A stretch of DNA of 64,000 nucleotides, from the NCBI GenBank assembly GCA_032622095.1, contig CP136066.1:102507319-102571318 (forward strand), read 5' to 3'. Shown piece by piece: positions 1-64,000 of this stretch (its first letter is position 1; each line of letters starts with the position of its first letter). The notes under the pieces are model-generated. The model searched no databases. It saw only the letters and a program-made list of their open reading frames with translations, and was not told the DNA's origin. Made by a program: the position numbers and the translations under genes. This DNA is from Siphonodentalium dalli. Its lineage: Eukaryota; Mollusca; Scaphopoda; Gadilida; Siphonodentaliidae.

Positions 1-192
1 TGCTAAAATAAACCAAGAAGGCTACTTCAACTATCATAATAAAGTTACGTGCTCAGAACTACAACCGATAATCTTGCAATCGATTTAAAGAAATTCCACA
101 TTAATTTATTATCCCATTTAAACATTAAATAGATTTTAATGACATTTAAACTTTGGCGATGGATAAAAACAATACCCATATAGTTTGGGTAT

Positions 193-308
193 GTTTGACG
201 AGATACAAGGCTTATTTTCGTTCGTAAATTCAGCAAATGGGGGACCTCGCTAAAGTCCCCATTTGCTGAATCATACTCGCGAAAATAAACCTTGTATCTC
301 GTCAAACT
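193..308. repeat. Long hairpin (inverted repeat)
   Basis: Two arms of about 52 bp (193-245 and 255-307) are near-perfect reverse complements around a loop of about 9 bases. The outer ends read GTTTGACGAGATACAAGG and its complement. It looks like a short hairpin MITE; I saw no second copy in the window. Bases 1-192 hold nothing I recognise. Confidence 0.8.
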
Positions 309-494
309 ACATGGATATTCTATATATCATTCCAAAAACAAACACCGTGATTATTTTCTTTATTAAAGTGATGTGAAACATCCAGGAAGGGTGATCAAGT
401 AGAAATGGAGAATAATCTTGCTCAATGTAGTTATTTTTACGAATATTAATCCAAATTGACAACATACACCGCCATTCTGATATATCAATTAATA

Positions 495-2367
495 GTTAGG
501 GAGCCCGCATATGTTCCATTTACACTTTTGCGTACAAAAGGTTTGACCCCCTAAAGTTGGTACCAATAATGGAACATTCTGAAAAACCGATTTCTTAAGT
601 TGCGCATTCCTGGGGTTTAGGGGCCGCTGAACCCCAAAAAGTGCCAAAAATCACTTCTATTTACACTTCCGCGTACATCGATGAATTTTGGTTTGATGAT
701 ACTCCTAAGTGTACTGATTAAGAAAACACAACTTAAGAAAGGGATTTTCCTGGGGTTTTCAGATAAGAAAGGGGGTCCCATGCTGAACCCCAAAACGTGA
801 TTTTTCACTTTTTTTTATACTTTCGCGTACATCCATAATTTTTGGTCTCAAAGTACTTTGATATATACTAATTATAAAAACACAACTTAAGAAGCAACTT
901 TTCCTGGGGTTTTAAGATAAGAAGGGGGTCATCGGGTCACCCCTCAAAACGAAAAACAATCACTTTTATTTACATGATTGCATTCGTCCAACGTGTGTGT
1001 ATGTGCGTACACCCCTGGAACGTTGCACTATTACAACCAATGCATCCCTAAATCGATACGATCAACTTAAGAAATATATATTCATGTCGTTTTCTGATAA
1101 GAACGAGACTTGTCCCCCCCCCCCCCCCACAACCCGATCCATTTTCTAGAACTATAAGTGAGCCAGTTTTATAAAAATTATAGCGGGAAAATCTAGTAAA
1201 ATGTATACAAATGTATATATTTTCGTGAAGCTAAGACATAATGACACTTTTTTGGGCCAAAATTGAAACTCACCATCCAAGATGGCCACCAAAATGGCCG
1301 CCGGAAGTTGAAAATGACATTTGTTCACAAATATCTTCTAGATCAATTCATGCTGTTTGGAACTGGTTGAGTAATGCAACTTTATTTTGTGTTTTGTATA
1401 TTAACTGATAATTGGAGCAATTAAATATGCAATGATTGGGGTCCTAACCCCTTCAGATCCCTCAAAAATTCGATTTTACAGAACGCAGTACAAAATAAAA
1501 AAAAAATCACAATTGGGATTCTAGTCATATTTCAACAAGAAATGAACAGAACATTGTAATGTAAGTGAGGAATATCATTACCTATGAATATTCCAAATAT
1601 CTGGAACCATAAATCTTACCTTGGCTCAAAATGGCTGCGAAAATGGCCGCCAAAATATGGAAAATGGTAAATATTGCCCCAGGGTGTCCTGCAATCGCTT
1701 ACAAGTTGTGGTTGATGTACACAATTGACTAATCTGTTTTCTATACATTGCATACTAACATGTCTGATGCACCATGGATCATTTTTACTATTGTCACCAC
1801 TGACATCACCAGAAATATTGGATTTTTCTCTCACAAACTTGACATAAATATCGGCAAAAATTCACTTTTCAGGGTTCGATCATTTGTTCAAGTAAAATGT
1901 AACTATCTTTGGATTGAAAGGTGTTTATTGTTTTGGTCTATCTTAAATGTATCACACTACGGTGTTTATAGACTAAATTGCTCAAGATGGCTTCCAAAAT
2001 GGCAACCAAATTTGTAAAAAGTTAAAAGTTAACATATCCCGAACATTATTCTCTGCATTATCCGAAAAAAGGTGGCAAATTGTGACTCACTTGGTTATTG
2101 TACGTGTTAGTTACAATGTAATTAACTGACAACTACGTTCTATTATGTTTGTCCCAGTTCCGTATGGGGCATGACAAATTCATTTTAAAGTTGCAGTATG
2201 GAATTTTGCGGAAAACCTCTTTTGTGCTTCTGGCCATATTATTGAAAGGGAATGGGCAGAACTTTGAGACGGAACTGAGATGAGCCATGATATGTGGGTA
2301 TTCTGGCCCATTATGATAAAAAATTATCAACTGGATACAGGGTGGAAGTTAAGATGGCATCCAGGGA
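495..2367 (+). repeat. Left arm of foldback A
   Basis: This arm is the inverted partner of 4752-6576. It contains a C-run (1113-1128), YY1-like AAGATGGCC and ETS-like CCGGAAGT motifs at about 1279-1308, and a second block of AAAATGGC repeats near 1628-1660 and 1985-2005. Related arm sequence occurs in foldbacks B and C (35.4-46.1 kb) and as a solo fragment at 48.4-48.9 kb. Open frames here are short and lie in repeat sequence, so I call no gene. Confidence 0.8.
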
Positions 2368-3005
2368 GTTACTCAATGATCATAGATGATGATAATAGGT
2401 ATACACGGAGTTATTGTATGGTCATGAATGATGTGTGGGTATAAAGGGATTGCCCTGTTTGTAACGGTGGGACGTATATTTATATATGTTGTGGATGTGT
2501 TATCATTGGTGGTGTATGGGGAGTAGATTTATTATCATGGATGGCGTGTATGAGTATGGCAAGTATGGAACCTGTGAGTGGTCGTATGTGCGGATATTGG
2601 TATATCTGGAAGGGATCACCATTGGTGGTTTGCATATGTATACTTGGATTGACTCTATGGTCATGTGTACGGCGAATAGGTATACATGTAGTGGCTGTAT
2701 GGTCCATGGTGAGGTGAATATGTATACAATGAGTGACTGTATGCTCATGAATGTAGTGAATATGTATACATAGAGTGACTATATGGTCATGTGTCGGGTG
2801 TAGGTGTATACCTGGTGTTCATGCATGGTGACTCGTGGCTGTATCGTCATTTGTGGTATGTACGGGTATAACCAAGTATAGGGCTGTACGACCAGGTGTA
2901 CTAGTACATGTACGTGTATAAAGTGGGTGACTGTGTTGTCATGTGTGTGGTGTTTATGTACATATGGAGTGACTGGGGTAATGGGTGGGTTGTACATGTG
3001 TACCT
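2368..3005 (-). repeat. Minisatellite core of foldback A, left block
   Basis: Degenerate tandem units of about 41 bp contain TGACTGTATGGTCATG, GTATACATG and GTGTATATG. This is the reverse orientation of the block at 3093-4750. Frames rich in Tyr, Ile, Thr and His arise here only because the unit lacks stops in several frames. Confidence 0.8.
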
Positions 3006-3092
3006 TGGGCGGCTATCGCTTTCCACAATAACTCAAGGATATGTTAATCAATAGAGAGGTCATGTCATATCGTGGAAAGCGATAGCCACCCA
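3006..3092. repeat. Palindromic hinge of foldback A
   Basis: GGCTATCGCTTTCCAC at about 3010 is repeated as its complement at about 3074, enclosing about 50 bases with a TCAAGGATATGTTAATC motif. Minisatellite orientation reverses across it. The same junction sequence marks arm/minisatellite borders at about 36430-36465 and 39657-39705, so it is a conserved structural part of the family. Confidence 0.75.
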
Positions 3093-4750
3093 TTATCACA
3101 CAGTCATTACATATATACATAAACACCACAGACATAACAATATAGTGACCCACTGTATACATGTACACCTGACCCATGACCACGAATGACCATACAGCCA
3201 CGCGTCACAATGCAGGCACACCGGGTATACTCCTAAACATGACACATAACCATATAGTCACTCCTTGTATATCCATTCATCTCACCATTGGCCATAAGGT
3301 CATCCCCTGTATACCTATTCTCCAAACGCATGGTCAAATATACAATCAATATAAACATCAACACCACAACAATGACCATAAAGTCACTCCGGTATACATA
3401 TGCACATCACCAATGGCCATATAGCCACTCGCTTCATACACATACCCTCACCCATGTTACCTGGTATACTCCTTCACCTGACCTATGGCCATATAGTCAC
3501 CCCGTGTGTACCTATTCAAAACATTCATACACGATCATGGTCAATCCTTGTATACATATTCACCTCAACATTGGACATGTCAATCCCTGTATCCCTATTT
3601 GTCACACCATAGCCGAATAGCCACTCAAGATATACTAATACACCCCAGCCATGACATGTCAGTATAGTCACTCCATGTATGCATGTGCACCTCATCCATG
3701 GCCATATAGCCACTCGCTATATACACATGTCCCTCGCCAATGACAATAAAGCAACACGTGTGTGTACTGGTATAACCTACACATGACGATACCGACACGA
3801 GTCACCAAACAGAAACACCAGGTACATGTATACTCATACGCCTGTCACCCTCTGTATATATGTTCATTACATTTATGATCATACAGTCACTACTTGTATA
3901 CCTACATGTAACCATATCACCATTAACCATACGGTCACTACCTGTATACATATTCGACACTCATAGTCACATAACCACTCGATATACACATGCAGCCCAC
4001 CCTAGACCATAAATTCACTCCAGGTATACATGTAAACCTCACGAATGACCATTCAGCCCTTCCAGATATACAAAAAACCCGCACAAACGACCACTCAAAC
4101 AATCCATACTTGCATATACACCTCACGCATGACAATTCAGCAATTCACTGTATAATCATACACGCCATCCATGATAATACAGCTAAGCCATATACACCCA
4201 CCAATGATCATACATACACGAGATATATAAATATACATCCCACCCGTTACCACAAGGACACTCCCTATGTACCAACACGCTCGATAATGTCCACCCAGCT
4301 TACTCCAGGTATTCATATTCAATCATGACCGTACAGTCATTCCATGTATACCTATACACATTACCCGTAACCATAACATCACACACCCCATCCATGATCA
4401 TACAGACAACGCATGTACATCCCACCCATGACCTTACAGTCACTCCATATATACATAATCAACACATATATGACCATGTAGCTATATACATACACCACAC
4501 CAATGACCATACAGGCACACCGGGTGCACCCGTACTGGATATACACAATAATACACCATACAGTCACTCCATGCATACCGATTCACCTCACATCTGACCA
4601 TGACCTCTCCCTGTATACCTAGATGCATCTTACCATGGACAACCCACTCATAACCATATAGTCACTCATTGTATACCTACTCACATCAGTCATGACATAC
4701 AATAACTCCCTGTATACCTATTCACCTCACATATGATCACAGAGTAACTC
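3093..4750 (+). repeat. Minisatellite core of foldback A, right block
   Basis: About 1.65 kb of degenerate units reads roughly CATGACCATACAGTCACTCC followed by TGTATACATATTCACCTCAC, period about 41 bp. The same unit fills the cores of foldbacks B and C. Overlapping open frames at 3176-3620 and 3990-4597 translate the repeat and have no gene features. Confidence 0.8.
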
Positions 4751-4751
4751 C

Positions 4752-6576
4752 CTGGCTACGATCTTGGCATCCACACTGTATCCTGTTGACATTTATTTTT
4801 ATCATAATGGACCAGAATAGCCAAAGATTATGGTCCATCTCAGTTCTGTCTCAAAGTTCTGCCCATTTCCTTTCAATAGATATGGCCAAAATCACAAAAG
4901 AGGTTCTCGGCAAAATTACATACTCTAAAATGAATTTGTCATGCTCCATACGGAACTGGGACAACTGGGAATAGAACATGTAGTTGTCAGTTAATTAACT
5001 AACACGTATAATAACCAAGTGAGTCACAATTTGCTACCTTTTCGGATAATGCAGAGAATGTTCGGGATATATGTAAAAAAAATTACATTTTGGAAGCCAT
5101 CTTGAGCAATTTGGTCTATAAACACTGTAGTGCGACACATTTAAGATAGACCAAAGCAATAAACACCTTTCAATCCAAAGATAGTTATATTTTTTACCTG
5201 AAAAAATTGTCCAAACCTGAAAACTTAATTTTTGCCAATATTTATGTCAAGTTATTTAGAGAAAAGTCCAATATTTTTGACGATGTCATTGGTGAAAATA
5301 GTAATAATTAACCATGGTGCATCAGACATGTTAGTATTCAATGTACAGAATGCAGAATAGCCCATTTTATACATCAATACAACTTGTAAGCGATTGCAAG
5401 ACACGCTGTGTAATATTTACCATTTTCCATATTTTGGCGGCCATATTGGCAGCCATTTTGAGCCAAAGTATGAATTTTGGTTCCAGTGATTTGGAATATT
5501 CATAGGTAATGATATGCCTCACTTACATTACAAAGTTCTGCTCATTTCTTGTTGAAATATGAATAGAATCCCAATTGTATTTTTTTGTGAAATTTTATAC
5601 CGCATTCTGTACAATCGAATTTTTGAGGGATCGGACCCCAATAATTACATATTTAATTGCTCCAATAATCAGTTAACATACAACACACAAAATAAAGTTG
5701 CATTACTCAACCAGTTCCAAACAGCATGAATTGATCTAGAAGATATTTGTGAAAAAATGTCATATTTTCAACTTCCGGCGGCCATTTTGGTGGCCATCTT
5801 GGATGGTGAGTTTCAATTTTGGCCCAAAAAAGTGTCATTATGTCTTAGCTTCACGAAAATATATACATTTGTATACATTTTACTAGATTTTCCGCTATAA
5901 TTTTCATAAAACTGGCTCACTTATAGTTCTAGAAAATGGATCGGGTTGGGGGGGGGGTAACAAGTCTCGTTCTTATCAGAAAACGACATGAATATATATT
6001 TCTTAAGTTGATCGTATCGATTTAGGGATGTATTGGTTGTAATAGTGCAACGTTCCAGGGGTGTACGCACATACACACACGTTGGACGAATGCAATCATG
6101 TAAATAAAAGTGATTTTTTACGTTTTGGGGGGTGACCCGATGACCCCCTTCTTATCTTAAAACCCCAGGAAAAGTTGCTTCTTAAGTTGTGTTTTTATAA
6201 TTAGTATATATCAAAGTACTTTGAGACAAAAAATTATGGATGTACGCGAAAGTATAAAAAAAGTGAAAAATCACGTTTTGGGGTTCAGCATGGGACCCCC
6301 TTTCTTATCTGAAAACCCCAGGAAAATCCCTTTCTTAAGTTGTGTTTTCTTTATCGGTACACTTAGGAGTATCATCAAACCAAAATTCATCGATGTACGC
6401 GGAAGTGTAAATAGAAGTGATTTTTGGCACTTTTTGGGGTTCAGCGGCCCCTAAACCCCAGGAATGCGCAACTTAAGAAATCGGTTTTTCAGAATGTTCC
6501 ATTATTGGTACCAACTTTAGGGGGTCAAACCTTTTGTACGCAAAAGTGTAAATGGAACATATGCGGGCTCCCTAAC
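4752..6576 (-). repeat. Right arm of foldback A
   Basis: Reverse complement of 495-2367, with small indels and substitutions (for example the G-run near 5946-5956 pairs with the C-run at 1113-1128). Arm divergence is modest by eye. The ETS-like and YY1-like motifs recur in complement at about 5771-5801. Confidence 0.8.
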
Positions 6577-7208
6577 TATAAATGCAATGACTCTCATTTG
6601 TGTTTGTTTATCGCCGATAGTTGCATCCCGAATCCAGATGTAAATATTTACAATTTCAGACGATCTTTTCTATGGAATGGTATTCTCGATTTCTTTGAAA
6701 TTTTCGGCGATGTTAGTAGAATCCTTTAGTCTCCAGGTTGGCATAGTGACCGAGTACTAACTTGTCAGTTTCACGTTCCCGAACAAGTCCATAATATGTC
6801 TTTAATCCTTTCTATACTAAATACTCATTGATGAGCAGTTTCCTTGAACTTCTTATCTGAACATTTCCCACTAATGAATAGGATTCCTTCATCTCTTTCT
6901 ATTTTTTGTCATCTGCTCATATTTCATGAACACCCCTCCAGATGAATAGACCCTTCCCCATGTATAATTTTATGACTGAGTGGGAGAATATATTTAGTAT
7001 CAAGCTCCAGGCAGAGTTATCTCTCATCGCAGTAGTAACGGAGAGGGCGCTGCGTGGAGTTTGATTAAGTATAGGGCCTAACCCATGCACTGCTGAATGG
7101 TTTCTACTTTCGAGTGGTCTGTTCTTTATTTACTGGGGTGTTCAGATAACAAAAGCAGAATGAAAACATCCCAGGGATTCCCAGTTGTAGGTGTGATTGC
7201 CTAATAAG
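6577..7208. other. Flank of foldback A, part of a segmental duplication
   Basis: The sequences just outside foldback A (about 363-492 and 6579 onward) together match 11700-12260, for example TCGCCGATAG, AGATGTAAATATTTACAATT and AACAAGTCCATAATATGTC in the same order. The two segments are therefore paralogous intronic DNA and only this copy carries the insertion. No coding exon is visible. Confidence 0.75.
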
Positions 7209-7625
7209 TTAAAGGTACTCAATCCGATCAGAGGGTCCCCATATCATCAAGATACAACAACAACACTTCTTCAAAATACGCTTTAGTTATCAGAATCGAT
7301 TCATTGCAACAAAATAATGCTAACCACAATCAATTACGGTATCAAATTTCCCAAAACGTGTTATTTATTACCATTTTGTTCAACGAAATATGGCCGTATT
7401 ATCACTTGAGTATTCACGAAATTACGCCGTATTACCACTTGTTTTTAGAGTTATCCATCTTCATCCGTAATTTTTTGATGGCGTGTTTCTGGGCCACAAA
7501 CAATTGAAATAACAAACTTAAAAAATCGGTATCTGATCACTCTGAGTGAGCTTTGAGATATTTTTTGCCCCCGAAGCTAAAGAGATAGTAATTTACGGGT
7601 GTTTAATCGGATTGAATACCTTTAA
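7209..7625 (-). mobile_element. TTAA-flanked MITE, family 1
   Basis: Flanked by TTAA (7209-7212, 7622-7625), with terminal inverted repeats AGGTACTCAATCCGATCA and complement. Other copies lie at 10505-10953, 13132-13587, 28603-29059, 52779-53141 and (partial) about 14890-15115. The TTAA target duplication is the hallmark of piggyBac-type transposition, so this is probably a non-autonomous piggyBac-group element; no transposase is present. Confidence 0.8.
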
Positions 7626-8159
7626 CACCAGGCTCAGGCTGTTTGTTAATTTGTGTATTAAGTGAAGAGCCCTACATAGGAATGAACGGGACTCAAGTAA
7701 CTCCCACTGAAGTCGGTATAGGGTCTCTGTTGGTGGGGGTGTCCCCTTTAAAATTGGATTGCAACTTTCCAACTAAACTAATACCTCAAACTTTCCAACA
7801 GTTGGAAATTTTCAATCAGCCACCCCTAAGGTTGGAACTGATGGCCATTTCAAACCACAATTTTGACCATCTGATGGCCATTTCAAACTGACGGCCATTT
7901 CAAACCACAATTTTGACCAAAAGTAGAAAAATATGGTACTGTTGGTCTAGTAAAAACAACAAATCCCCCCCCCCCCCCGGAAGGAGTACTATTTATTGCA
8001 GGGATATGTTCAGATAATAAGTTCAACAAACGATTTATGTTGAACTTATTATCTGAATATTTTCTAACTACTCGTCAATTTAGTATATGAAGGGTTACAT
8101 AATGATGCCTGGAATTGTTTTTTTAGTTATCTCTAGCGGCTAAATTTAAGACGTTATAT
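7626..8159. repeat. Gene-free stretch with short repeats and a hairpin
   Basis: Holds about three tandem copies of a roughly 30-bp unit, GGCCATTTCAAACCACAATT (about 7840-7920), a C-run near 7966-7978, and a hairpin at about 8005-8060 (ATATGTTCAGATAATAAG paired with its complement). No exon is seen. Confidence 0.6.
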
Positions 8160-8170
8160 GATACACTTCC

Positions 8171-8614
8171 AAGTCTGAGTTTAGTGTGTCTGTCATTTGC
8201 AGAATGAGGTCCCTAGAGGGTGAATTTAGTGACGCTATCCCGCACAGTGGGCTAGCATCACCAAATCCACCCTTTGGTGGCTTCATTCTGCATGGCATCA
8301 TCTGCTATGTGAGAAATATACTCAGATTGAAGTTCCCAAATTGTGAATATTGTGATGTACACTCACTGGGAACCTCGATTATACAACGTGTCGTCTACTA
8401 ATTTGGGGATATTGAGAAACTAAACTAAAAAAGAAATAGAATCTATGTGAATAAGTTTCTATAGAAATTTGATAATAAAGAAACTTTCCAGAGAAGATGA
8501 GGCCTAAGCAGAATGAGGTCCCCAGGGGTGAATTTAGTGATGCTAGCTCGCATCAGTAAATTCACCCTCTGGGTACCCCATTCTGCAAATGACAGGTACA
8601 CTAAACTCAGACTT
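8171..8614. mobile_element. Hairpin MITE (GAATGAGGTCC family) with 11-bp target duplication
   Basis: Terminal inverted repeats AAGTCTGAGTTTAGTGTGTC and complement enclose paired blocks containing GCAGAATGAGGTCCC. The flanks are GATACACTTCC (8160-8170) and GATACACTTGC (8615-8625), an 11-bp direct repeat with one mismatch, the length expected for Mutator-like or similar transposases. The right flank directly precedes the AG acceptor of gene 1 at 8626-8627. Relatives lie near 20595-20893, 50880-51300 and 62037-62360. Confidence 0.75.
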
Positions 8615-8627
8615 GATACACTTGCAG

Positions 8628-8927
8628 GTTGACATCGCACGGAAGGTCAGATTCACTCCGAAGTCATACATAAGGATGTTCTACCACTACTACAGGAGGG
8701 AAGTTGCTATGCTTGCTCCAGGTCGTTCACTGGGTCCAGTGCATCTATACAATGACACTTATTTTGTTAGTGATATTGGATATGGTAGCTTGGAGGCAGT
8801 TATCGTAGATGCAGTGTATTACTCCAAGAGACACAGGAAGAAATTGATATTACCCCAAAAATCAGGCCTTTCTATGGACAAATTTTATGACTACCTTGTT
8901 ACTTCTGGTGTTCCTTATAAAGTTAAG
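8628..8927 (+). CDS. Gene 1, first visible exon
   Basis: Acceptor ATACACTTGCAG before 8628 and strong donor GTAAGT at 8928. Exactly 100 codons, phase 0 at both ends. Contains HLYNDTYFVSDIGYGSLEAV and VYYSKRHRKKLILPQKSG, a dense mix of hydrophobic and aromatic residues typical of a folded domain. The open frame extends a few codons into the intron on each side. A MITE ends 13 bases before the exon. Confidence 0.75.
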
Positions 8928-11900
8928 GTAAGTTTTTTTTATAGCCACCATCATTCACTCACTTTAACAGTACCTTAATATAAAGTTAAAGATTGGGCTA
9001 AGTTAAAGGCACACATCATGGAAACGAAGCTTCTTATATTCAGTTTCATCTTTAATTCGAAGTGATGACACAGTAGGTTTGGACACTGGAGTGAATATAA
9101 CAAGAAGGTGGTAGCTAGAATTTGATATTTTTTTGGTGTTACGTACAGTAATGCCCTAAACAATCGACTAAACTTAACCACAGCAGACTTATGGGTGATT
9201 TGTCATGATTTAGTCGGAAATATGGCTTGTTGCCATTCATCGGAAAGCTCTCGCGGATGTATCTTTGCGTGTCTCATTGTTGCAGTATGTAACTTTTATG
9301 ACCGCTGTAATTGCTTTCGATGTTTAGGTGTGGACAATGGTTAGGCCACTCTTGAAGGTTTTATTGCGGGAACACAATGCATAATATAACAGCTAACATT
9401 GCTGAATAAGTATGTCCCAGTATCGATTAGTAGATTTTTGTATGCATTTAGAGGCTTTCTGGTGTGGTGAACCAAAATGTTTTATATTATCTACATATGC
9501 CTAATAATATGATCTTGACGGCGTTACCATTTCTGATTATAGTTTTCTTGTATGTTTATATTGCCACATTAATGGCCCACTGGAATGCATATATTCGATT
9601 CGAAATTTGAATAAAATTGCGAATATCACCCCCTGATTTGATTGGTTTATATGTGTTGATAAATTACAGGTCTGCATTTAACGTTTCAATGGTATTTGAT
9701 TGGTTTATACGTGTAGATAAATTACAGGTCTGCAATTAACGTTACAATGATATTATAACGTGTTTTATTGATTTTTGATTAGAATAAGCTCGATGGGGTG
9801 GATTGGATGGGGTGGAGATGCCATTGCTTGGATAAATTGATCAAATATGTTAGTTTTCCGAGCGATGGTAAATGGGGGATAATTCTATTATTCCCTTGTC
9901 TCTTGTATATCACCATCACCAAAAGCAAACAAGTACATTAAAATGGCGCATAAGGGAAATGTGGGTTGGGGAGCAAACGGATCGTGTTACAAGCCCCTGC
10001 GGACGGGTGTAATATTTTTAAGAAAATCATCCTAATAATACTGAAACGATACAGGTGTTATGAACTTTGTCATGAAATATAAACACAATTGGATGTCAAT
10101 GATTTTAGTTATCACATCACATCAGATAGTATGTGCATGGTTCGGTTGTAAGTGGTTACTATTTTCCAAACTGACCAACTGACACATCAGCATTCAATAT
10201 ATGATATATTGTAATTTGGTCTAGCTCTGCCACACACTCAATGTTCCAATAACTGTGGAGCGGTGTGTACTTTACATATAGTTGTGCACCTTATATCATT
10301 GGTGATTAATTTCTTTCACAATATGACTTAAATTGAGATTCGGCAAAGAAGGGGTCTCACGGTGTGTAATAATAATTAATAGCCCTATGACTAGAAAGGA
10401 AAGGCAGAGAATATGTGAGTGGCTCCATATTTCATTCTTTAATCATAACCAGAAAAAAATATTTGAGTTATTGATGGCATGTCTCAATGGGATGGTTGGA
10501 AATGATTAGAGATGCATAACCCGAATTGATGCTCCCAAATTACTCTTTCTTTTGCTTGGGGAGGGGGGTAAAATATTTGATTTCAGTCAAGGAACCCACC
10601 CATCAAAGTTCAGAGTGATCAGATATAAATTTTTGAAATTTGTTATCTCCTGACTTAAGTAATTTTTGGCGGCCGGCAAATATTTGTCAAGCCGACAGTC
10701 TCGGACCAAATTGCGGATGAAGATGGATAACTTTATAATCGAGTGGCTTTGGGTGTTAGATATTTGACAATCGGGACTTATTTCGTTTTATCAAAATGTT
10801 GATAAATAACACGTTTTGGGCAATTTTATACTATAGTTGACCATGGTTAGCATTATTTTTGGGCAATTAATCGATTCTGAACTGAAGCGGCATTTCAAAA
10901 AATGTTGTTGGAATATTATATGGGGACCATAGGATCGGATTGAGTACCTTTAACATTTTCAAAAACAATCAATCAATACCAAAATCAATACCAAAATCAT
11001 TACATGTGAAGAGTGTGTCAGCATAAACCGGCACATAAAATATAAACATGATCGGATAAAAATACTTGAATTATCGCGTCGGATGGCACATGTCCATGGG
11101 ATGTATGGAAAGTGTTCACATTTTCTAAACCGATAAATCGATCGATACCAAAAACTAGACAGGTAGGTGACGCCATGATGCGATAGAAAATACTTATGTT
11201 ATCGCATCGGATAGCATGTGTCTATGGGCGACAGATGGGCAGAACAGACTAATAATGGGTGGCTGATCTGGGCGTCCGAATTATGTGTAATATACATGAT
11301 ATGGGTACACATAAAAACCGATTATAAACTGATGAAATAGAAAATTTGGAAAATAAATTCCATAAACATTTATCAAAATATTGAGGTTTCTTTTACAATT
11401 ATACTACATGAAGCTTGAAAATCGCCATGTGTATCTATTAAATTTCAGATCATACGGCTGTCCACAGCGCAGAATATTCTGGAAATAAAAAAGTTTCGTG
11501 GAGATCATACGGAGGAGATAATGAAGCAGCTTGAAGACTATGATTCTGAGATTAGAAAGCAAATGACAAAAATCAGACATAATGTCACTAGTCCACATTA
11601 CAATTACAGACTCGAGCCTTTTGAAATTGCCCCAAGATCAGGTAATTATTCATTTATGTATACTTGTAATCATATAATTGGCTTGTTATTGTTATTTCAT
11701 GATAAATTAAAGTGATGTGAAAACTCCGGTAGGCTGATCAAATAGAAATAGAGAATAATCTTGTTCAAAGTAGTTATTGTCTACAAATATTAATCCAAAT
11801 TGACAAAACAGACCATCATTCCGATATATTAATTATTCTGGATGGCGAAATCATTTGTGTCAGTTGATCGCCGATAGCTGCGTCCCGAATCAAGATGTAA

Positions 11901-13706
11901 ATATTTACAATTGCATGTACATGTAGTTCAGGCGATGATTTCTATGGAGTGGTATGGTGGATTTCTTTCAATTTTTCGGAGATGTTAGTAGAATGCTACA
12001 TTCCACAGGTTGGCACAGCGATTGAGTACTAACATCAATTTCTAGCACCCGAACAAGTCCATAATATGTCGAAGTTACATGTATATATGTAGAGAAAAAA
12101 TCCCAGTACTGGTTAGAATTGAATTTACTTCTATAAATATACATTTGAATGGTCTATTCTTTACTTGCTGAGATATTCTGATAATATGAGCTAACAAGAT
12201 GCCCAGAAACAGCATATGAATTCCCATTAATTCATTTGTAGGATAGTTAGATAACAAATTAACATGTTCAACAAATATCAGATAATAAGTTCATCAAACA
12301 TCCCTAGGATAGAAATAATATTATTACATATTAGTGAGTATTCTGTTAACGATATATCCATGGTTCCAGGCTAATTGTTTCGAAACCGATTTCACTTTTT
12401 AATTTGACTGCAGTGTATACAATATCATGTTTGAAATGAGATGTCCACATGAAAGATGACATACAGTGATCCATAGTTTTGATGTTTTGTTAAATTTCCA
12501 ATAAAAAAATGATATTCTTCGGTATTTATAGGTCTAGTTTATATGTCATATTTTGTTTTCAATATTTTCTCAACAGAGCAAACAATGATGATATATTATA
12601 TTTGATGTTGTTGTAAAAGGTGGTTTGGATTCCTGAATACATCAGGGGTAAATTAATTTATGAAACCAGCAACTCCTGATTCTTAACCCTTTCATGGCAG
12701 GAGCTGCGCTGGTGCAGCATTAAAGATCATGTGCCAGTTCATTCTCTTACATATGCGAGTTTCCCGAAGGGAGCCTCGCATATATAAGAGACTGAACTGT
12801 CTTATATACAAGGTCAAGATAAATATTGTTAGGCCAAAGTATTCTCTTATATATGGGAGGATCCCTATGGGCGACTCGCATATATAAGAAAATGCATTGA
12901 CAAAGGGTTTTCGCAAAATTTCAAGAAGCTCCAATCATGGAAAGGTTAACGATATGTTCAGGGTTCCAGGCTAATTGTTTCGAAATCAATCTCACTTTTT
13001 AATTTTACTCCAGTGTATCAAATATCATGTTTGAAATTCGATGTGCCAAATGAAAGTTGCATTTTTATTTTATATTTATATACAGTAACCGATAGTTTCG
13101 ATGTTCTAGAGGGACACCACAAATTATGTTGTTAAAGATGCATTATCCGAATTAACGCTCCTAAATTACTAAATGGCTTCGGGGGTAACAAAAATATTTG
13201 ATTCGAGTCGAGGAACCCACCCATCAAAGCTCAGAGTGATCAGATATCGATTTTTTATGTTATTTCTCGAGATGTGCAATTATTTGTGGCCCAGAAAAAT
13301 GTCGTCAAACGGACAAAATTGCGGATGAAGATGGATAAATCTAAAATCGAGTGGCAATACGGCCAAATTTCGTGATACTCAAGTGATAATATGGCCCTAT
13401 TTCGTTGAAGAAAATGTTGACAAATAATATGTTTGGGAAATTTGATACCATAGTTGACAGTGGTTAGCATTATTTTGTTGCAATTTATCGATTCTGATAA
13501 CTAAATCGTATTTTGAAGAAATGTTGTTGTTGTTGTTGTTGTATCTTGATGATATGGGGACCGTCTAATCAGATTGAGTACCTTTAATTTTCCAATAACA
13601 AAATGATATTCTTTGGTATTTATAGGTCTAATTTATATGTCATATTTTGTGTTCAATATTTGCTCAACAGAACAAAGCAAACAATGATGTTAAATTATAT
13701 TTGCAG

Positions 13707-13752
<46 letters not shown>

Positions 13753-15486
13753 AAAAGGTGGTTGGATTCCTGAATACATCAGGGGAAAATGAATTCATGA
13801 AACCAGCTATTTCTCACTCTTAATTGATCAAATTATTTTCCAGCTCCATTTATCAGGGCGTCATCTGCTCTACCGGAAACTAACAACGATGAACCCAAAT
13901 CAAAACAAAACTACTGGTTCCAGATGAGCTCCTTACAACTAAAGCTCAAAGGCACAATATCAAAGTCCAAACCAGTTTATAGAAAGGTGGGTCAAATTAA
14001 ACTTCTTCTTGGCAAGAATCCACTCAAAACAATTCAGAAAGATTAATACCAAAATATTTGTGGTTAAAAGTAACTTTTGGAGCTAATTTTCATGTTTATG
14101 GTCTATCTTTGTTCCTATTTAAATTCAGAAAACTTTCGTTGGCAATAGCAACACATGTTACAAGTTACAAATACATGTGGTTAAACCTGGCGGACGACTG
14201 ATTGTGTAGCTCGTTCACGAACTGCTTTCATGCTCAAATCCCGAATATCCAATGAAACAGGGTATGTTAATTTAATCCACCAAAATGTTTAAAGAAACTG
14301 CTTGAAAAGCATTTTTTATCGGCATTACATGCTATGAAGTGAGAACTCCTTTTTTCCGGTGATCAAATATCTGCGTACGTTACATTGGATAACTCGGAGC
14401 AGCGTCCGAACAACTTCCTCTTAACTTAGTATACAACTTTCCCGTTGAACTCGATTATGTGACTCCTGGCTGCCAATCTCTACCAGTCATACTTCCTTTC
14501 TGACTCTGTCACCGGCTGGGTACCAGTCTGTGGTTTCTATATTTAGCGCGGGATTTTCCAGCCAAAATTGCGAAGACCGATCGCCCCAAAGTCAAATTTC
14601 CTATGTGCTTTGAGAACAATTCCCGCACTAAAACCTTAATGACAGAATGGAAGTTCAGAGCGGAAGTTTCGTTGACGATTTTCGCATGCTACTAATAAAA
14701 ATTGCGCAAATTAGAACTCTTGTGTTTGACTTGCAATGCGTGTTGTCGTGACTTTGTCGTCCATGTGCATTTAGATTTTTGTGTTGATAAAATAATTGGA
14801 GAACCAATTCACACCATTTCGCAATATAGTTCTTTGGTTCAAGTGGGACTTTTCAAACTTAATGTTCGAAATTAAACAAATTTTGTTCGATATTTGGTGT
14901 GCTTCATCCGCAATTTTATCCGAGACCATCCATTTGACAAAGTTTTTCTGGCCTAAAATAATTGCCCATCTCGGAAATAACAAACTTTAAAAAACGATAT
15001 CTGATCACTCTGAGATTTGACGGGTAGGTTCCTCGACTCGAATCAGATATTTTGTACCCCCGAAGCCAAAGAAATAATAATTTAGGAGCGTTAATTCGGA
15101 TTAATGCATCTTTAATCAGAATGCATATTAGCACTATTTGGAACCAACATCTCCAGTCGAAAACCTGACGATTTTGGAAGTGTACAATTGGTCAATAAAT
15201 TCTCCTTCCTTTTCAGTGTCGCAGATACAGAGAAGACATAACCTGTCAACAAGTGGTCGAGTTATACAAAAAGATCCGGCTTATATCAAGAACATTACAC
15301 GACTTCAGGAAAACATGGTCCCGTTTGAGCAGAGCTGAACAGAAATCGCTGTGGACAGACGTTCTGCCCGAGGCTATGGGACAGCGCAGGAATCTCTTAA
15401 ATGTTGTGCGGGAATTCAAAAAGAAAGCGAAAAGGTCCAAGCAAGCTCGAGCATTATTGAAACCAGTTCCTTACAGGAAAACATGA
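8628..15486 (+). CDS. Gene 1: unrecognised protein, C-terminal four exons
   Basis: Four exons (8628-8927, 11449-11641, 13844-13986, 15217-15486) have GT-AG borders and phases 0, 1, 0 that join into one frame of 301 codons ending in TGA. The protein opens VDIARKVRFTPKSYIRMF, has an Asp/Tyr-rich globular-looking first exon, then a charged, probably helical segment (EEIMKQLEDYDSEIRKQ), a polar linker (ALPETNNDEPKSKQNYW) and a very basic tail (EFKKKAKRSKQARALL) that could be a nuclear or nucleolar signal. I do not recognise a family. The beginning is missing: no in-frame exon or convincing start was found between 1 and 8627, so upstream exons probably lie outside. TE insertions sit in every intron. 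Confidence 0.75.
8928..11448 (+). other. Gene 1 intron (2.5 kb)
   Basis: Mostly unique AT-rich sequence. Two direct copies of a unit of about 59 bp (TTTGATTGGTTTATAYGTG) lie at about 9636-9750. A family 1 TTAA MITE fills 10505-10953. No other exon was seen. Confidence 0.6.
10505..10953 (+). mobile_element. TTAA MITE, family 1 (intron copy)
   Basis: The right end GGATTGAGTACCTTTAA is intact with TTAA at 10950-10953. The left end is diverged (AGAGATGCATAACCCGAAT). Body blocks such as GCGGATGAAGATGGATAAC match the other copies. Confidence 0.7.
11449..11641 (+). CDS. Gene 1, second visible exon
   Basis: Acceptor AAATTTCAG before 11449 and donor GTAATT at 11642; 193 bp, entering in phase 0 and leaving in phase 1. 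Encodes IIRLSTAQNILEIKKFRGDH then a charged helix, ending NYRLEPFEIAPRS. No stop in the spliced frame. Confidence 0.75.
11700..12260. repeat. Paralogous unfilled site for foldback A
   Basis: This intronic segment matches the two flanks of foldback A (about 363-492 plus 6579-7200) as one continuous stretch. At the point corresponding to the insertion it reads TATATTAATTATTCTGG with no extra 6-kb element. It is a natural empty site produced by an older segmental duplication. Confidence 0.75.
12683..12949. mobile_element. TTAA MITE, family 2 (CCCTTTCA ends)
   Basis: TTAA at 12683-12686 and 12946-12949 with ends TTAACCCTTTCATG and complement, closely resembling piggyBac termini (TTAA then CCCTTT). 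The interior has inverted blocks built on TTATATATGCGAG. Family members: 52124-52384, 55978-56195, 59731-59871, 60213-60352. Confidence 0.8.
13132..13587 (+). mobile_element. TTAA MITE, family 1
   Basis: TTAA on both sides (13132-13135, 13584-13587), right end AGATTGAGTACCTTTAA, left end diverged (AAGATGCATTATCCGAAT). It interrupts unit 2 of the duplicated intron segment, so it is younger than that duplication. Confidence 0.8.
13706..13752 (+). repeat. GTT microsatellite
   Basis: About 15 uninterrupted GTT units in the intron upstream of the exon at 13844. The paralogous unit at about 12605 has only two, so the array expanded after the local duplication. Confidence 0.9.
13844..13986 (+). CDS. 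Gene 1, third visible exon
   Basis: Acceptor AAATTATTTTCCAG and donor GTGGGT at 13987; 143 bp completes the split Ala codon and leaves in phase 0. Encodes PFIRASSALPETNNDEPKSK and FQMSSLQLKLKGTISKSK, a polar, basic linker. Confidence 0.75.
13987..15216 (+). other. Gene 1 intron (1.2 kb)
   Basis: Unique sequence, plus a 3' fragment of a family 1 TTAA MITE in reverse orientation at about 14890-15115, which ends with TTAA at 15112-15115. Overlapping short frames at 14771-15134 are MITE sequence. Confidence 0.6.
15217..15486 (+). CDS. Gene 1, terminal exon
   Basis: Acceptor TTCCTTTTCAG before 15217; 89 codons then TGA at 15484-15486. Encodes a Cys/Arg-rich start (CRRYREDITCQQVVELYKKI), a Trp-containing helix (RKTWSRLSRAEQKSLW) and a Lys/Arg tail ending PYRKT. 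Base use is GC-richer than the intron. The nearest AATAAA (15574-15579) lies inside a transposable element 88 bases after the stop. Confidence 0.8.
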   Translation, partial: CRRYREDITCQQVVELYKKIRLISRTLHDFRKTWSRLSRAEQKSLWTDVLPEAMGQRRNLLNVVREFKKKAKRSKQARALLKPVPYRKT

Positions 15487-15536
15487 GCATGTGAAGGATG
15501 GTATCATGAGCGACACGGTTTCTGTGATTGTCAAGG

Positions 15537-15913
15537 TTAACCCTTTACCCAACAAAACGGCCAAAACCGGCCAAATAAAGCTTCAACAGCCTAAAATATC
15601 TTCGGTCTGTCTCAATAGAACCATACAAATATGGATATCATTGGAACCGGCTCATTGACCACATTGTGATGGTTACAGTTATGCCCTGTGCCAATGCATT
15701 CTCTTATATATGCGAGTCGACCATAGGTCGCCTCGCATATATAAGAGAATGCATTGGCCTAAAAAAAATATTTTTCTACATTCTTTGACAATTTTATAAT
15801 TTTTAATATGTTAAGCCAATGCATTCTCTTATATATGCGAGGCGACCTATGGTCGACTCGCATATATAAGAGAATGCATTGGCACAGGGCCGTTCTGTTG
15901 GGTAAAGGGTTAA
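15537..15913. mobile_element. TTAA element with two near-perfect palindromes
   Basis: TTAA at both ends (15537-15540, 15910-15913), ends CCCTTTACCCAACA and complement. It contains two palindromes of about 70 bp (about 15690-15760 and 15813-15884), both built from CAATGCATTCTCTTATATAT, TGCGAG and complements. An AATAAA at 15574-15579 could serve gene 1. piggyBac-like by termini. Confidence 0.8.
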
Positions 15914-18319
15914 TACTGTGACAGGCATATCAAGGACTCGAGAGTGCGTCATCAAAGTGTGGCACAGTATTTCTGTAAGCTTCAACTTGTGAAACCTAGT
16001 CAAATGACAGTTTATATATTAACATAACGACATGAGTGTGTTTATTGGTTTGTTGATACGGCATGAGGTCTATCCTTCCCATGATGGCAAAAGTGCCATA
16101 TCGGCAAACCTATTAACACAAGTGTCGTTCTGTGTTTATTACATGACACCCATCCTAGAATCAGTGAATTAAATACAAAAGACTTACAGAGCTTGTTTTG
16201 TCACATGTGATGATGTTTTAATTTTATAGTTCATGTTTCATGGTTAAATCGAACATTATATCGTTGTGTGGTGGCAACGGGATTCACATGGAATGCATGT
16301 TCGGTAAATTTGTAAATATGGAACAGCAGAAACACTAATTCCAGGAACAAGCGTGTAATAAAAGTGGTATAGGCACACACAATCAATGTTTCTTTTGTCA
16401 TGTTAATGCTTGTTGTGGACTAAGGGAATATTATATAGATAATGCATGGCATGGAGTGGACTATGCCAAAATAGTGGTCCGAGAGGAGGAATAGTGCAGC
16501 TTGTGAAATGTTCCTACTTGAGGACCACTATTTTGTCACAATCAACAACAAGACATGTACTATTTATTATTTTACAACAAACACTGGTGTGAATTCTCAC
16601 ACAATTTATGTCTGATTTTGTACAAATTTTAATTGCTACGAATTTTGGAAATCGGTCTCAGATTTTACAATTTATGGCAAACTTTGTGTGATGGCAGGGG
16701 AGTATAGCTATGTTATTAGTTGCAAATAACATCATCTCTTTGTGATTCATGTTTTTATTTCTATAAATCCGTCGTTAACAGACATTTTAGCAACATTTGA
16801 GAAACCAAATTGTTTATCTTTGATGAAATCAGAAAAAGAAGTGATACTGTTCACTCACAAATTTGAATACGGTTGATAGCTATGATTGAAAACTGGTAAG
16901 ATCATTAAAATTCATCAATAAGTCTTATGATGTACCAATATAACAACAAGCAAAGTACAAGGTAGTTTCAGATTAGCCATGTGTTCAGGTTTCAGGCGAA
17001 ATGAGTATAAATAAAATAAGGATAGCAGGTGAGTAAGATTCTATCCGAAACTAGTAGAGTGGTGTGAGAAAGTCATGTCAGATATAATATTGTTACATAA
17101 TATTGATGTGGTGATAATCTAAGGCCAAGTTAATGAAATTGTTTTGTTTTACACCAATAAACAGTCAACCATTTAGAAATGTGCTATTACTTATCTTTGT
17201 ATGATAATTTATCATTTTTGCCCATATTCTAGTTCAACATTATTTGGGTAAACTTTTTGCTGAGATCAACTTTAATCATAATTCAGGATTAAACAAATTG
17301 AACTTTGTGATCTGAGGTTGTTGGCAAAATAAAATGTATAAAACAGAAGAATTAAAGATATCTTATTCAGGTTTTCAGGCTAATATTTATGAAACCAAAT
17401 TAACTTTTTTAATTTGACTCCAGTGTATAAACATGGTGGGTCGTGAGCAAAAAAAAAAACATTCAAATCTGACCTATGATAACTGAGATATATAGAGCGA
17501 AAGAGAGCTTCAAAAACTGTTACAATAAACCATAACCCATTTCCCCTGACAAACGTGTGGTGGGGTCGGGGGGGGGGGGGGGGTATGGGCTGGGTAATAA
17601 AAAGATGATAGTGTTTTCATCTGAACGAAACATGCGTATATGGATGAAAAAAAAAGAGTATAAAATGATCTCTTCATTTACAAAATGATGCAACAAACAG
17701 TTGACATGCATAATATAATATAATTTAATATAATATAATATAATATAAACAGTAAAAACATCCTGATTTAAACTAATTTTGAAAAAGAAAATAGTTCTCT
17801 TTTAAAGAATATGAATAATAGAGTTGTATATTGAGTTACATTTCAACTCTCAAGTACAGACTTTAGAGACAAATCCAAGCTGTGTATAAATCCATAGCAT
17901 TTTAGCAGTGAGATAAAGGCGTTATTATTTTAATATTTAAAAAATGAAACAACTGGAAGTATAATTGAATCGATATTGGCGCATCAGTCTGATTTTGGGA
18001 CATCAGTGGGTTTTTTCGATGAAAGATATACATTTTACCGGCTCCACGCGTCACCCGTAAACTGTATTTTCTATCTCGAACCCCATCCATAAATGTCCCA
18101 AAATCACGCAAGAGAGTCTATTATCACAAATGTTATGACAATGAGCATATTGGCAGCTTTGAAAAGAATATAAGGGAAAACTGATGATTATTTAGCCTTT
18201 CATGACCATAATGGACGCTGTCTATCAAGGTGTTTAGTGATGAACCACCATCAGTCGATACCCAGTTGCTAAAATTTACTGATCAGCCGATGCTGAATGT
18301 TATATTTTCATTACAAACA
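15914..18319. other. Intergenic stretch, no gene seen
   Basis: AT-rich. Notable small structures: inverted CCAAAATAGTGGTCC (about 16467) with its complement (about 16525), a G-run near 17568-17582, a TAATA microsatellite at about 17711-17749, and a fragment at about 17365-17435 related to the duplicated gene 1 intron segment. No splice-bounded open frame was found. Confidence 0.6.
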
Positions 18320-20088
18320 GTGATGAAACAATAACACTTACTAGTTAGCCACCACTTTGTCGAACAGCCGACACCAATCATAGCCCTCTTCTGTGGAATC
18401 TTGAATTATGAAAATTATAAACTTTCGATTCAGTATATTAAAGTTGATGACTGTCGCATAAAAGTATTCCAGCCAATCGAAAAGAAGCACGCATGCTGAC
18501 CGACGTAGCCCCGTTCAACTTAGTTTCATGTTCTCATCATAGACCGACAGGTGTCCTTTGATGTAACTAAAATAGATTATGGTCCGGCAGTGTGTCAAAG
18601 AACAACGCGTTCACAGCGCATGCTCAGATAGAATATCCTTGAATGCTTGACACAGTAATGACATCCAAGCCTCGTGGAAAATCTTAAATTTACTGGTGGA
18701 TAAATGTCTTCATTGTTTGGTCATAAATAATCGGTTACGTAGCGATTCTCCGAAGACCCATAACTCCGAAGGTCCGATTCTCCGAAGGTCCGATTCTCCG
18801 ACGCCCCGATTCTCCGAAAGCCCATAACTCCGAAGTCCCGATTCTCAGAAATCCCATAACTCCGAAGACCCATAACTCCGAAAGCCCATAACTCCGAAGG
18901 TATATAACTCCGAACGCCCATAACTCCGAAGGTATATAACTCCGAAGGTCCGATTCTCCGAAGATCATGTTTTATCACTTATTAAATATTGTACAGTCCA
19001 GTGGCGGAGTCAACGGGGCCCTATGGAAGACCGCCTCCCAAAAAAACATGTCAAATGTCATGTAAACGTCCGGAAATCCCTCCTATATAGGCATTCAAAT
19101 ATTCACAGTGTTCCTGCCCAGGGGTGCCCCCGGACCAACGATTGGGGGCGACCCCTCCCACGCATGCGTTCCCCAAATCAGGCCTTCGTGATATGCTTTC
19201 GGCATATCATATGCATGATATATCCCCCACATATGCTAATTAATGTGCACCCCTAAATGGGAACCCTGGCTCCGCCACTGGTGTGCACCGGGTATATTAT
19301 AACGAAACGCTGCAAGAATGTCAGAGTAGCCTAACATGCACAGGGGCGAACGGGGGCCAAAGGGGCAGAACTCGCCCTTTTTTCTGGCGACTGAAAATAC
19401 TTCAAAGAAATGGCGGGCCAGGAGGATTCCCATTTAGGTGGGGGCAGCAGGAAAAGTTTGAATATTTTGATGCCCCATGAACGATTTCCGGGCGTTTACA
19501 TGATATTGGACATGTTTTGGTAGGGGCCCATATTGTCTGAAATAGCAAGTAGAGGTTTAATGGGGGCAGTGGGAATTTTGGGACCCCTTGGCTTCGCCAC
19601 TGGACTATAGACTATTTAGTAAACGATAATACCCCGATAAGACAAAATCTTCGGAGAATCGGACCTTCGGAGTTATGGGTAGTCGGAGAATCGGGCCTTC
19701 GGGGTTATGGGTCTTCGGAGAATCGGCCCTTCGGAGTTATATGTCTTCGGGGTTATAGGTCTTCGGAGAATCGGCCCTTCGGAGTTATGGGCTTTCGGAG
19801 AATCGGATCTTCGGAGTTATGGGCCGTCGGAGAATCGGGTCTTCGGAGTTGTGGGCCGTCGGAGAATCGGGTCTTCGGAGTTGTGGTCCTTCGTAGTAAT
19901 AGGTCTTCGGAGAATCGGTCTGACACCAAATAATCACCGTATTATCAGGTAAAAATAATAACACAATATTAATGTATCATTCGCTTAATTCGGTAACTTT
20001 GACTAGACTGTGACGTTAAATCACCAAAAAACAAAATTTAATGAATGTGCTACGTGGCTAACTAGTAAGTGTTATTGTTGCATCACTT
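18320..20088. mobile_element. Foldback element with CTTCGGAG minisatellite arms
   Basis: The outer ends AACAATAACACTTACTAG (about 18326) and its complement (about 20061) are inverted. Inside, two minisatellite blocks face each other: 18745-18963 (ATTCTCCGAAG / ATAACTCCGAAG) and about 19650-19925 (CTTCGGAGAATCGG / CTTCGGAGTTATGG). Between them lies a hAT-like insertion. No coding capacity. The design resembles the giant foldbacks but the sequence is unrelated. Confidence 0.75.
18998..19612. mobile_element. hAT-like MITE(s) between the minisatellite arms
   Basis: Ends AGTCCAGTGGCGGAGTC (18996) and GGCTTCGCCACTGGACT (to 19612) are inverted; another end, GGCTCCGCCACTGG, occurs at about 19268-19281, so two related elements or a nested pair are present. 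CAGTGGCGGA termini are typical of many hAT MITEs. I could not identify an 8-bp target duplication. Confidence 0.55.
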
Positions 20089-20594
20089 TTTGTGAAACTC
20101 AGTATTAATTTGATCATAATATTTTCTACTTGTAATATCATAAAGAACTTGTGGTTTTCCACTTTGGAGTTTCATGTTTATCAGTGACTTTGTTAGAACA
20201 AGAAATGGCCTATAGTGTTTGAAATAACTGGGAAAAGTAGTCAGTATAAACGTGTTGTTGCGTGTCGACAATGGAACAAAAGGCAACCTTGGCATCAGAC
20301 CATTGGTTATGTTTAAACAAAATGAGTAACAAGGGCTTCACAAGGGCGTGGCAAAATATGCCCCCCATGGTAATTCCAACAAAGTGCAATAACTCTGGTG
20401 AAAATTGGCGCAGTGACTCTGCATCAGTTAGGCACACCCCAGCAGCAGACCTATTATACTCCTTATCGCAGATATCTTCATGGGTCTGAGGCCTGCAATA
20501 GACAAGAGAAAAATGTGACTGTGAGAGCATTTCTCAGTGCATGGCGTGTACATGTTTTTCATTCCATGCAGATAGCTAACAAGCATGAAAATAG
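20089..20594. other. No gene seen
   Basis: Several overlapping short frames on both strands (20210-20530) show no splice context, start context or recognisable motif. Treated as non-coding. Confidence 0.5.
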
Positions 20595-20893
20595 TGTGTC
20601 TGTCATTTATAGAATGAGGTCCCCAGAGAGTGAATTTAGTACTGCTATCACACACGACAGGCTAGCATCACCAAATTCACCCTCTGGCAACCTCATTCTG
20701 AATGGCCTCATCTGCTATGGGAGACCTAGTATCATATTGAAGTACATTTTGTCTTCTGAAAATTAGTGGATATAGATCCTGCCCAGAAGGGAAAAATTAA
20801 AAAAAAACGTTAATTTGAGAATATAGATACATCCCAGAAGTAGAAGGGTGAATTTGGGGATGCTAGCCCACTGTGTGGGATAGCGTCACCAAC
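20595..20893. mobile_element. Hairpin MITE (GAATGAGGTCC family), degraded
   Basis: Left end GTGTGTCTGTCATTTATAG with AGAATGAGGTCCCC and the paired ACCAAATTCACCCTCTGG block. The right half is truncated at about 20893, where it fuses to the CCAAGATGGCC minisatellite family. Confidence 0.65.
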
Positions 20894-21330
20894 CTCTAGC
20901 CCGTGCTAATAGATTTACATTGTTTAATGCTGAAAAAACAAGATAGCCGACAGATTGAATTGTGAAATCCAAGATGGCCACTGGTGGCCATGTTTTTTTG
21001 CCGAATGACCCCAAAATGACTCGTCCCATCTACATGTCCATGTCAAAAGCCATGACAAATTACATAATGATCCGACCACAGGTATGATCTGTAGCCCGAG
21101 CTAATGGAAATTGTTGACGACACACACACGCAGGGATACCAACTTATGGTAATACATGTAGCTTAAACTTGACAAGTCAAGTTGAGTTTAAAATGGTAAG
21201 CTCCCATCTGGAGGTCACCCCGATGATCCATAACAAGTTTAGTGACGACGATGGGTGTACGTGGCCTGTAGGGTGTGCCAAAGGAAATTGTTGACGGATG
21301 CACGCGCACACATATATACAGACAAATCTG
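20894..21330. repeat. CCAAGATGGCC minisatellite fragment
   Basis: Contains TAGCCCGTGCTAATAGATT, AATCCAAGATGGCCACTGG, GCCGAATGACCCCAAAATGA, the same unit as the array at 46150-47060. Only about two degraded units remain. Confidence 0.65.
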
Positions 21331-22022
21331 ATGACGGATGCCAACCCATGACAATAGCTCAAATCTATGCGAGAGCTTTTTCACATTTATGTGAAGCGCA
21401 AATACGGCATAACGGTGATAAAGGCTTCCATTAGAAATCAACCCATTTTACTTACTAACGCACTACTACTAGTTCTGGCACATAGCATCGTTTTAATAAT
21501 ACTATTATACCATATTGACTATTATTACCACTTAATTGGGGCGTTCTCTGCACAGTATCAGCTTCTTCGGGTGTTTAGAGACGGTATTGATCCACAGGCC
21601 CCTGGGGAAAATTACTAAAATACCAATATAGACTATACCAGTGCATCGATTTTGGCTAAAACCACACCAACTATCAAAACCCTACACATTCTGGGAATCG
21701 ATAATTGCAACCAAAATATCCCCCAGTCTTTCATTTGATATATGACTTGGCGAAATCGAACGAAGTGAAGTCGAGATATGATATCGGAAAGTACCGAATT
21801 CTACCGAACAAATCGCCTCGTCATCTGGATGTCCGACGAGCGCCCTTTGCCCTTGTTATAAACTCAATATTTCGAGCAATAAATTGTCACGAACGTGTAT
21901 TTAAACGCGATGTCATAACTTATAAATGCTCACATATATTCTACAAGTCATTCCGAAGCCACCAATACCTTTTTTATTTCACCCGGTGTGTTTGTGCTCG
22001 ATATTTTCAACTTTATTATAAC
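21331..22022. other. No gene seen
   Basis: An 83-codon frame at 21367-21618 is rich in Leu and Tyr, lacks splice or start support, and is not called. Confidence 0.5.
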
Positions 22023-22975
22023 GTGAAGCAGGCGCGTATATAGAAGCGGCGTATATGGGCAGCGCAAAAGGGGGCGGGACGCGGAGCGCGTTACAGGCCC
22101 CTGTGACCCCCATACAGCTTACTATATTTAAAAATCGGTCAAACGATCAACTAAACATCTAGATTTCAGTGATTTCTTGTCGGCTAATAATGTATTTACA
22201 CATACAATTCAACACATCGTCAGTAAACAGTTTTTATAGAGGCGAAATCTGTCGAAAATTATAATTTAATTTTATTTATTTTATTCACACAGCTCCTCAT
22301 TTTAATATTCATTACGACCTGACCTCGATTATAATACTGAGCGCTGATTGGTTGTTTCTATTATGGCAGTCATGGAAAGGTCAGGTCGTAATGAATATTA
22401 AAATAAGGAGCTGTGTGAATGGTAAAAAAATAAATAAAACAAAAATAGAATTATCGACAGATTTCTCCTTTATAAAAATTGTTTACTGACGATGTGTTGA
22501 TTTCTATGAGTAAATAAATTATTAGCCGACAAGAAATCACTGAGCACTAGATGTTTAGTTGATCGTTTGACCGATTTTTAATTATAGTAAGCTGTATGGG
22601 GTCAATTTAGAGAAACATATCGGCCATTGTTCTCTGAGTTGGATCAATCCGAAAATTTACGCTCTCCGGAGACAATATTCGGTGGTAAAAAAAATATCAA
22701 ATGCTATGGATATATATGGTTCTGAGGGGAGCTTGTGGTATTGATTGAAAGAGGATTCCTTCGCCGGCACACCCGTGGCTATATCGGTAGCATTACTCGG
22801 ATAAATGGGCTAAATTTGTCCGATTCCAGAGCGATGATAAAACGGGAAATATATACAGTTCCCCTTGTCCTTATTATACTACCATTAACGTGAAGCAGGC
22901 GCGTATATATAGAAGCAGCGTATATGGGCAGCGCAAAAGGGGGTGGGCAGCGGAGCGCGTTACAGGCCCCTGTGT
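22023..22975. repeat. Direct repeat pair enclosing an inverted-repeat element
   Basis: A block of about 80 bp, beginning GTGAAGCAGGCGCGTATATA and ending TTACAGGCCCCTGTG, occurs at about 22021-22100 and again at about 22890-22974. Between them lies the inverted-repeat element at 22089-22606 and about 280 bp of other sequence. A diverged relative of the preceding block occurs near 9840-9990. Confidence 0.65.
22089..22606. mobile_element. Long inverted-repeat MITE
   Basis: Arms of about 230 bp (about 22089-22315 and 22376-22606) are near-complementary, starting GACCCCCATACAGCTTACTA and ending in its complement. A loop of about 60 bp contains CTGATTGGTTG. No coding capacity. Confidence 0.75.
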
Positions 22976-23560
22976 AAACAAGGCTCCGTATGGGAGACTC
23001 GCATATATAAGAGAATGCACTGGTACATTATATTCAATGCTGCAAGCCAACAAACCACACATACGAAATCCCCGTTTCGTTCTGAAGAAAAACTTCCGAT
23101 TGAGAATGGCAACGCTCGGACGAATTGTTTAAATCTATCCGCAAATAGGTAGGCCCTGTGCTAACTATAGATTTGAATTTTTATTGGCAATGAAATATGA
23201 GAATATATATGTACAGAATTAATTACATAATAACCACAAATAAATTGTACATCAATTGGATTGAAATATGGGGCTCAGCATGGTGGATATTATCCATGAG
23301 ATTTTCTCAAATCTGCGAAAGGTTGAAATAAAATTAATGATGTTAATTCGTGAACACATTTTTAAGACCTACTGACCAGTGCATGCCATGCACTCACAAG
23401 AAACACGCAAAACTTGAAGATATATACACAAGTGTACGGGCTTAATTTAAGAAACATGGAGTATAATAATTCGCCAGTCTAACAGTTTATGCATTAGACT
23501 GAAAAAGTTCGTCAATCACACGTCCTTGCATGTATTTAAACGTAGTCTTGTCAAGCTGAG
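22976..23560. other. No gene seen; upstream region of the 23718 start
   Basis: 22976-23045 carries a fragment of the TATATATGCGAG repeat (GGGAGACTCGCATATATAAG). The remainder is unique AT-rich sequence with a small hairpin at about 23476-23502 (AGTCTAA / TTAGACT). Confidence 0.5.
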
Positions 23561-23587
23561 GCAACTTTTAGGCCAAATTAATCGACG

Positions 23588-23645
23588 ACGTCATTGCTGC
23601 TCAGGGATAAGGCTCCAAGCAACGTCATGGATAAGGGTGACGTCA
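23588..23645 (+). promoter_or_regulatory. Cluster of three CRE-like sites
   Basis: ACGTCA occurs at 23588-23593 and 23622-23627, and a full palindromic CRE, TGACGTCA, at 23638-23645. All three lie 70-130 bases before the ATG at 23718. CREB/ATF-family factors bind this motif, and clusters near a start are typical of CREB-responsive promoters. Three sites in 58 bases is unlikely by chance in AT-rich DNA. Binding itself is inferred. Confidence 0.55.
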
Positions 23646-23717
23646 ATATCCATTGTTAGATTTAGTTGGATTTTAGAATACGATAATTGCGATAGATTTA
23701 CACAATTAACAATAAAT

Positions 23718-23770
23718 ATGGCCGAGGTTTTGCATTTTAATCCACGAATAAAAGAAATGGAAGGCGAAAT
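23718..23770 (+). CDS. Candidate first coding exon (MAEVLHFNPRIKEMEGE)
   Basis: Initiator context AATAAATATGG. 53 bp, leaving phase 2 at GTTAGT (a sub-optimal donor). CRE-like sites sit just upstream. The open frame continues past the donor into AT-rich sequence to 24029, which looks like intron. The donor choice is inferred from phase matching. Confidence 0.45.
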
Positions 23771-24891
23771 GTTAGTATATAATTACATTTATTTATATAG
23801 TAGTCAGTTAATTAGTGATAAATGTTTTCAGCTGACGGTGAAAAAAATTATTTTAGTGAGAATAACAAATTTAAAACTGCGCATATATAGGCTCCTATAT
23901 ATGGAACATCGATTTTCCGCGATCGGACTTCTTGGGCGACTATTTAACCTATATATATTATGCTATATTGGCGAAGTTGACCATATTTTTATAGTAATTT
24001 TGAATATCTGTATAATATATATATTATAAGTCGGTATCCATAATTCAGGGCTATTTTACCAAATATTAAATACTAGCAGGTTAGCCCGCCACTGGCGGCA
24101 TTCGTCTCATGGCTTTGTTTCAGAAACATGACATTTTTTTAATTTAACCAAATTTCAAGTCGATAGCTCCACCCGTTTCCGAGATCTGGTCTGCGCATGC
24201 GCGAAGCTTGCGTCGCACGGGCTCGGCCACCCGATAAAATTCGTACCCGGGGCAAGATACATTCACATACCAAATTTCAAGTCGATAGCTCCACCGGTTT
24301 CCGAGATCTCGTCTGCGCATGCGCGACGCTGGCGTCGCACGGACTCGGCGACCCGATAAAATTTGTAGCCGGGGCAAGATACATTCACATAGCAAATTTC
24401 AAGTCGATAGCTCCACCCGTTTGCGAGATAACGCATTCTTTGTTTTTCAATGAGTTAATTCATGGTACCCGTCCTCCCCGTTCTAAACTTCAGAGCGGAC
24501 AGTCAATTAATCCCGTCGTGAAATCCCTCTGCATAATATTTCGAGCTCTTAGATCAATTCTGCCTTTTTAGTTGCATTTCGTCCGCATCCGTATTTCGGA
24601 CGCATGTGGTCAGTCGTTTATCCACGTCCATTGGAATCCGCATCGGACGCATGGGGTATGGTTTAGCCACGTCCATTGCAATAAAGAGCGTTAATTGTTA
24701 AAACCTCCGTATAAGGTATAGATAAAGAGCGTTAATGCCTTAACCCCCGCCGTGCCTTTGCGGTGATTTGGGAGTGGATAAAGGGTGATCAGAGCTTCTC
24801 GAAAACATGACTACGGCGGTGTCGGTGTGATTTTACACTTACATACGAAATTTGATCTCAATCTGTACACGCGTTTTGGATTCTATGAAGT

Positions 24892-24922
<31 letters not shown>

Positions 24923-27900
24923 CGAAGTCTCAAAATATATAGTACTAGCAGGTTAGCCCGCCACCGGCGGCTTGTCCGAAACATGACATTTTTTTTATAT
25001 ATATATTTTTAATTTATAGCTCCACGCGTTTCAATAAGAAAAATTTGTACCCGGTAGCTCCACCCGTTTCCGAGATCTGGTCTGCGCATGCGCGAAGCTG
25101 GCGTCGCACGGGCTCGGCGACCCGATAAAATGTGTACCCGGCGCAAGATACATTCACATACCAAATTTCACGTCGATAGCTCCACCCGTTTCCGATATCT
25201 CGTCTGCGCATGCGCTGCACGGGCGTCGCACGGGCTCGCCAATACGACAGCGACGACCACCTGGTCAAACTACACTCACGTACCAAGTTTCGTCCCGATC
25301 GGTCGAGGTGTTGGTATCTGATGCAAAAGACGAAATTGTGAGTGTTGGTCAATAGTCCCCGCCGTGAACCTCATCGTCGCAAAGAGCGGACAGTCAATTA
25401 ACCCCGTTGTGAACCTCAATCACCAACGCGACGTAAACATGTGTTGCGTTCTAAAAATAGGAAAGCACTTTCTCTCTGCATAATTCTGCAGATGCTAATA
25501 ACGTTGCTTCCCGTAGGTAGCAATATCGTTGTTGTTGATATTTACGGCTTGGGGGCTATTTTCTTATTTAGCAAGTTTGAGCTCAATCGGTTCGAGTCTA
25601 TAAAGGACACACTCATATATATGACACTTCCCGTGGGTAGCAAGTTTGAGCTCAATCGGCATTCCCTGGAATTTCCCGTAGATTGGCAGATTCCAGTAGC
25701 TTTATAACGATATATCTGGGGAGAAATCTGATGCTATATTCGTGATTATCTGGGATGATTTCGGTATATAAGTATATACTGTAAAAACAAAGCGCGCCAT
25801 CCGTGCTCGCAGGGTTGGTCAGAAACAAATGTTTTTTAAATTTAATGTATGTTCCGTATATCTCTCTGCAGATGCAAATAACGTTGAATGGCAAACAGAC
25901 GCTCTTTATAGAGATGCGTCAAAAACAAACGCTCATTAAATAATCACTTGATTAACCCACGCCGTGCCTTTGCGGTGATTTGAGATTGGAGAACGGGTGC
26001 TCTGAGCTTCTCTAAACCTTGACCACGGTCGTGTCGGTGGGATTTGACACTTACATAGGAAGTTTGAGCTCAATCTTTACACGCGTTTTGGATTCTATGA
26101 AGTACACACACACACACATATATACGAAGTCTCAAAATATATAGTATAGACTAGCAGGTTAGCCCGCCACCGGCGGCTTGTCCGAAACATGACATTTATA
26201 TATATGTTTTTTAAATTTTTAGCTCCACGCGTTTCAATAAGAAAAATTTGTACCCGGTAGCTCCACCAGTTTCCGAGATCTGGTCTGCGCATGAAAATTT
26301 GTACCCGGCGCAAGATACATTCACATGCCAAATTTCAAGTCGATAGCTCCACCCGTTTCCGAGATCTCGTCTGCGCATGCGCTGCACTGGCGTCGCACGG
26401 GCTCGGCGACCCGATAAAATTTGTACCCGGCGCAAGATGCATTCACATAGCAAATTTCAAGTCGATAGCTCCACCCGTTTCCGAGATCTCGTCTGCGCAT
26501 GCGCTGCACGGGCATCGCACGGGCTCCGCGACCCGATAAAATTTGTACCCGGCGCAAGATACATTCACATAGCAAATTTCAAGTCGATAGCTCCACCCGT
26601 TTCCGAGATCTCGTCTGCGCATGCGCTGCACGGGCATCGCACGGGCTCCGCGACCCGATAAAATTTGTACCCGGCGCAAGATACATTCACATAGCAAATT
26701 TCAAGTCGATAGCTCCACCCGTTTCCGATATCTCGTCTGCGCATGCGCTGCACGGGCGTCGCACGGCTCGCCAATGCGACAACGACCACCGCCTGGTCAA
26801 ACTACACACACGTACCAAGTTTCGTCCCGATCGGTCGAGAATCGTAGATTTGTATGAAGTACAACACACACACAAACATAAATATATAAGAGAGATATGT
26901 AAATTAGATAGATTGTATCAAAATATATAGGAGAGATATGTAAATGATCTACACACCATTACTGGTGTTTGTCAAAGTTTAGTGGGGTATATCAATACTC
27001 ATTCACGATCATATCATTGAGGTCCGGAGGGTGTGGGCTATCTCTCGAATACAAGGAGTTCTCAAAATATATAGAAGAGAAGACTAGCAGGTTAGCCCGC
27101 CACTGGCGGCATTCGTCCCATGGCTTTGTTCGAAAAAGCAATTGCAACAGGTTCCGAGACACTTGTGCTGCATTTGCAGCAAATTTCGGCAATAGTCAGA
27201 AACATGACAATTTTAATTTAATTTTTTGTTTTTCAATGAGTCAATTATTTTGTTTTTAAAATTGAATTTATTTTTTTTAAATTTTACCCGATTTTTTTTT
27301 GTTTTTCAAGGAGTTAATTGTGCCTTTTTAATTTTGTTTTTCAATTTTACCCGATTTTTTTTTGTTTTTCAATGAACCCGTCCATGACACTTCCCGTATT
27401 TAGCAAGATTGAGCTCAATCGGTATATACTGTAAAAACAAAGCGCGCCATCCGTGCTCGCAGGGAATAAATTTCGAGCGATAACGTTTGCGTTCCCGTAT
27501 AACTCTGCAGATGCCAATAACGTTGAATGGGAAACAGACGCTCTTTATAGAGATGCGTCAAAAACAAACGCTCATTAAATAATCACTTGATTAACCCACG
27601 CCGTGCCTTTGCGGTGATTTGAGATTGGAGAACGGGTGCTCTGAGCTTCTCTAAACCGCGACCACGGTCGTGTCGGTGGGATTTGACACTTACATAGGAA
27701 GTTTGAGCTCAATATGTACACGCGTTTTTGATTCTATGAAGTACCCACACACACACACACATATATACGAAGTCTCAAAATATATAGTATAGATAGATAA
27801 TATATGTTCAAGAAATATGGTCTATTATACTCTATAATATTATCTAGAAAGAGAAAACGTCGATATATACCAGGCAATGAGTCTATTTTTTATGATCTTC

Positions 27901-29239
27901 TTTTTCAGGTTTGTCGAAGCTTATTCTTCATTCTGTGATGTGAAGAGCAATATTTGTCGTAAGCATTATAATCGCTTGAAAAAATTTAGAACTCAAACAG
28001 AAATCAAGAAACAACACTGCAGAGGTGAGTGTATGCTGTATGCATTTAAATTATATCCGACAGTAACACAATATCTTTCACCACAGTGCAATGCAGGAAC
28101 CCGTGACACACACCCCCCCCCCCCCCCTCCCCATTTGCGAATATTAGAAGAGTGGCTTCGTCACTTCCGATCGATGCAGCACCCGGTATACGGTATTCAC
28201 GGGAGATAATACTTATACTGACCAACAAGGCGTATATATACCTGTATAGAATGTCAAAAGTATAGGGAATTGGAATCTCAGTCGAGTCATACTAGAAGTT
28301 TGTCGGAATAATTAGACTAATGGATTAAATGGACATAAATGGAGTTTTAGTTATTTTCTATTTCTAATCGAACATGCATGTCAACATCTCGGATGTTTAG
28401 GCTGTAATTGTCTTGAGATATGAAGTTGGAACCCTTTTCTTTAGGAAAGCGATCGTGTATATATATGATCATATATTATTCTAATGCATTGAACATGCCT
28501 ATATATACACAAGTTTCAGTTTGAAATTTTAACCCAAGGCGTATATATTGGGTGGGCGAAATGAAATTTAACAAGTTTGGAATTCCCAAAAGGGAGAGGC
28601 TCTTAAAGGTGCTCAATCCGATTAAACACCACTAAATTACTATTTCTTTGGCTTCGGGGTTAACAAATATTTGATTCGAGTCGATGAACCTACCCATCAA
28701 CGCTCAGAGTGATCAGATATAGATTTTTGAAGTTTGTTATTTCAATTGTTTGTGGCCTACAAACACGCCGTCAAAAGGGTGGTCTCGGTCAAAATTGCGG
28801 ATGAAGATGGATAACTCTAAAAACAAGTGGTAATACGGCCAAATTTCGTGCAAACTCGAGTGATAATACGGCGATATTTCGTGAACAAAATTTTGATAAA
28901 TCACACGTTTTGTGAAATTTGATACCATAGTTGACAGTGGTTAGCATTATTTTGTTGCAATTAATCGAGTCTGTTAACTAAAGCGTATTTTGAAGAAATG
29001 TTGTTTTTTGTTATATCTTGATAATATGGGGATCCTCTGATCGGATTGAGTACCTTTAATTGCACCAATTCTCAAACAAACAGAACCAGAACCAACAGAA
29101 TCGCAATGTTAAATATTTGAACTCAGACTTCACTACGAAGTTTCTAAAGCGATCATTCGGAAGACGACCGAAGAAGAAATGGACATTGAACAGAAAAAGG
29201 AGAAACTACAACAACAAAAATTCTACCAGAACCATATAG
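23718..29239 (+). CDS. Gene 3 model: small basic protein (about 93 aa), or 5' end of gene 2
   Basis: ATG at 23718 has A at -3 and G at +4. Exon 23718-23770 ends in phase 2 at donor GTTAGT and joins exon 27909-28024 (phase 2 in, phase 1 out), then 29127-29239 with stop TAG. The product starts MAEVLHFNPRIKEMEGEM, continues FVEAYSSFCDVKSNICRKHY and a Lys/Arg-rich helix, and ends in a strongly basic tail (RSFGRRPKKKWTLNRKRRNY). The second exon also fits, in phase, the exon at 50439, making an Ala codon, so 29127 could be an alternative last exon of gene 2. No family is recognised. Confidence 0.4.
24073..24944 (+). mobile_element. Minisatellite-cored element, copy 1
   Basis: Starts CTAGCAGGTTAGCCCGCCAC. 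The core has two to three units of about 122 bp (ATTTCAAGTCGATAGCTCCA, GTCTGCGCATGCGC). The tail is GCCGTGCCTTTGCGGTGATT, then a CA/TA microsatellite and CTCAAAATATATAG. No open frame of interest. The head, minisatellite, tail, microsatellite order resembles non-autonomous Helitron/Helentron-type elements of molluscs, but I cannot confirm the class. Confidence 0.65.
24945..26150 (+). mobile_element. Minisatellite-cored element, copy 2
   Basis: Same start CTAGCAGGTTAGCCCGCCAC and same end CTCAAAATATATAG as copy 1, placed directly after it. Core units at about 25045-25300 include the variant GTCAAACTACACTCACGTAC. The 25500-25900 part, with AAAGCGCGCCATCCGTGCTC, is shared with copy 4. Confidence 0.65.
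26151..27083 (+). mobile_element. Minisatellite-cored element, copy 3
   Basis: Core is expanded to about four or five units of about 122 bp (26225-26800) that are nearly identical. Overlapping open frames at 26291-26930 and their antisense partners are translations of this repeat. Ends CTCAAAATATATAG just before copy 4. Confidence 0.7.
27084..27789 (+). mobile_element. Minisatellite-cored element, copy 4 (core lost)
   Basis: Starts CTAGCAGGTTAGCCCGCC and keeps the tail (GCCGTGCCTTTGCGGTGATT, CA microsatellite, CTCAAAATATATAG) but has no 122-bp units; instead there are T-rich repeats TTTTTTTTGTTTTTCAA at 27290-27375. Confidence 0.65.
27909..28024 (+). CDS. Internal exon (FVEAYSSFCDVKSNICRKHY)
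   Basis: Strong acceptor CTTCTTTTTCAG before 27909 and strong donor GTGAGT at 28025. 116 bp, open only in the frame FVEAYSSFCDVKSNICRKHY then NRLKKFRTQTEIKKQHCR. Phase 2 in, phase 1 out. It matches the candidate exon at 23718 upstream and either 29127 or 50439 downstream. It sits between repeats but is not repeat sequence itself. Confidence 0.6.
28025..28602. other. Intron, no gene seen
   Basis: Contains a C-run at about 28113-28127 and otherwise unique AT-rich sequence. Confidence 0.5.
28603..29059 (+). mobile_element. TTAA MITE, family 1
   Basis: TTAA at 28603-28606 and 29056-29059, ends AGGTGCTCAATCCGATTA and complement. It lies 67 bases before the candidate terminal exon at 29127. Confidence 0.8.
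29127..29239 (+). CDS. Candidate terminal exon with basic tail
   Basis: Acceptor TTTGAACTCAG before 29127 takes the phase-1 base of the previous exon to give Asp; 36 further codons and TAG at 29237-29239. Sequence FTTKFLKRSFGRRPKKKWTL then NRKRRNYNNKNSTRTI is very basic, with a possible nuclear signal at GRRPKKKW. ATTAAA at 29264-29269 is a plausible poly(A) signal. The acceptor has a weak pyrimidine tract, so confidence is limited. Confidence 0.4.
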
Positions 29240-29269
29240 CCTACACAATACATATCTCAAAATATTAAA

Positions 29270-31199
29270 CTTATTTTTATCACATTTACGACTTCATTTT
29301 AATTACTTTCCCATTTAAAAATTACTTGCCTATCAGTGTACCAAAAAAAAACTCTCGACGATACACAACACAGCCACGTCATTTTGTTGTTGTTGATACT
29401 GGTTGATACCTTACTCTACCCTAGTTATCGCGGTTGTCGTTTATCTTGCCAATTCTTTAGAACATCAAGCTCTATAAATAATGGGGCTTGATCACGGCTA
29501 ACTATGATATTAATTCAACTGCATGCTAACTGGGACAATGAGCTATATAGATAAGTAAGACTGACAAAATAATTGTGTTAAAATAAAATTGTATTAGCCA
29601 GTTTGCGATTTCAAACGGTACGCCTACGGGTACGTGTACATGTATATACGGGTAGCTATACTCGTACCCGTACACGTTTTGTAATCGTAAACTGTTTTGC
29701 GGGTAGAATTCAGCGCATCGACTGCATGGTAATGTGTACATAGAGAGCCAACTTCAACAAAATTTATATATTTGATATTGGGAAATTGTTATTCACATTG
29801 GCTTTATTACGCCCTCTCAGGACGTATATTGGCAAGCATATCTGGCCCTGTCGTAGGAGGTGATGGACTAAATATGATTAAAAATATACTCGGCGGTATC
29901 TGCGTACATGAACCATGTAACGAAGATCGTGTTTCATATTTAAATTAAACCTCTCTCGATGTGGCCATATTTTAATTAACCCTCATGCTAGACCATATTT
30001 TCAAAGTTGATACCATGAGTGTATTACATGAGGCCATGCATATATCATCATTGCACCATCTTATGGTGTATATTGGCAAGCATAAATGGCCTGTCGTTGG
30101 AGGTGATGGACTAAATGCAAACGCAATTAAAAACGTACTCGGTATTTGCGTCAAATAACAAAGAAAAGATACATGCCAGCCGAAAACAATTCGAATGTCA
30201 TTTCGGCCAATTTGGCCGGTTACTTCATGTGAGTTTTTCATCTGACGTGTGTGTCGGGATAATGATGTGGAGGATTTATGTAAATGTTAGCCCAAACTAC
30301 ATTTCCAAGTAACGATGGTTTTGTTGTTTATTTTGAGGAATAATACCGCGTCAGATGAATTCAGCCCAAATATGTTAACAGTTGTCGTGTAAAACATTCG
30401 GCAGTAAGTTAGCGTTATTTAGTATTTGTGGATGTCCTTTAACATGGGGAAAATAGACTACTGCGCTTGAACGAGCATGTGAATTGTCGTTTTTAATGTA
30501 TAGCAACTTTATAATCAATAACAGAGGCATTCTCTGTCAAATAAGGTCGCTCTATTTACGATACCAATTGGGGAACTTTGTAAATTAAATTACGCGTAAA
30601 CTTAACCTGCTGCAAATAGAAAAGGTGTCGGAATCGGCGTACTCGCCCCAGGGCTAACTCGCCCAATCGGCGCGTGCCAACTCGGAATAAAAGGCCAACT
30701 CGGAATAAAAGATGCATACGGGGTGTTATATGGCGTTTGGTCCGTTGTTTCTCAATGAATATTATTGAAATTTGGTGTATATGTCCGGGCTGGGACATGG
30801 AATACAACAACGTTTGAATTGTTTTTAAATTTACAAATTTGTTGATTTTATTCATTTTGTTTTCGTTCTGAAACACACTATAAAGTGTGTATAATATAAT
30901 AACGAACACGAGACATACATAATTTATGAACTGTTAACAAAAGATATCAAATTCAATACATGACAAAGATGACTCAGTGGAGTTTATAAAGTGAACATAA
31001 AAACATTGAGGTAAGAATCTTTTTAAGGAATTCAACTTTATTTAATGATAATAAACACATAAATTAAAATAACAAACATGAGACATACATGATTTATAAA
31101 CTGTTAACAAAAGATATCAAACTCAATACATGACAAAGGTGACTCAGTGAAGTTTATAAAGTGAACATAAAAATATTAAGGTAAAAATCTTTTTAAGCA
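29270..31199. repeat. No gene; two small duplications
   Basis: A block beginning near TATTGGCAAGCATA (about 29826) recurs at about 30070 with GGAGGTGATGGACTAAAT, an offset of about 240 bp. A second tandem pair (about 30910-31028 and 31080-31196, offset about 170) shares GAGACATACATRATTTAT and AGATATCAAAYTCAATACAT. Short frames here lack splice support. Confidence 0.6.
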
Positions 31200-31480
31200 T
31201 TACTAAACCGTTTAGCACAGTCCACTTCACTCATCCGATCATCACTAAACTTCATATTTATCTTGATATTGATCTATCAGATGAGAGCTATCAAATATTT
31301 TTTTAATTTTATAGGAAAAAATGGTCGCCAGCGGCCATATTGCATTTACGTTATATGTTATCGCGTCATGTCGATATCTAGTATTACTTAGAAATTTCAC
31401 CTTTCCAGATTCATAATTGCTCCATTGACTGTAACAGATGGAATTATTCCCCTCTTCGGATAGAGTGTCACTGAAACTTT
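31200..31480 (-). repeat. CCAAGATGGCC-family repeat, reverse copy
   Basis: The reverse complement matches 46180-46440 (GTTACAGTCAATGGAGC, TTTCTAAGTAATACTAGAT, AAGTTTAGTGATGATCGG). A further degraded reverse copy lies at about 32100-32600. Confidence 0.65.
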
Positions 31481-32739
31481 ATTTTGTCAGACTGTCTGTA
31501 TAGTCACTGATTATATATGGCAATAATCTGTAATAAGATGTAGCACTATTTTATTTTATATTTACATGCAGTGCTGTTTTTATACAACAATTCTAATCCC
31601 CCCTAGATCATCATGTGATCGACCATACATCGCGCGAGGACCTGGTTGAATTAAGGGGGGTTTTTATGGATAACTTCTGTCCTCAAGCTAGATTATACTT
31701 ATGACATTTAATGGCATGTTTCTAACATGGAGGGTTAGATATGCGTGAGACACCACCACTCTTCAATTCACACCAAGTTATCAGCTGTCATATTCGGATA
31801 TTAGAACCCATAGCCATGATATATGGTTTATTTTGTGTATACTAGTAATATTGTTATTTTCAGTACCTTTATATACCAGTACTGTGTATAACAATGCATA
31901 TACATTAATCCATGTATACATGTATATTGATTCAACGGATTCAGTGGTTTTGTCCATCAGTCTATCAAATTTGCGGGGAAAACATGGCCACAAGCAGTAC
32001 ACCCTGTTAAATTTCGAATTTGAATCAATTGGCGCACCCTGCAGCCAGCTTTTATTGGAGAACTTTTTCTCATGTGGATAGTTTGGGTCACCGCTAGATG
32101 TGAGCCATGTTTTGTTCTCAAGCTGTCCTTGTGAAGACATCACTGCCAGCGGTGATCTTGAATTTTACTATTTTTATGGCTAAATAATTTGGTTGATCCT
32201 ACAGACGACACCCCTTGTCCGATCGTCACCAGATTCCACAATGATCTTCTGGATAACCAGGGGGAGAGTAATCTAATTTTCCCGAATTTCGTTAAAAAAC
32301 ATTACCACAGGCAGCAATTTGGTATCTTACTGTTTGATCCTCTTTTGCGTGACTGCATTGTTTAGCAACTGTACAGTCATATCCCTCATCTGATAGTCAC
32401 CACACTTTATATTGATCTTCGGGCTGACAACTAGATGGGAGCTATCGAATGTTTTTAATTTTTTTGGAAAACATTGTCGCCAGCAGTCATCTTCTATTTT
32501 GGTTTTTATATACATGTATATCTCTTCATTCGGATAGCCAGTATTACGTAGGTACTTCAACTTTCCGCATTCCTGTCATCATTTGAAATATAAAAATTTA
32601 CCTGATACCATGCACCCTTCAAAATTTGTTTCGTCGTATCTATTTTAATGACCCGTATGGTAATATTGATACAGATATATTTGTCAAACATTTCTTTGTA
32701 CAATATACAGGTATTTAGTTTGTAACTAAATCTAGAAAT
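31481..32739. other. No gene; degraded repeat fragments
   Basis: Frames at 31781-32143 and 31833-32081 overlap on opposite strands without splice signals. The segment 32100-32600 carries reverse CCAAGATGGCC-family pieces (CGCCAGCAGTCATCTT, TGATAGTCACCACACTTTAT). Confidence 0.5.
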
Positions 32740-33415
32740 ATATAATAGTAGCTGGTGGACCCTCTTCGTCCGGGATGTTCCCCTCTGATTTTCGGAGAAT
32801 TGCGCGATTTAACCTTGAATTGACCATTTTAAAGGTGAACGTCATGTCGGGTCACGATTTGACCCGCCCAAAACACTCCCCGGACAAAAGTCACGACAAA
32901 AGTACCCGTCGAAATCCGCCCGGCTTTACCCGATTTGACCTTGAATTGACAATTTTGAATGTCAAGATCAGGTCAGGGTCATAATTTGACCCACCCGAAA
33001 CACTCCTGGGACAAAAGTAACAGTAGGTATTATATTTCGTTGAAATACTTCGTTTTACCAGATTTGACCTTGAATTGATCTTTTTGAATGTCAAAGTCAG
33101 GTCGGGATCAAGATTTGACCCGTCCAAATAGTCCAGAAACATGCCTACATCAGCACGTTCGAGAACATGGTCCCACGTGAAATTGGACCCGTCAATATTG
33201 CTCCCGGGATTGAAGTAGTCGTCCTACACACAAATTTTTAGTCGGATCGGTCAAGGTCCAGAAACATGCATATGAGCGAGGTCAAGTTGACACGTTAAAT
33301 ACCAAATCCGAGTCGGATCAGTCGAGCAGTGTTAGAGTCTATAACACATACACACATGCATTCATGCATACACACATACATACAGACAGGTGTTCCAAAA
33401 TGTATAATCGATAGC
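32740..33415 (+). mobile_element. Second type of minisatellite-cored element
   Basis: Starts near AGTAGCTGGTGGACCCTCTT, has about three units of about 130 bp with GATTTGACCTTGAATTGA and GTCGGGTCACGATTTGACCC (about 32805-33130), and ends in a CA/TA microsatellite (33345-33390) and CCAAAATGTATAATCGATAG. The architecture matches the 24-28 kb elements but the sequence does not. A related tail occurs in reverse at about 50754-50830. Confidence 0.6.
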
Positions 33416-33839
33416 TACAACAATTCTATGGTAGATAGTTCACGGCCGACATGATGCATGCATCTTAGTTTTCTTGTATAAGATAACCGATAAACCAACA
33501 GTTTAGATGTATTTGTCGCGAGCTGACAGCGCGTCAACATAATACTATGTGTCAGTGGTCATATCAAGCGTTCGTTGCATTTTTGGCAATGGGTGTGTCG
33601 TTATAATTGGTGTATCAATGAAATGGCTGTTGCATGTTTGGCGATGAACATTTCAACCAATTGGAACATATGCGCCCTTTGTGAACACATATCGTATGTG
33701 ACATATGGTGTGTAGTGTAAATATTTCAAATTAAACTTCAGTTTGGCACGTCCGATTTTTATAATTCACGTCCTATCTCATCAAGTGCGCATTATACACA
33801 CATTCAAAAATAATCACATACCCTGTTACAAAAAGAGGC
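33416..33839. other. No gene seen
   Basis: Unique AT-rich sequence without splice-bounded frames. Confidence 0.5.
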
Positions 33840-35424
33840 ACAGGAACCAAGCTGAAGAACCAGTAGTTGGTTCTTCCTGTTTCAAACAGTTGTAGAACCA
33901 AAATTACCTACAATTACTGCTGTTTTGGTTCTTGAGAATTTGAGAACGAAAAGTGGACAGACGGATTAGTTACAACTAAACTTCAATCATCGTCGTCGTT
34001 TTCGACGTCATTATCATAATCGTAATCATCGAAAGCATGTTCATCGCCACCGCAATCGTCAACGCCGTCGTCATCGTCGTTGTCATCGTAGTCATCACCA
34101 TTATCATCACAATTTCTACCTTCGTCGTAGTCACCGACTCACCGTCATCATCGTCGTCGTACAGTTATTATCGCCATCATGGTGATAATCATCGCTGTCG
34201 TCGTAGTTATAATAATAGCCGTTGTCATCATCGCTGTCGTAGTCATCAACATCATCGCTGTCGAACGGTTGTAGTCATCATAATCAGTGCTGTCATCGTC
34301 GACGTCACCATCATCATCGCTGTCGTCTAACTCATCATCATCATCGTTGTCGTCGTAGTTATATCATCATACTCATCGAGGTTGTCGTCGTAGTCATCAC
34401 CACCTCATCATTGATGTTGTCGTAGTGATCATACTCGCTGTTCGTTATCATCATTATCGCTGTCGTCATAATCACCGTCGTCATCATAATCATCGTCGCC
34501 GTTTTCATCATAATCATCTCAGCTATTGGCAGCATGCCAGCATCATCCTAATTATTACCATCATCACCGCCGTGACGTCGTCGTACACGTAGAAACTTGG
34601 TCAACATCATTACAATAGCCATCGATGTCGAAATCGTCATTATTATTATCGTCGTCGTCGACTTCGTCGACGCCATCTGTGTCAATTACGATCACCGTCA
34701 AAGTTGTCATATATAGTTGTTGTCGTAGTCCCAATCATCGCTATCAGCTTCACCATCCGCACGCATAAAAGCCGTCCTCGTTTTCGTCGTTATTGTCCAC
34801 AACATCATCTATAATTTATTACTTTGACGACGACAGCAATGATGATGACCACGACGATGAGAGCAATGATGATGACCACGACGACGATAACGGTGATGAT
34901 GATAATGACTACAACGACGGCAGCGATGATGATGACTACGACAGCGACAGCGATGGTTATTACTACGACGAATGCGACGATGATGATGATGATGATGATG
35001 ATGAGATGATGATGACGATGACTACGACATTCAGCGATGAAGGTGATGACAACGACGACAGCGATGACAACGAAGACGACATCACTGATGATCATGACGA
35101 AAATGATGACGACTACGACAACGGCAGCGATGATGACACGACGATGACAGCGATGATGGTGATTACAACGATGACCATAAAATGAACATAAAATGATTGA
35201 CTCGTTTGGTTTCGGAATTGTTTGCTAGTTATAGAGGAGGGAAATTCTTAGATATGCATTTATTTGCATTTGTCCCTTACGAAAAAGTAAATCAGTTCTC
35301 TGCGAAGAACCACATAGGTTCTTGACGGAAACCCGATCTGTTTCTTCGTTAGAATCCGATGTGGTTCTCCAACTTGGGCTTTTTGTTTCTTGGAATTGCC
35401 CCGGATAATTGGGTTCTTCGCGCA
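33840..35424. repeat. Inverted GAT/GAC triplet region
   Basis: 33985-34800 is rich in ATC/GTC triplets and 34800-35185 in the complementary GAT/GAC triplets, so the halves can fold together. Both outer flanks carry GGTTCTTC-type motifs (about 33835-33935 and 35290-35420). The Asp-rich frame 34793-35185 is a translation of the repeat. It is probably another foldback-like element or expanded satellite. Confidence 0.65.
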
Positions 35425-36427
35425 GGGGTGGGGGAAACGGTATCCCATATATGGGATGTCACTGGGATTGGCTTTTAACAGGCGATATGTCATTTGGTAG
35501 GTATTGGAATACTCTATCCATCGGTAGCCAACAATATATGAAGTGTTCATTGATGACATCACCAGAGATCGAAAGGTCACGTGACGGCAATGAAAGCGCA
35601 AATATAATAGTCTGGAAGCTCATAGGGTACCCCAACACCCCACACCCGTCACCACATGACTTAACTTCACCCCACTCATTTTCTTCCTTATTATGTTCCT
35701 CAACTTCAATGTTAGCACGAAAAGAAAGTGGCCGCGTGGACACGAAACAAGATGGCGACCAACATTGCCGCCGTGTTTTAAGACGAGGCACTATATAAGT
35801 CGGTTTGATGCAAATTATAGAGAGAAAGTCTGGACAAATGTATACATATGTATATATTGTTGTGACGCTAAGACACAATGCAAGCGTTTTAGGGAGCACG
35901 CCTGTCCAAGATGGCCACCAAAATGGCCACCGAAAGTGAAAAATGTGACTATTTTTCACTAATATTTTCTAATTAGTTTGAGACTGGTTGAGAATTGGAC
36001 ATTATTTTGTGTTGCTCATTTTAACTGATCGTTGGAGCAATAAAATATGCCTTTTTTGGACACATGCCCTTCCGATCTCTCAAAATATTAAGTTTACAGA
36101 ATGCGGTATAAAATTTCACAACAAATCACCATTTTTCTCTCACAAACGTTATATAAAAATCGGCAAATTTGTCAGGTTTGGACCATTTTTTTAAAAGTAA
36201 ATTGGTATCTTTGGTAATTAAGTTGTTTATTTTTTAAACTGTCACACATATATGTTTTTAGACAAAATCACTCAAGATGGCTTGCAAAATTTCAACCAAA
36301 TTTGGTAAAATGGACATATATCCCGCACATTATTCTCTGCTATTCTGAAAAGGTAGTAAATTTGGACTCACTTGATTATTAAAATGTTACTTCATCAACT
36401 GAAAACTAAACATCTCTATCGATTAAC
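35425..36427 (+). repeat. Left arm of foldback B
   Basis: Carries YY1-like CCAAGATGGCCACC (about 35907) and a degraded ETS-like CGAAAGTG, plus arm blocks shared with A (GGAGCAATAAAATATGCC, TTCTCTGCTATTCTGAAAAG). Joins the AGTTATTGTGGAAAGCGATA hinge at about 36433. Confidence 0.75.
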
Positions 36428-36740
36428 ATATAGGCCTACTTGAGTTATTGTGGAAAGCGATAGCCACCCCAACGGTACACCTATGGCCGTACGATCACTT
36501 TATATATACACCAGACAAATGACCATATAGCCACTCATTTTATACACAAATGCCTCACCCATGACCATACAGCCACCATTGGGTATATATGTATACCCCA
36601 CCAATGGCAATACAGCCACATGTCACCATGCAGGCACACCGGGTATACTCATACTCCACATAAAGTCCCACCTTGTATACATATATTCATCCTCACTGTT
36701 CCATACAGTCTCTCCCTGTAACCACTCATGATATACATAT

Positions 36741-39700
36741 AGTCTGGTCGATAACAGGTTTGACCTAGAAAAAATTTGGACTAAGTTGGTTTGTATATCA
36801 TTTTGAAGAGGAATATATCCTCCATAACATATCCAAAATCCGCTAAAATCCGCTTTGAGAATTTTTTGTAATTCAAGATGGCGTCCAGGATGGCTGCCAT
36901 TTTCATATAAGTCAGCTTGATGCAATTATAGTGAGAACATCTTGTCATATGTATACACATGTATACATTTTTGTGAAGCTATGACATAACGCCACCTTTA
37001 TGTGCCAAAATTGGAACTCCCCGTCCAAGATGGCCGCTAAAATGGCGACCGGAAGTGGAATTTTTACGTTTTTTTTAATAATATCTTTAAGATAAGTTTC
37101 CGTGGTTTGGAACTGGTTGAGAATTTTACCTTTATTTTGTATTTAGCATGTTAACTGACCATTGGGGCAATGAAATATGCTGTTCGTGAGGTACACACCC
37201 CTTCTGATCACTCAAAAATTCGATTTTACAAAACGCGGTATAACATTTCACAAAAGATCCCCAAGATTCTAATCATATTTCATCAAGAAGTGGGAAAAAC
37301 TGTGCAATGTAACTGATCCATTCTATATCTTATTGATATTCGAACTCAATGGTACCAAAATTGTCACTTTGGCTCAAAATGGCTGCCAAAATGGCCGCCA
37401 AAATATGGGAAATGGTAATTATTATCCCAGCGTGCCACGCAACCGTTTACAAGTTATGGTGATGCACACAGTTGACTATATGTCTTATATAGCTTGAGTA
37501 CTAACATTTCTGATGCACCTTTGGTATTTTGTTACTATTTTAACCACTGAAATTACAAGAATTATTCGAAATGTTCTGTCACAATCCTGATATCAAAATC
37601 GGCAAAAAATCGCTGTTCAGGTTTGAGCCATTTTTTGAAAGTAAAATGGAACCATGTTTGGTATCAAAGATGTTTATTGTTTTAGTATGTGTTACATGTG
37701 TCACACTGAGTTGTTTTAGACATAATTACTCAAGATGGCTTCCAAAATGGCAACCAAGTTTGGTAAACATTATTATATACATGTAAATATGTGTATATAC
37801 GTGGTGTATATGTATACATAATCAATTGTGACTCACGTGCTAATAAATTAACTAAATGTTCTATTCTGATTGTCCCGGTACCCTACGAGTCATGACAAAT
37901 TCATTTTGATGAATGCAATACGGATTTTGTCTAAAACTTCCTTGTTTTTGAACGGAAATGGCCAGAACGTTGAAACCGAATTGAGATGGATAATATTATG
38001 TGGCTATTCTGGTCCATTAGCATCAACATTGATCAACTTAATACAGTGTGTATGTCTGTTGACTGTCTGGTTATAGGCTATGTGAGTAGGTATACATGGA
38101 ATTATTGTATTCATGAATGGTGTGAATAGTTATACAATGTGTGACTATATGGCCATGGATGGGATGTCCATAGTGAGATGTATAGGTATATAAGGAGTAG
38201 CTGTATGCTGATGTGTGAGGTGAACATGTTTACAGCGAGTGGCTGTCTGGTCATTGATGTGGTGTATGGTCATAACGAGAGAAGCTACACTGTCCTGTAT
38301 GTATACATGGAGTGACTGTGTGGTCAGTGGTGGGCTGTACATATGTACATTGGGTGGATGTATTGTCATGGGCGGGTGTTGGATGTATGGTAATGGATGG
38401 GTGTATGTATAAATAGGGTGTTGTTGTGTGGTTATGGGCAATGTGTATATGTGTACATGGAATGACTGCACGGTCATTGTTGAAGTGTATATGCATACCT
38501 GGAGTACAATTTGATGGTCATTGGCAGCTAGTGTATATAGAGAGCAACCTCATGGTGATGGATGGGATGTATATGTTAATATGTACTATTGTATTGTCAT
38601 CGGTGGTGTGTACAAGCATACAGTAACTAGCTGAATGCTCGTGGAGAGGGTGTATATGTATACAGCGAGTGGCTGAATTGTCACGATTGAGCTGTATATG
38701 CAAGTCTGAAGTGTACGAATGGCCGTGTGTGCGGGGTATTGGTATATCTAAAAGGGTTGTATGGCCATTGGTGAGGTATGTATACACACCTGGAGTGACG
38801 CTGTGGTCATGGGTGAGGTGTATATGTATATCACGAGTGACTACATGGCCATGGCACGGCCAATATGTACATAGGTATATGGGGATTGACAGTATGACAA
38901 AATTAATGGTGGGGTGAATTGATATACAAGGAGTGACTATGATCACGACTGTTGTTTATGCGTATACAGCGAGAAGCTGAAATGTCATGGGTCAGGTGTA
39001 TATGCAAGTCTGGAGTGTATGAATGGCCGTATGCGCGGTACGAGACATTGATATATCTAGAAGGGCTGTAATGCCACTTTTGTGAGGTTATATGTATATA
39101 CCTAGAGTGACTCTATGGTTTTGGGTTGGGTGTATATGTATATCTTGGGTGGCTATATGGTCATGGGTGTCGCAAATATGTATATATACAGGGAGTGAGA
39201 CTGTATGACCACTGGTGAGGCAAATAGATATACAAGAAGTAATATATGACAATGGATGTAGCGAACAGGTATGGAGTGACTGTATGGTCATCGGTTAGGT
39301 GTACATGTATATATTTAGTGGCTGTATAGCTATGCATGTGTCAAATACATATACATGGAGTGACTGTATGGCCTATGGTTAGGTGAATAGGTATACAAGA
39401 GGTTACTTTGTGTTCATGTATGTAGTGAATATGTATACAGGTCATGTGAGGTGTAGGAGTATACCTGGTGTGTCTGCAATGTGATTCACGGCTATATGGC
39501 CATGCGTTGGTGTGAGTACCCAATTGTGGCTGTATGGTAATGGGTGATGTGGATGTCTATACAGCGAGTGGCACATGGCCATTTACGTGGTATTCATGTA
39601 TGTATATATGGAGTGACTGCATGATCATGTGTGATTTGTACTGGTGCACCTTTGTGTGACTATCACTTTCCACAATAACTCAAGGATATGTTAATCGATA

Positions 39701-41067
39701 GAGGTAATATCGGAGTGTTCTCCACATTCATTGTGTTTTATATGCAATGTGAAGAAAACGGTTTTCCTGACAATAGTTTATAAGTTTTTGATGCTAATGG
39801 GCCAGAGTAGCCACATAATATGATACCTGTCCGATCAGGTTCAACGTTCCGTCCGTTTCCGTAAAAAACATGGACATAATCCCAAAAGAGGTGTTCGGCA
39901 AAATTCATACTGCATCCCTTAAAATTAAGTTATCGTGCCCCATAAGGTTTTGGGACAACCATAATATAAGATTAAGTTGTCAATTGATTAAGTAGCATGT
40001 TTAATAACCAAGTGAGTCACAATTTGCTACAATTTCGGAACAGCCGAGAATAATGTTCGGAATATAAACTTTTTACTAAATTTGGTTGCCATTTTGCATG
40101 TAATCTTGAGTAATATTGTCTAAAACACCACACTATGCCATATTTGAGGCATATCAAAATAAAAAGAACCTTTGATACTAAAGATGGTGATTTTTTAGCA
40201 GAGTTTGATGCTGTTTGTGATAGAAAAATCCCATAATTCTGGTAATTTCATAATGTTAAATAGTAAAAATTAATAAAGGTGCATAAGAAATGTTGGTATT
40301 CAATGTATATAATACGGAATAGTCATTTGTGTACATCACCATAAATTGTAAGCGGTTGCATGGCACGTTGGGATAATAATTAACATTTTTCCATATTTTG
40401 GCGGCCATTTTGACAGCCATTTTGAGCCAAAGTGACAATTTTGGTACCATTGAGTTCGAATATCAATAAGATATAGAATGGATCACTTACATTGCACAGT
40501 TCGTCCCACTTCTTGGTGAAATGTGACCAGAATCCCAAAGGGGATCTTTTGTAAAATGTTATACCGCGTTTGTAAAATCGAATTTTTGAGTGATCGGAAG
40601 GGTGTAGACCCCCACGAACAGTATATATCATTGCTCCAATGGTCAGTTAACATGCTATATACAAGATAAAGTTACAATTCTCAACAAGTTCAAAACCTCA
40701 GAAACTTATCTTAAAAGTATTAGTAAAAACGTATAAATTCCACTTCCGGTAGCCATTTTGGCGGCCATCTTAGACGGGAAGTTTCAATTTTTGCACATAA
40801 AGATGGCGTTATGTCATAGCTTCACAAATATGTATACAAGTGTATACATATGACAAGATGTTCTCACTATAATTGCATCGAGCTGACTTATAGGAAAATG
40901 GCAGCCATCTTGGACGCCATCTTGAATTACAAAAATTGCCCAAAGCGGATTTTAGCGGATTTTGGATATGTTATAGAGGAGAGCTTCCTCTTCAAAATGA
41001 TATAAAAACCAACTTAGTCCAAAAAAATTCTAGGTTAACCATAAAATTTGAGTTTATCGACCAGACT
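36741..41067. mobile_element. Foldback element C, nested in B (about 4.3 kb)
   Basis: Ends AGTCTGGTCGATAA (36741) and TTATCGACCAGACT (to about 41067). Arms 36741-38070 and about 39720-41067 pair throughout, with ATCCGCTAAAATCCGCTTTG near the outside and CCGGAAGTGG / CACTTCCGG inside. The core (38075-39655) is the 41-bp minisatellite in reverse orientation, then the hinge at 39657-39705. It interrupts B's minisatellite, so it is younger than B. Confidence 0.8.
38075..39655 (-). repeat. Minisatellite core of foldback C
   Basis: Reverse-orientation units such as TGACTGTATGGTCATGGGTG. Multiple overlapping frames on both strands (38145-38946) translate this repeat. No gene. Confidence 0.75.
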
Positions 41068-41697
41068 AATATACTCCCCACCATAATCATTGAGTCGCTC
41101 CAGGTATACATATACACCTCACCTATATGGCAATACAGGCACTTGGTTTATACATATACACCTCACCCGTGACCACACAGCCACACTATTCAGCCACTCA
41201 GCCATGAGTCACCATGCATGCACGCCAGGTATACTCATACTCCACATAAAGTCCCACTTTGTATACATATATTCTCCTCACTATTCCATTCTCCCTGTAG
41301 ACATATTCGCCACAACAGTGGTCACAACCACTCCAGGTATACATATACACACACACATGACCATTGAGTCGCTACAGGTATACATATACACCTCACCTAT
41401 ATGGCAATACAGGTACATGGTTTATACACATACACATTACCCGTGACCACACAGCCACACTATTCAGCCACTCACATGACAATACAGACATTAGTCACCA
41501 TGCATGCACACCAGGTATATACTACTACACCTGACCCATGCCTTCCTGTATACATATTCTCCATGCTCGGGGATAATATAGTAACCTATTGTAATACCTA
41601 TTCACCTTACCATTGGCCACATGGTCACTCCCTGTATACATATTTACCATGCCCATGGCCATATAGCCACTCCATATATATATATATATATATATAG

Positions 41698-41745
<48 letters not shown>

Positions 41746-42424
41746 CACCAATGGCCATATGACCACTCGCTCTATAGACAAACGCCTCACACATGACCAT
41801 ACAACCACAATTGGGTATACCCATATACCCCACATATTACCATACAGTAATGCACCATGTCGTCACACTACTTACACCCCTACCCCTGACCCATGACCAT
41901 ATAGTCACTACCTGTATTCCTATCCACCAGCCATGATCATACAGTCACCCCAGTATACATATTTACCTCACCATTGCCATATAACCACTCAAGATATACA
42001 TATACACCCTACCCATGACCATAGAGTCACTGCAGGTATACATATACACATCGAAATCACCATACAGCCCTTCCAGATATACAAATACCCGCACACGTCC
42101 ATTTATACCTTCTAAACTTGCATATACGCCTCACACATGACAGTTCAACCACTCGCTGTATACACATACACCCATCCATGATCATACAACTAACCCTTGA
42201 ATACATATACATTCACCAATGGCAATACATCCACAGCAGATATACATATGCATACCACCCATTACCATGATGGCACTCCCTATATATCCACATGCCCATC
42301 AATGACTATCCAGCTATACTGCAGGTATGCATATACACTTCAATTGTGACCATATTGTCATTCCATGTACACATATACACCTTATCCATAACCATACAAC
42401 CACTCCCTGTTTATTTATCCTTAG
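41068..42424 (+). repeat. Minisatellite core of foldback B, main block
   Basis: Units like CATACAGTCACTCCCTGTAT and ACATATACACCTCACC. A TA microsatellite lies at about 41674-41740. Continuous in type with 36466-36740 and 45100-45520. Confidence 0.75.
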
Positions 42425-42896
42425 AACATTTCCGTGACGTCATCCATTGTTTGTAGCAGGTAAGGTGTCTATCATGACGAATAGACACAATGGGCTTGTT
42501 GTATTGGTGTGTAATTGACACAAGCGTTGGATATCTGGGTGTGACAATTGGATATTACGGATATCCAACTGTTGGATATTACAAATATCCAATTGTTGAG
42601 ACAATAAGTCAGACACTTGGTTCGATTCAAGTCTTTGCGACCAATATGGTGGGGCTGAGGCGTGGAGGGGGGGGGGGGGGTCTTACACACAAACACACAG
42701 CAGTATCAATTTAGAAAATACATTATAACGTCAATGTAAGTTATCCATTGAGGTCCGGTGACCGACCTTTATATCCTGCAAAGATATTTAGGTCATCGCA
42801 TGTGCTGCGTGATTAAAATAATATATGCCAATATGGCATTGTGTTCCCGCAACACTCATTGATGATTGACCAACTATGCACTCCCGAGCATTCAAT
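42425..42896. other. Non-repeat insert inside foldback B, first part
   Basis: Short palindromic GGATATTACGGATATCC units at about 42540-42600, a G-run at 42666-42680, and unique sequence. No gene is supported. Confidence 0.5.
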
Positions 42897-44756
42897 CAAA
42901 AGATTGATCCACTTATAAGCGTTACTGATATGCGCTGTCACACCAAGTTTTCTTACAACAAGCAAATGCAGGGACGTATCGACATAAAATGCGGGGAGGC
43001 GACACACCATGCCAAATATTTAAATGTTGATAATCCAAATCAGTTTGTAATGGCGAGTACGCCACACTAGAACTTAGTAAGTGGAATAGTTACGTTGATT
43101 TTATGGAATTTCATAAAATGTTAAGAATTTGCAAGTCAAATGCGGAAATTGAAGATCGTTTTACACATGCAACGACTACTATATACTTACAGTATATAAA
43201 CCTCATTCGATAACTTACGTTGGTCAAGAACTGCTTGTAAATCCAACTTCGAATTCATGGAATAAATAAATCCGATAAGCAGTATAATACGAAATCGGCT
43301 CCTCGAAAGAATTTCCAATATTTTTTATTCCAATATTAACGGAAAACATCAGTTGGATCATCGGCCGGATCGTCATTTACCTCCGGGCGCTTGTGATGTT
43401 TATTTCGCTTATAAAACGGACGCCATGCTGATAACATATAACTATGTAATATCCATTTAGATAACGTCGACACAGAAAGTGTAGAAAATTACTTCGTTCG
43501 TCTTCGTCGGACGAAAATAGCACATAAGTACACACGCAGAATCAGTTTTGACAATAAGTCAAACATTACTTATCTAGAATGCAATGTCAAACGTTAAGTC
43601 CCCCTTCCGAATGCGGAGTGTGGTCGCGTCACGTTTTCAACCAATGTCATATTCATGTTCACGTTCGTTCGTGTTTGTTCGGTCCACATTCTGAAAGTTT
43701 TGGAGAAAAATTAGCAAACAAGTGCAACGTACGCCGGGTAGTATTTTGTGACGTGTGCATACTGTAACTGAGTTATACTCAGCCTATGATACTGGTAAAA
43801 TTCACTCTTCTCACCCGTGCTGATATCAAAAGATTGATCCACTTATAAGCGTTACTGATATGCGCTGTCACACCAAGTTTTCTTACAACAAGCAAATGCA
43901 GGGACGTATCGACATAAAATGCGGGGAGGCGACACACCATGCCAAATATTTAAATGTTGATAATCCAAATCAGTTTGTAATGGCGAGTACGCCACACTAG
44001 AACTTAGTAAGTGGAATAGTTACGTTGATTTTATGGAATTTCATAAAATGTTAAGAATTTGCAAGTCAAATGCGGAAATTGAAGATCGTTTTACACATGC
44101 AACGACTACTATATACTTACAGTATATAAACCTCATTCGATAACTTACGTTGGTCAAGAACTGCTTGTAAATCCAACTTCGAATTCATGGAATAAATAAA
44201 TCCGATAAGCAGTATAATACGAAATCGGCTCCTCGAAAGAATTTCCAATATTTTTTATTCCAATATTAACGGAAAACATCAGTTGGATCATCGGCCGGAT
44301 CGTCATTTACCTCCGGGCGCTTGTGATGTTTATTTCGCTTATAAAACGGACGCCATGCTGATAACATATAACTATGTAATATCCATTTAGATAACGTCGA
44401 CACAGAAAGTGTAGAAAATTACTTCGTTCGTCTTCGTCGGACGAAAATAGCACATAAGTACACACGCAGAATCAGTTTTGACAATAAGTCAAACATTACT
44501 TATCTAGAATGCAATGTCAAACGTTAAGTCCCCCTTCCGAATGCGGAGTGTGGTCGCGTCACGTTTTCAACCAATGTCATATTCATGTTCACGTTCGTTC
44601 GTGTTTGTTCGGTCCACATTCTGAAAGTTTTGGAGAAAAATTAGCAAACAAGTGCAACGTACGCCGGGTAGTATTTTGTGACGTGTGCATACTGTAACTG
44701 AGTTATACTCAGCCTATGATACTGGTAAAATTCACTCTTCTCACCCGTGCTGATAT
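42897..44756. repeat. 930-bp tandem duplication, two copies
   Basis: Copy 1 (42897-43826) and copy 2 (43827-44756) appear identical by eye over their full length; landmarks such as GGGACGTATCGACATAAAAT recur at a constant offset of exactly 930. Each copy carries a 62-codon frame (43579-43767, 44509-44697) without splice or family support. It is either a very recent duplication or an assembly artefact. Confidence 0.85.
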
Positions 44757-45018
44757 GGAAATGAGTAGATGATTGGAGACATTCAATGGGCAAATTCGCC
44801 CGACAACAACGTGTTAATTAATTATATTAAAGCGTGGGGTAAGCTAATCGCCGACAAAGACAATATCATGCTTGGGCTCGCGAAGGGGGTAATAGAATAT
44901 CTAAATTTCATTTTTCAAAGTGTGTATATTACTCAATCAATTAACATGATTTGCTTCTTTCTGGTATCTGGTTTCTGACATCTTGAACCACCATACGGTC
45001 AGAAATGTTCTAAGTAAG
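44757..45018. other. Insert inside foldback B, last part
   Basis: A 69-codon frame at 44769-44978 (starting MIGDIQWANSPDNNVLINYI) has some non-repeat character but no splice sites, neighbours or motif to support a gene. Confidence 0.4.
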
Positions 45019-45020
45019 AT

Positions 45021-45097
45021 AGACCCCTCGGTGGTATTGGATATGCGGGAGAAACAACCCCGTTTCTCCCGCATATCCAATACCAACTCGGTGTCTA
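45021..45097. repeat. Hairpin of about 77 bp
   Basis: Arms of about 35 bp with TGGTATTGGATATGCGGGAG and complement around a loop AACAACCCCG. It lies at the border between the insert and the renewed 41-bp minisatellite. Confidence 0.85.
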
Positions 45098-45529
45098 TTT
45101 ATAAAATACACCCCAACCTATGATCATATACCCACCACATGTATACATATACATCCATCTGTGAGAATACAGCCACCAAGGTACACCTCTACATCTCACC
45201 CATGGCCATACAGTCACTCCATATATACATAAACAACACACAGATGACCATACTCTCGTTATACACATACACAACATCAATGACCATATGGCCAAATCGG
45301 GTATATCACTATGCCAACACATAATCATACAGTCAATCCCTGCATACATATTCACCTCACACATGTCCAAACAGCCACTACTTGTATACCTATATATCCC
45401 ACCATGGACACCCCAAACTATGACCATATAGTAACTCCTTGTATACACATTCACATCATTCATAATCATACATTAACTCCCTGTATACCTATTCACCTCA
45501 CTTATGGCTGCATATACACTGTATGGCTG

Positions 45530-46132
45530 CCATCTTGACACCCACACTGTATAAAGTTTATCAAGTTTGATGTTAATGGGCCAGAGTGGCCACATAGTTT
45601 GGTCCCTCTCAGTTCCATTTAAAATTCGGCATAAATGGATACCATAATTGGGTATACATTTTTCACGTTCGGCTCCAATTTTGCCCTAAACCCTAACATA
45701 GTGTCTTAGTTTCACAACAATCTATACATTTGTATACATTTGTGAAGATTTTTTGTCTCTATAATTTGCATCAAACTGACTTATAGTGCCTCATCTTAAA
45801 ACACGGCGGCCATGTTGGACGCCATCATGTCTTTCTTTTCGTGCTAACATTACTTAAAAGTTGAGGGACATAATAAGGAAGAAAATGAGTGGATGAAGAT
45901 AAGTCCTGCTGTGCAGGGTGTATAGGGTACCAAATCAGCTTCCAGATTATTAAATTTGCGTTCTCGTTGCAGTCACGTGACATTTTGATATCTGGTGACG
46001 TAATCAACGAACACGTCATTATTTTTTGGCTACCGCTGGATTGAGTATTCCAATACCTGTACGATGACATATCACCTGTTAAAATCCAAGCAAAATGATA
46101 TCCAATATATGGGATACCGTTTCCCCACCCCC
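45530..46132 (-). repeat. Right arm of foldback B (shortened)
   Basis: Pairs with 35425-35880 and contains TTAATGGGCCAGAGTGGCCA, shared with the inner ends of the other arms. About 0.4 kb of arm present on the left is missing here. Confidence 0.75.
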
Positions 46133-46149
46133 ATCATAATCGCAAACGA

Positions 46150-47060
46150 AAGTGTCAATGAAACTGTAGCTCAACTTCGAAAGGGAATAATTTCATGTGT
46201 TACAGTCAATGGAGCGATTAGGAATCCGAAAAATTGAAATATCTAAGTAATACTAGATTATCAACATGAAAAGATATATATAAAATAAAATCCAAGACCG
46301 CCGCTGGTGGCTATGGTTTCCAATGAATTTCAAAAACATTTGATAGATCCCATAGAGTAGATCGATATCAAGATTAATATGAAGTTTAGTGATGATCGGA
46401 TGAGGGAAGCGCAGTGTAGGGTGTGCCAAAGGATTTAGTCATGCAAAGAGAAAAATCAAAGATGGCTGCCGGCAGCCATGTTTTATGGCCGAATGACACC
46501 AAAAAGACTCATTCCCATCTACTTGTTAGTATTAACATCCACGACAAATTTCACGATGATCAGATGAACTGTTCGGATGGTAGCCCGTGCTAATGGATTG
46601 AATTTTGAAATCCGAGATGGCCGCTGGTGGCCATGTTTGTTTGCCGAATGACCCCTCAATGACTCGTTTCCCATCTACATATCAATCTAAAACATCCATG
46701 ACAAATTTTATAATGAACACACCAAATGTACGACTTGAAGCCCGTGCCAAAGGATTTAGTCATGCAAAGAGTAAAATCCAAGATGGCTGCTAGCGGCCAT
46801 GTTTTATGGCCAAATGACCCCAAAATGACCCCATCTACATGTCAATATTAAAATTCATGACAAATTTCACGATGATCAGTCAAACAGTACGACCTGTAGC
46901 CCGTGCTAATAGATTAAATTTTTAAATCCAAGATTGTTGCCAGCGGCCATTTTTTGTTGCCGAATGACCCCAAAATGACTCGTTCCCAGCTATGACAAAT
47001 TTCATAATGATCCGACCAAAGATACGACCTGTAGCCCGTGGTAAAGGAAGTTGTTGATGA
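46150..47060 (+). repeat. CCAAGATGGCC minisatellite array
   Basis: About five to six degenerate units of roughly 130-170 bp contain AAATCCAAGATGGC, GGCCATGTTTT, GCCGAATGACCCCAAAATGA and TAGCCCGTGCTAAT. Fragments lie at 20.9 kb and, reversed, at 31.2 and 32.1 kb. The short frame at 46605 is repeat-derived. Confidence 0.75.
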
Positions 47061-48425
47061 GTCACCCTCCCCAGTGGCCAGTCAAAAAACTGATAATTTA
47101 ACAAAGTAAAGTTGAGCTAAAAATGGCAACTAAGTAAGGTTAAACTTTAACACAGTAGGTACACTAGGGCTCAAAATATTTGCTGTTAACATTCTTTTTC
47201 CTGTACAATACACATTAGGGTACATGAAAATACCAAAGAAGTTAAGTTATGGGGGGGCACAAGGGGTCCTACCAGCTCATGGACTACATACGATAAAGTA
47301 ACTAAACGTTTATATTCAAAAGTGTAATACATGAATAATTCTACGATATACTGAGGATTTTGCAATACATGTTCAGATTTCAAAATGTTATCACATCGGG
47401 CTTGGGCCCAACGATGGTTGACCAGTGTGTCCCGGTCCCGTTAGACAACTAGGTATATTAGGATTTAAAATTTTCAGGTTCAGATCAACATGATAATTTT
47501 TCAACTGGTCCACCCAGTGGATTAGGTTGCTCCCCCTGGCTATATACATGTATAGTGGCAACAAGACCAGATATCATAAATGTATGGTGTAATAGCTTAA
47601 GTAGTTTTCTTAACTCTCAACCTCCTGACATAGCTCAGGCGTGGAAATCCCTTAATGAGTGTTTTGTGATTTAATGAGATTTATGGTGCTTTTCCTTGAG
47701 CTTACATGATTGGCATTTCATCCGGATGGTTATTAACAATATTTCACACCCTTTGGCTGCCTTTAATATCCTGCTATTTTCACCATTTTTCATAAAAAAA
47801 AATTGCGATGGTTCCCCAATTGCCTTTGGAAAAAAAACTTGTGTTTGAGTGATGGGTGTCACAGATAGGACAGGAAAAAACTTGTATTCCCGGGGAGGTG
47901 GGTCCCACAAATTAAAAAACAAAAAAATTCAAATATTGTATCCTGAAGTTTTTTTTCCTAACCATCCCCCTGCTAAAGTTGAATATTTTCTAAATCAATG
48001 GCGATTTTGGTTCAACAGTTTCACCAGTGGAAAAATATGCGACTAATGGTCTGATAGTAACAAATTTCTAGACCAATTGGATTTTTCGGTCCACAACAGC
48101 TTAGGGTATCGTTTGGGATGAAGCAGTTTTACAGACTTTCATTGAATTTACACGTGGAGACTGACCATTGACCTCAACAGATGGGTGTGGTTAATCTTGT
48201 CTGCAATTAATCGGTCTTCAAAAATGATATATCATTTACCGTGATAGAGAAAGGATATGATCATTTAACATACGCATGTTTGACATCCTCATGTCTGGGA
48301 AAGTCTTCCCTCTATGTTCATATATGCAAAGCATCCATTTGACCTAATCCGAAGAAATACAATCAAGATAACTCCTGCCCACTATTCTGGGCGTAAAGTC
48401 TGTTATAGAAGAGTTACGTGATCTG
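47061..48425. other. No gene seen
   Basis: Unique AT-rich DNA. Overlapping frames at 47671-47922 and 47849-48046 lie on opposite strands without splice context. Confidence 0.5.
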
Positions 48426-48930
48426 AATCCAAGGACAACTTCACCCCACTCATTGTCTTCCGTATTATATCCCTCAACTGTTAAGCAAAAAAGTCGCCGT
48501 ATAGACAGATACCAGTCAAGATATGACATCCATCATGGCTGCCGGTTTTTTTTCAGGCGAGGCCCAACGTCAGTTTGATGAAATTTATAGTGAGGATAAT
48601 CTTGTCAAGTGTAAACAATGTATATATTTGTTTAACCTTAGACATGCCACCTTTATAGAGCAAAATTGGAACTTCCCGTCCAAGATTGCCGCAAAAATGG
48701 AAAATAATTATGACGTTTTTTCACTAATTTCTTCTGTTTTAGTTTTTGTTGTTTTAAACTGGTTGAGAATTGTAACACTATTTTCTACTTTTCATATTGT
48801 ATTATCAATGGAGCAAAGACATATGCCATTCATGGTGGCCTCAGGCCCTTGCAATCCCTCAAAAATTTGATTTTACCAATGCGGTATAACATTTTACACT
48901 TAAAATCACAACTGGGATTCTAGTCATAAT
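48426..48930 (+). repeat. Solo, truncated foldback arm
   Basis: Matches the B/C arms in order: AACTTCACCCCACTCATTGT, TTTATAGTGAGGATAATCTT, CCGTCCAAGATTGCCGC, TCAAAAATTTGATTTTACC. No inverted partner is present nearby. The 115-codon frame at 48523-48870 is arm sequence. Confidence 0.75.
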
Positions 48931-48934
48931 AAAA

Positions 48935-49445
48935 GGTCAGCCTACCACAGTGTCCCACCGACAACGTGGCAAGTCGATGCCGCTTTGTTAAAGAAATTTA
49001 AAAAAATGTTGAAATTTTCTAAGTCGAAAAGGGTTAATAACTCAGTAAAAAAAAAAATTCCGTCAACTATATACATGTTGCACATCTGCAATATGTGGGT
49101 AACAATACTCTGAAGTTTCAAATATCTAAACTGTAGGAGGAGTTGATTACACCATGAAGGTACCCTCTTACAGAAAATTATAAACAAATGTTGAAATTTT
49201 CTGTCTAAAAGTGTTAATAACTCTGTCAAAAAATAATTTTTCCGTCATCTATATACATCTTGCACATCTTCAATATATGGGCAACAATATTCTGAAGTTT
49301 CAAATCTCTAGGGTGAAAAATGTAGGAGGAGATGATTACACCATGAAGGCACAATGTGTGACGGACGGACGGACGGAGCCCGTTTTTGTTGTCCCCTTTT
49401 CTTTAAGAACGTCGGGGGACAACAATCCGTGTGCATCGGTAGATA
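48935..49445 (+). repeat. Two-unit repeat ending in a GACG microsatellite
   Basis: Two units of about 180 bp share AATGTTGAAATTTTCT, AATAACTC, TATATACATSTTGCACATCT and GGAGGAGNTGATTACACCATG. It ends GACGGACGGACGGACGGA and GTTGTCCCC / GGGGGACAAC, an inverted pair. Similar ATAACTC / GACGGAC repeats are widespread in mollusc genomes by recollection; unverified. Confidence 0.6.
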
Positions 49446-50438
49446 AAAGCCAATTGCGTCAGGCATTCAAGTTTGACTCTGCGTGTTGCTACTAGTCCCT
49501 AATGTGACATCACATGAGGGAACATTAACTATTCAGACTGAATAATCCATCGGCATAACTTCAGTTATGGGTGCCCTATCACAACAATATTTTCAGCACC
49601 ATGCTCAGTGGATTAGCGGCGATTGATACCAGTAAACAAAATATAGACTGGAGCAATTCTTTAATACAAGTAGTCCTAATGAGGAACATAGCTAGAGGGT
49701 GTCCGTTGAGCAGTAGGGTGTCCATCTGACCCCCCCACCCACACTGTTTGTTCCCTCCCAACTGAAGCAAACACACTCCCAAGTTAGTTAAAATTCTTTG
49801 CACATGTTGGAGTTTTACAACTTATACCTTAAAAGTTCCAACCTGACATGCTCCCCCTTTTTTAATGACAGATTTTGATCCCAACTCTCCATAGGCCATA
49901 TGCACCAAATGTCATTTCTTGACTGGTCGAATCCATTTTAAAAAATCTTTAGTCCCAGTCCCAAGTAACAAAATGACCATCTATACTACATATAAGATAT
50001 GTAGTTATATCCCTGGTCGCACCCCTATTTAACCTGGTGACCCCATTTGAACAAATCTGAATCCCAGTCACACAAGGACTCTCCAATTATAAGCTAAATA
50101 TGCCAAATGGTTCTTGAGAAAATTTTTTAACAATAATTATTGAGGGAAAGACTTATGTCGTTGGATCCGACCCTATTTGACCCAATTCTGAATCATATCT
50201 GAATCCCAGTCACCCATACCAAATATAAGTTGAATATGCCTGGTGGCTCTTGATACGAAGACGCTTTGAGAATTCGGTTTCATGGTTCTGGAGAACATGT
50301 TTATAGAGTTGTTGATTTTACGGATTGACATACGAGGAGTGATGGCTATAGTCTCATCTGAGACTTCGTCTCAGATGAGCTAGCTGAACAGACAAAATTG
50401 TCAGATGAATTAATTAAGAATCATCATTGCTTTTGCAG
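49446..50438. other. No gene seen; intron upstream of the 50439 exon
   Basis: Includes a 26-bp near-perfect palindrome at about 50353-50378 (TCATCTGAGAC / GTCTCAGATGA). The rest is unique or weakly repetitive (ATCTGAATCCCAGTCACMC repeats near 50060-50220). Confidence 0.5.
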
Positions 50439-50559
50439 CTGTTTTCACTGATGTAGAAGAATCATTTCTGAAATATCTCACGGCGAGCACAATGGGAAAA
50501 GAGGCAGACGCCAAGCAGATTTCGATTACTGAAAGCGATAAAGCAGACAACGTGATCAA
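50439..50559 (+). CDS. Gene 2, first firm exon
   Basis: Acceptor ATTGCTTTTGCAG, donor GTGAGT. The frame VFTDVEESFLKYLTASTMGK then EADAKQISITESDKADNVI needs one upstream base, which the phase-1 exon 27909-28024 supplies (GCT, Ala). Leaves in phase 2. Confidence 0.75.
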
Positions 50560-53500
50560 GTGAGTTAGGTTTCATAGGCTTACTGATACTGAAGGTGAAG
50601 CTACCAGAGTCTGAGTATTTTAGTACCAAGCTTTTGAAAATATATTTATTACAAATTTAGATAAATTTAGGCATAGATTGTTTGCTTTTGTTGGACTTCT
50701 GAGATTGAAGTACGGTGATAAATATCTATTATATATTTTGTAACTTCTGTCTGTGTGTGTGTGTGTGTGTGTGTTATAGACTCAAAAACTGCTCGACCGA
50801 TCTCACTCAAATTTGGCATGTATGCTTACTTTGATCCCGGGAAGCAGAAACCAGACTAATGGGTGAACATAACCAACTTAAATCTGATCCTAGGTCTCCC
50901 ATAGCAGTTGAGCCTTAAGCAAAATGATGTTCCCAAAGGGTGAATTTGGTTATGTTAGCTCGCCTCTCTGGGAACCTCATTCTGCTTAATGCTTAGGTGC
51001 TATGGAAGACCTGGGATCAGATTGCTGTTCCCCAGTTAAAGTCAGTGATGTTGACCCATTAGTCACCTTGATTATGTATTTTATCTTCTGCAAATTAGGG
51101 AATATAGAAACTTCCCAGAAGGGAAAAAGTAATTAAAACTATGTTTTAACTTGTGAGTTTAGATACTTCCCAGAAGATGAGTTCTATGCAGAATGAGGTC
51201 CCCAGAAGATGAGTTTGGTGATGCTATCCCACTGTGTGGGATATCATTATTAAATTCATCCTCTGGGGACCTCATTCTGCAAATGACAGGCACACTATTT
51301 GCAGGCTTGACTATAATATTTGATTCACTCGATCTCATGGAAACAGAGGTTATCTTACTCATATTTAAATTCATGCAGTATTATTATTTGACCAGTGTTG
51401 GGTACGCAAATTTAGAACTGAGTGAAAAAAAGTACCACTCAAAGAGTTGAGTGAACAGACTTAAATGAATAAAAAAGTGTATTAATCAATGTAAAAAACA
51501 TACAAAGTTTTTCTGAAGTCTGATGCAGATCCAATTGTTGCTGATATTACTTGACTTCGATTTCAAGGTGGTTAATGTCCATAACTATTGAGATGCCATT
51601 TATTATTTGACCGAGTGTAGTAGAATTACCTACCTTCACATTTAAACGAATATTAATTGCCTTCTGCTCCCTGTATATTAAACTATATGGCGATAGTCTT
51701 TATATCTATAAGAAAAAATAATACTATGTGAATTAATATATGGATAAGGTAAGTAACATTGTCTGACAAAGGCGACTAAATATTAAAAAAGAATTATTGA
51801 TATGTTCTCAATATTCTATCTCTGTATGTTGTGGGAATTTTTCTTCAGATATATATCACAATTGGATGCAGAGAAGAAGCATTTTGGCAAGAAATTCAAG
51901 AATGTTTTGAAAACATTCTGTAAATTCAAGAAAGGATGCAAGAAAAATGAAAAGGTGAGGTTTGGGATGTTCCCTATAAATGTGACAGAACATTTGAATT
52001 TGACAAAAATTAGCAATTTCTCTCTGAATCATACATGATCAATTTTGTGGAAAGATGTTCACTCGTTCAGTGTGAGCAATTGTTCAGGGTTTATGCCTTT
52101 AAATCCAGGGATGTGGCTGTTGATTAACCCTTCAATGACTGGAGCTTCCTGAAATTTCACGAAAACCCTGTGCCATAGGGAGCCTCGCATAATATATATT
52201 ATATAAGAGAATACATTGACCGAACAATATTTACCTTGACCTTGTAAGCCAGTGCCTTCTTGTATATATATATACACAAGGATGCTTATGATTCCCTATG
52301 ACATACTTGCATAAATAAGAGAATGCACTGACACAGGATCCTTAATGCTGTACTATCGCAGCTCCCATCATGAAAGGGTTTTAATTAATCATGAGAAAAC
52401 ATGGTAGGTGATGCCTGGCCTCTTCAAAAAGAAGTGTCATAGGAATATCAACATGGCAACACCATTTTTTATTGAACTTTGGCCCAATTGTTAGTGGCAA
52501 TTTCTCTGTCTGATGCAAAAATAAATTATTTGCTTCAGAAACTCAAATCAAGAATGGCTAAAAAGGAAAGTCTTCACAAGAAACTCATGCTAAAAAAAAA
52601 TCCAAGAAGCACCCTGAAAAAACTTGACAAAATGGCGGATAAGATATCAACAAGTAAAACGATATGCGATAACAACAAACAGTTTAAGAATCCAGCTAAA
52701 GAAGTGTTTCTGGAGGTAAGTTACATGTTTATACTGATACACAATAAACATTATTCTATTTGTCTGCACCCCAACTTCTTAAAGGTACTCAATCCAATCA
52801 GACGCTCCTAAATTACTATTTCTTTGGCTTCGGGTGTAAAAACAAAATATTTGATTCGAGTCGAGGAACCCACCAATCAAAGCTCAGAGTGATTATATAT
52901 CGATGTTATTATTACCACTTGATTTTAGAGTTATCCATCTTTATCTACAAGACCGTCCATTTGACCTCGTGCTTCTGGCAGGTTCTGGCCCACAAACAAT
53001 AGAAATAGCAAACTTCAAACATCGATATCTAATCACTCTGAGCTTTGATGGGTGGGTTCCTCGTCTTGAATCAAATAATTTTAACCCCGAAGCCAAAGAA
53101 ATCATAATTTAGGAGCGTCTGATCGGATTGAGTACCTTTAAGAACAATAACTCCAGCAAAAATGGGTGGACCAAATCCAAAATTTAACTTGATGTGTATA
53201 CCAAATTAAAAAACAATCAGATTACAAAAACTAAAGTTATCATCCAGAAACCAAAATAATCGGCAATTCTAAGTTGACGAGGATCATAACTCTGGCAAAA
53301 ATGGGGTGACCGAACCTATAATCGAAACTGACCTGTATTTGGAGCTGATAACCTCACATACCAAAGTTTGGTTCAGATCCAATCACACAAACTAAAGTTA
53401 TCATCCAGAAACCTCAAAACGACAAAATTCTAAGTCGAAAAGGGGCCACAACTCTGGCAAAAATGGGTGGACCGAACCCATATTTGAACTTGACCTTTAT

Positions 53501-56500
53501 TTGGAGATAATAAACGCACACACTAAATTTGGTTTCGATCTAACCCAAAATAAAGTTATCGTCTGGAAACTTTCCGAATGGATAGACACACGCACAGACA
53601 TATTCTAAGTCGAAAAGGGGCAATAACTCCGAAAACTTTCTACACGGACGAAGGACACCGGCTATTTTAATAGTCCTTCAAAAAAAATATTTGGGTGACA
53701 AAAATTATATATATTTAACTGATGAATGGGTTCCGAAGATGCATCATTTAGTATGTTTTTATATGTATTTTTGAAAATTATGTTAAATTTTCAAAATTCA
53801 AGAGCTGTAATATTGCAGAAGAAACAAAAACAAACAAAAATGTATAGCAAACATTTATATTCATTCACCGCAAGTTAAATGTTTTGACTATTTGACTGTT
53901 AAATAATATACCTCGTTTAGTTCCCGAAAAAACTGCTTCATATATATATAACTTTTGTTCCCGATATTTGCACGGAAATCACTCAATTAAATATATGTTG
54001 CTTAACCTCCCTCTTAAAAATTAAGCTATACTAAAATTTATAGATTATGGGTTAAGTTATTTTACAGACTATGGGTTACATTATTTTATAGACTATGGGT
54101 TAAGTTATTTTATAGATTATGGGTTGAATTATTTTAAGTTATCTACATATGCGCACCTATGGGAAGCCAAATTGACATTTAATAAATAATTGAGCTTAAG
54201 CACAATAAGGAATCTCTAATTGTGCTTAAGCGGAATAAGCGAAGATCTAATTGGGCTTAAGCGCAATAAGGAAATATCTAATTGCGCTTTAAGCACAATA
54301 AAAGCTAATTGTGCTTAAGTGCAATTAAAACTCTTCCTTATTGAGCTTAAGCGCAATTAGCCACATTACATAAACTCCCTGTAATTCAAATGGTGTAGTT
54401 CAAAATTTTCTCACACCGGCCGAACAACCATGGTGGGCCCGGTGTGTCCTGGTCTCTTGCCCGTAGCCGTGTGTATTTGGAGTTTATTGGTGACTGCCCA
54501 CATGTAGACCTATTCAGATTGACAGATTCTACTATTTTCAGATCTCATGAGGGAGATATTAATCATGCTTAAGTGCAATAAGGGTGTAATTGCACTTAAG
54601 CACAATAAGGAATATCTTATTCCGCTTAAGCGCAATAAGGAATGCCTAATTTGCGCTTAAGCCCAATAAGGGAAAATCTAATTGAGCTTAAGCGCAATAA
54701 GAGAAGATCGTATTGAGCTTAATTGCGCTTAAGTGCAATAAGGAATATTCTTATTGAGCATAAGTGCAATAAGAAATATTCTTATTGCGCTTAAGTGCAA
54801 TTAGAGATTTCTTATTGCACTTAAGCTCAATTATTTATTAAATATCAATATGGTTTCCCATACGCATTACGCACCCAGTTTTTAAATGGTTAAAATTCTT
54901 AATAAATCATTGTCATAAACATGGTTTAGATAAAAAAAATGTAAATAGCAATTAGCACCTTTTTGTTTTGGTTTGTAGCAAACGGGTCAAATGAAGAATG
55001 AATGGCGTACTGCTCATGAAGGTATCATCAAACAAATCCTGTCAGAAGCTACGAAACCCCACAAGGAACCTATTGTCAGGTAAAACTTAAATTATTCATA
55101 CACGATATAATGATATCATGTTTCCTCTAAATTCTCTGTTTAATGTAACAAGTTTGAGCCAAAAAACAGCTATTTGAAAATGCTAATTTTGTTGAATATT
55201 AGTTATTCATCCTGATTCATCCATATATTAAGAAACAAAGGAAATTAGACCAACATTACTCAGTTTGCTTATGACATATCATTGGAAGGACAATGAACTT
55301 TAAGATGAAGATATTGTTGATTCACAGGGACTATGGACTTGCAGAGCTGGAAACATGCATGAATGTCGTGGCTCAATTCAACACACCGGAGTATCTGGAT
55401 GCGAGGATGAAGCAAATGACAAAGCCGTTCCCTATATTTGAGGTGAGATAAACTAGCTGGTCAACAATATGACATTGAAGGAATTATATTCACAAATTGT
55501 TGTGGTTTTGGCAAAGATTTGTTCACATTACAAGTAGAAGATTCGGGAAATGATATATGCATTTAGCTAAAAATGACCAATTTTCATATAATTTCACAGA
55601 AAATAGGAAGATTTCAGCTAATTAATTAGCTGATAACTCATGTCTGGATACATGTGTAATAGTTGTGGTTGCTATTAAAATATATAAATGTGTAAGGTAC
55701 ATGCACAGCACGAGGTGTTCATAGCTTGAGGTGTTTCAGCAAACTCATTTGGCAACTGAGATGTCAATCTCGGATCAAGTTGAAAATTGGGATGAAAATC
55801 ATTAAAGATTTTCATCCACATTGGAGTTTAAAGTTACGGTCTCCATTGCCGTATGTATACTCAATGTATACGAAACCCCAGAAGGGGAAAAAAAGGTCAT
55901 TATCCTATCCTGGTATTAGTGCAGAAGTTCTTTGTGTTGCACATAGTGTCGAAGTATTAAATAAAATGAACTAATAATTAACCCTTTTTAACTGGAGCTT
56001 CGTGAAATTTTGCGAAAACCCTGAGCCATTGCATTCTCTCATAGGGAGCCTCCCATATATAAGAGAATACATTGGTCTAACAATATTTACCTTGACCTTC
56101 TAAGCCAGTGCAGTTCTCTTAGGCCCACATGGGAAACTTGCATATATAAAAGAGCACTGGAACTTTATTGCTGTACCAGCACATCAAAGGGTTAAAATTT
56201 AAAAAAATCTTTATTCTTCCATTCAGGATGCTGAAGATTTTTTTCGGCGAAATAGTGAATGGCTTAGCACTATGGACCCAAAGGCTAACGTCACTGCTGT
56301 ACCTGCCATGGCTATTCCCAAGCAACTAGTGGATGCCGATGATATGATTGGCAGAACTATGTCAGCGGAACACAGTCAAGACGAGGAAGTAACAGTGAAA
56401 ACAGAAGAAAACGACATGGAGAATCAACAGGTTACCAGCGATTATGCTCCTGTTCCTACTAAATTAAAATTTAATCTAAAAGCAGCTAGAGAACGGAGGA

Positions 56501-59500
56501 TTAAACATGAAGAAGAATCTGCTGGAAACTTTGAAGCTGAACTAGCTCAGCTCAAGATGAAAATTTCTGCAGGAAAAAAACAATCCGAGGATGACATACC
56601 TTGGTTTATGAAAGGTGACGAAGAATGTAGCATGGAGAAAGGCTCAGATGAACGTCTAAATTCCGACAGTAAATCGTCAGATGAAAAACGGAGCTTAAGC
56701 AAAGATGCTAGAGATAAGCAGAAACGCGGGGAAGAGAAAAATGAAGAAGAATCTGCTAGAAACGTTGAATCTGAACTAGCTCAGTCAAAGATAAAGACTT
56801 CTGTAGCAAACAAACAATCCGAGGTTGACATACCATAGATTATGAGATACGACGAAGAATGTAGCATGAAGAAAGGCTCAGATGAACGTCTAAAATCAGA
56901 CAGTAAATCGTCAGATGAGAAACAGAGCTTAAGCAAAGATGCTAGAGATAAGCAGAAACGCGGGGAAGAGAAAAATAAAAACATTCCGGAAGTGAAAACA
57001 ATAATAAGTTGGGACAGTGAGAGTGATGACGACATGAAGAAGCCGAGGGATGATAAGACTGTCAACTTCGGTTGTCCAAAGAAGGTATAAAGCTGGGACA
57101 GTGTTTTCTCTGATGAAGACAACATAAATGTAGCAGCATCAAAACGTAGGGACGAGAAATATGTTAATTTTGATGGATCAAAGCACAGTAACAGCTGGGA
57201 TAGTTTATCCGATGATGATGATGATGATGAAGTTGAGAAGAAACCTACAATGAAGGCTAGTCTGGATGATTTATTGCAAGAATTTGCTGAGGACCCAATT
57301 TTCGGGGCAGCTATTAAGCAGCCAAAGAAAACTGGGATGAACGGCCTCAAAATGACTACCAGTCTGGATGATCTATTACAAGAATTTGTCACCGACAAAA
57401 TTGTTGGTCCAGCCATAAACCCACAAAAGAAACATGGAAGCAGGAAAACGAAAACAAGAGATGATTCACTAGATGATTCAAAGAAACAGCACGGTCACAA
57501 ACATACGAAGAATACAAAATCTTCTTCCACAATAAGCAGTATACCACTAGAAGACAGAGATATAGACAGTCTATTGGATGAACTTGGTGCAGACAAAGCA
57601 ACGAAAGTCAAAGGTGCTGCCAAAGACGGCAAGAAAGTTCAAAGAAACGAAAAGACTCTAGAAGACAGAGATCTAGATAGTTTACTGGATGAACTTGGGG
57701 CAGACAAAGCAACAAATGCAAAAAAGAGTTCATCTAAAAGCAGAATGAAAAATCAGAGAAATGAGAAACTACTAGAAGATAGAGATCTAGACAGTTTATT
57801 GGATGAGCTTGATGGGGACAAAGGAAAAAAGACAAAGAAGGGTTCTAAAAACAATAAGAACGCTCGGGACATTGGGAATCCTGTAGAAGAAAGAGGTCTT
57901 GATAGCTTGTTGTGTGGTTTTGATACAGACAGCCACAGCGACTTTCATAGTTTTGGAGACAGCAGCTCAATTATGTTTGGTAGCGACGATAAGAAGAATC
58001 TGATGGAGAAACCTGTAAAGTTTCCTGTTTTCATGCCAGACTCTGACGATACGATCAGCGATAATATGTTTGCTATCCCTCACGACAGACCATCGAGGAA
58101 GCCACAAACGACGTTTTCAATGGAGACAACTGCAGAGTGTTTAAATGAAAAGTCGAAGGAACACAAAGAAGCTGGCAATGTTGATGTTGTGAAGAAAAAG
58201 AAAGCAGCAATTCTTCTCCATGAATCAGATGAGAACACGATAAGTGATGAACTTCCAGACCGCCCTCGTGATAAACCAAAGAAGGGAGAAAAAGTTGTAT
58301 CATCTGATGCCAAAACTCATGTGAAATCATTTCATACTGATGCAGACGATCTAACAGACATTGAAGCCCAAAGCCAAATGTCAGCTGTTGATCAGAAAGA
58401 GGAAGCTACCCATGGCAAATCAGTAGAAAATACCAGACAACAAATAATGTCAAAAATCTCTGCTAAAATTGCAGAGAAAAAGGTGAAGAGTAAATCACGA
58501 GTGGATGAATCTGGGAATGAAATCACTGCTGAAAAGAAACTACCCATATCTAAAGGTAAATACAAAAATATACACATTGTCACATAGAATAAATACCTAC
58601 ATTATCATAAGATTTTCTTAGGGGTGGGGGAGGGGTGGGGAACGGTGGGTAATATTTTAATTTTATGGGCACTATTCAGATACCAAGAAAATCCCCATGA
58701 AAATAGGGCACGGGTGAAGACTACATGCTGGTTTGTTTTGAGGGAATTTTTTGTATTTGGACACAACTCCGGATTCACGAGGTGCTTGATGAACCAAGCT
58801 TTAACCAAATGTCAACAGTTTGATGAATAAAGCTCCATAAAGTGAAGAAATTATCGAATTGTGAGAACAAGCTTCCATGTTTTAATTTTGTGTGTTTTCA
58901 GCTCCAAGATGAGTGTGTGGTGAAAAATTTGAACAAAGTTGTCAACATTCCATTGATATTGGTAGTTTAGGAAACTAAATCAACATTCACATTGGAATTT
59001 TCTGCATTTAAGTATAGGAAAATATTGACAATTACATGTGACTCTCCACTGTGTCAGAATAAACCCCAACGCCGGCACGATTTTGCCCGCATCGCAGATT
59101 ACTCCTGACCGCATTAAGTTTTACTTTATCGACATATGCTATGTTTCGAAAGATGTCTTTATTCGAGTTACTGGATAGGAATTTGGGTGTTTTAGTATCA
59201 AAACATGTTGTTTTGTTATCAAAACACGTCAAGGGGAGGGTGTCCCATATATATTGCTCCAAGTTTTAAAAACAATTTTCGAGAAGTGTCTAGTGAAAAT
59301 TTTGCTGAATGAAACTTAAATTTGCCCCAAAATTTCCAATGCGCTCGACTAAGATTGTGTTTTTCTCCAGAACTGATATAATAATTTCCTCTAAACTTCT
59401 GTCACAGTATAAATAGGCATTACCTACCATATAGTCTCCCAATGATTGGTATATATAACTTCTAAATTGACTACTTTTAACTAATTAGATTAGCGTTGGT

Positions 59501-61990
59501 ATGGAAAACTCTGCCCACAGCAGGGATTTATCATTTATAGCATGACCACCGTGATAACACTTCGGACTCGATGTTATGCAGAGTTTACAGATTATAACTC
59601 AGACACGATTGGATATTATTATTGTCCACCACAAGTCCACACCCTATGGCATGTTATAGTATGTTGCTTGATGGGATCGGAAGTTAGAAGTTCTTTAGTC
59701 CAAACCTTCTCCAGTACCAGTTGATTGACTTTAACCCTTCCAATGGGTTTGTGACACTGCATTCTGTTATATATGCTAGGCTCCCTATGGGAGCGTTGCA
59801 TATATAAGAAAATGCACTGGAGCAGGGTCTTTAATGCTGCACCAGAGCAGCTCCCATCTTGAAAGGGTTAATAATAATAAATATATTAAATACTTTTATA
59901 TGGACTTTATATTCCATAGCAAAACTTATTCAAGTCATTGATTTTAGAAAAATATGGTCCTGTAATTTCTTCAGTATGATACAATAGAAGATAGTTCATT
60001 GTTAGACTATTCCTGATATGGTAGGAATAAAGAGCATTTTGTATCACTTCTATCACTTGTAGATACTCACCGAAGTAGGCATTCAACAAGTGATCCAGAT
60101 GGATATTAGTATTGTCCACCACACCCGATCGCATGTTATAGTCTGTTGATTGATGGGATAGAAAGTTAGAAGTTCTTTAGTCAAAACCCTTTCCAGTATC
60201 AGTTAATTGGCTTTAACCCTTCCAATGTCATTGTGCCAGTGTATTATCTTATATATGCGAGGCTCCATATGGCAGACTTGCATATATAAGAGAATACACT
60301 CACACATGTCTTTAATGCTGCACCAGAGCAGCTCCCGTCTTGAAAGGGTTAATAATAATAAATATATTAAATACTATTATATGGACTTTTATCTGCCACA
60401 GCAAAACTTATTCAAGTCATTGAATTTAGAAAAATCGGATCCTGTCATTTCTGCAGAATGAAACATCAGAAGGTAGTTCATTGTTAGACTATTCCTGATA
60501 TGGTAGGAATACAGAGCATTTTGTATCACTTCATTATGAAAAATTGCAAACAGCTTGAAAATTTCTATGAGTTCTTAAGAATTCCATTTTGTTTACAGGT
60601 TTACAATGCATGCATATATACCATTTATATTTATCAAGCTACATTGTCCCTACTATCAAATTACATACATGTATATATGATTATAGTTTTTAAGCTTCAT
60701 ATGAACCATGTCCGTTCAATAAAGACTGTTCCTGGACAGACATTTGACTTTTCATTGTAGATACTCACCGAGCTTGGCATTCAACAAGTGATCCAGATGA
60801 CGAACCTGAGAAGGCAGAACAATGCAAGGCTGTTGAAACGGATCAGGCTCCAACACAAAGTAGTCCAGCGAAAAGTAATGGCATCAGCAAAATACGATCG
60901 TACAGAGAAGGCAAGGTTGAAGTGACAAATGAGTCAAATGGCAAGACATCTACTCATGTTGACTACAGTGCCGGAGTCAATAACGAGTCTGTCCCTAATG
61001 TGCAATCTGGAGAGCCTAGTAAATCAGTCGCCATGCCGATGAGTCACAAGATGATGAAACAGATACTGATGAAACATCACATAAATCCTCACAAATCTGG
61101 CTTTAAGATTCGAAGACGCAAGTTCCCGACATCTATCAGTGGGAGTATCCTATCAAATTTTAGTGAAAATGTCAAGAATTCCTGGTTGTTCTCAAAAACT
61201 GGAGCCAAGATGAAGAAAATTTCAAAGACTAAAGATCGGTCTACGAAAATCAAAATTCCAAAAAGTCCAAAAGTCCAAAAAGAAAAGAAACATGGACAGA
61301 AGGGTACTAACCGTATAGCATGTGATCCTAGCATAACAGATGGTTATAATGTTGCCTCTGTTCCTAATTTCTACATTACAAAGTCTCCGGATATTGTTTG
61401 CGGGGCTGCAGTTGAACAGAAAGTCGTAACCGATACAAATAGTCAAGAGAAGGTGGACTCAGCTGATAAAGAGCTGTCATCTAATGAGCATGGAGCTGTA
61501 AATGCTACAGACGATAACGTTGAGGCCGGCACCAGCTCCAATTCTAAGGGTATCAAATCTAAAAATTCCAAGATCCAGAAAATGAAGCAAAGGTTATTTA
61601 GTGCTGCTAAAAAAGGAAAGAGGAATAAAGAGAAGAAAGTGAAGAAAAGTAAAAATAAAAAGAGTGGCAAAAGTTCAGCCAGCGACTTGAAAACAGAAAT
61701 TGAAAATGTTACTTCTGTTCCGGAAGCCACCACTGAACAAGATATGGGTGGAAACGGTGACGCTCCATTGACCACTAATGAAGCATCAGAGCCTCCAGAA
61801 GCAATACATGGAAATGAAGAAGGTCAGAAAGTCGCTAAAAATATCAGTAGCCAAGAGGATATGAAATCAGCCAATGAAGATTCGTCAATCGAGGAGGGTG
61901 AAGTTGTAGTGCTGGGTGCAGACTCAATGATTTCACCGAGCCCTATGGGCGAGCCTGACGCTGGCAAGAATGATAAAGATGTAACACCTG
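50439..61990 (+). CDS. Gene 2: large unrecognised protein with LD-type motifs
   Basis: Seven exons with GT-AG borders (50439-50559, 51849-51954, 52539-52715, 54979-55079, 55328-55442, 56227-58555, 60761-61990) fit every phase (2, 0, 0, 2, 0, 1), about 1,390 codons in total. Exons 1-5 encode a Lys-rich, helix-prone region of about 207 residues (KKFKNVLKTFCKFKKGCKK; LETCMNVVAQFNTPEYLDA). Exons 6 and 7 encode a long low-complexity, acidic and basic, probably disordered region with a 78-residue tandem duplication, three SWDS repeats and six LDxLL motifs. LD motifs of this form in paxillin bind FAT, FERM and vinculin-type helical domains, so a scaffold role is possible but inferred. Exon 6 holds two in-frame stops. 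Start and C-terminus are not fixed: the 5' end may lie at 23718 and exon 7 may splice beyond the window or end at TAA 62008-62010. Confidence 0.75.
50560..51848 (+). other. Gene 2 intron with hairpin MITEs
   Basis: A GT microsatellite at about 50753-50775, an inverted element at about 50880-51026 (AATCTGATCCTAGGTCTCCC and complement), and a GAATGAGGTCC-family hairpin at about 51170-51300. Confidence 0.6.
51849..51954 (+). CDS. Gene 2 exon: YISQLDAEKKHFGKKFKNV
   Basis: Acceptor TTTTTCTTCAG, donor GTGAGG at 51955. Completes a Lys codon and leaves in phase 0. Of 36 residues about a third are Lys, with a heptad-like spacing of hydrophobics suggesting an amphipathic helix. Confidence 0.75.
52124..52384. 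mobile_element. TTAA MITE, family 2
   Basis: TTAA at 52124-52127 and 52381-52384, ends TTAACCCTTCAATG and CATGAAAGGG plus TTTTAA. Internal inverted GGGAGCCTCGCAT / TATATAAGAGAAT blocks. Confidence 0.75.
52539..52715 (+). CDS. Gene 2 exon: KLKSRMAKKESLHKKLMLKK
   Basis: Acceptor TTATTTGCTTCAG, donor GTAAGT at 52716; 59 codons, phase 0 on both sides. An upstream extension of the open frame to 52479 starts with TTG and lies in intron. Lys-rich helical character continues (STLKKLDKMADKISTSKT). Confidence 0.75.
52779..53141 (+). mobile_element. TTAA MITE, family 1 (short copy)
   Basis: TTAA at 52779-52782 and 53138-53141, ends AGGTACTCAATCCAATCA and TGATCGGATTGAGTACCT. The interior is partly deleted and partly inverted relative to other copies. 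The frames at 52760-53112 are MITE sequence. Confidence 0.8.
53142..53690 (+). repeat. AACTCTGGCAAAAATGGG repeat array
   Basis: About four units of roughly 125-140 bp with AACTCTGGCAAAAATGGG, AACTTGACCTKTATTTGGAG and AAAGTTATCATCCAGAAAC, ending with CTAAGTCGAAAAGGGGC. Probably the core of another minisatellite-cored element. Confidence 0.65.
54036..54145 (+). repeat. Short tandem repeat, about 26 bp unit
   Basis: Four copies of ATAGATTATGGGTTAAGTTA with TTTT spacer and minor changes. Confidence 0.8.
54150..54895. mobile_element. Foldback with palindromic GCGCTTAAGCGC minisatellite
   Basis: Outer ends inverted: ATGCGCACCTATGGGAAGCC (54150) against TTTCCCATACGCAT (to about 54868), then ATTTAATAAATAATTGAGC against its complement. 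Each arm is a run of units such as TAATTGCGCTTAAGCGCAAT that are themselves palindromic. The middle (54365-54545) is unique with ACACCGGCC / GGGCCCGGTGTG. Confidence 0.75.
54979..55079 (+). CDS. Gene 2 exon: QTGQMKNEWRTAHEGIIKQI
   Basis: Acceptor TTTTGGTTTGTAG, donor GTAAAA at 55080; enters phase 0, leaves phase 2. Predicted helical segment ending SEATKPHKEPIV. Confidence 0.75.
55328..55442 (+). CDS. Gene 2 exon: DYGLAELETCMNVVAQFNTP
   Basis: Acceptor TTGTTGATTCACAG, donor GTGAGA at 55443; completes an Arg codon, leaves phase 0. Ends EYLDARMKQMTKPFPIFE. The most globular-looking exon of the gene. Confidence 0.75.
55443..56226 (+). other. Gene 2 intron
   Basis: Unique sequence plus a family 2 TTAA MITE at 55978-56195. 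A frame at 55726-55974 has no splice support. Confidence 0.55.
55978..56195. mobile_element. TTAA MITE, family 2
   Basis: TTAA at 55978-55981 and 56192-56195; ends CCCTTTTTAAC and TCAAAGGG. It ends 31 bases before the acceptor of the large exon at 56227, so it replaces most of the normal branch-point region. Confidence 0.75.
56227..58555 (+). CDS. Gene 2, large exon with two in-frame stops and LD-type motifs
   Basis: Acceptor CTTTATTCTTCCATTCAG, donor GTAAAT at 58556. A single frame spans 776 codons, starting DAEDFFRRNSEWLSTMDPKA, but has TAG at 56836-56838 and TAA at 57088-57090. The first sits where the tandem copy has TGG (DIPW). In order: 78-residue tandem duplication (56509-56976), SWDS repeats (57007, 57091, 57193), a poly-Asp run, LDDLLQEF twice (57262, 57364), IDSLLDEL/LDSLLDEL three times (57562, 57673, 57787) and LDSLLCGF (57898) at 37-38 residue spacing, then an acidic and basic tail. 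A cryptic intron 56615-57136 would remove both stops in frame. Otherwise the gene may be truncated in this haplotype. Confidence 0.8.
56509..56976 (+). repeat. In-frame 234-bp tandem duplication in coding exon
   Basis: Copy 1 is 56509-56742, copy 2 is 56743-56976; both begin GAAGAAGAATCTGCT and end GGGGAAGAGAAAAAT. Each encodes 78 residues with the blocks EELAQ-like, SDERLxSDSKSSDEK and SLSKDARDKQKRGEEKN. Copies differ mainly by point changes, including TGG to TAG. Confidence 0.9.
56615..57136 (+). other. Possible cryptic intron (exitron) covering both stops
   Basis: A GTGACG donor at 56615 (context ATGAAAG) and an acceptor AAATGTAGCAG ending 57136 bound 522 bases, a multiple of three, with matching phase 1. 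Removal joins ATG AAA GCA TCA and eliminates TAG 56836 and TAA 57088. A NAGNAG choice (57133 or 57136) is available. The donor is not a strong consensus. Inferred only. Confidence 0.3.
59731..59871. mobile_element. TTAA MITE, family 2 (duplicate 1)
   Basis: TTAA at 59731-59734 and 59868-59871, ends TTAACCCTTCCAATG and CTTGAAAGGGTTAA, central TATGCTAGGCTCCCTATGGG hairpin. Confidence 0.8.
60213..60352. mobile_element. TTAA MITE, family 2 (duplicate 2)
   Basis: TTAA at 60213-60216 and 60349-60352. Same internal order as 59731-59871 and same flanks, so it was copied by the tandem duplication and not by a second insertion. Confidence 0.8.
60761..61990 (+). CDS. Gene 2, last visible exon
   Basis: Acceptor GACTTTTCATTGTAG; completes an Asp codon. 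About 409 codons: DTHRAWHSTSDPDDEPEKAE, then a basic stretch (KSGFKIRRRKFPTSISGSIL, 61096 onward), Lys-rich SKIQKMKQRLFSAAKKGKRN and KEKKVKKSKNKKSGKSS, and an acidic Ser-rich end. Probably disordered, with several possible nuclear signals. A donor GTAGGT at 61991 suggests further exons outside or unrecognised; without splicing the frame ends at TAA 62008-62010. The antisense frame 61443-61775 is a shadow. Confidence 0.8.
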
Positions 61991-62036
61991 GTAGGTACAA
62001 CATTCAATAATTATCACACTATTGGACAGCTTACTT

Positions 62037-62360
62037 TTACAAAATGAGCCTGAATTTAGTGTGTCTGACATTTGTAGAATGAGGTATCCAGAGGGTGAAT
62101 TCAGTGACACTATCCCACAGTAGGCTGGCATCATCAAGTTCATCCTCTGTGGACACCCCATTATGCCTAGGCCTCATCATCTGAGAAATATCTATAGTCT
62201 CGAATGAACATTGTTTTAGTTACTTTTTCCCTTCTGTTGAGTTTCTATATCCCCTAAATTTGCAGAAGATAAAATTCATAATCGAGGTGACTGTGATCAC
62301 ATAACGCTCTGTGGACCTCATTCTGTAAATGTCAGATACACTAAATTCAGGTTTGTTACA
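62037..62360. mobile_element. Hairpin MITE (GAATGAGGTCC family)
   Basis: Ends CCTGAATTTAGTGTGTCTGA and complement (CACTAAATTCAGG). Internal pairs include GTAGAATGAGGT and ACCTCATTCTGTAAATG. It lies just after gene 2's last visible exon. A possible imperfect target duplication (TTACAAAATG / TTACACAAAT) is seen. Confidence 0.7.
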
Positions 62361-62628
62361 CAAATTGTTCTTGATCCATGGATATGAAACTTTCCAAAAA
62401 GCAATCATTTCATAAAGGTCATTTCTTCTGAGAATCGCACACATGAATCTATATATTTAAAAGTTCGCATTATCAATGAAAAGAAAATCACACATGACTG
62501 AGTTCATTTATGAAATCTTTGTGAGGAATGGCAAAGCTAACAAAAAAACTAAATTCATTATTTTTTGGGGCATTTTGGATTGGTTTATATTGATGTTCCT
62601 ATTCATCGCTCTCTGGGGAATCAATTGT
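62361..62628. other. No gene seen
   Basis: Unique AT-rich sequence. Confidence 0.5.
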
Positions 62629-63075
62629 AACCAGGGACCAGCATAGAGGGTGACTAACCGGGGACCAGAATAGAGGGTGACTAACCAGGGACCAGCATAG
62701 AGGGTGACTAACCAGAGACCAGACTAGAGGGTAATTATCTGGGACCAGCATTGAGAGTGACTAACCAGGGACCTGCCTAGAGGGCGACTATAAACCAGGG
62801 ACCACCATAAAGGGTGACCAACCAGGGTCCAGCCTAGAGGTTGACTAACCAGGGACCTGCCTAGAGGGCGACTATAAACCAGGGTCCAGCCTAGAGGGTG
62901 ACTAACCAGGGTCCAGCCTAGAGGGTGACTAACAAGGGTTCACCCTAGAGGTTGACTAACCAGGGTCCAGCCTAGACGGAGACTAACCAGGGTCCAGCCT
63001 AGCTAGAGGGCGACTGACCAGGGTCCACAATAGAGGGTGACTAACCAGGGTCCAGCCTAGAGGACGTAGAGGGAG
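62629..63075 (+). repeat. Minisatellite, about 31-bp unit
   Basis: About 14 units of GACTAACCAGGGTCCAGCCT followed by AGAGGGT, with variants ACCAGCATAGAGGGT at the 5' end and GTCCAGCCTAGAGGGT at the 3' end, so the array shows graded subtypes. Confidence 0.9.
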
Positions 63076-64000
63076 ACTTGGGGGATAACTTCTCTGTAAA
63101 TTCTGCCACTTTTCCCTATGTTTGGCCTTGGGAGAAGTAACTTGTCTGTCATAAACCAGTATGCGTATTTCAAAAGAGTATATTTAAACTGTATTTTCCG
63201 ATTATAATGCTCTCCGTACTCATTATAATAGTTTTATAAATGGGCTATTGTATTGTATACTGATTGGATATAGAATGATGATATCGGAGTGTAAGTTGCA
63301 CTTTGAGTCATTATGACTTCTCCGTGATAACAGTCCACTTCTCGCTAATAATCGAATAGGGAGAAGTGACTTCTCCCAGGTTGAAACCTCTAGGTTGGTC
63401 CCTGAATGTAACGATCTTTTTTATAGGCATATACTGTTGATGCTCATTGTCAACTGTGAAAGGGTTCACACTTGTCATTATCTGTACAACATTACCGTAA
63501 TTTTGTACCAGGGGTAGTCACATTATATTTTATTCTTTATTTTCATTTAATAGCCAGACAATCTAACTAAACAATTGCTGTTTAAAATATGAATCAATTC
63601 AATAGACAGGTTCAGCACTTCTAACTTCAAACACAACTGTTAGCTACATACGATCCCCAACTGACTCCATCACATCGCTCTCACGTATATAGATAAATAT
63701 TACCTATGTTAATCAGTAAGTGAGAACTCTGGTAATCACAAACATAATGTGACAATTTGTAGCTTATAGCGCCTGAAATTTGAATTTTCAGTCAAAACAT
63801 GTCAAATAATTACCACAAGGCAATTACAAATTTGGGAGAATTTTGTTGCATGATTTATGTATTGAAATTCAAAGTAAAATTATTTCATAGATACATGTAT
63901 GAAGTTAGGTTTATGTTACTGCCCTATTACCTCTAATCGGCCATTAAGGTAAACCTGACATTTCATAAATTTCAATATGTAACCTGTTCATATAACATCT
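63076..64000. other. No gene seen
   Basis: Contains GGGAGAAGTAACTTGTC (about 63129) and the similar GGGAGAAGTGACTTCTCCC (about 63359), the latter a small palindrome. The rest is unique AT-rich DNA, possibly intron of gene 2 if it continues. Confidence 0.5.

Follow-up and report, generated by a model that had tools for sequence, protein, structure and literature searches.

The window, by which we mean the whole 64,000-nucleotide stretch of the Siphonodentalium dalli genome analyzed here, carries toward its left end a foldback element, A, that interrupts a repeat of about 370 bp, with a second copy of that repeat a few kilobases to the right. The features of this part of the window are the following, with the strand given where one applies:

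362–489, forward: left part of the TTAA-flanked ~370-bp host repeat, from flank match and empty-site alignment; the target bases 490–492 come next.
490–492: left target site duplication, TAA, from the host-repeat empty-site alignment and a 3-bp match at both ends.
493–6578: foldback element A, 6086 bp, with ends TAGTTAGGGAGCCCGCATATG...CATATGCGGGCTCCCTAACTA; boundaries from the empty-site alignment and the 3-bp end match.
493–1392, forward: left outer arm of A, homogenized with the right one; across 18 copies none of its 900 bp carries a fixed left/right difference, and within-copy similarity exceeds permutation.
651–928, forward: direct subrepeats of ~154 bp in the left outer arm (651–774 and 805–928), from self-comparison, with mirror copies at 6144–6411.
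1393–2435, forward: left inner arm, which differs from its right counterpart at fixed positions.
2436–4741, limits approximate: center of the element, in which a degenerate ~42-bp unit forms inverted arrays, from self-comparison.
3006–3092: hairpin at the axis between the two arrays (−22.6 kcal/mol, z −7.0).
5679–6578, reverse: right outer arm, from the same 18-copy comparison as the left.
6579–6581: right target site duplication, TAA, on the same evidence as the left.
6582–6800, forward: right part of the host repeat, from flank match and empty-site alignment.
11706–12070, forward: second copy of the ~370-bp repeat (the "paralog" of the first-pass annotation), one of a set with 39 other scored copies at 82–87%.

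Self-comparison of the window bears out the 6.1-kb inverted-repeat unit that the first-pass annotation had described: the arms of A run for about 1.95 kb at 90% identity within 6.09 kb, and the outermost segments (488–815 against 6256–6583) form a 99% inverted match, with identity dropping inward. These inverted-repeat arms make up most of A and its center consists of inverted arrays, which is the organization of a foldback. The motifs AANATGGC and ATGGCNGCC, which we take to resemble YY1 sites, recur in both arms, at 1279–1643, 1984–1996 and 2351 on one strand and at 5103–5800 and 2240 on the other; AANATGGC occurs 13 times in the arms as against a Markov-control mean of 1.1 (maximum 6) and 4.9 per equal length in the remaining window, counts in which the two arms are not independent.

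The boundaries of A were obtained by joining its flanks and aligning them with the repeat copy at 11.7 kb and 12 other copies from the genome. The insertion site then reads ...AAT-TAA-ATGCAATG..., with TAA present once in all 12 of the other copies, three of which (L011, L013 and L021) have single-base differences near the site, and on both sides of A. The window paralog is missing about 10 bases adjoining the junction and the A-bearing copy about 12 bases slightly to the right of it, and hence the exact empty site is readable from the other repeat copies only. A begins TAGTTAGGG, and the flanking TA at either end is part of the terminal inverted repeat; the element therefore spans 493–6578 rather than the 495–6576 first assigned to what is otherwise the same unit. 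By the same token, the TA that had been suggested as the target is the outermost dinucleotide of the element, and what is duplicated is a varied, AT-rich 3-bp target.

Family A is widespread in the genome. The exact 21-base end TAGTTAGGGAGCCCGCATATG is found 616 times (298 forward and 318 reverse), while its reversed-pattern control is found 0 times; among 100 matches listed, we counted by eye 22 facing pairs of ends no more than 13 kb apart. Of 20 loci fetched, 11 align with A end to end in one piece at 93–98%, and four more align in two pieces covering both ends, the others having larger insertions or a missing end. Deletion copies of 680, 687, 1952 and 4582 bp are also present, and variants of the A end segregate on both sides. 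Three copies lying about 15 kb apart (L031, L036 and L040; C4:120385659–120424906) have an identical right flank and probably reflect a tandem duplication that carried A along. The exact ends, the end-to-end copies elsewhere and the 3-bp target duplications together confirm that A inserted whole and is mobile.

Target duplications were compared in A and in a second family, B, described below. Among 24 pairs of A ends in the fetched loci (a count that excludes L036, L040 and L043, in which one end is missing), 17 show a 3-bp duplication, two, the short copies L047 and L048, match over 4 bp, and five have no 3-bp match (L028, L029, L031 and L032, together with the second of the two L045+L046 elements), as is also the case for L051 of family B. 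In 17 further A pairs chosen regardless of their flanks, 14 match over exactly 3 bp against 9% in a mismatched-pair control, and in family B the figure is nine of 10 pairs against 13%. Combined, these give 3 bp in 23 of 27 pairs, no excess of 1-, 2- or 4-bp matches and none at 5–8 bp. Thirty-one of 42 duplications from A and B, a set made up of found duplications with the pairs lacking one excluded, contain TA, and 16 are TAA or TTA (TAA alone, 11), as compared to 16% and 5%, respectively, of all triplets in the window. A thus duplicates 3 bp of an AT-rich target that usually contains TA, and does so at dispersed insertions, as expected of a foldback transposon. Tc1/mariner elements do not fit, with 2-bp matches no more frequent than in the control and the TA lying inside the inverted repeat. 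CACTA elements have CACTA ends, and those of A and B begin TAGT.

The copies of A that were scanned encode no protein that could be recognized. The longest stop-to-stop frames of 18 full copies span 120–220 aa and fall largely in the 42-bp arrays (129 aa in the window copy), and five of the longer ones, from five copies, gave no Pfam match. In two longer B copies of 2.2 and 2.7 kb (L051 and L052), stop-to-stop frames do not exceed 111 aa; four frames of L051 yielded two weak Pfam matches, DUF2678 (E 0.023) and LCAT (E 0.091), both below curated cut-offs. A 12.3-kb candidate autonomous element, the sole facing pair more than 10 kb apart among the 100 matches listed, turned out to be two adjacent elements without a transposase. 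We followed 40 of the unpaired A ends on contig C1, a part of those there. In 35 the A core is present 1 kb inward; among the remaining five, the core lies nearer the end in two, low-copy DNA (2 and 7 genome matches) follows in two, and one runs into a different high-copy element, whose copies occur in facing pairs. That sequence, in the A end from C1:187440424 onwards (L142, L150), has 1334 candidates genome-wide, 40 of them scored at 98–100%, and several of its copies form facing pairs about 4–11.5 kb apart; it is a different, apparently young element with inverted ends.

A further locus considered as an autonomous A, L043 (C3:150937518–150946518), was rejected, as its A sequence ends 2.3 kb in and the foreign DNA belongs to another high-copy element. 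This foreign DNA (2908–9001 of the locus) contains open frames of 254 and 364+ aa, which found no Pfam or PHROGs match and gave chance-level PDB matches; in appearance they resemble Polinton-type capsid proteins. The 364+ aa frame has 2024 genome candidates, of which 112 were scored with 115 matches, many in 436-aa frames, and its 22 matches on C1 are all at least 306 kb away from any exact A end. No transposase was seen in any A or B copy scanned or sampled, and mobilization of A in trans is thus an inference.

We assign A to no superfamily. In PIF/Harbinger elements, the excerpted text of PMC2213677 describes TTA/TAA targets and inverted repeats of 14–25 bp. A could be a non-autonomous member of this superfamily in so far as the duplication length fits, TAA and TTA are among the commonest targets, and the corresponding transposase domain, DDE_Tnp_4, is plentiful in the genome, where 910 candidates gave 150 scored matches, many of them lying in long open frames. 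Against this, 26 of the 42 duplications are neither TTA nor TAA, the arms are about 2 kb long rather than 14–25 bp, and the TAGT end is without the G(N)5GTT motif which the same excerpt gives for Medicago PIF/Harbinger elements (PMC2213677). Moreover, of the 17 DDE_Tnp_4 matches listed for C1, the nearest is 31 kb away from one of the 79 exact A ends on that contig, a check made with exact rather than diverged ends. Hence, we consider a PIF/Harbinger origin possible but unlikely.

Other systems with long arms or short duplications share individual traits with A. As described in the portion of PMC3573991 available to us, Galileo of Drosophila (P superfamily) resembles A in having very long, internally repetitive inverted repeats and many transposase-less copies, with chimeric copies ascribed to ectopic recombination and conversion; it differs in its 7-bp target duplication and in having a known transposase (PMC3573991). 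Likewise, according to part of PMC4079207, the foldback Tetris of Drosophila virilis has no coding capacity, tandem repeats in its long arms and no autonomous partner found, all as in A, but it makes 8–10-bp duplications and has a ~220-bp arm unit, as against 3 bp, a ~154-bp arm unit and a 42-bp central unit in A (PMC4079207). A is thus neither Galileo nor Tetris because of their target duplications, and a Mutator-type or P-type foldback, for which 7–10 bp would be expected, is set aside on the tally of 23 in 27 pairs at 3 bp. Zator elements share the 3-bp duplication, per the excerpt of PMC10045372; our search for their ISAzo13-type domain (PF07592) returned 0 matches, as did its 14 controls. 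Fot elements of the pogo group resemble A in duplicating TAA, which they do in 341 of 385 cases in the excerpt of PMC7386202, unlike A and B with just 11 of 42. In the titles and abstracts of the open-licence literature searched, a corpus separate from Repbase-type databases, no foldback with a 3-bp target duplication was named. A represents a familiar class of element, the foldback DNA transposons, here with a clean nested empty site and with a 3-bp duplication that we have not seen reported for foldbacks in the parts of that literature consulted.

Comparison of the arms of 18 copies oriented by their centers reveals two regimes. In the outer 900 bp there is no fixed difference between left and right, and when different copies are compared, arms from opposite sides are about as close to each other as arms from the same side. 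Inward from about 900, the difference per 100-bp step averages 7–16% between the left and right arms of one copy, as against 3–5% between same-side arms taken from different copies. Over positions 1–900 the distance between the arms of one copy is 0.0235 as against 0.0274 when arms are randomly paired (0 of 20,000 permutations as low), with no within-copy effect at 951–1450 (P 0.18; 18 copies). A repeat with 15 of the 18 copies, omitting the window copy and the two L045+L046 elements, gave 0 of 20,000 for 1–900 and 4345 of 20,000 for 951–1450. Fifteen of the 18 copies compared were picked by similarity to the window left arm, which biases the between-copy distances and limits statements on age; the within-copy permutation test is unbiased by that selection under an additive model. 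Since the outer arms of a copy are closer than permuted ones and the inner arms are not, it is shown statistically that, after the family had spread, the two arms of a copy were still being copied onto each other, or one was repeatedly rebuilt from its partner.

Might the likeness of the arms within a copy be no more than subfamily history, with no later exchange? The end variants that segregate in the family on both sides of the element speak for it; yet a split of left and right before the spread predicts equal within- and between-copy distances for opposite arms, and these are equal at 951–1450 and unequal at 1–900. We accordingly regard it as improbable and retain arm-to-arm copying. One copy of A without a target duplication, at C1:10683985–10689837 (L053, L054, L152–L159), has flanks that mirror each other at 40 of 40 bases, as compared to 6–15 of 40 in the other 16 pairs, with no mirroring in 100-base samples taken 500, 2000, 5000 and 20,000 bp outward; the description of this copy comes from 60 bases per side and these four outward samples. 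The mirrored flanks could represent a copying tract that ran past the element end or, alternatively, an assembly error. Together, the outer-arm similarity and this copy point to arm-to-arm copying.

Farther along the window lie three more sequences related to A:

35425–46132: foldback C, older, with ends GGGGTGGGG... that differ from those of B and nine exact ends genome-wide.
36740–41068: foldback B, with ends TAGTCTGGTCGATAA, flanked by ATA at 36737–36739 and 41069–41071.
48571–48928, forward: fragment D of the core, 72% identical to A.

B starts with TAGT, as does A, and exact matches to its 15-base end number 2471 across the genome (reversed control, 1). It appears nested inside the older C, which has the same core and different ends, and at whose own ends no target duplication was recognized. 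The core is about 77% identical between A and B, begins 684 bp from the end of A (at about 1176) and 189 bp from that of B, and is represented in part in C and D at 72–78%. Outside it, the ends of A and B show no match at the thresholds used save the short TAGT start. The two longer B copies mentioned above keep the B ends around a different interior, with a 3-bp duplication in one and none in the other (L051). That a single core is combined with several kinds of ends is the strangest feature of the locus. A speculative account, to which we give little credence, is that the TAGT-ended, 3-bp-duplicating A and B constitute an undescribed DNA-transposon superfamily, with the core (42-bp inverted arrays and repeated ATGGC motifs) passed between the unrelated end modules A, B and C by arm-to-arm copying.

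The surroundings of A had been interpreted as one of two copies of an intron segment produced by segmental duplication, which A then entered at a TA target. Alignment of the flanks does cross the junction collinearly, with 362–491 matching 11706–11835 at 85% (E 4e-34) and 6594–6800 matching 11851–12070 at 79% (E 2e-33), and a TA adjoins the boundaries first proposed at every end displayed. However, nothing to the right of A matches past 12070, so that of the single matching segment claimed for about 11.7–12.26 kb the part up to 12070 stands, and the match ends there, not at 12260, because the host repeat ends there. Used as a query against the 2.23-Gb genome in nine contigs, 11700–12260 gave 7288 first-look candidates, of which the 40 scored (the window copy and the 39 others) end at query position 371; the left flank alone gave 2420 candidates. 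One end of the repeat is TTAA in all 12 copies aligned, and the other is TTTAA or TTTTAA in 11 of the 12 and TTTACT in one. We take the repeat to belong to the TTAA class, and it is most likely a miniature element, present twice in the window if the copy split by A is counted. A duplication preceding the insertion is thus contradicted by a matching segment that is a high-copy dispersed repeat, by similarity that stays within it and stops at its own TTAA, TTTAA or TTTTAA ends, and by the duplicated 3 bp lying outside a TA that is itself within the inverted repeat, making this scenario very improbable. A in its host is one mobile element nested in another, unrelated one, and because of this nesting the "empty site" is the normal sequence of the host repeat and not a segmental duplicate.

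Beside the 11.7-kb segment, a putative intron, an open frame is followed by GT at about 11640; a Pfam comparison of six open frames from the window, including two close to this position, gave no match. Separately, a ~120-bp inverted repeat is located at 189–310, to the left of the host repeat, and a ~59-bp unit occurs twice, 100 bp apart, at 12741–12899, each with a short palindrome noted by eye.

The notion that A is no transposon at all and that its inverted duplications were propagated by recombination or replication errors might draw on the exchange of sequence between arms and on the copy with mirrored flanks, but it founders on two families that, each with its own defined ends, make 3-bp duplications at dispersed sites, and on the clean empty site of A in the host repeat, and can be dismissed.

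We therefore favor, with a probability of roughly 0.87, the reading of A as a non-autonomous foldback DNA transposon that inserted as a unit, presumably moved in trans, had its arms copied onto each other and is nested in a TTAA-flanked repeat; speaking against it are the failure to find a transposase-bearing copy, the A pairs without a duplication (five of 24 and three of 17) and the two short copies that match over 4 bp, and it is further limited by the selection of the arms compared and by the possible assembly error at the mirrored copy. Mechanistically, we posit that A would be cut and pasted by a transposase supplied in trans, which may bind the conserved ends and perhaps also the 154-bp subrepeats. 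Hairpin or gap repair might then copy one arm onto the other, and a copying tract could overrun the element end and so mirror the flank.

The locus supplies a foldback element whose natural empty site is defined to the base, in a family whose hundreds of exact ends make arm homogenization measurable. The sharp border at about 900 bp and the copy with mirrored flanks make it testable how the arms of foldbacks stay alike and whether the copying passes the end of the element.
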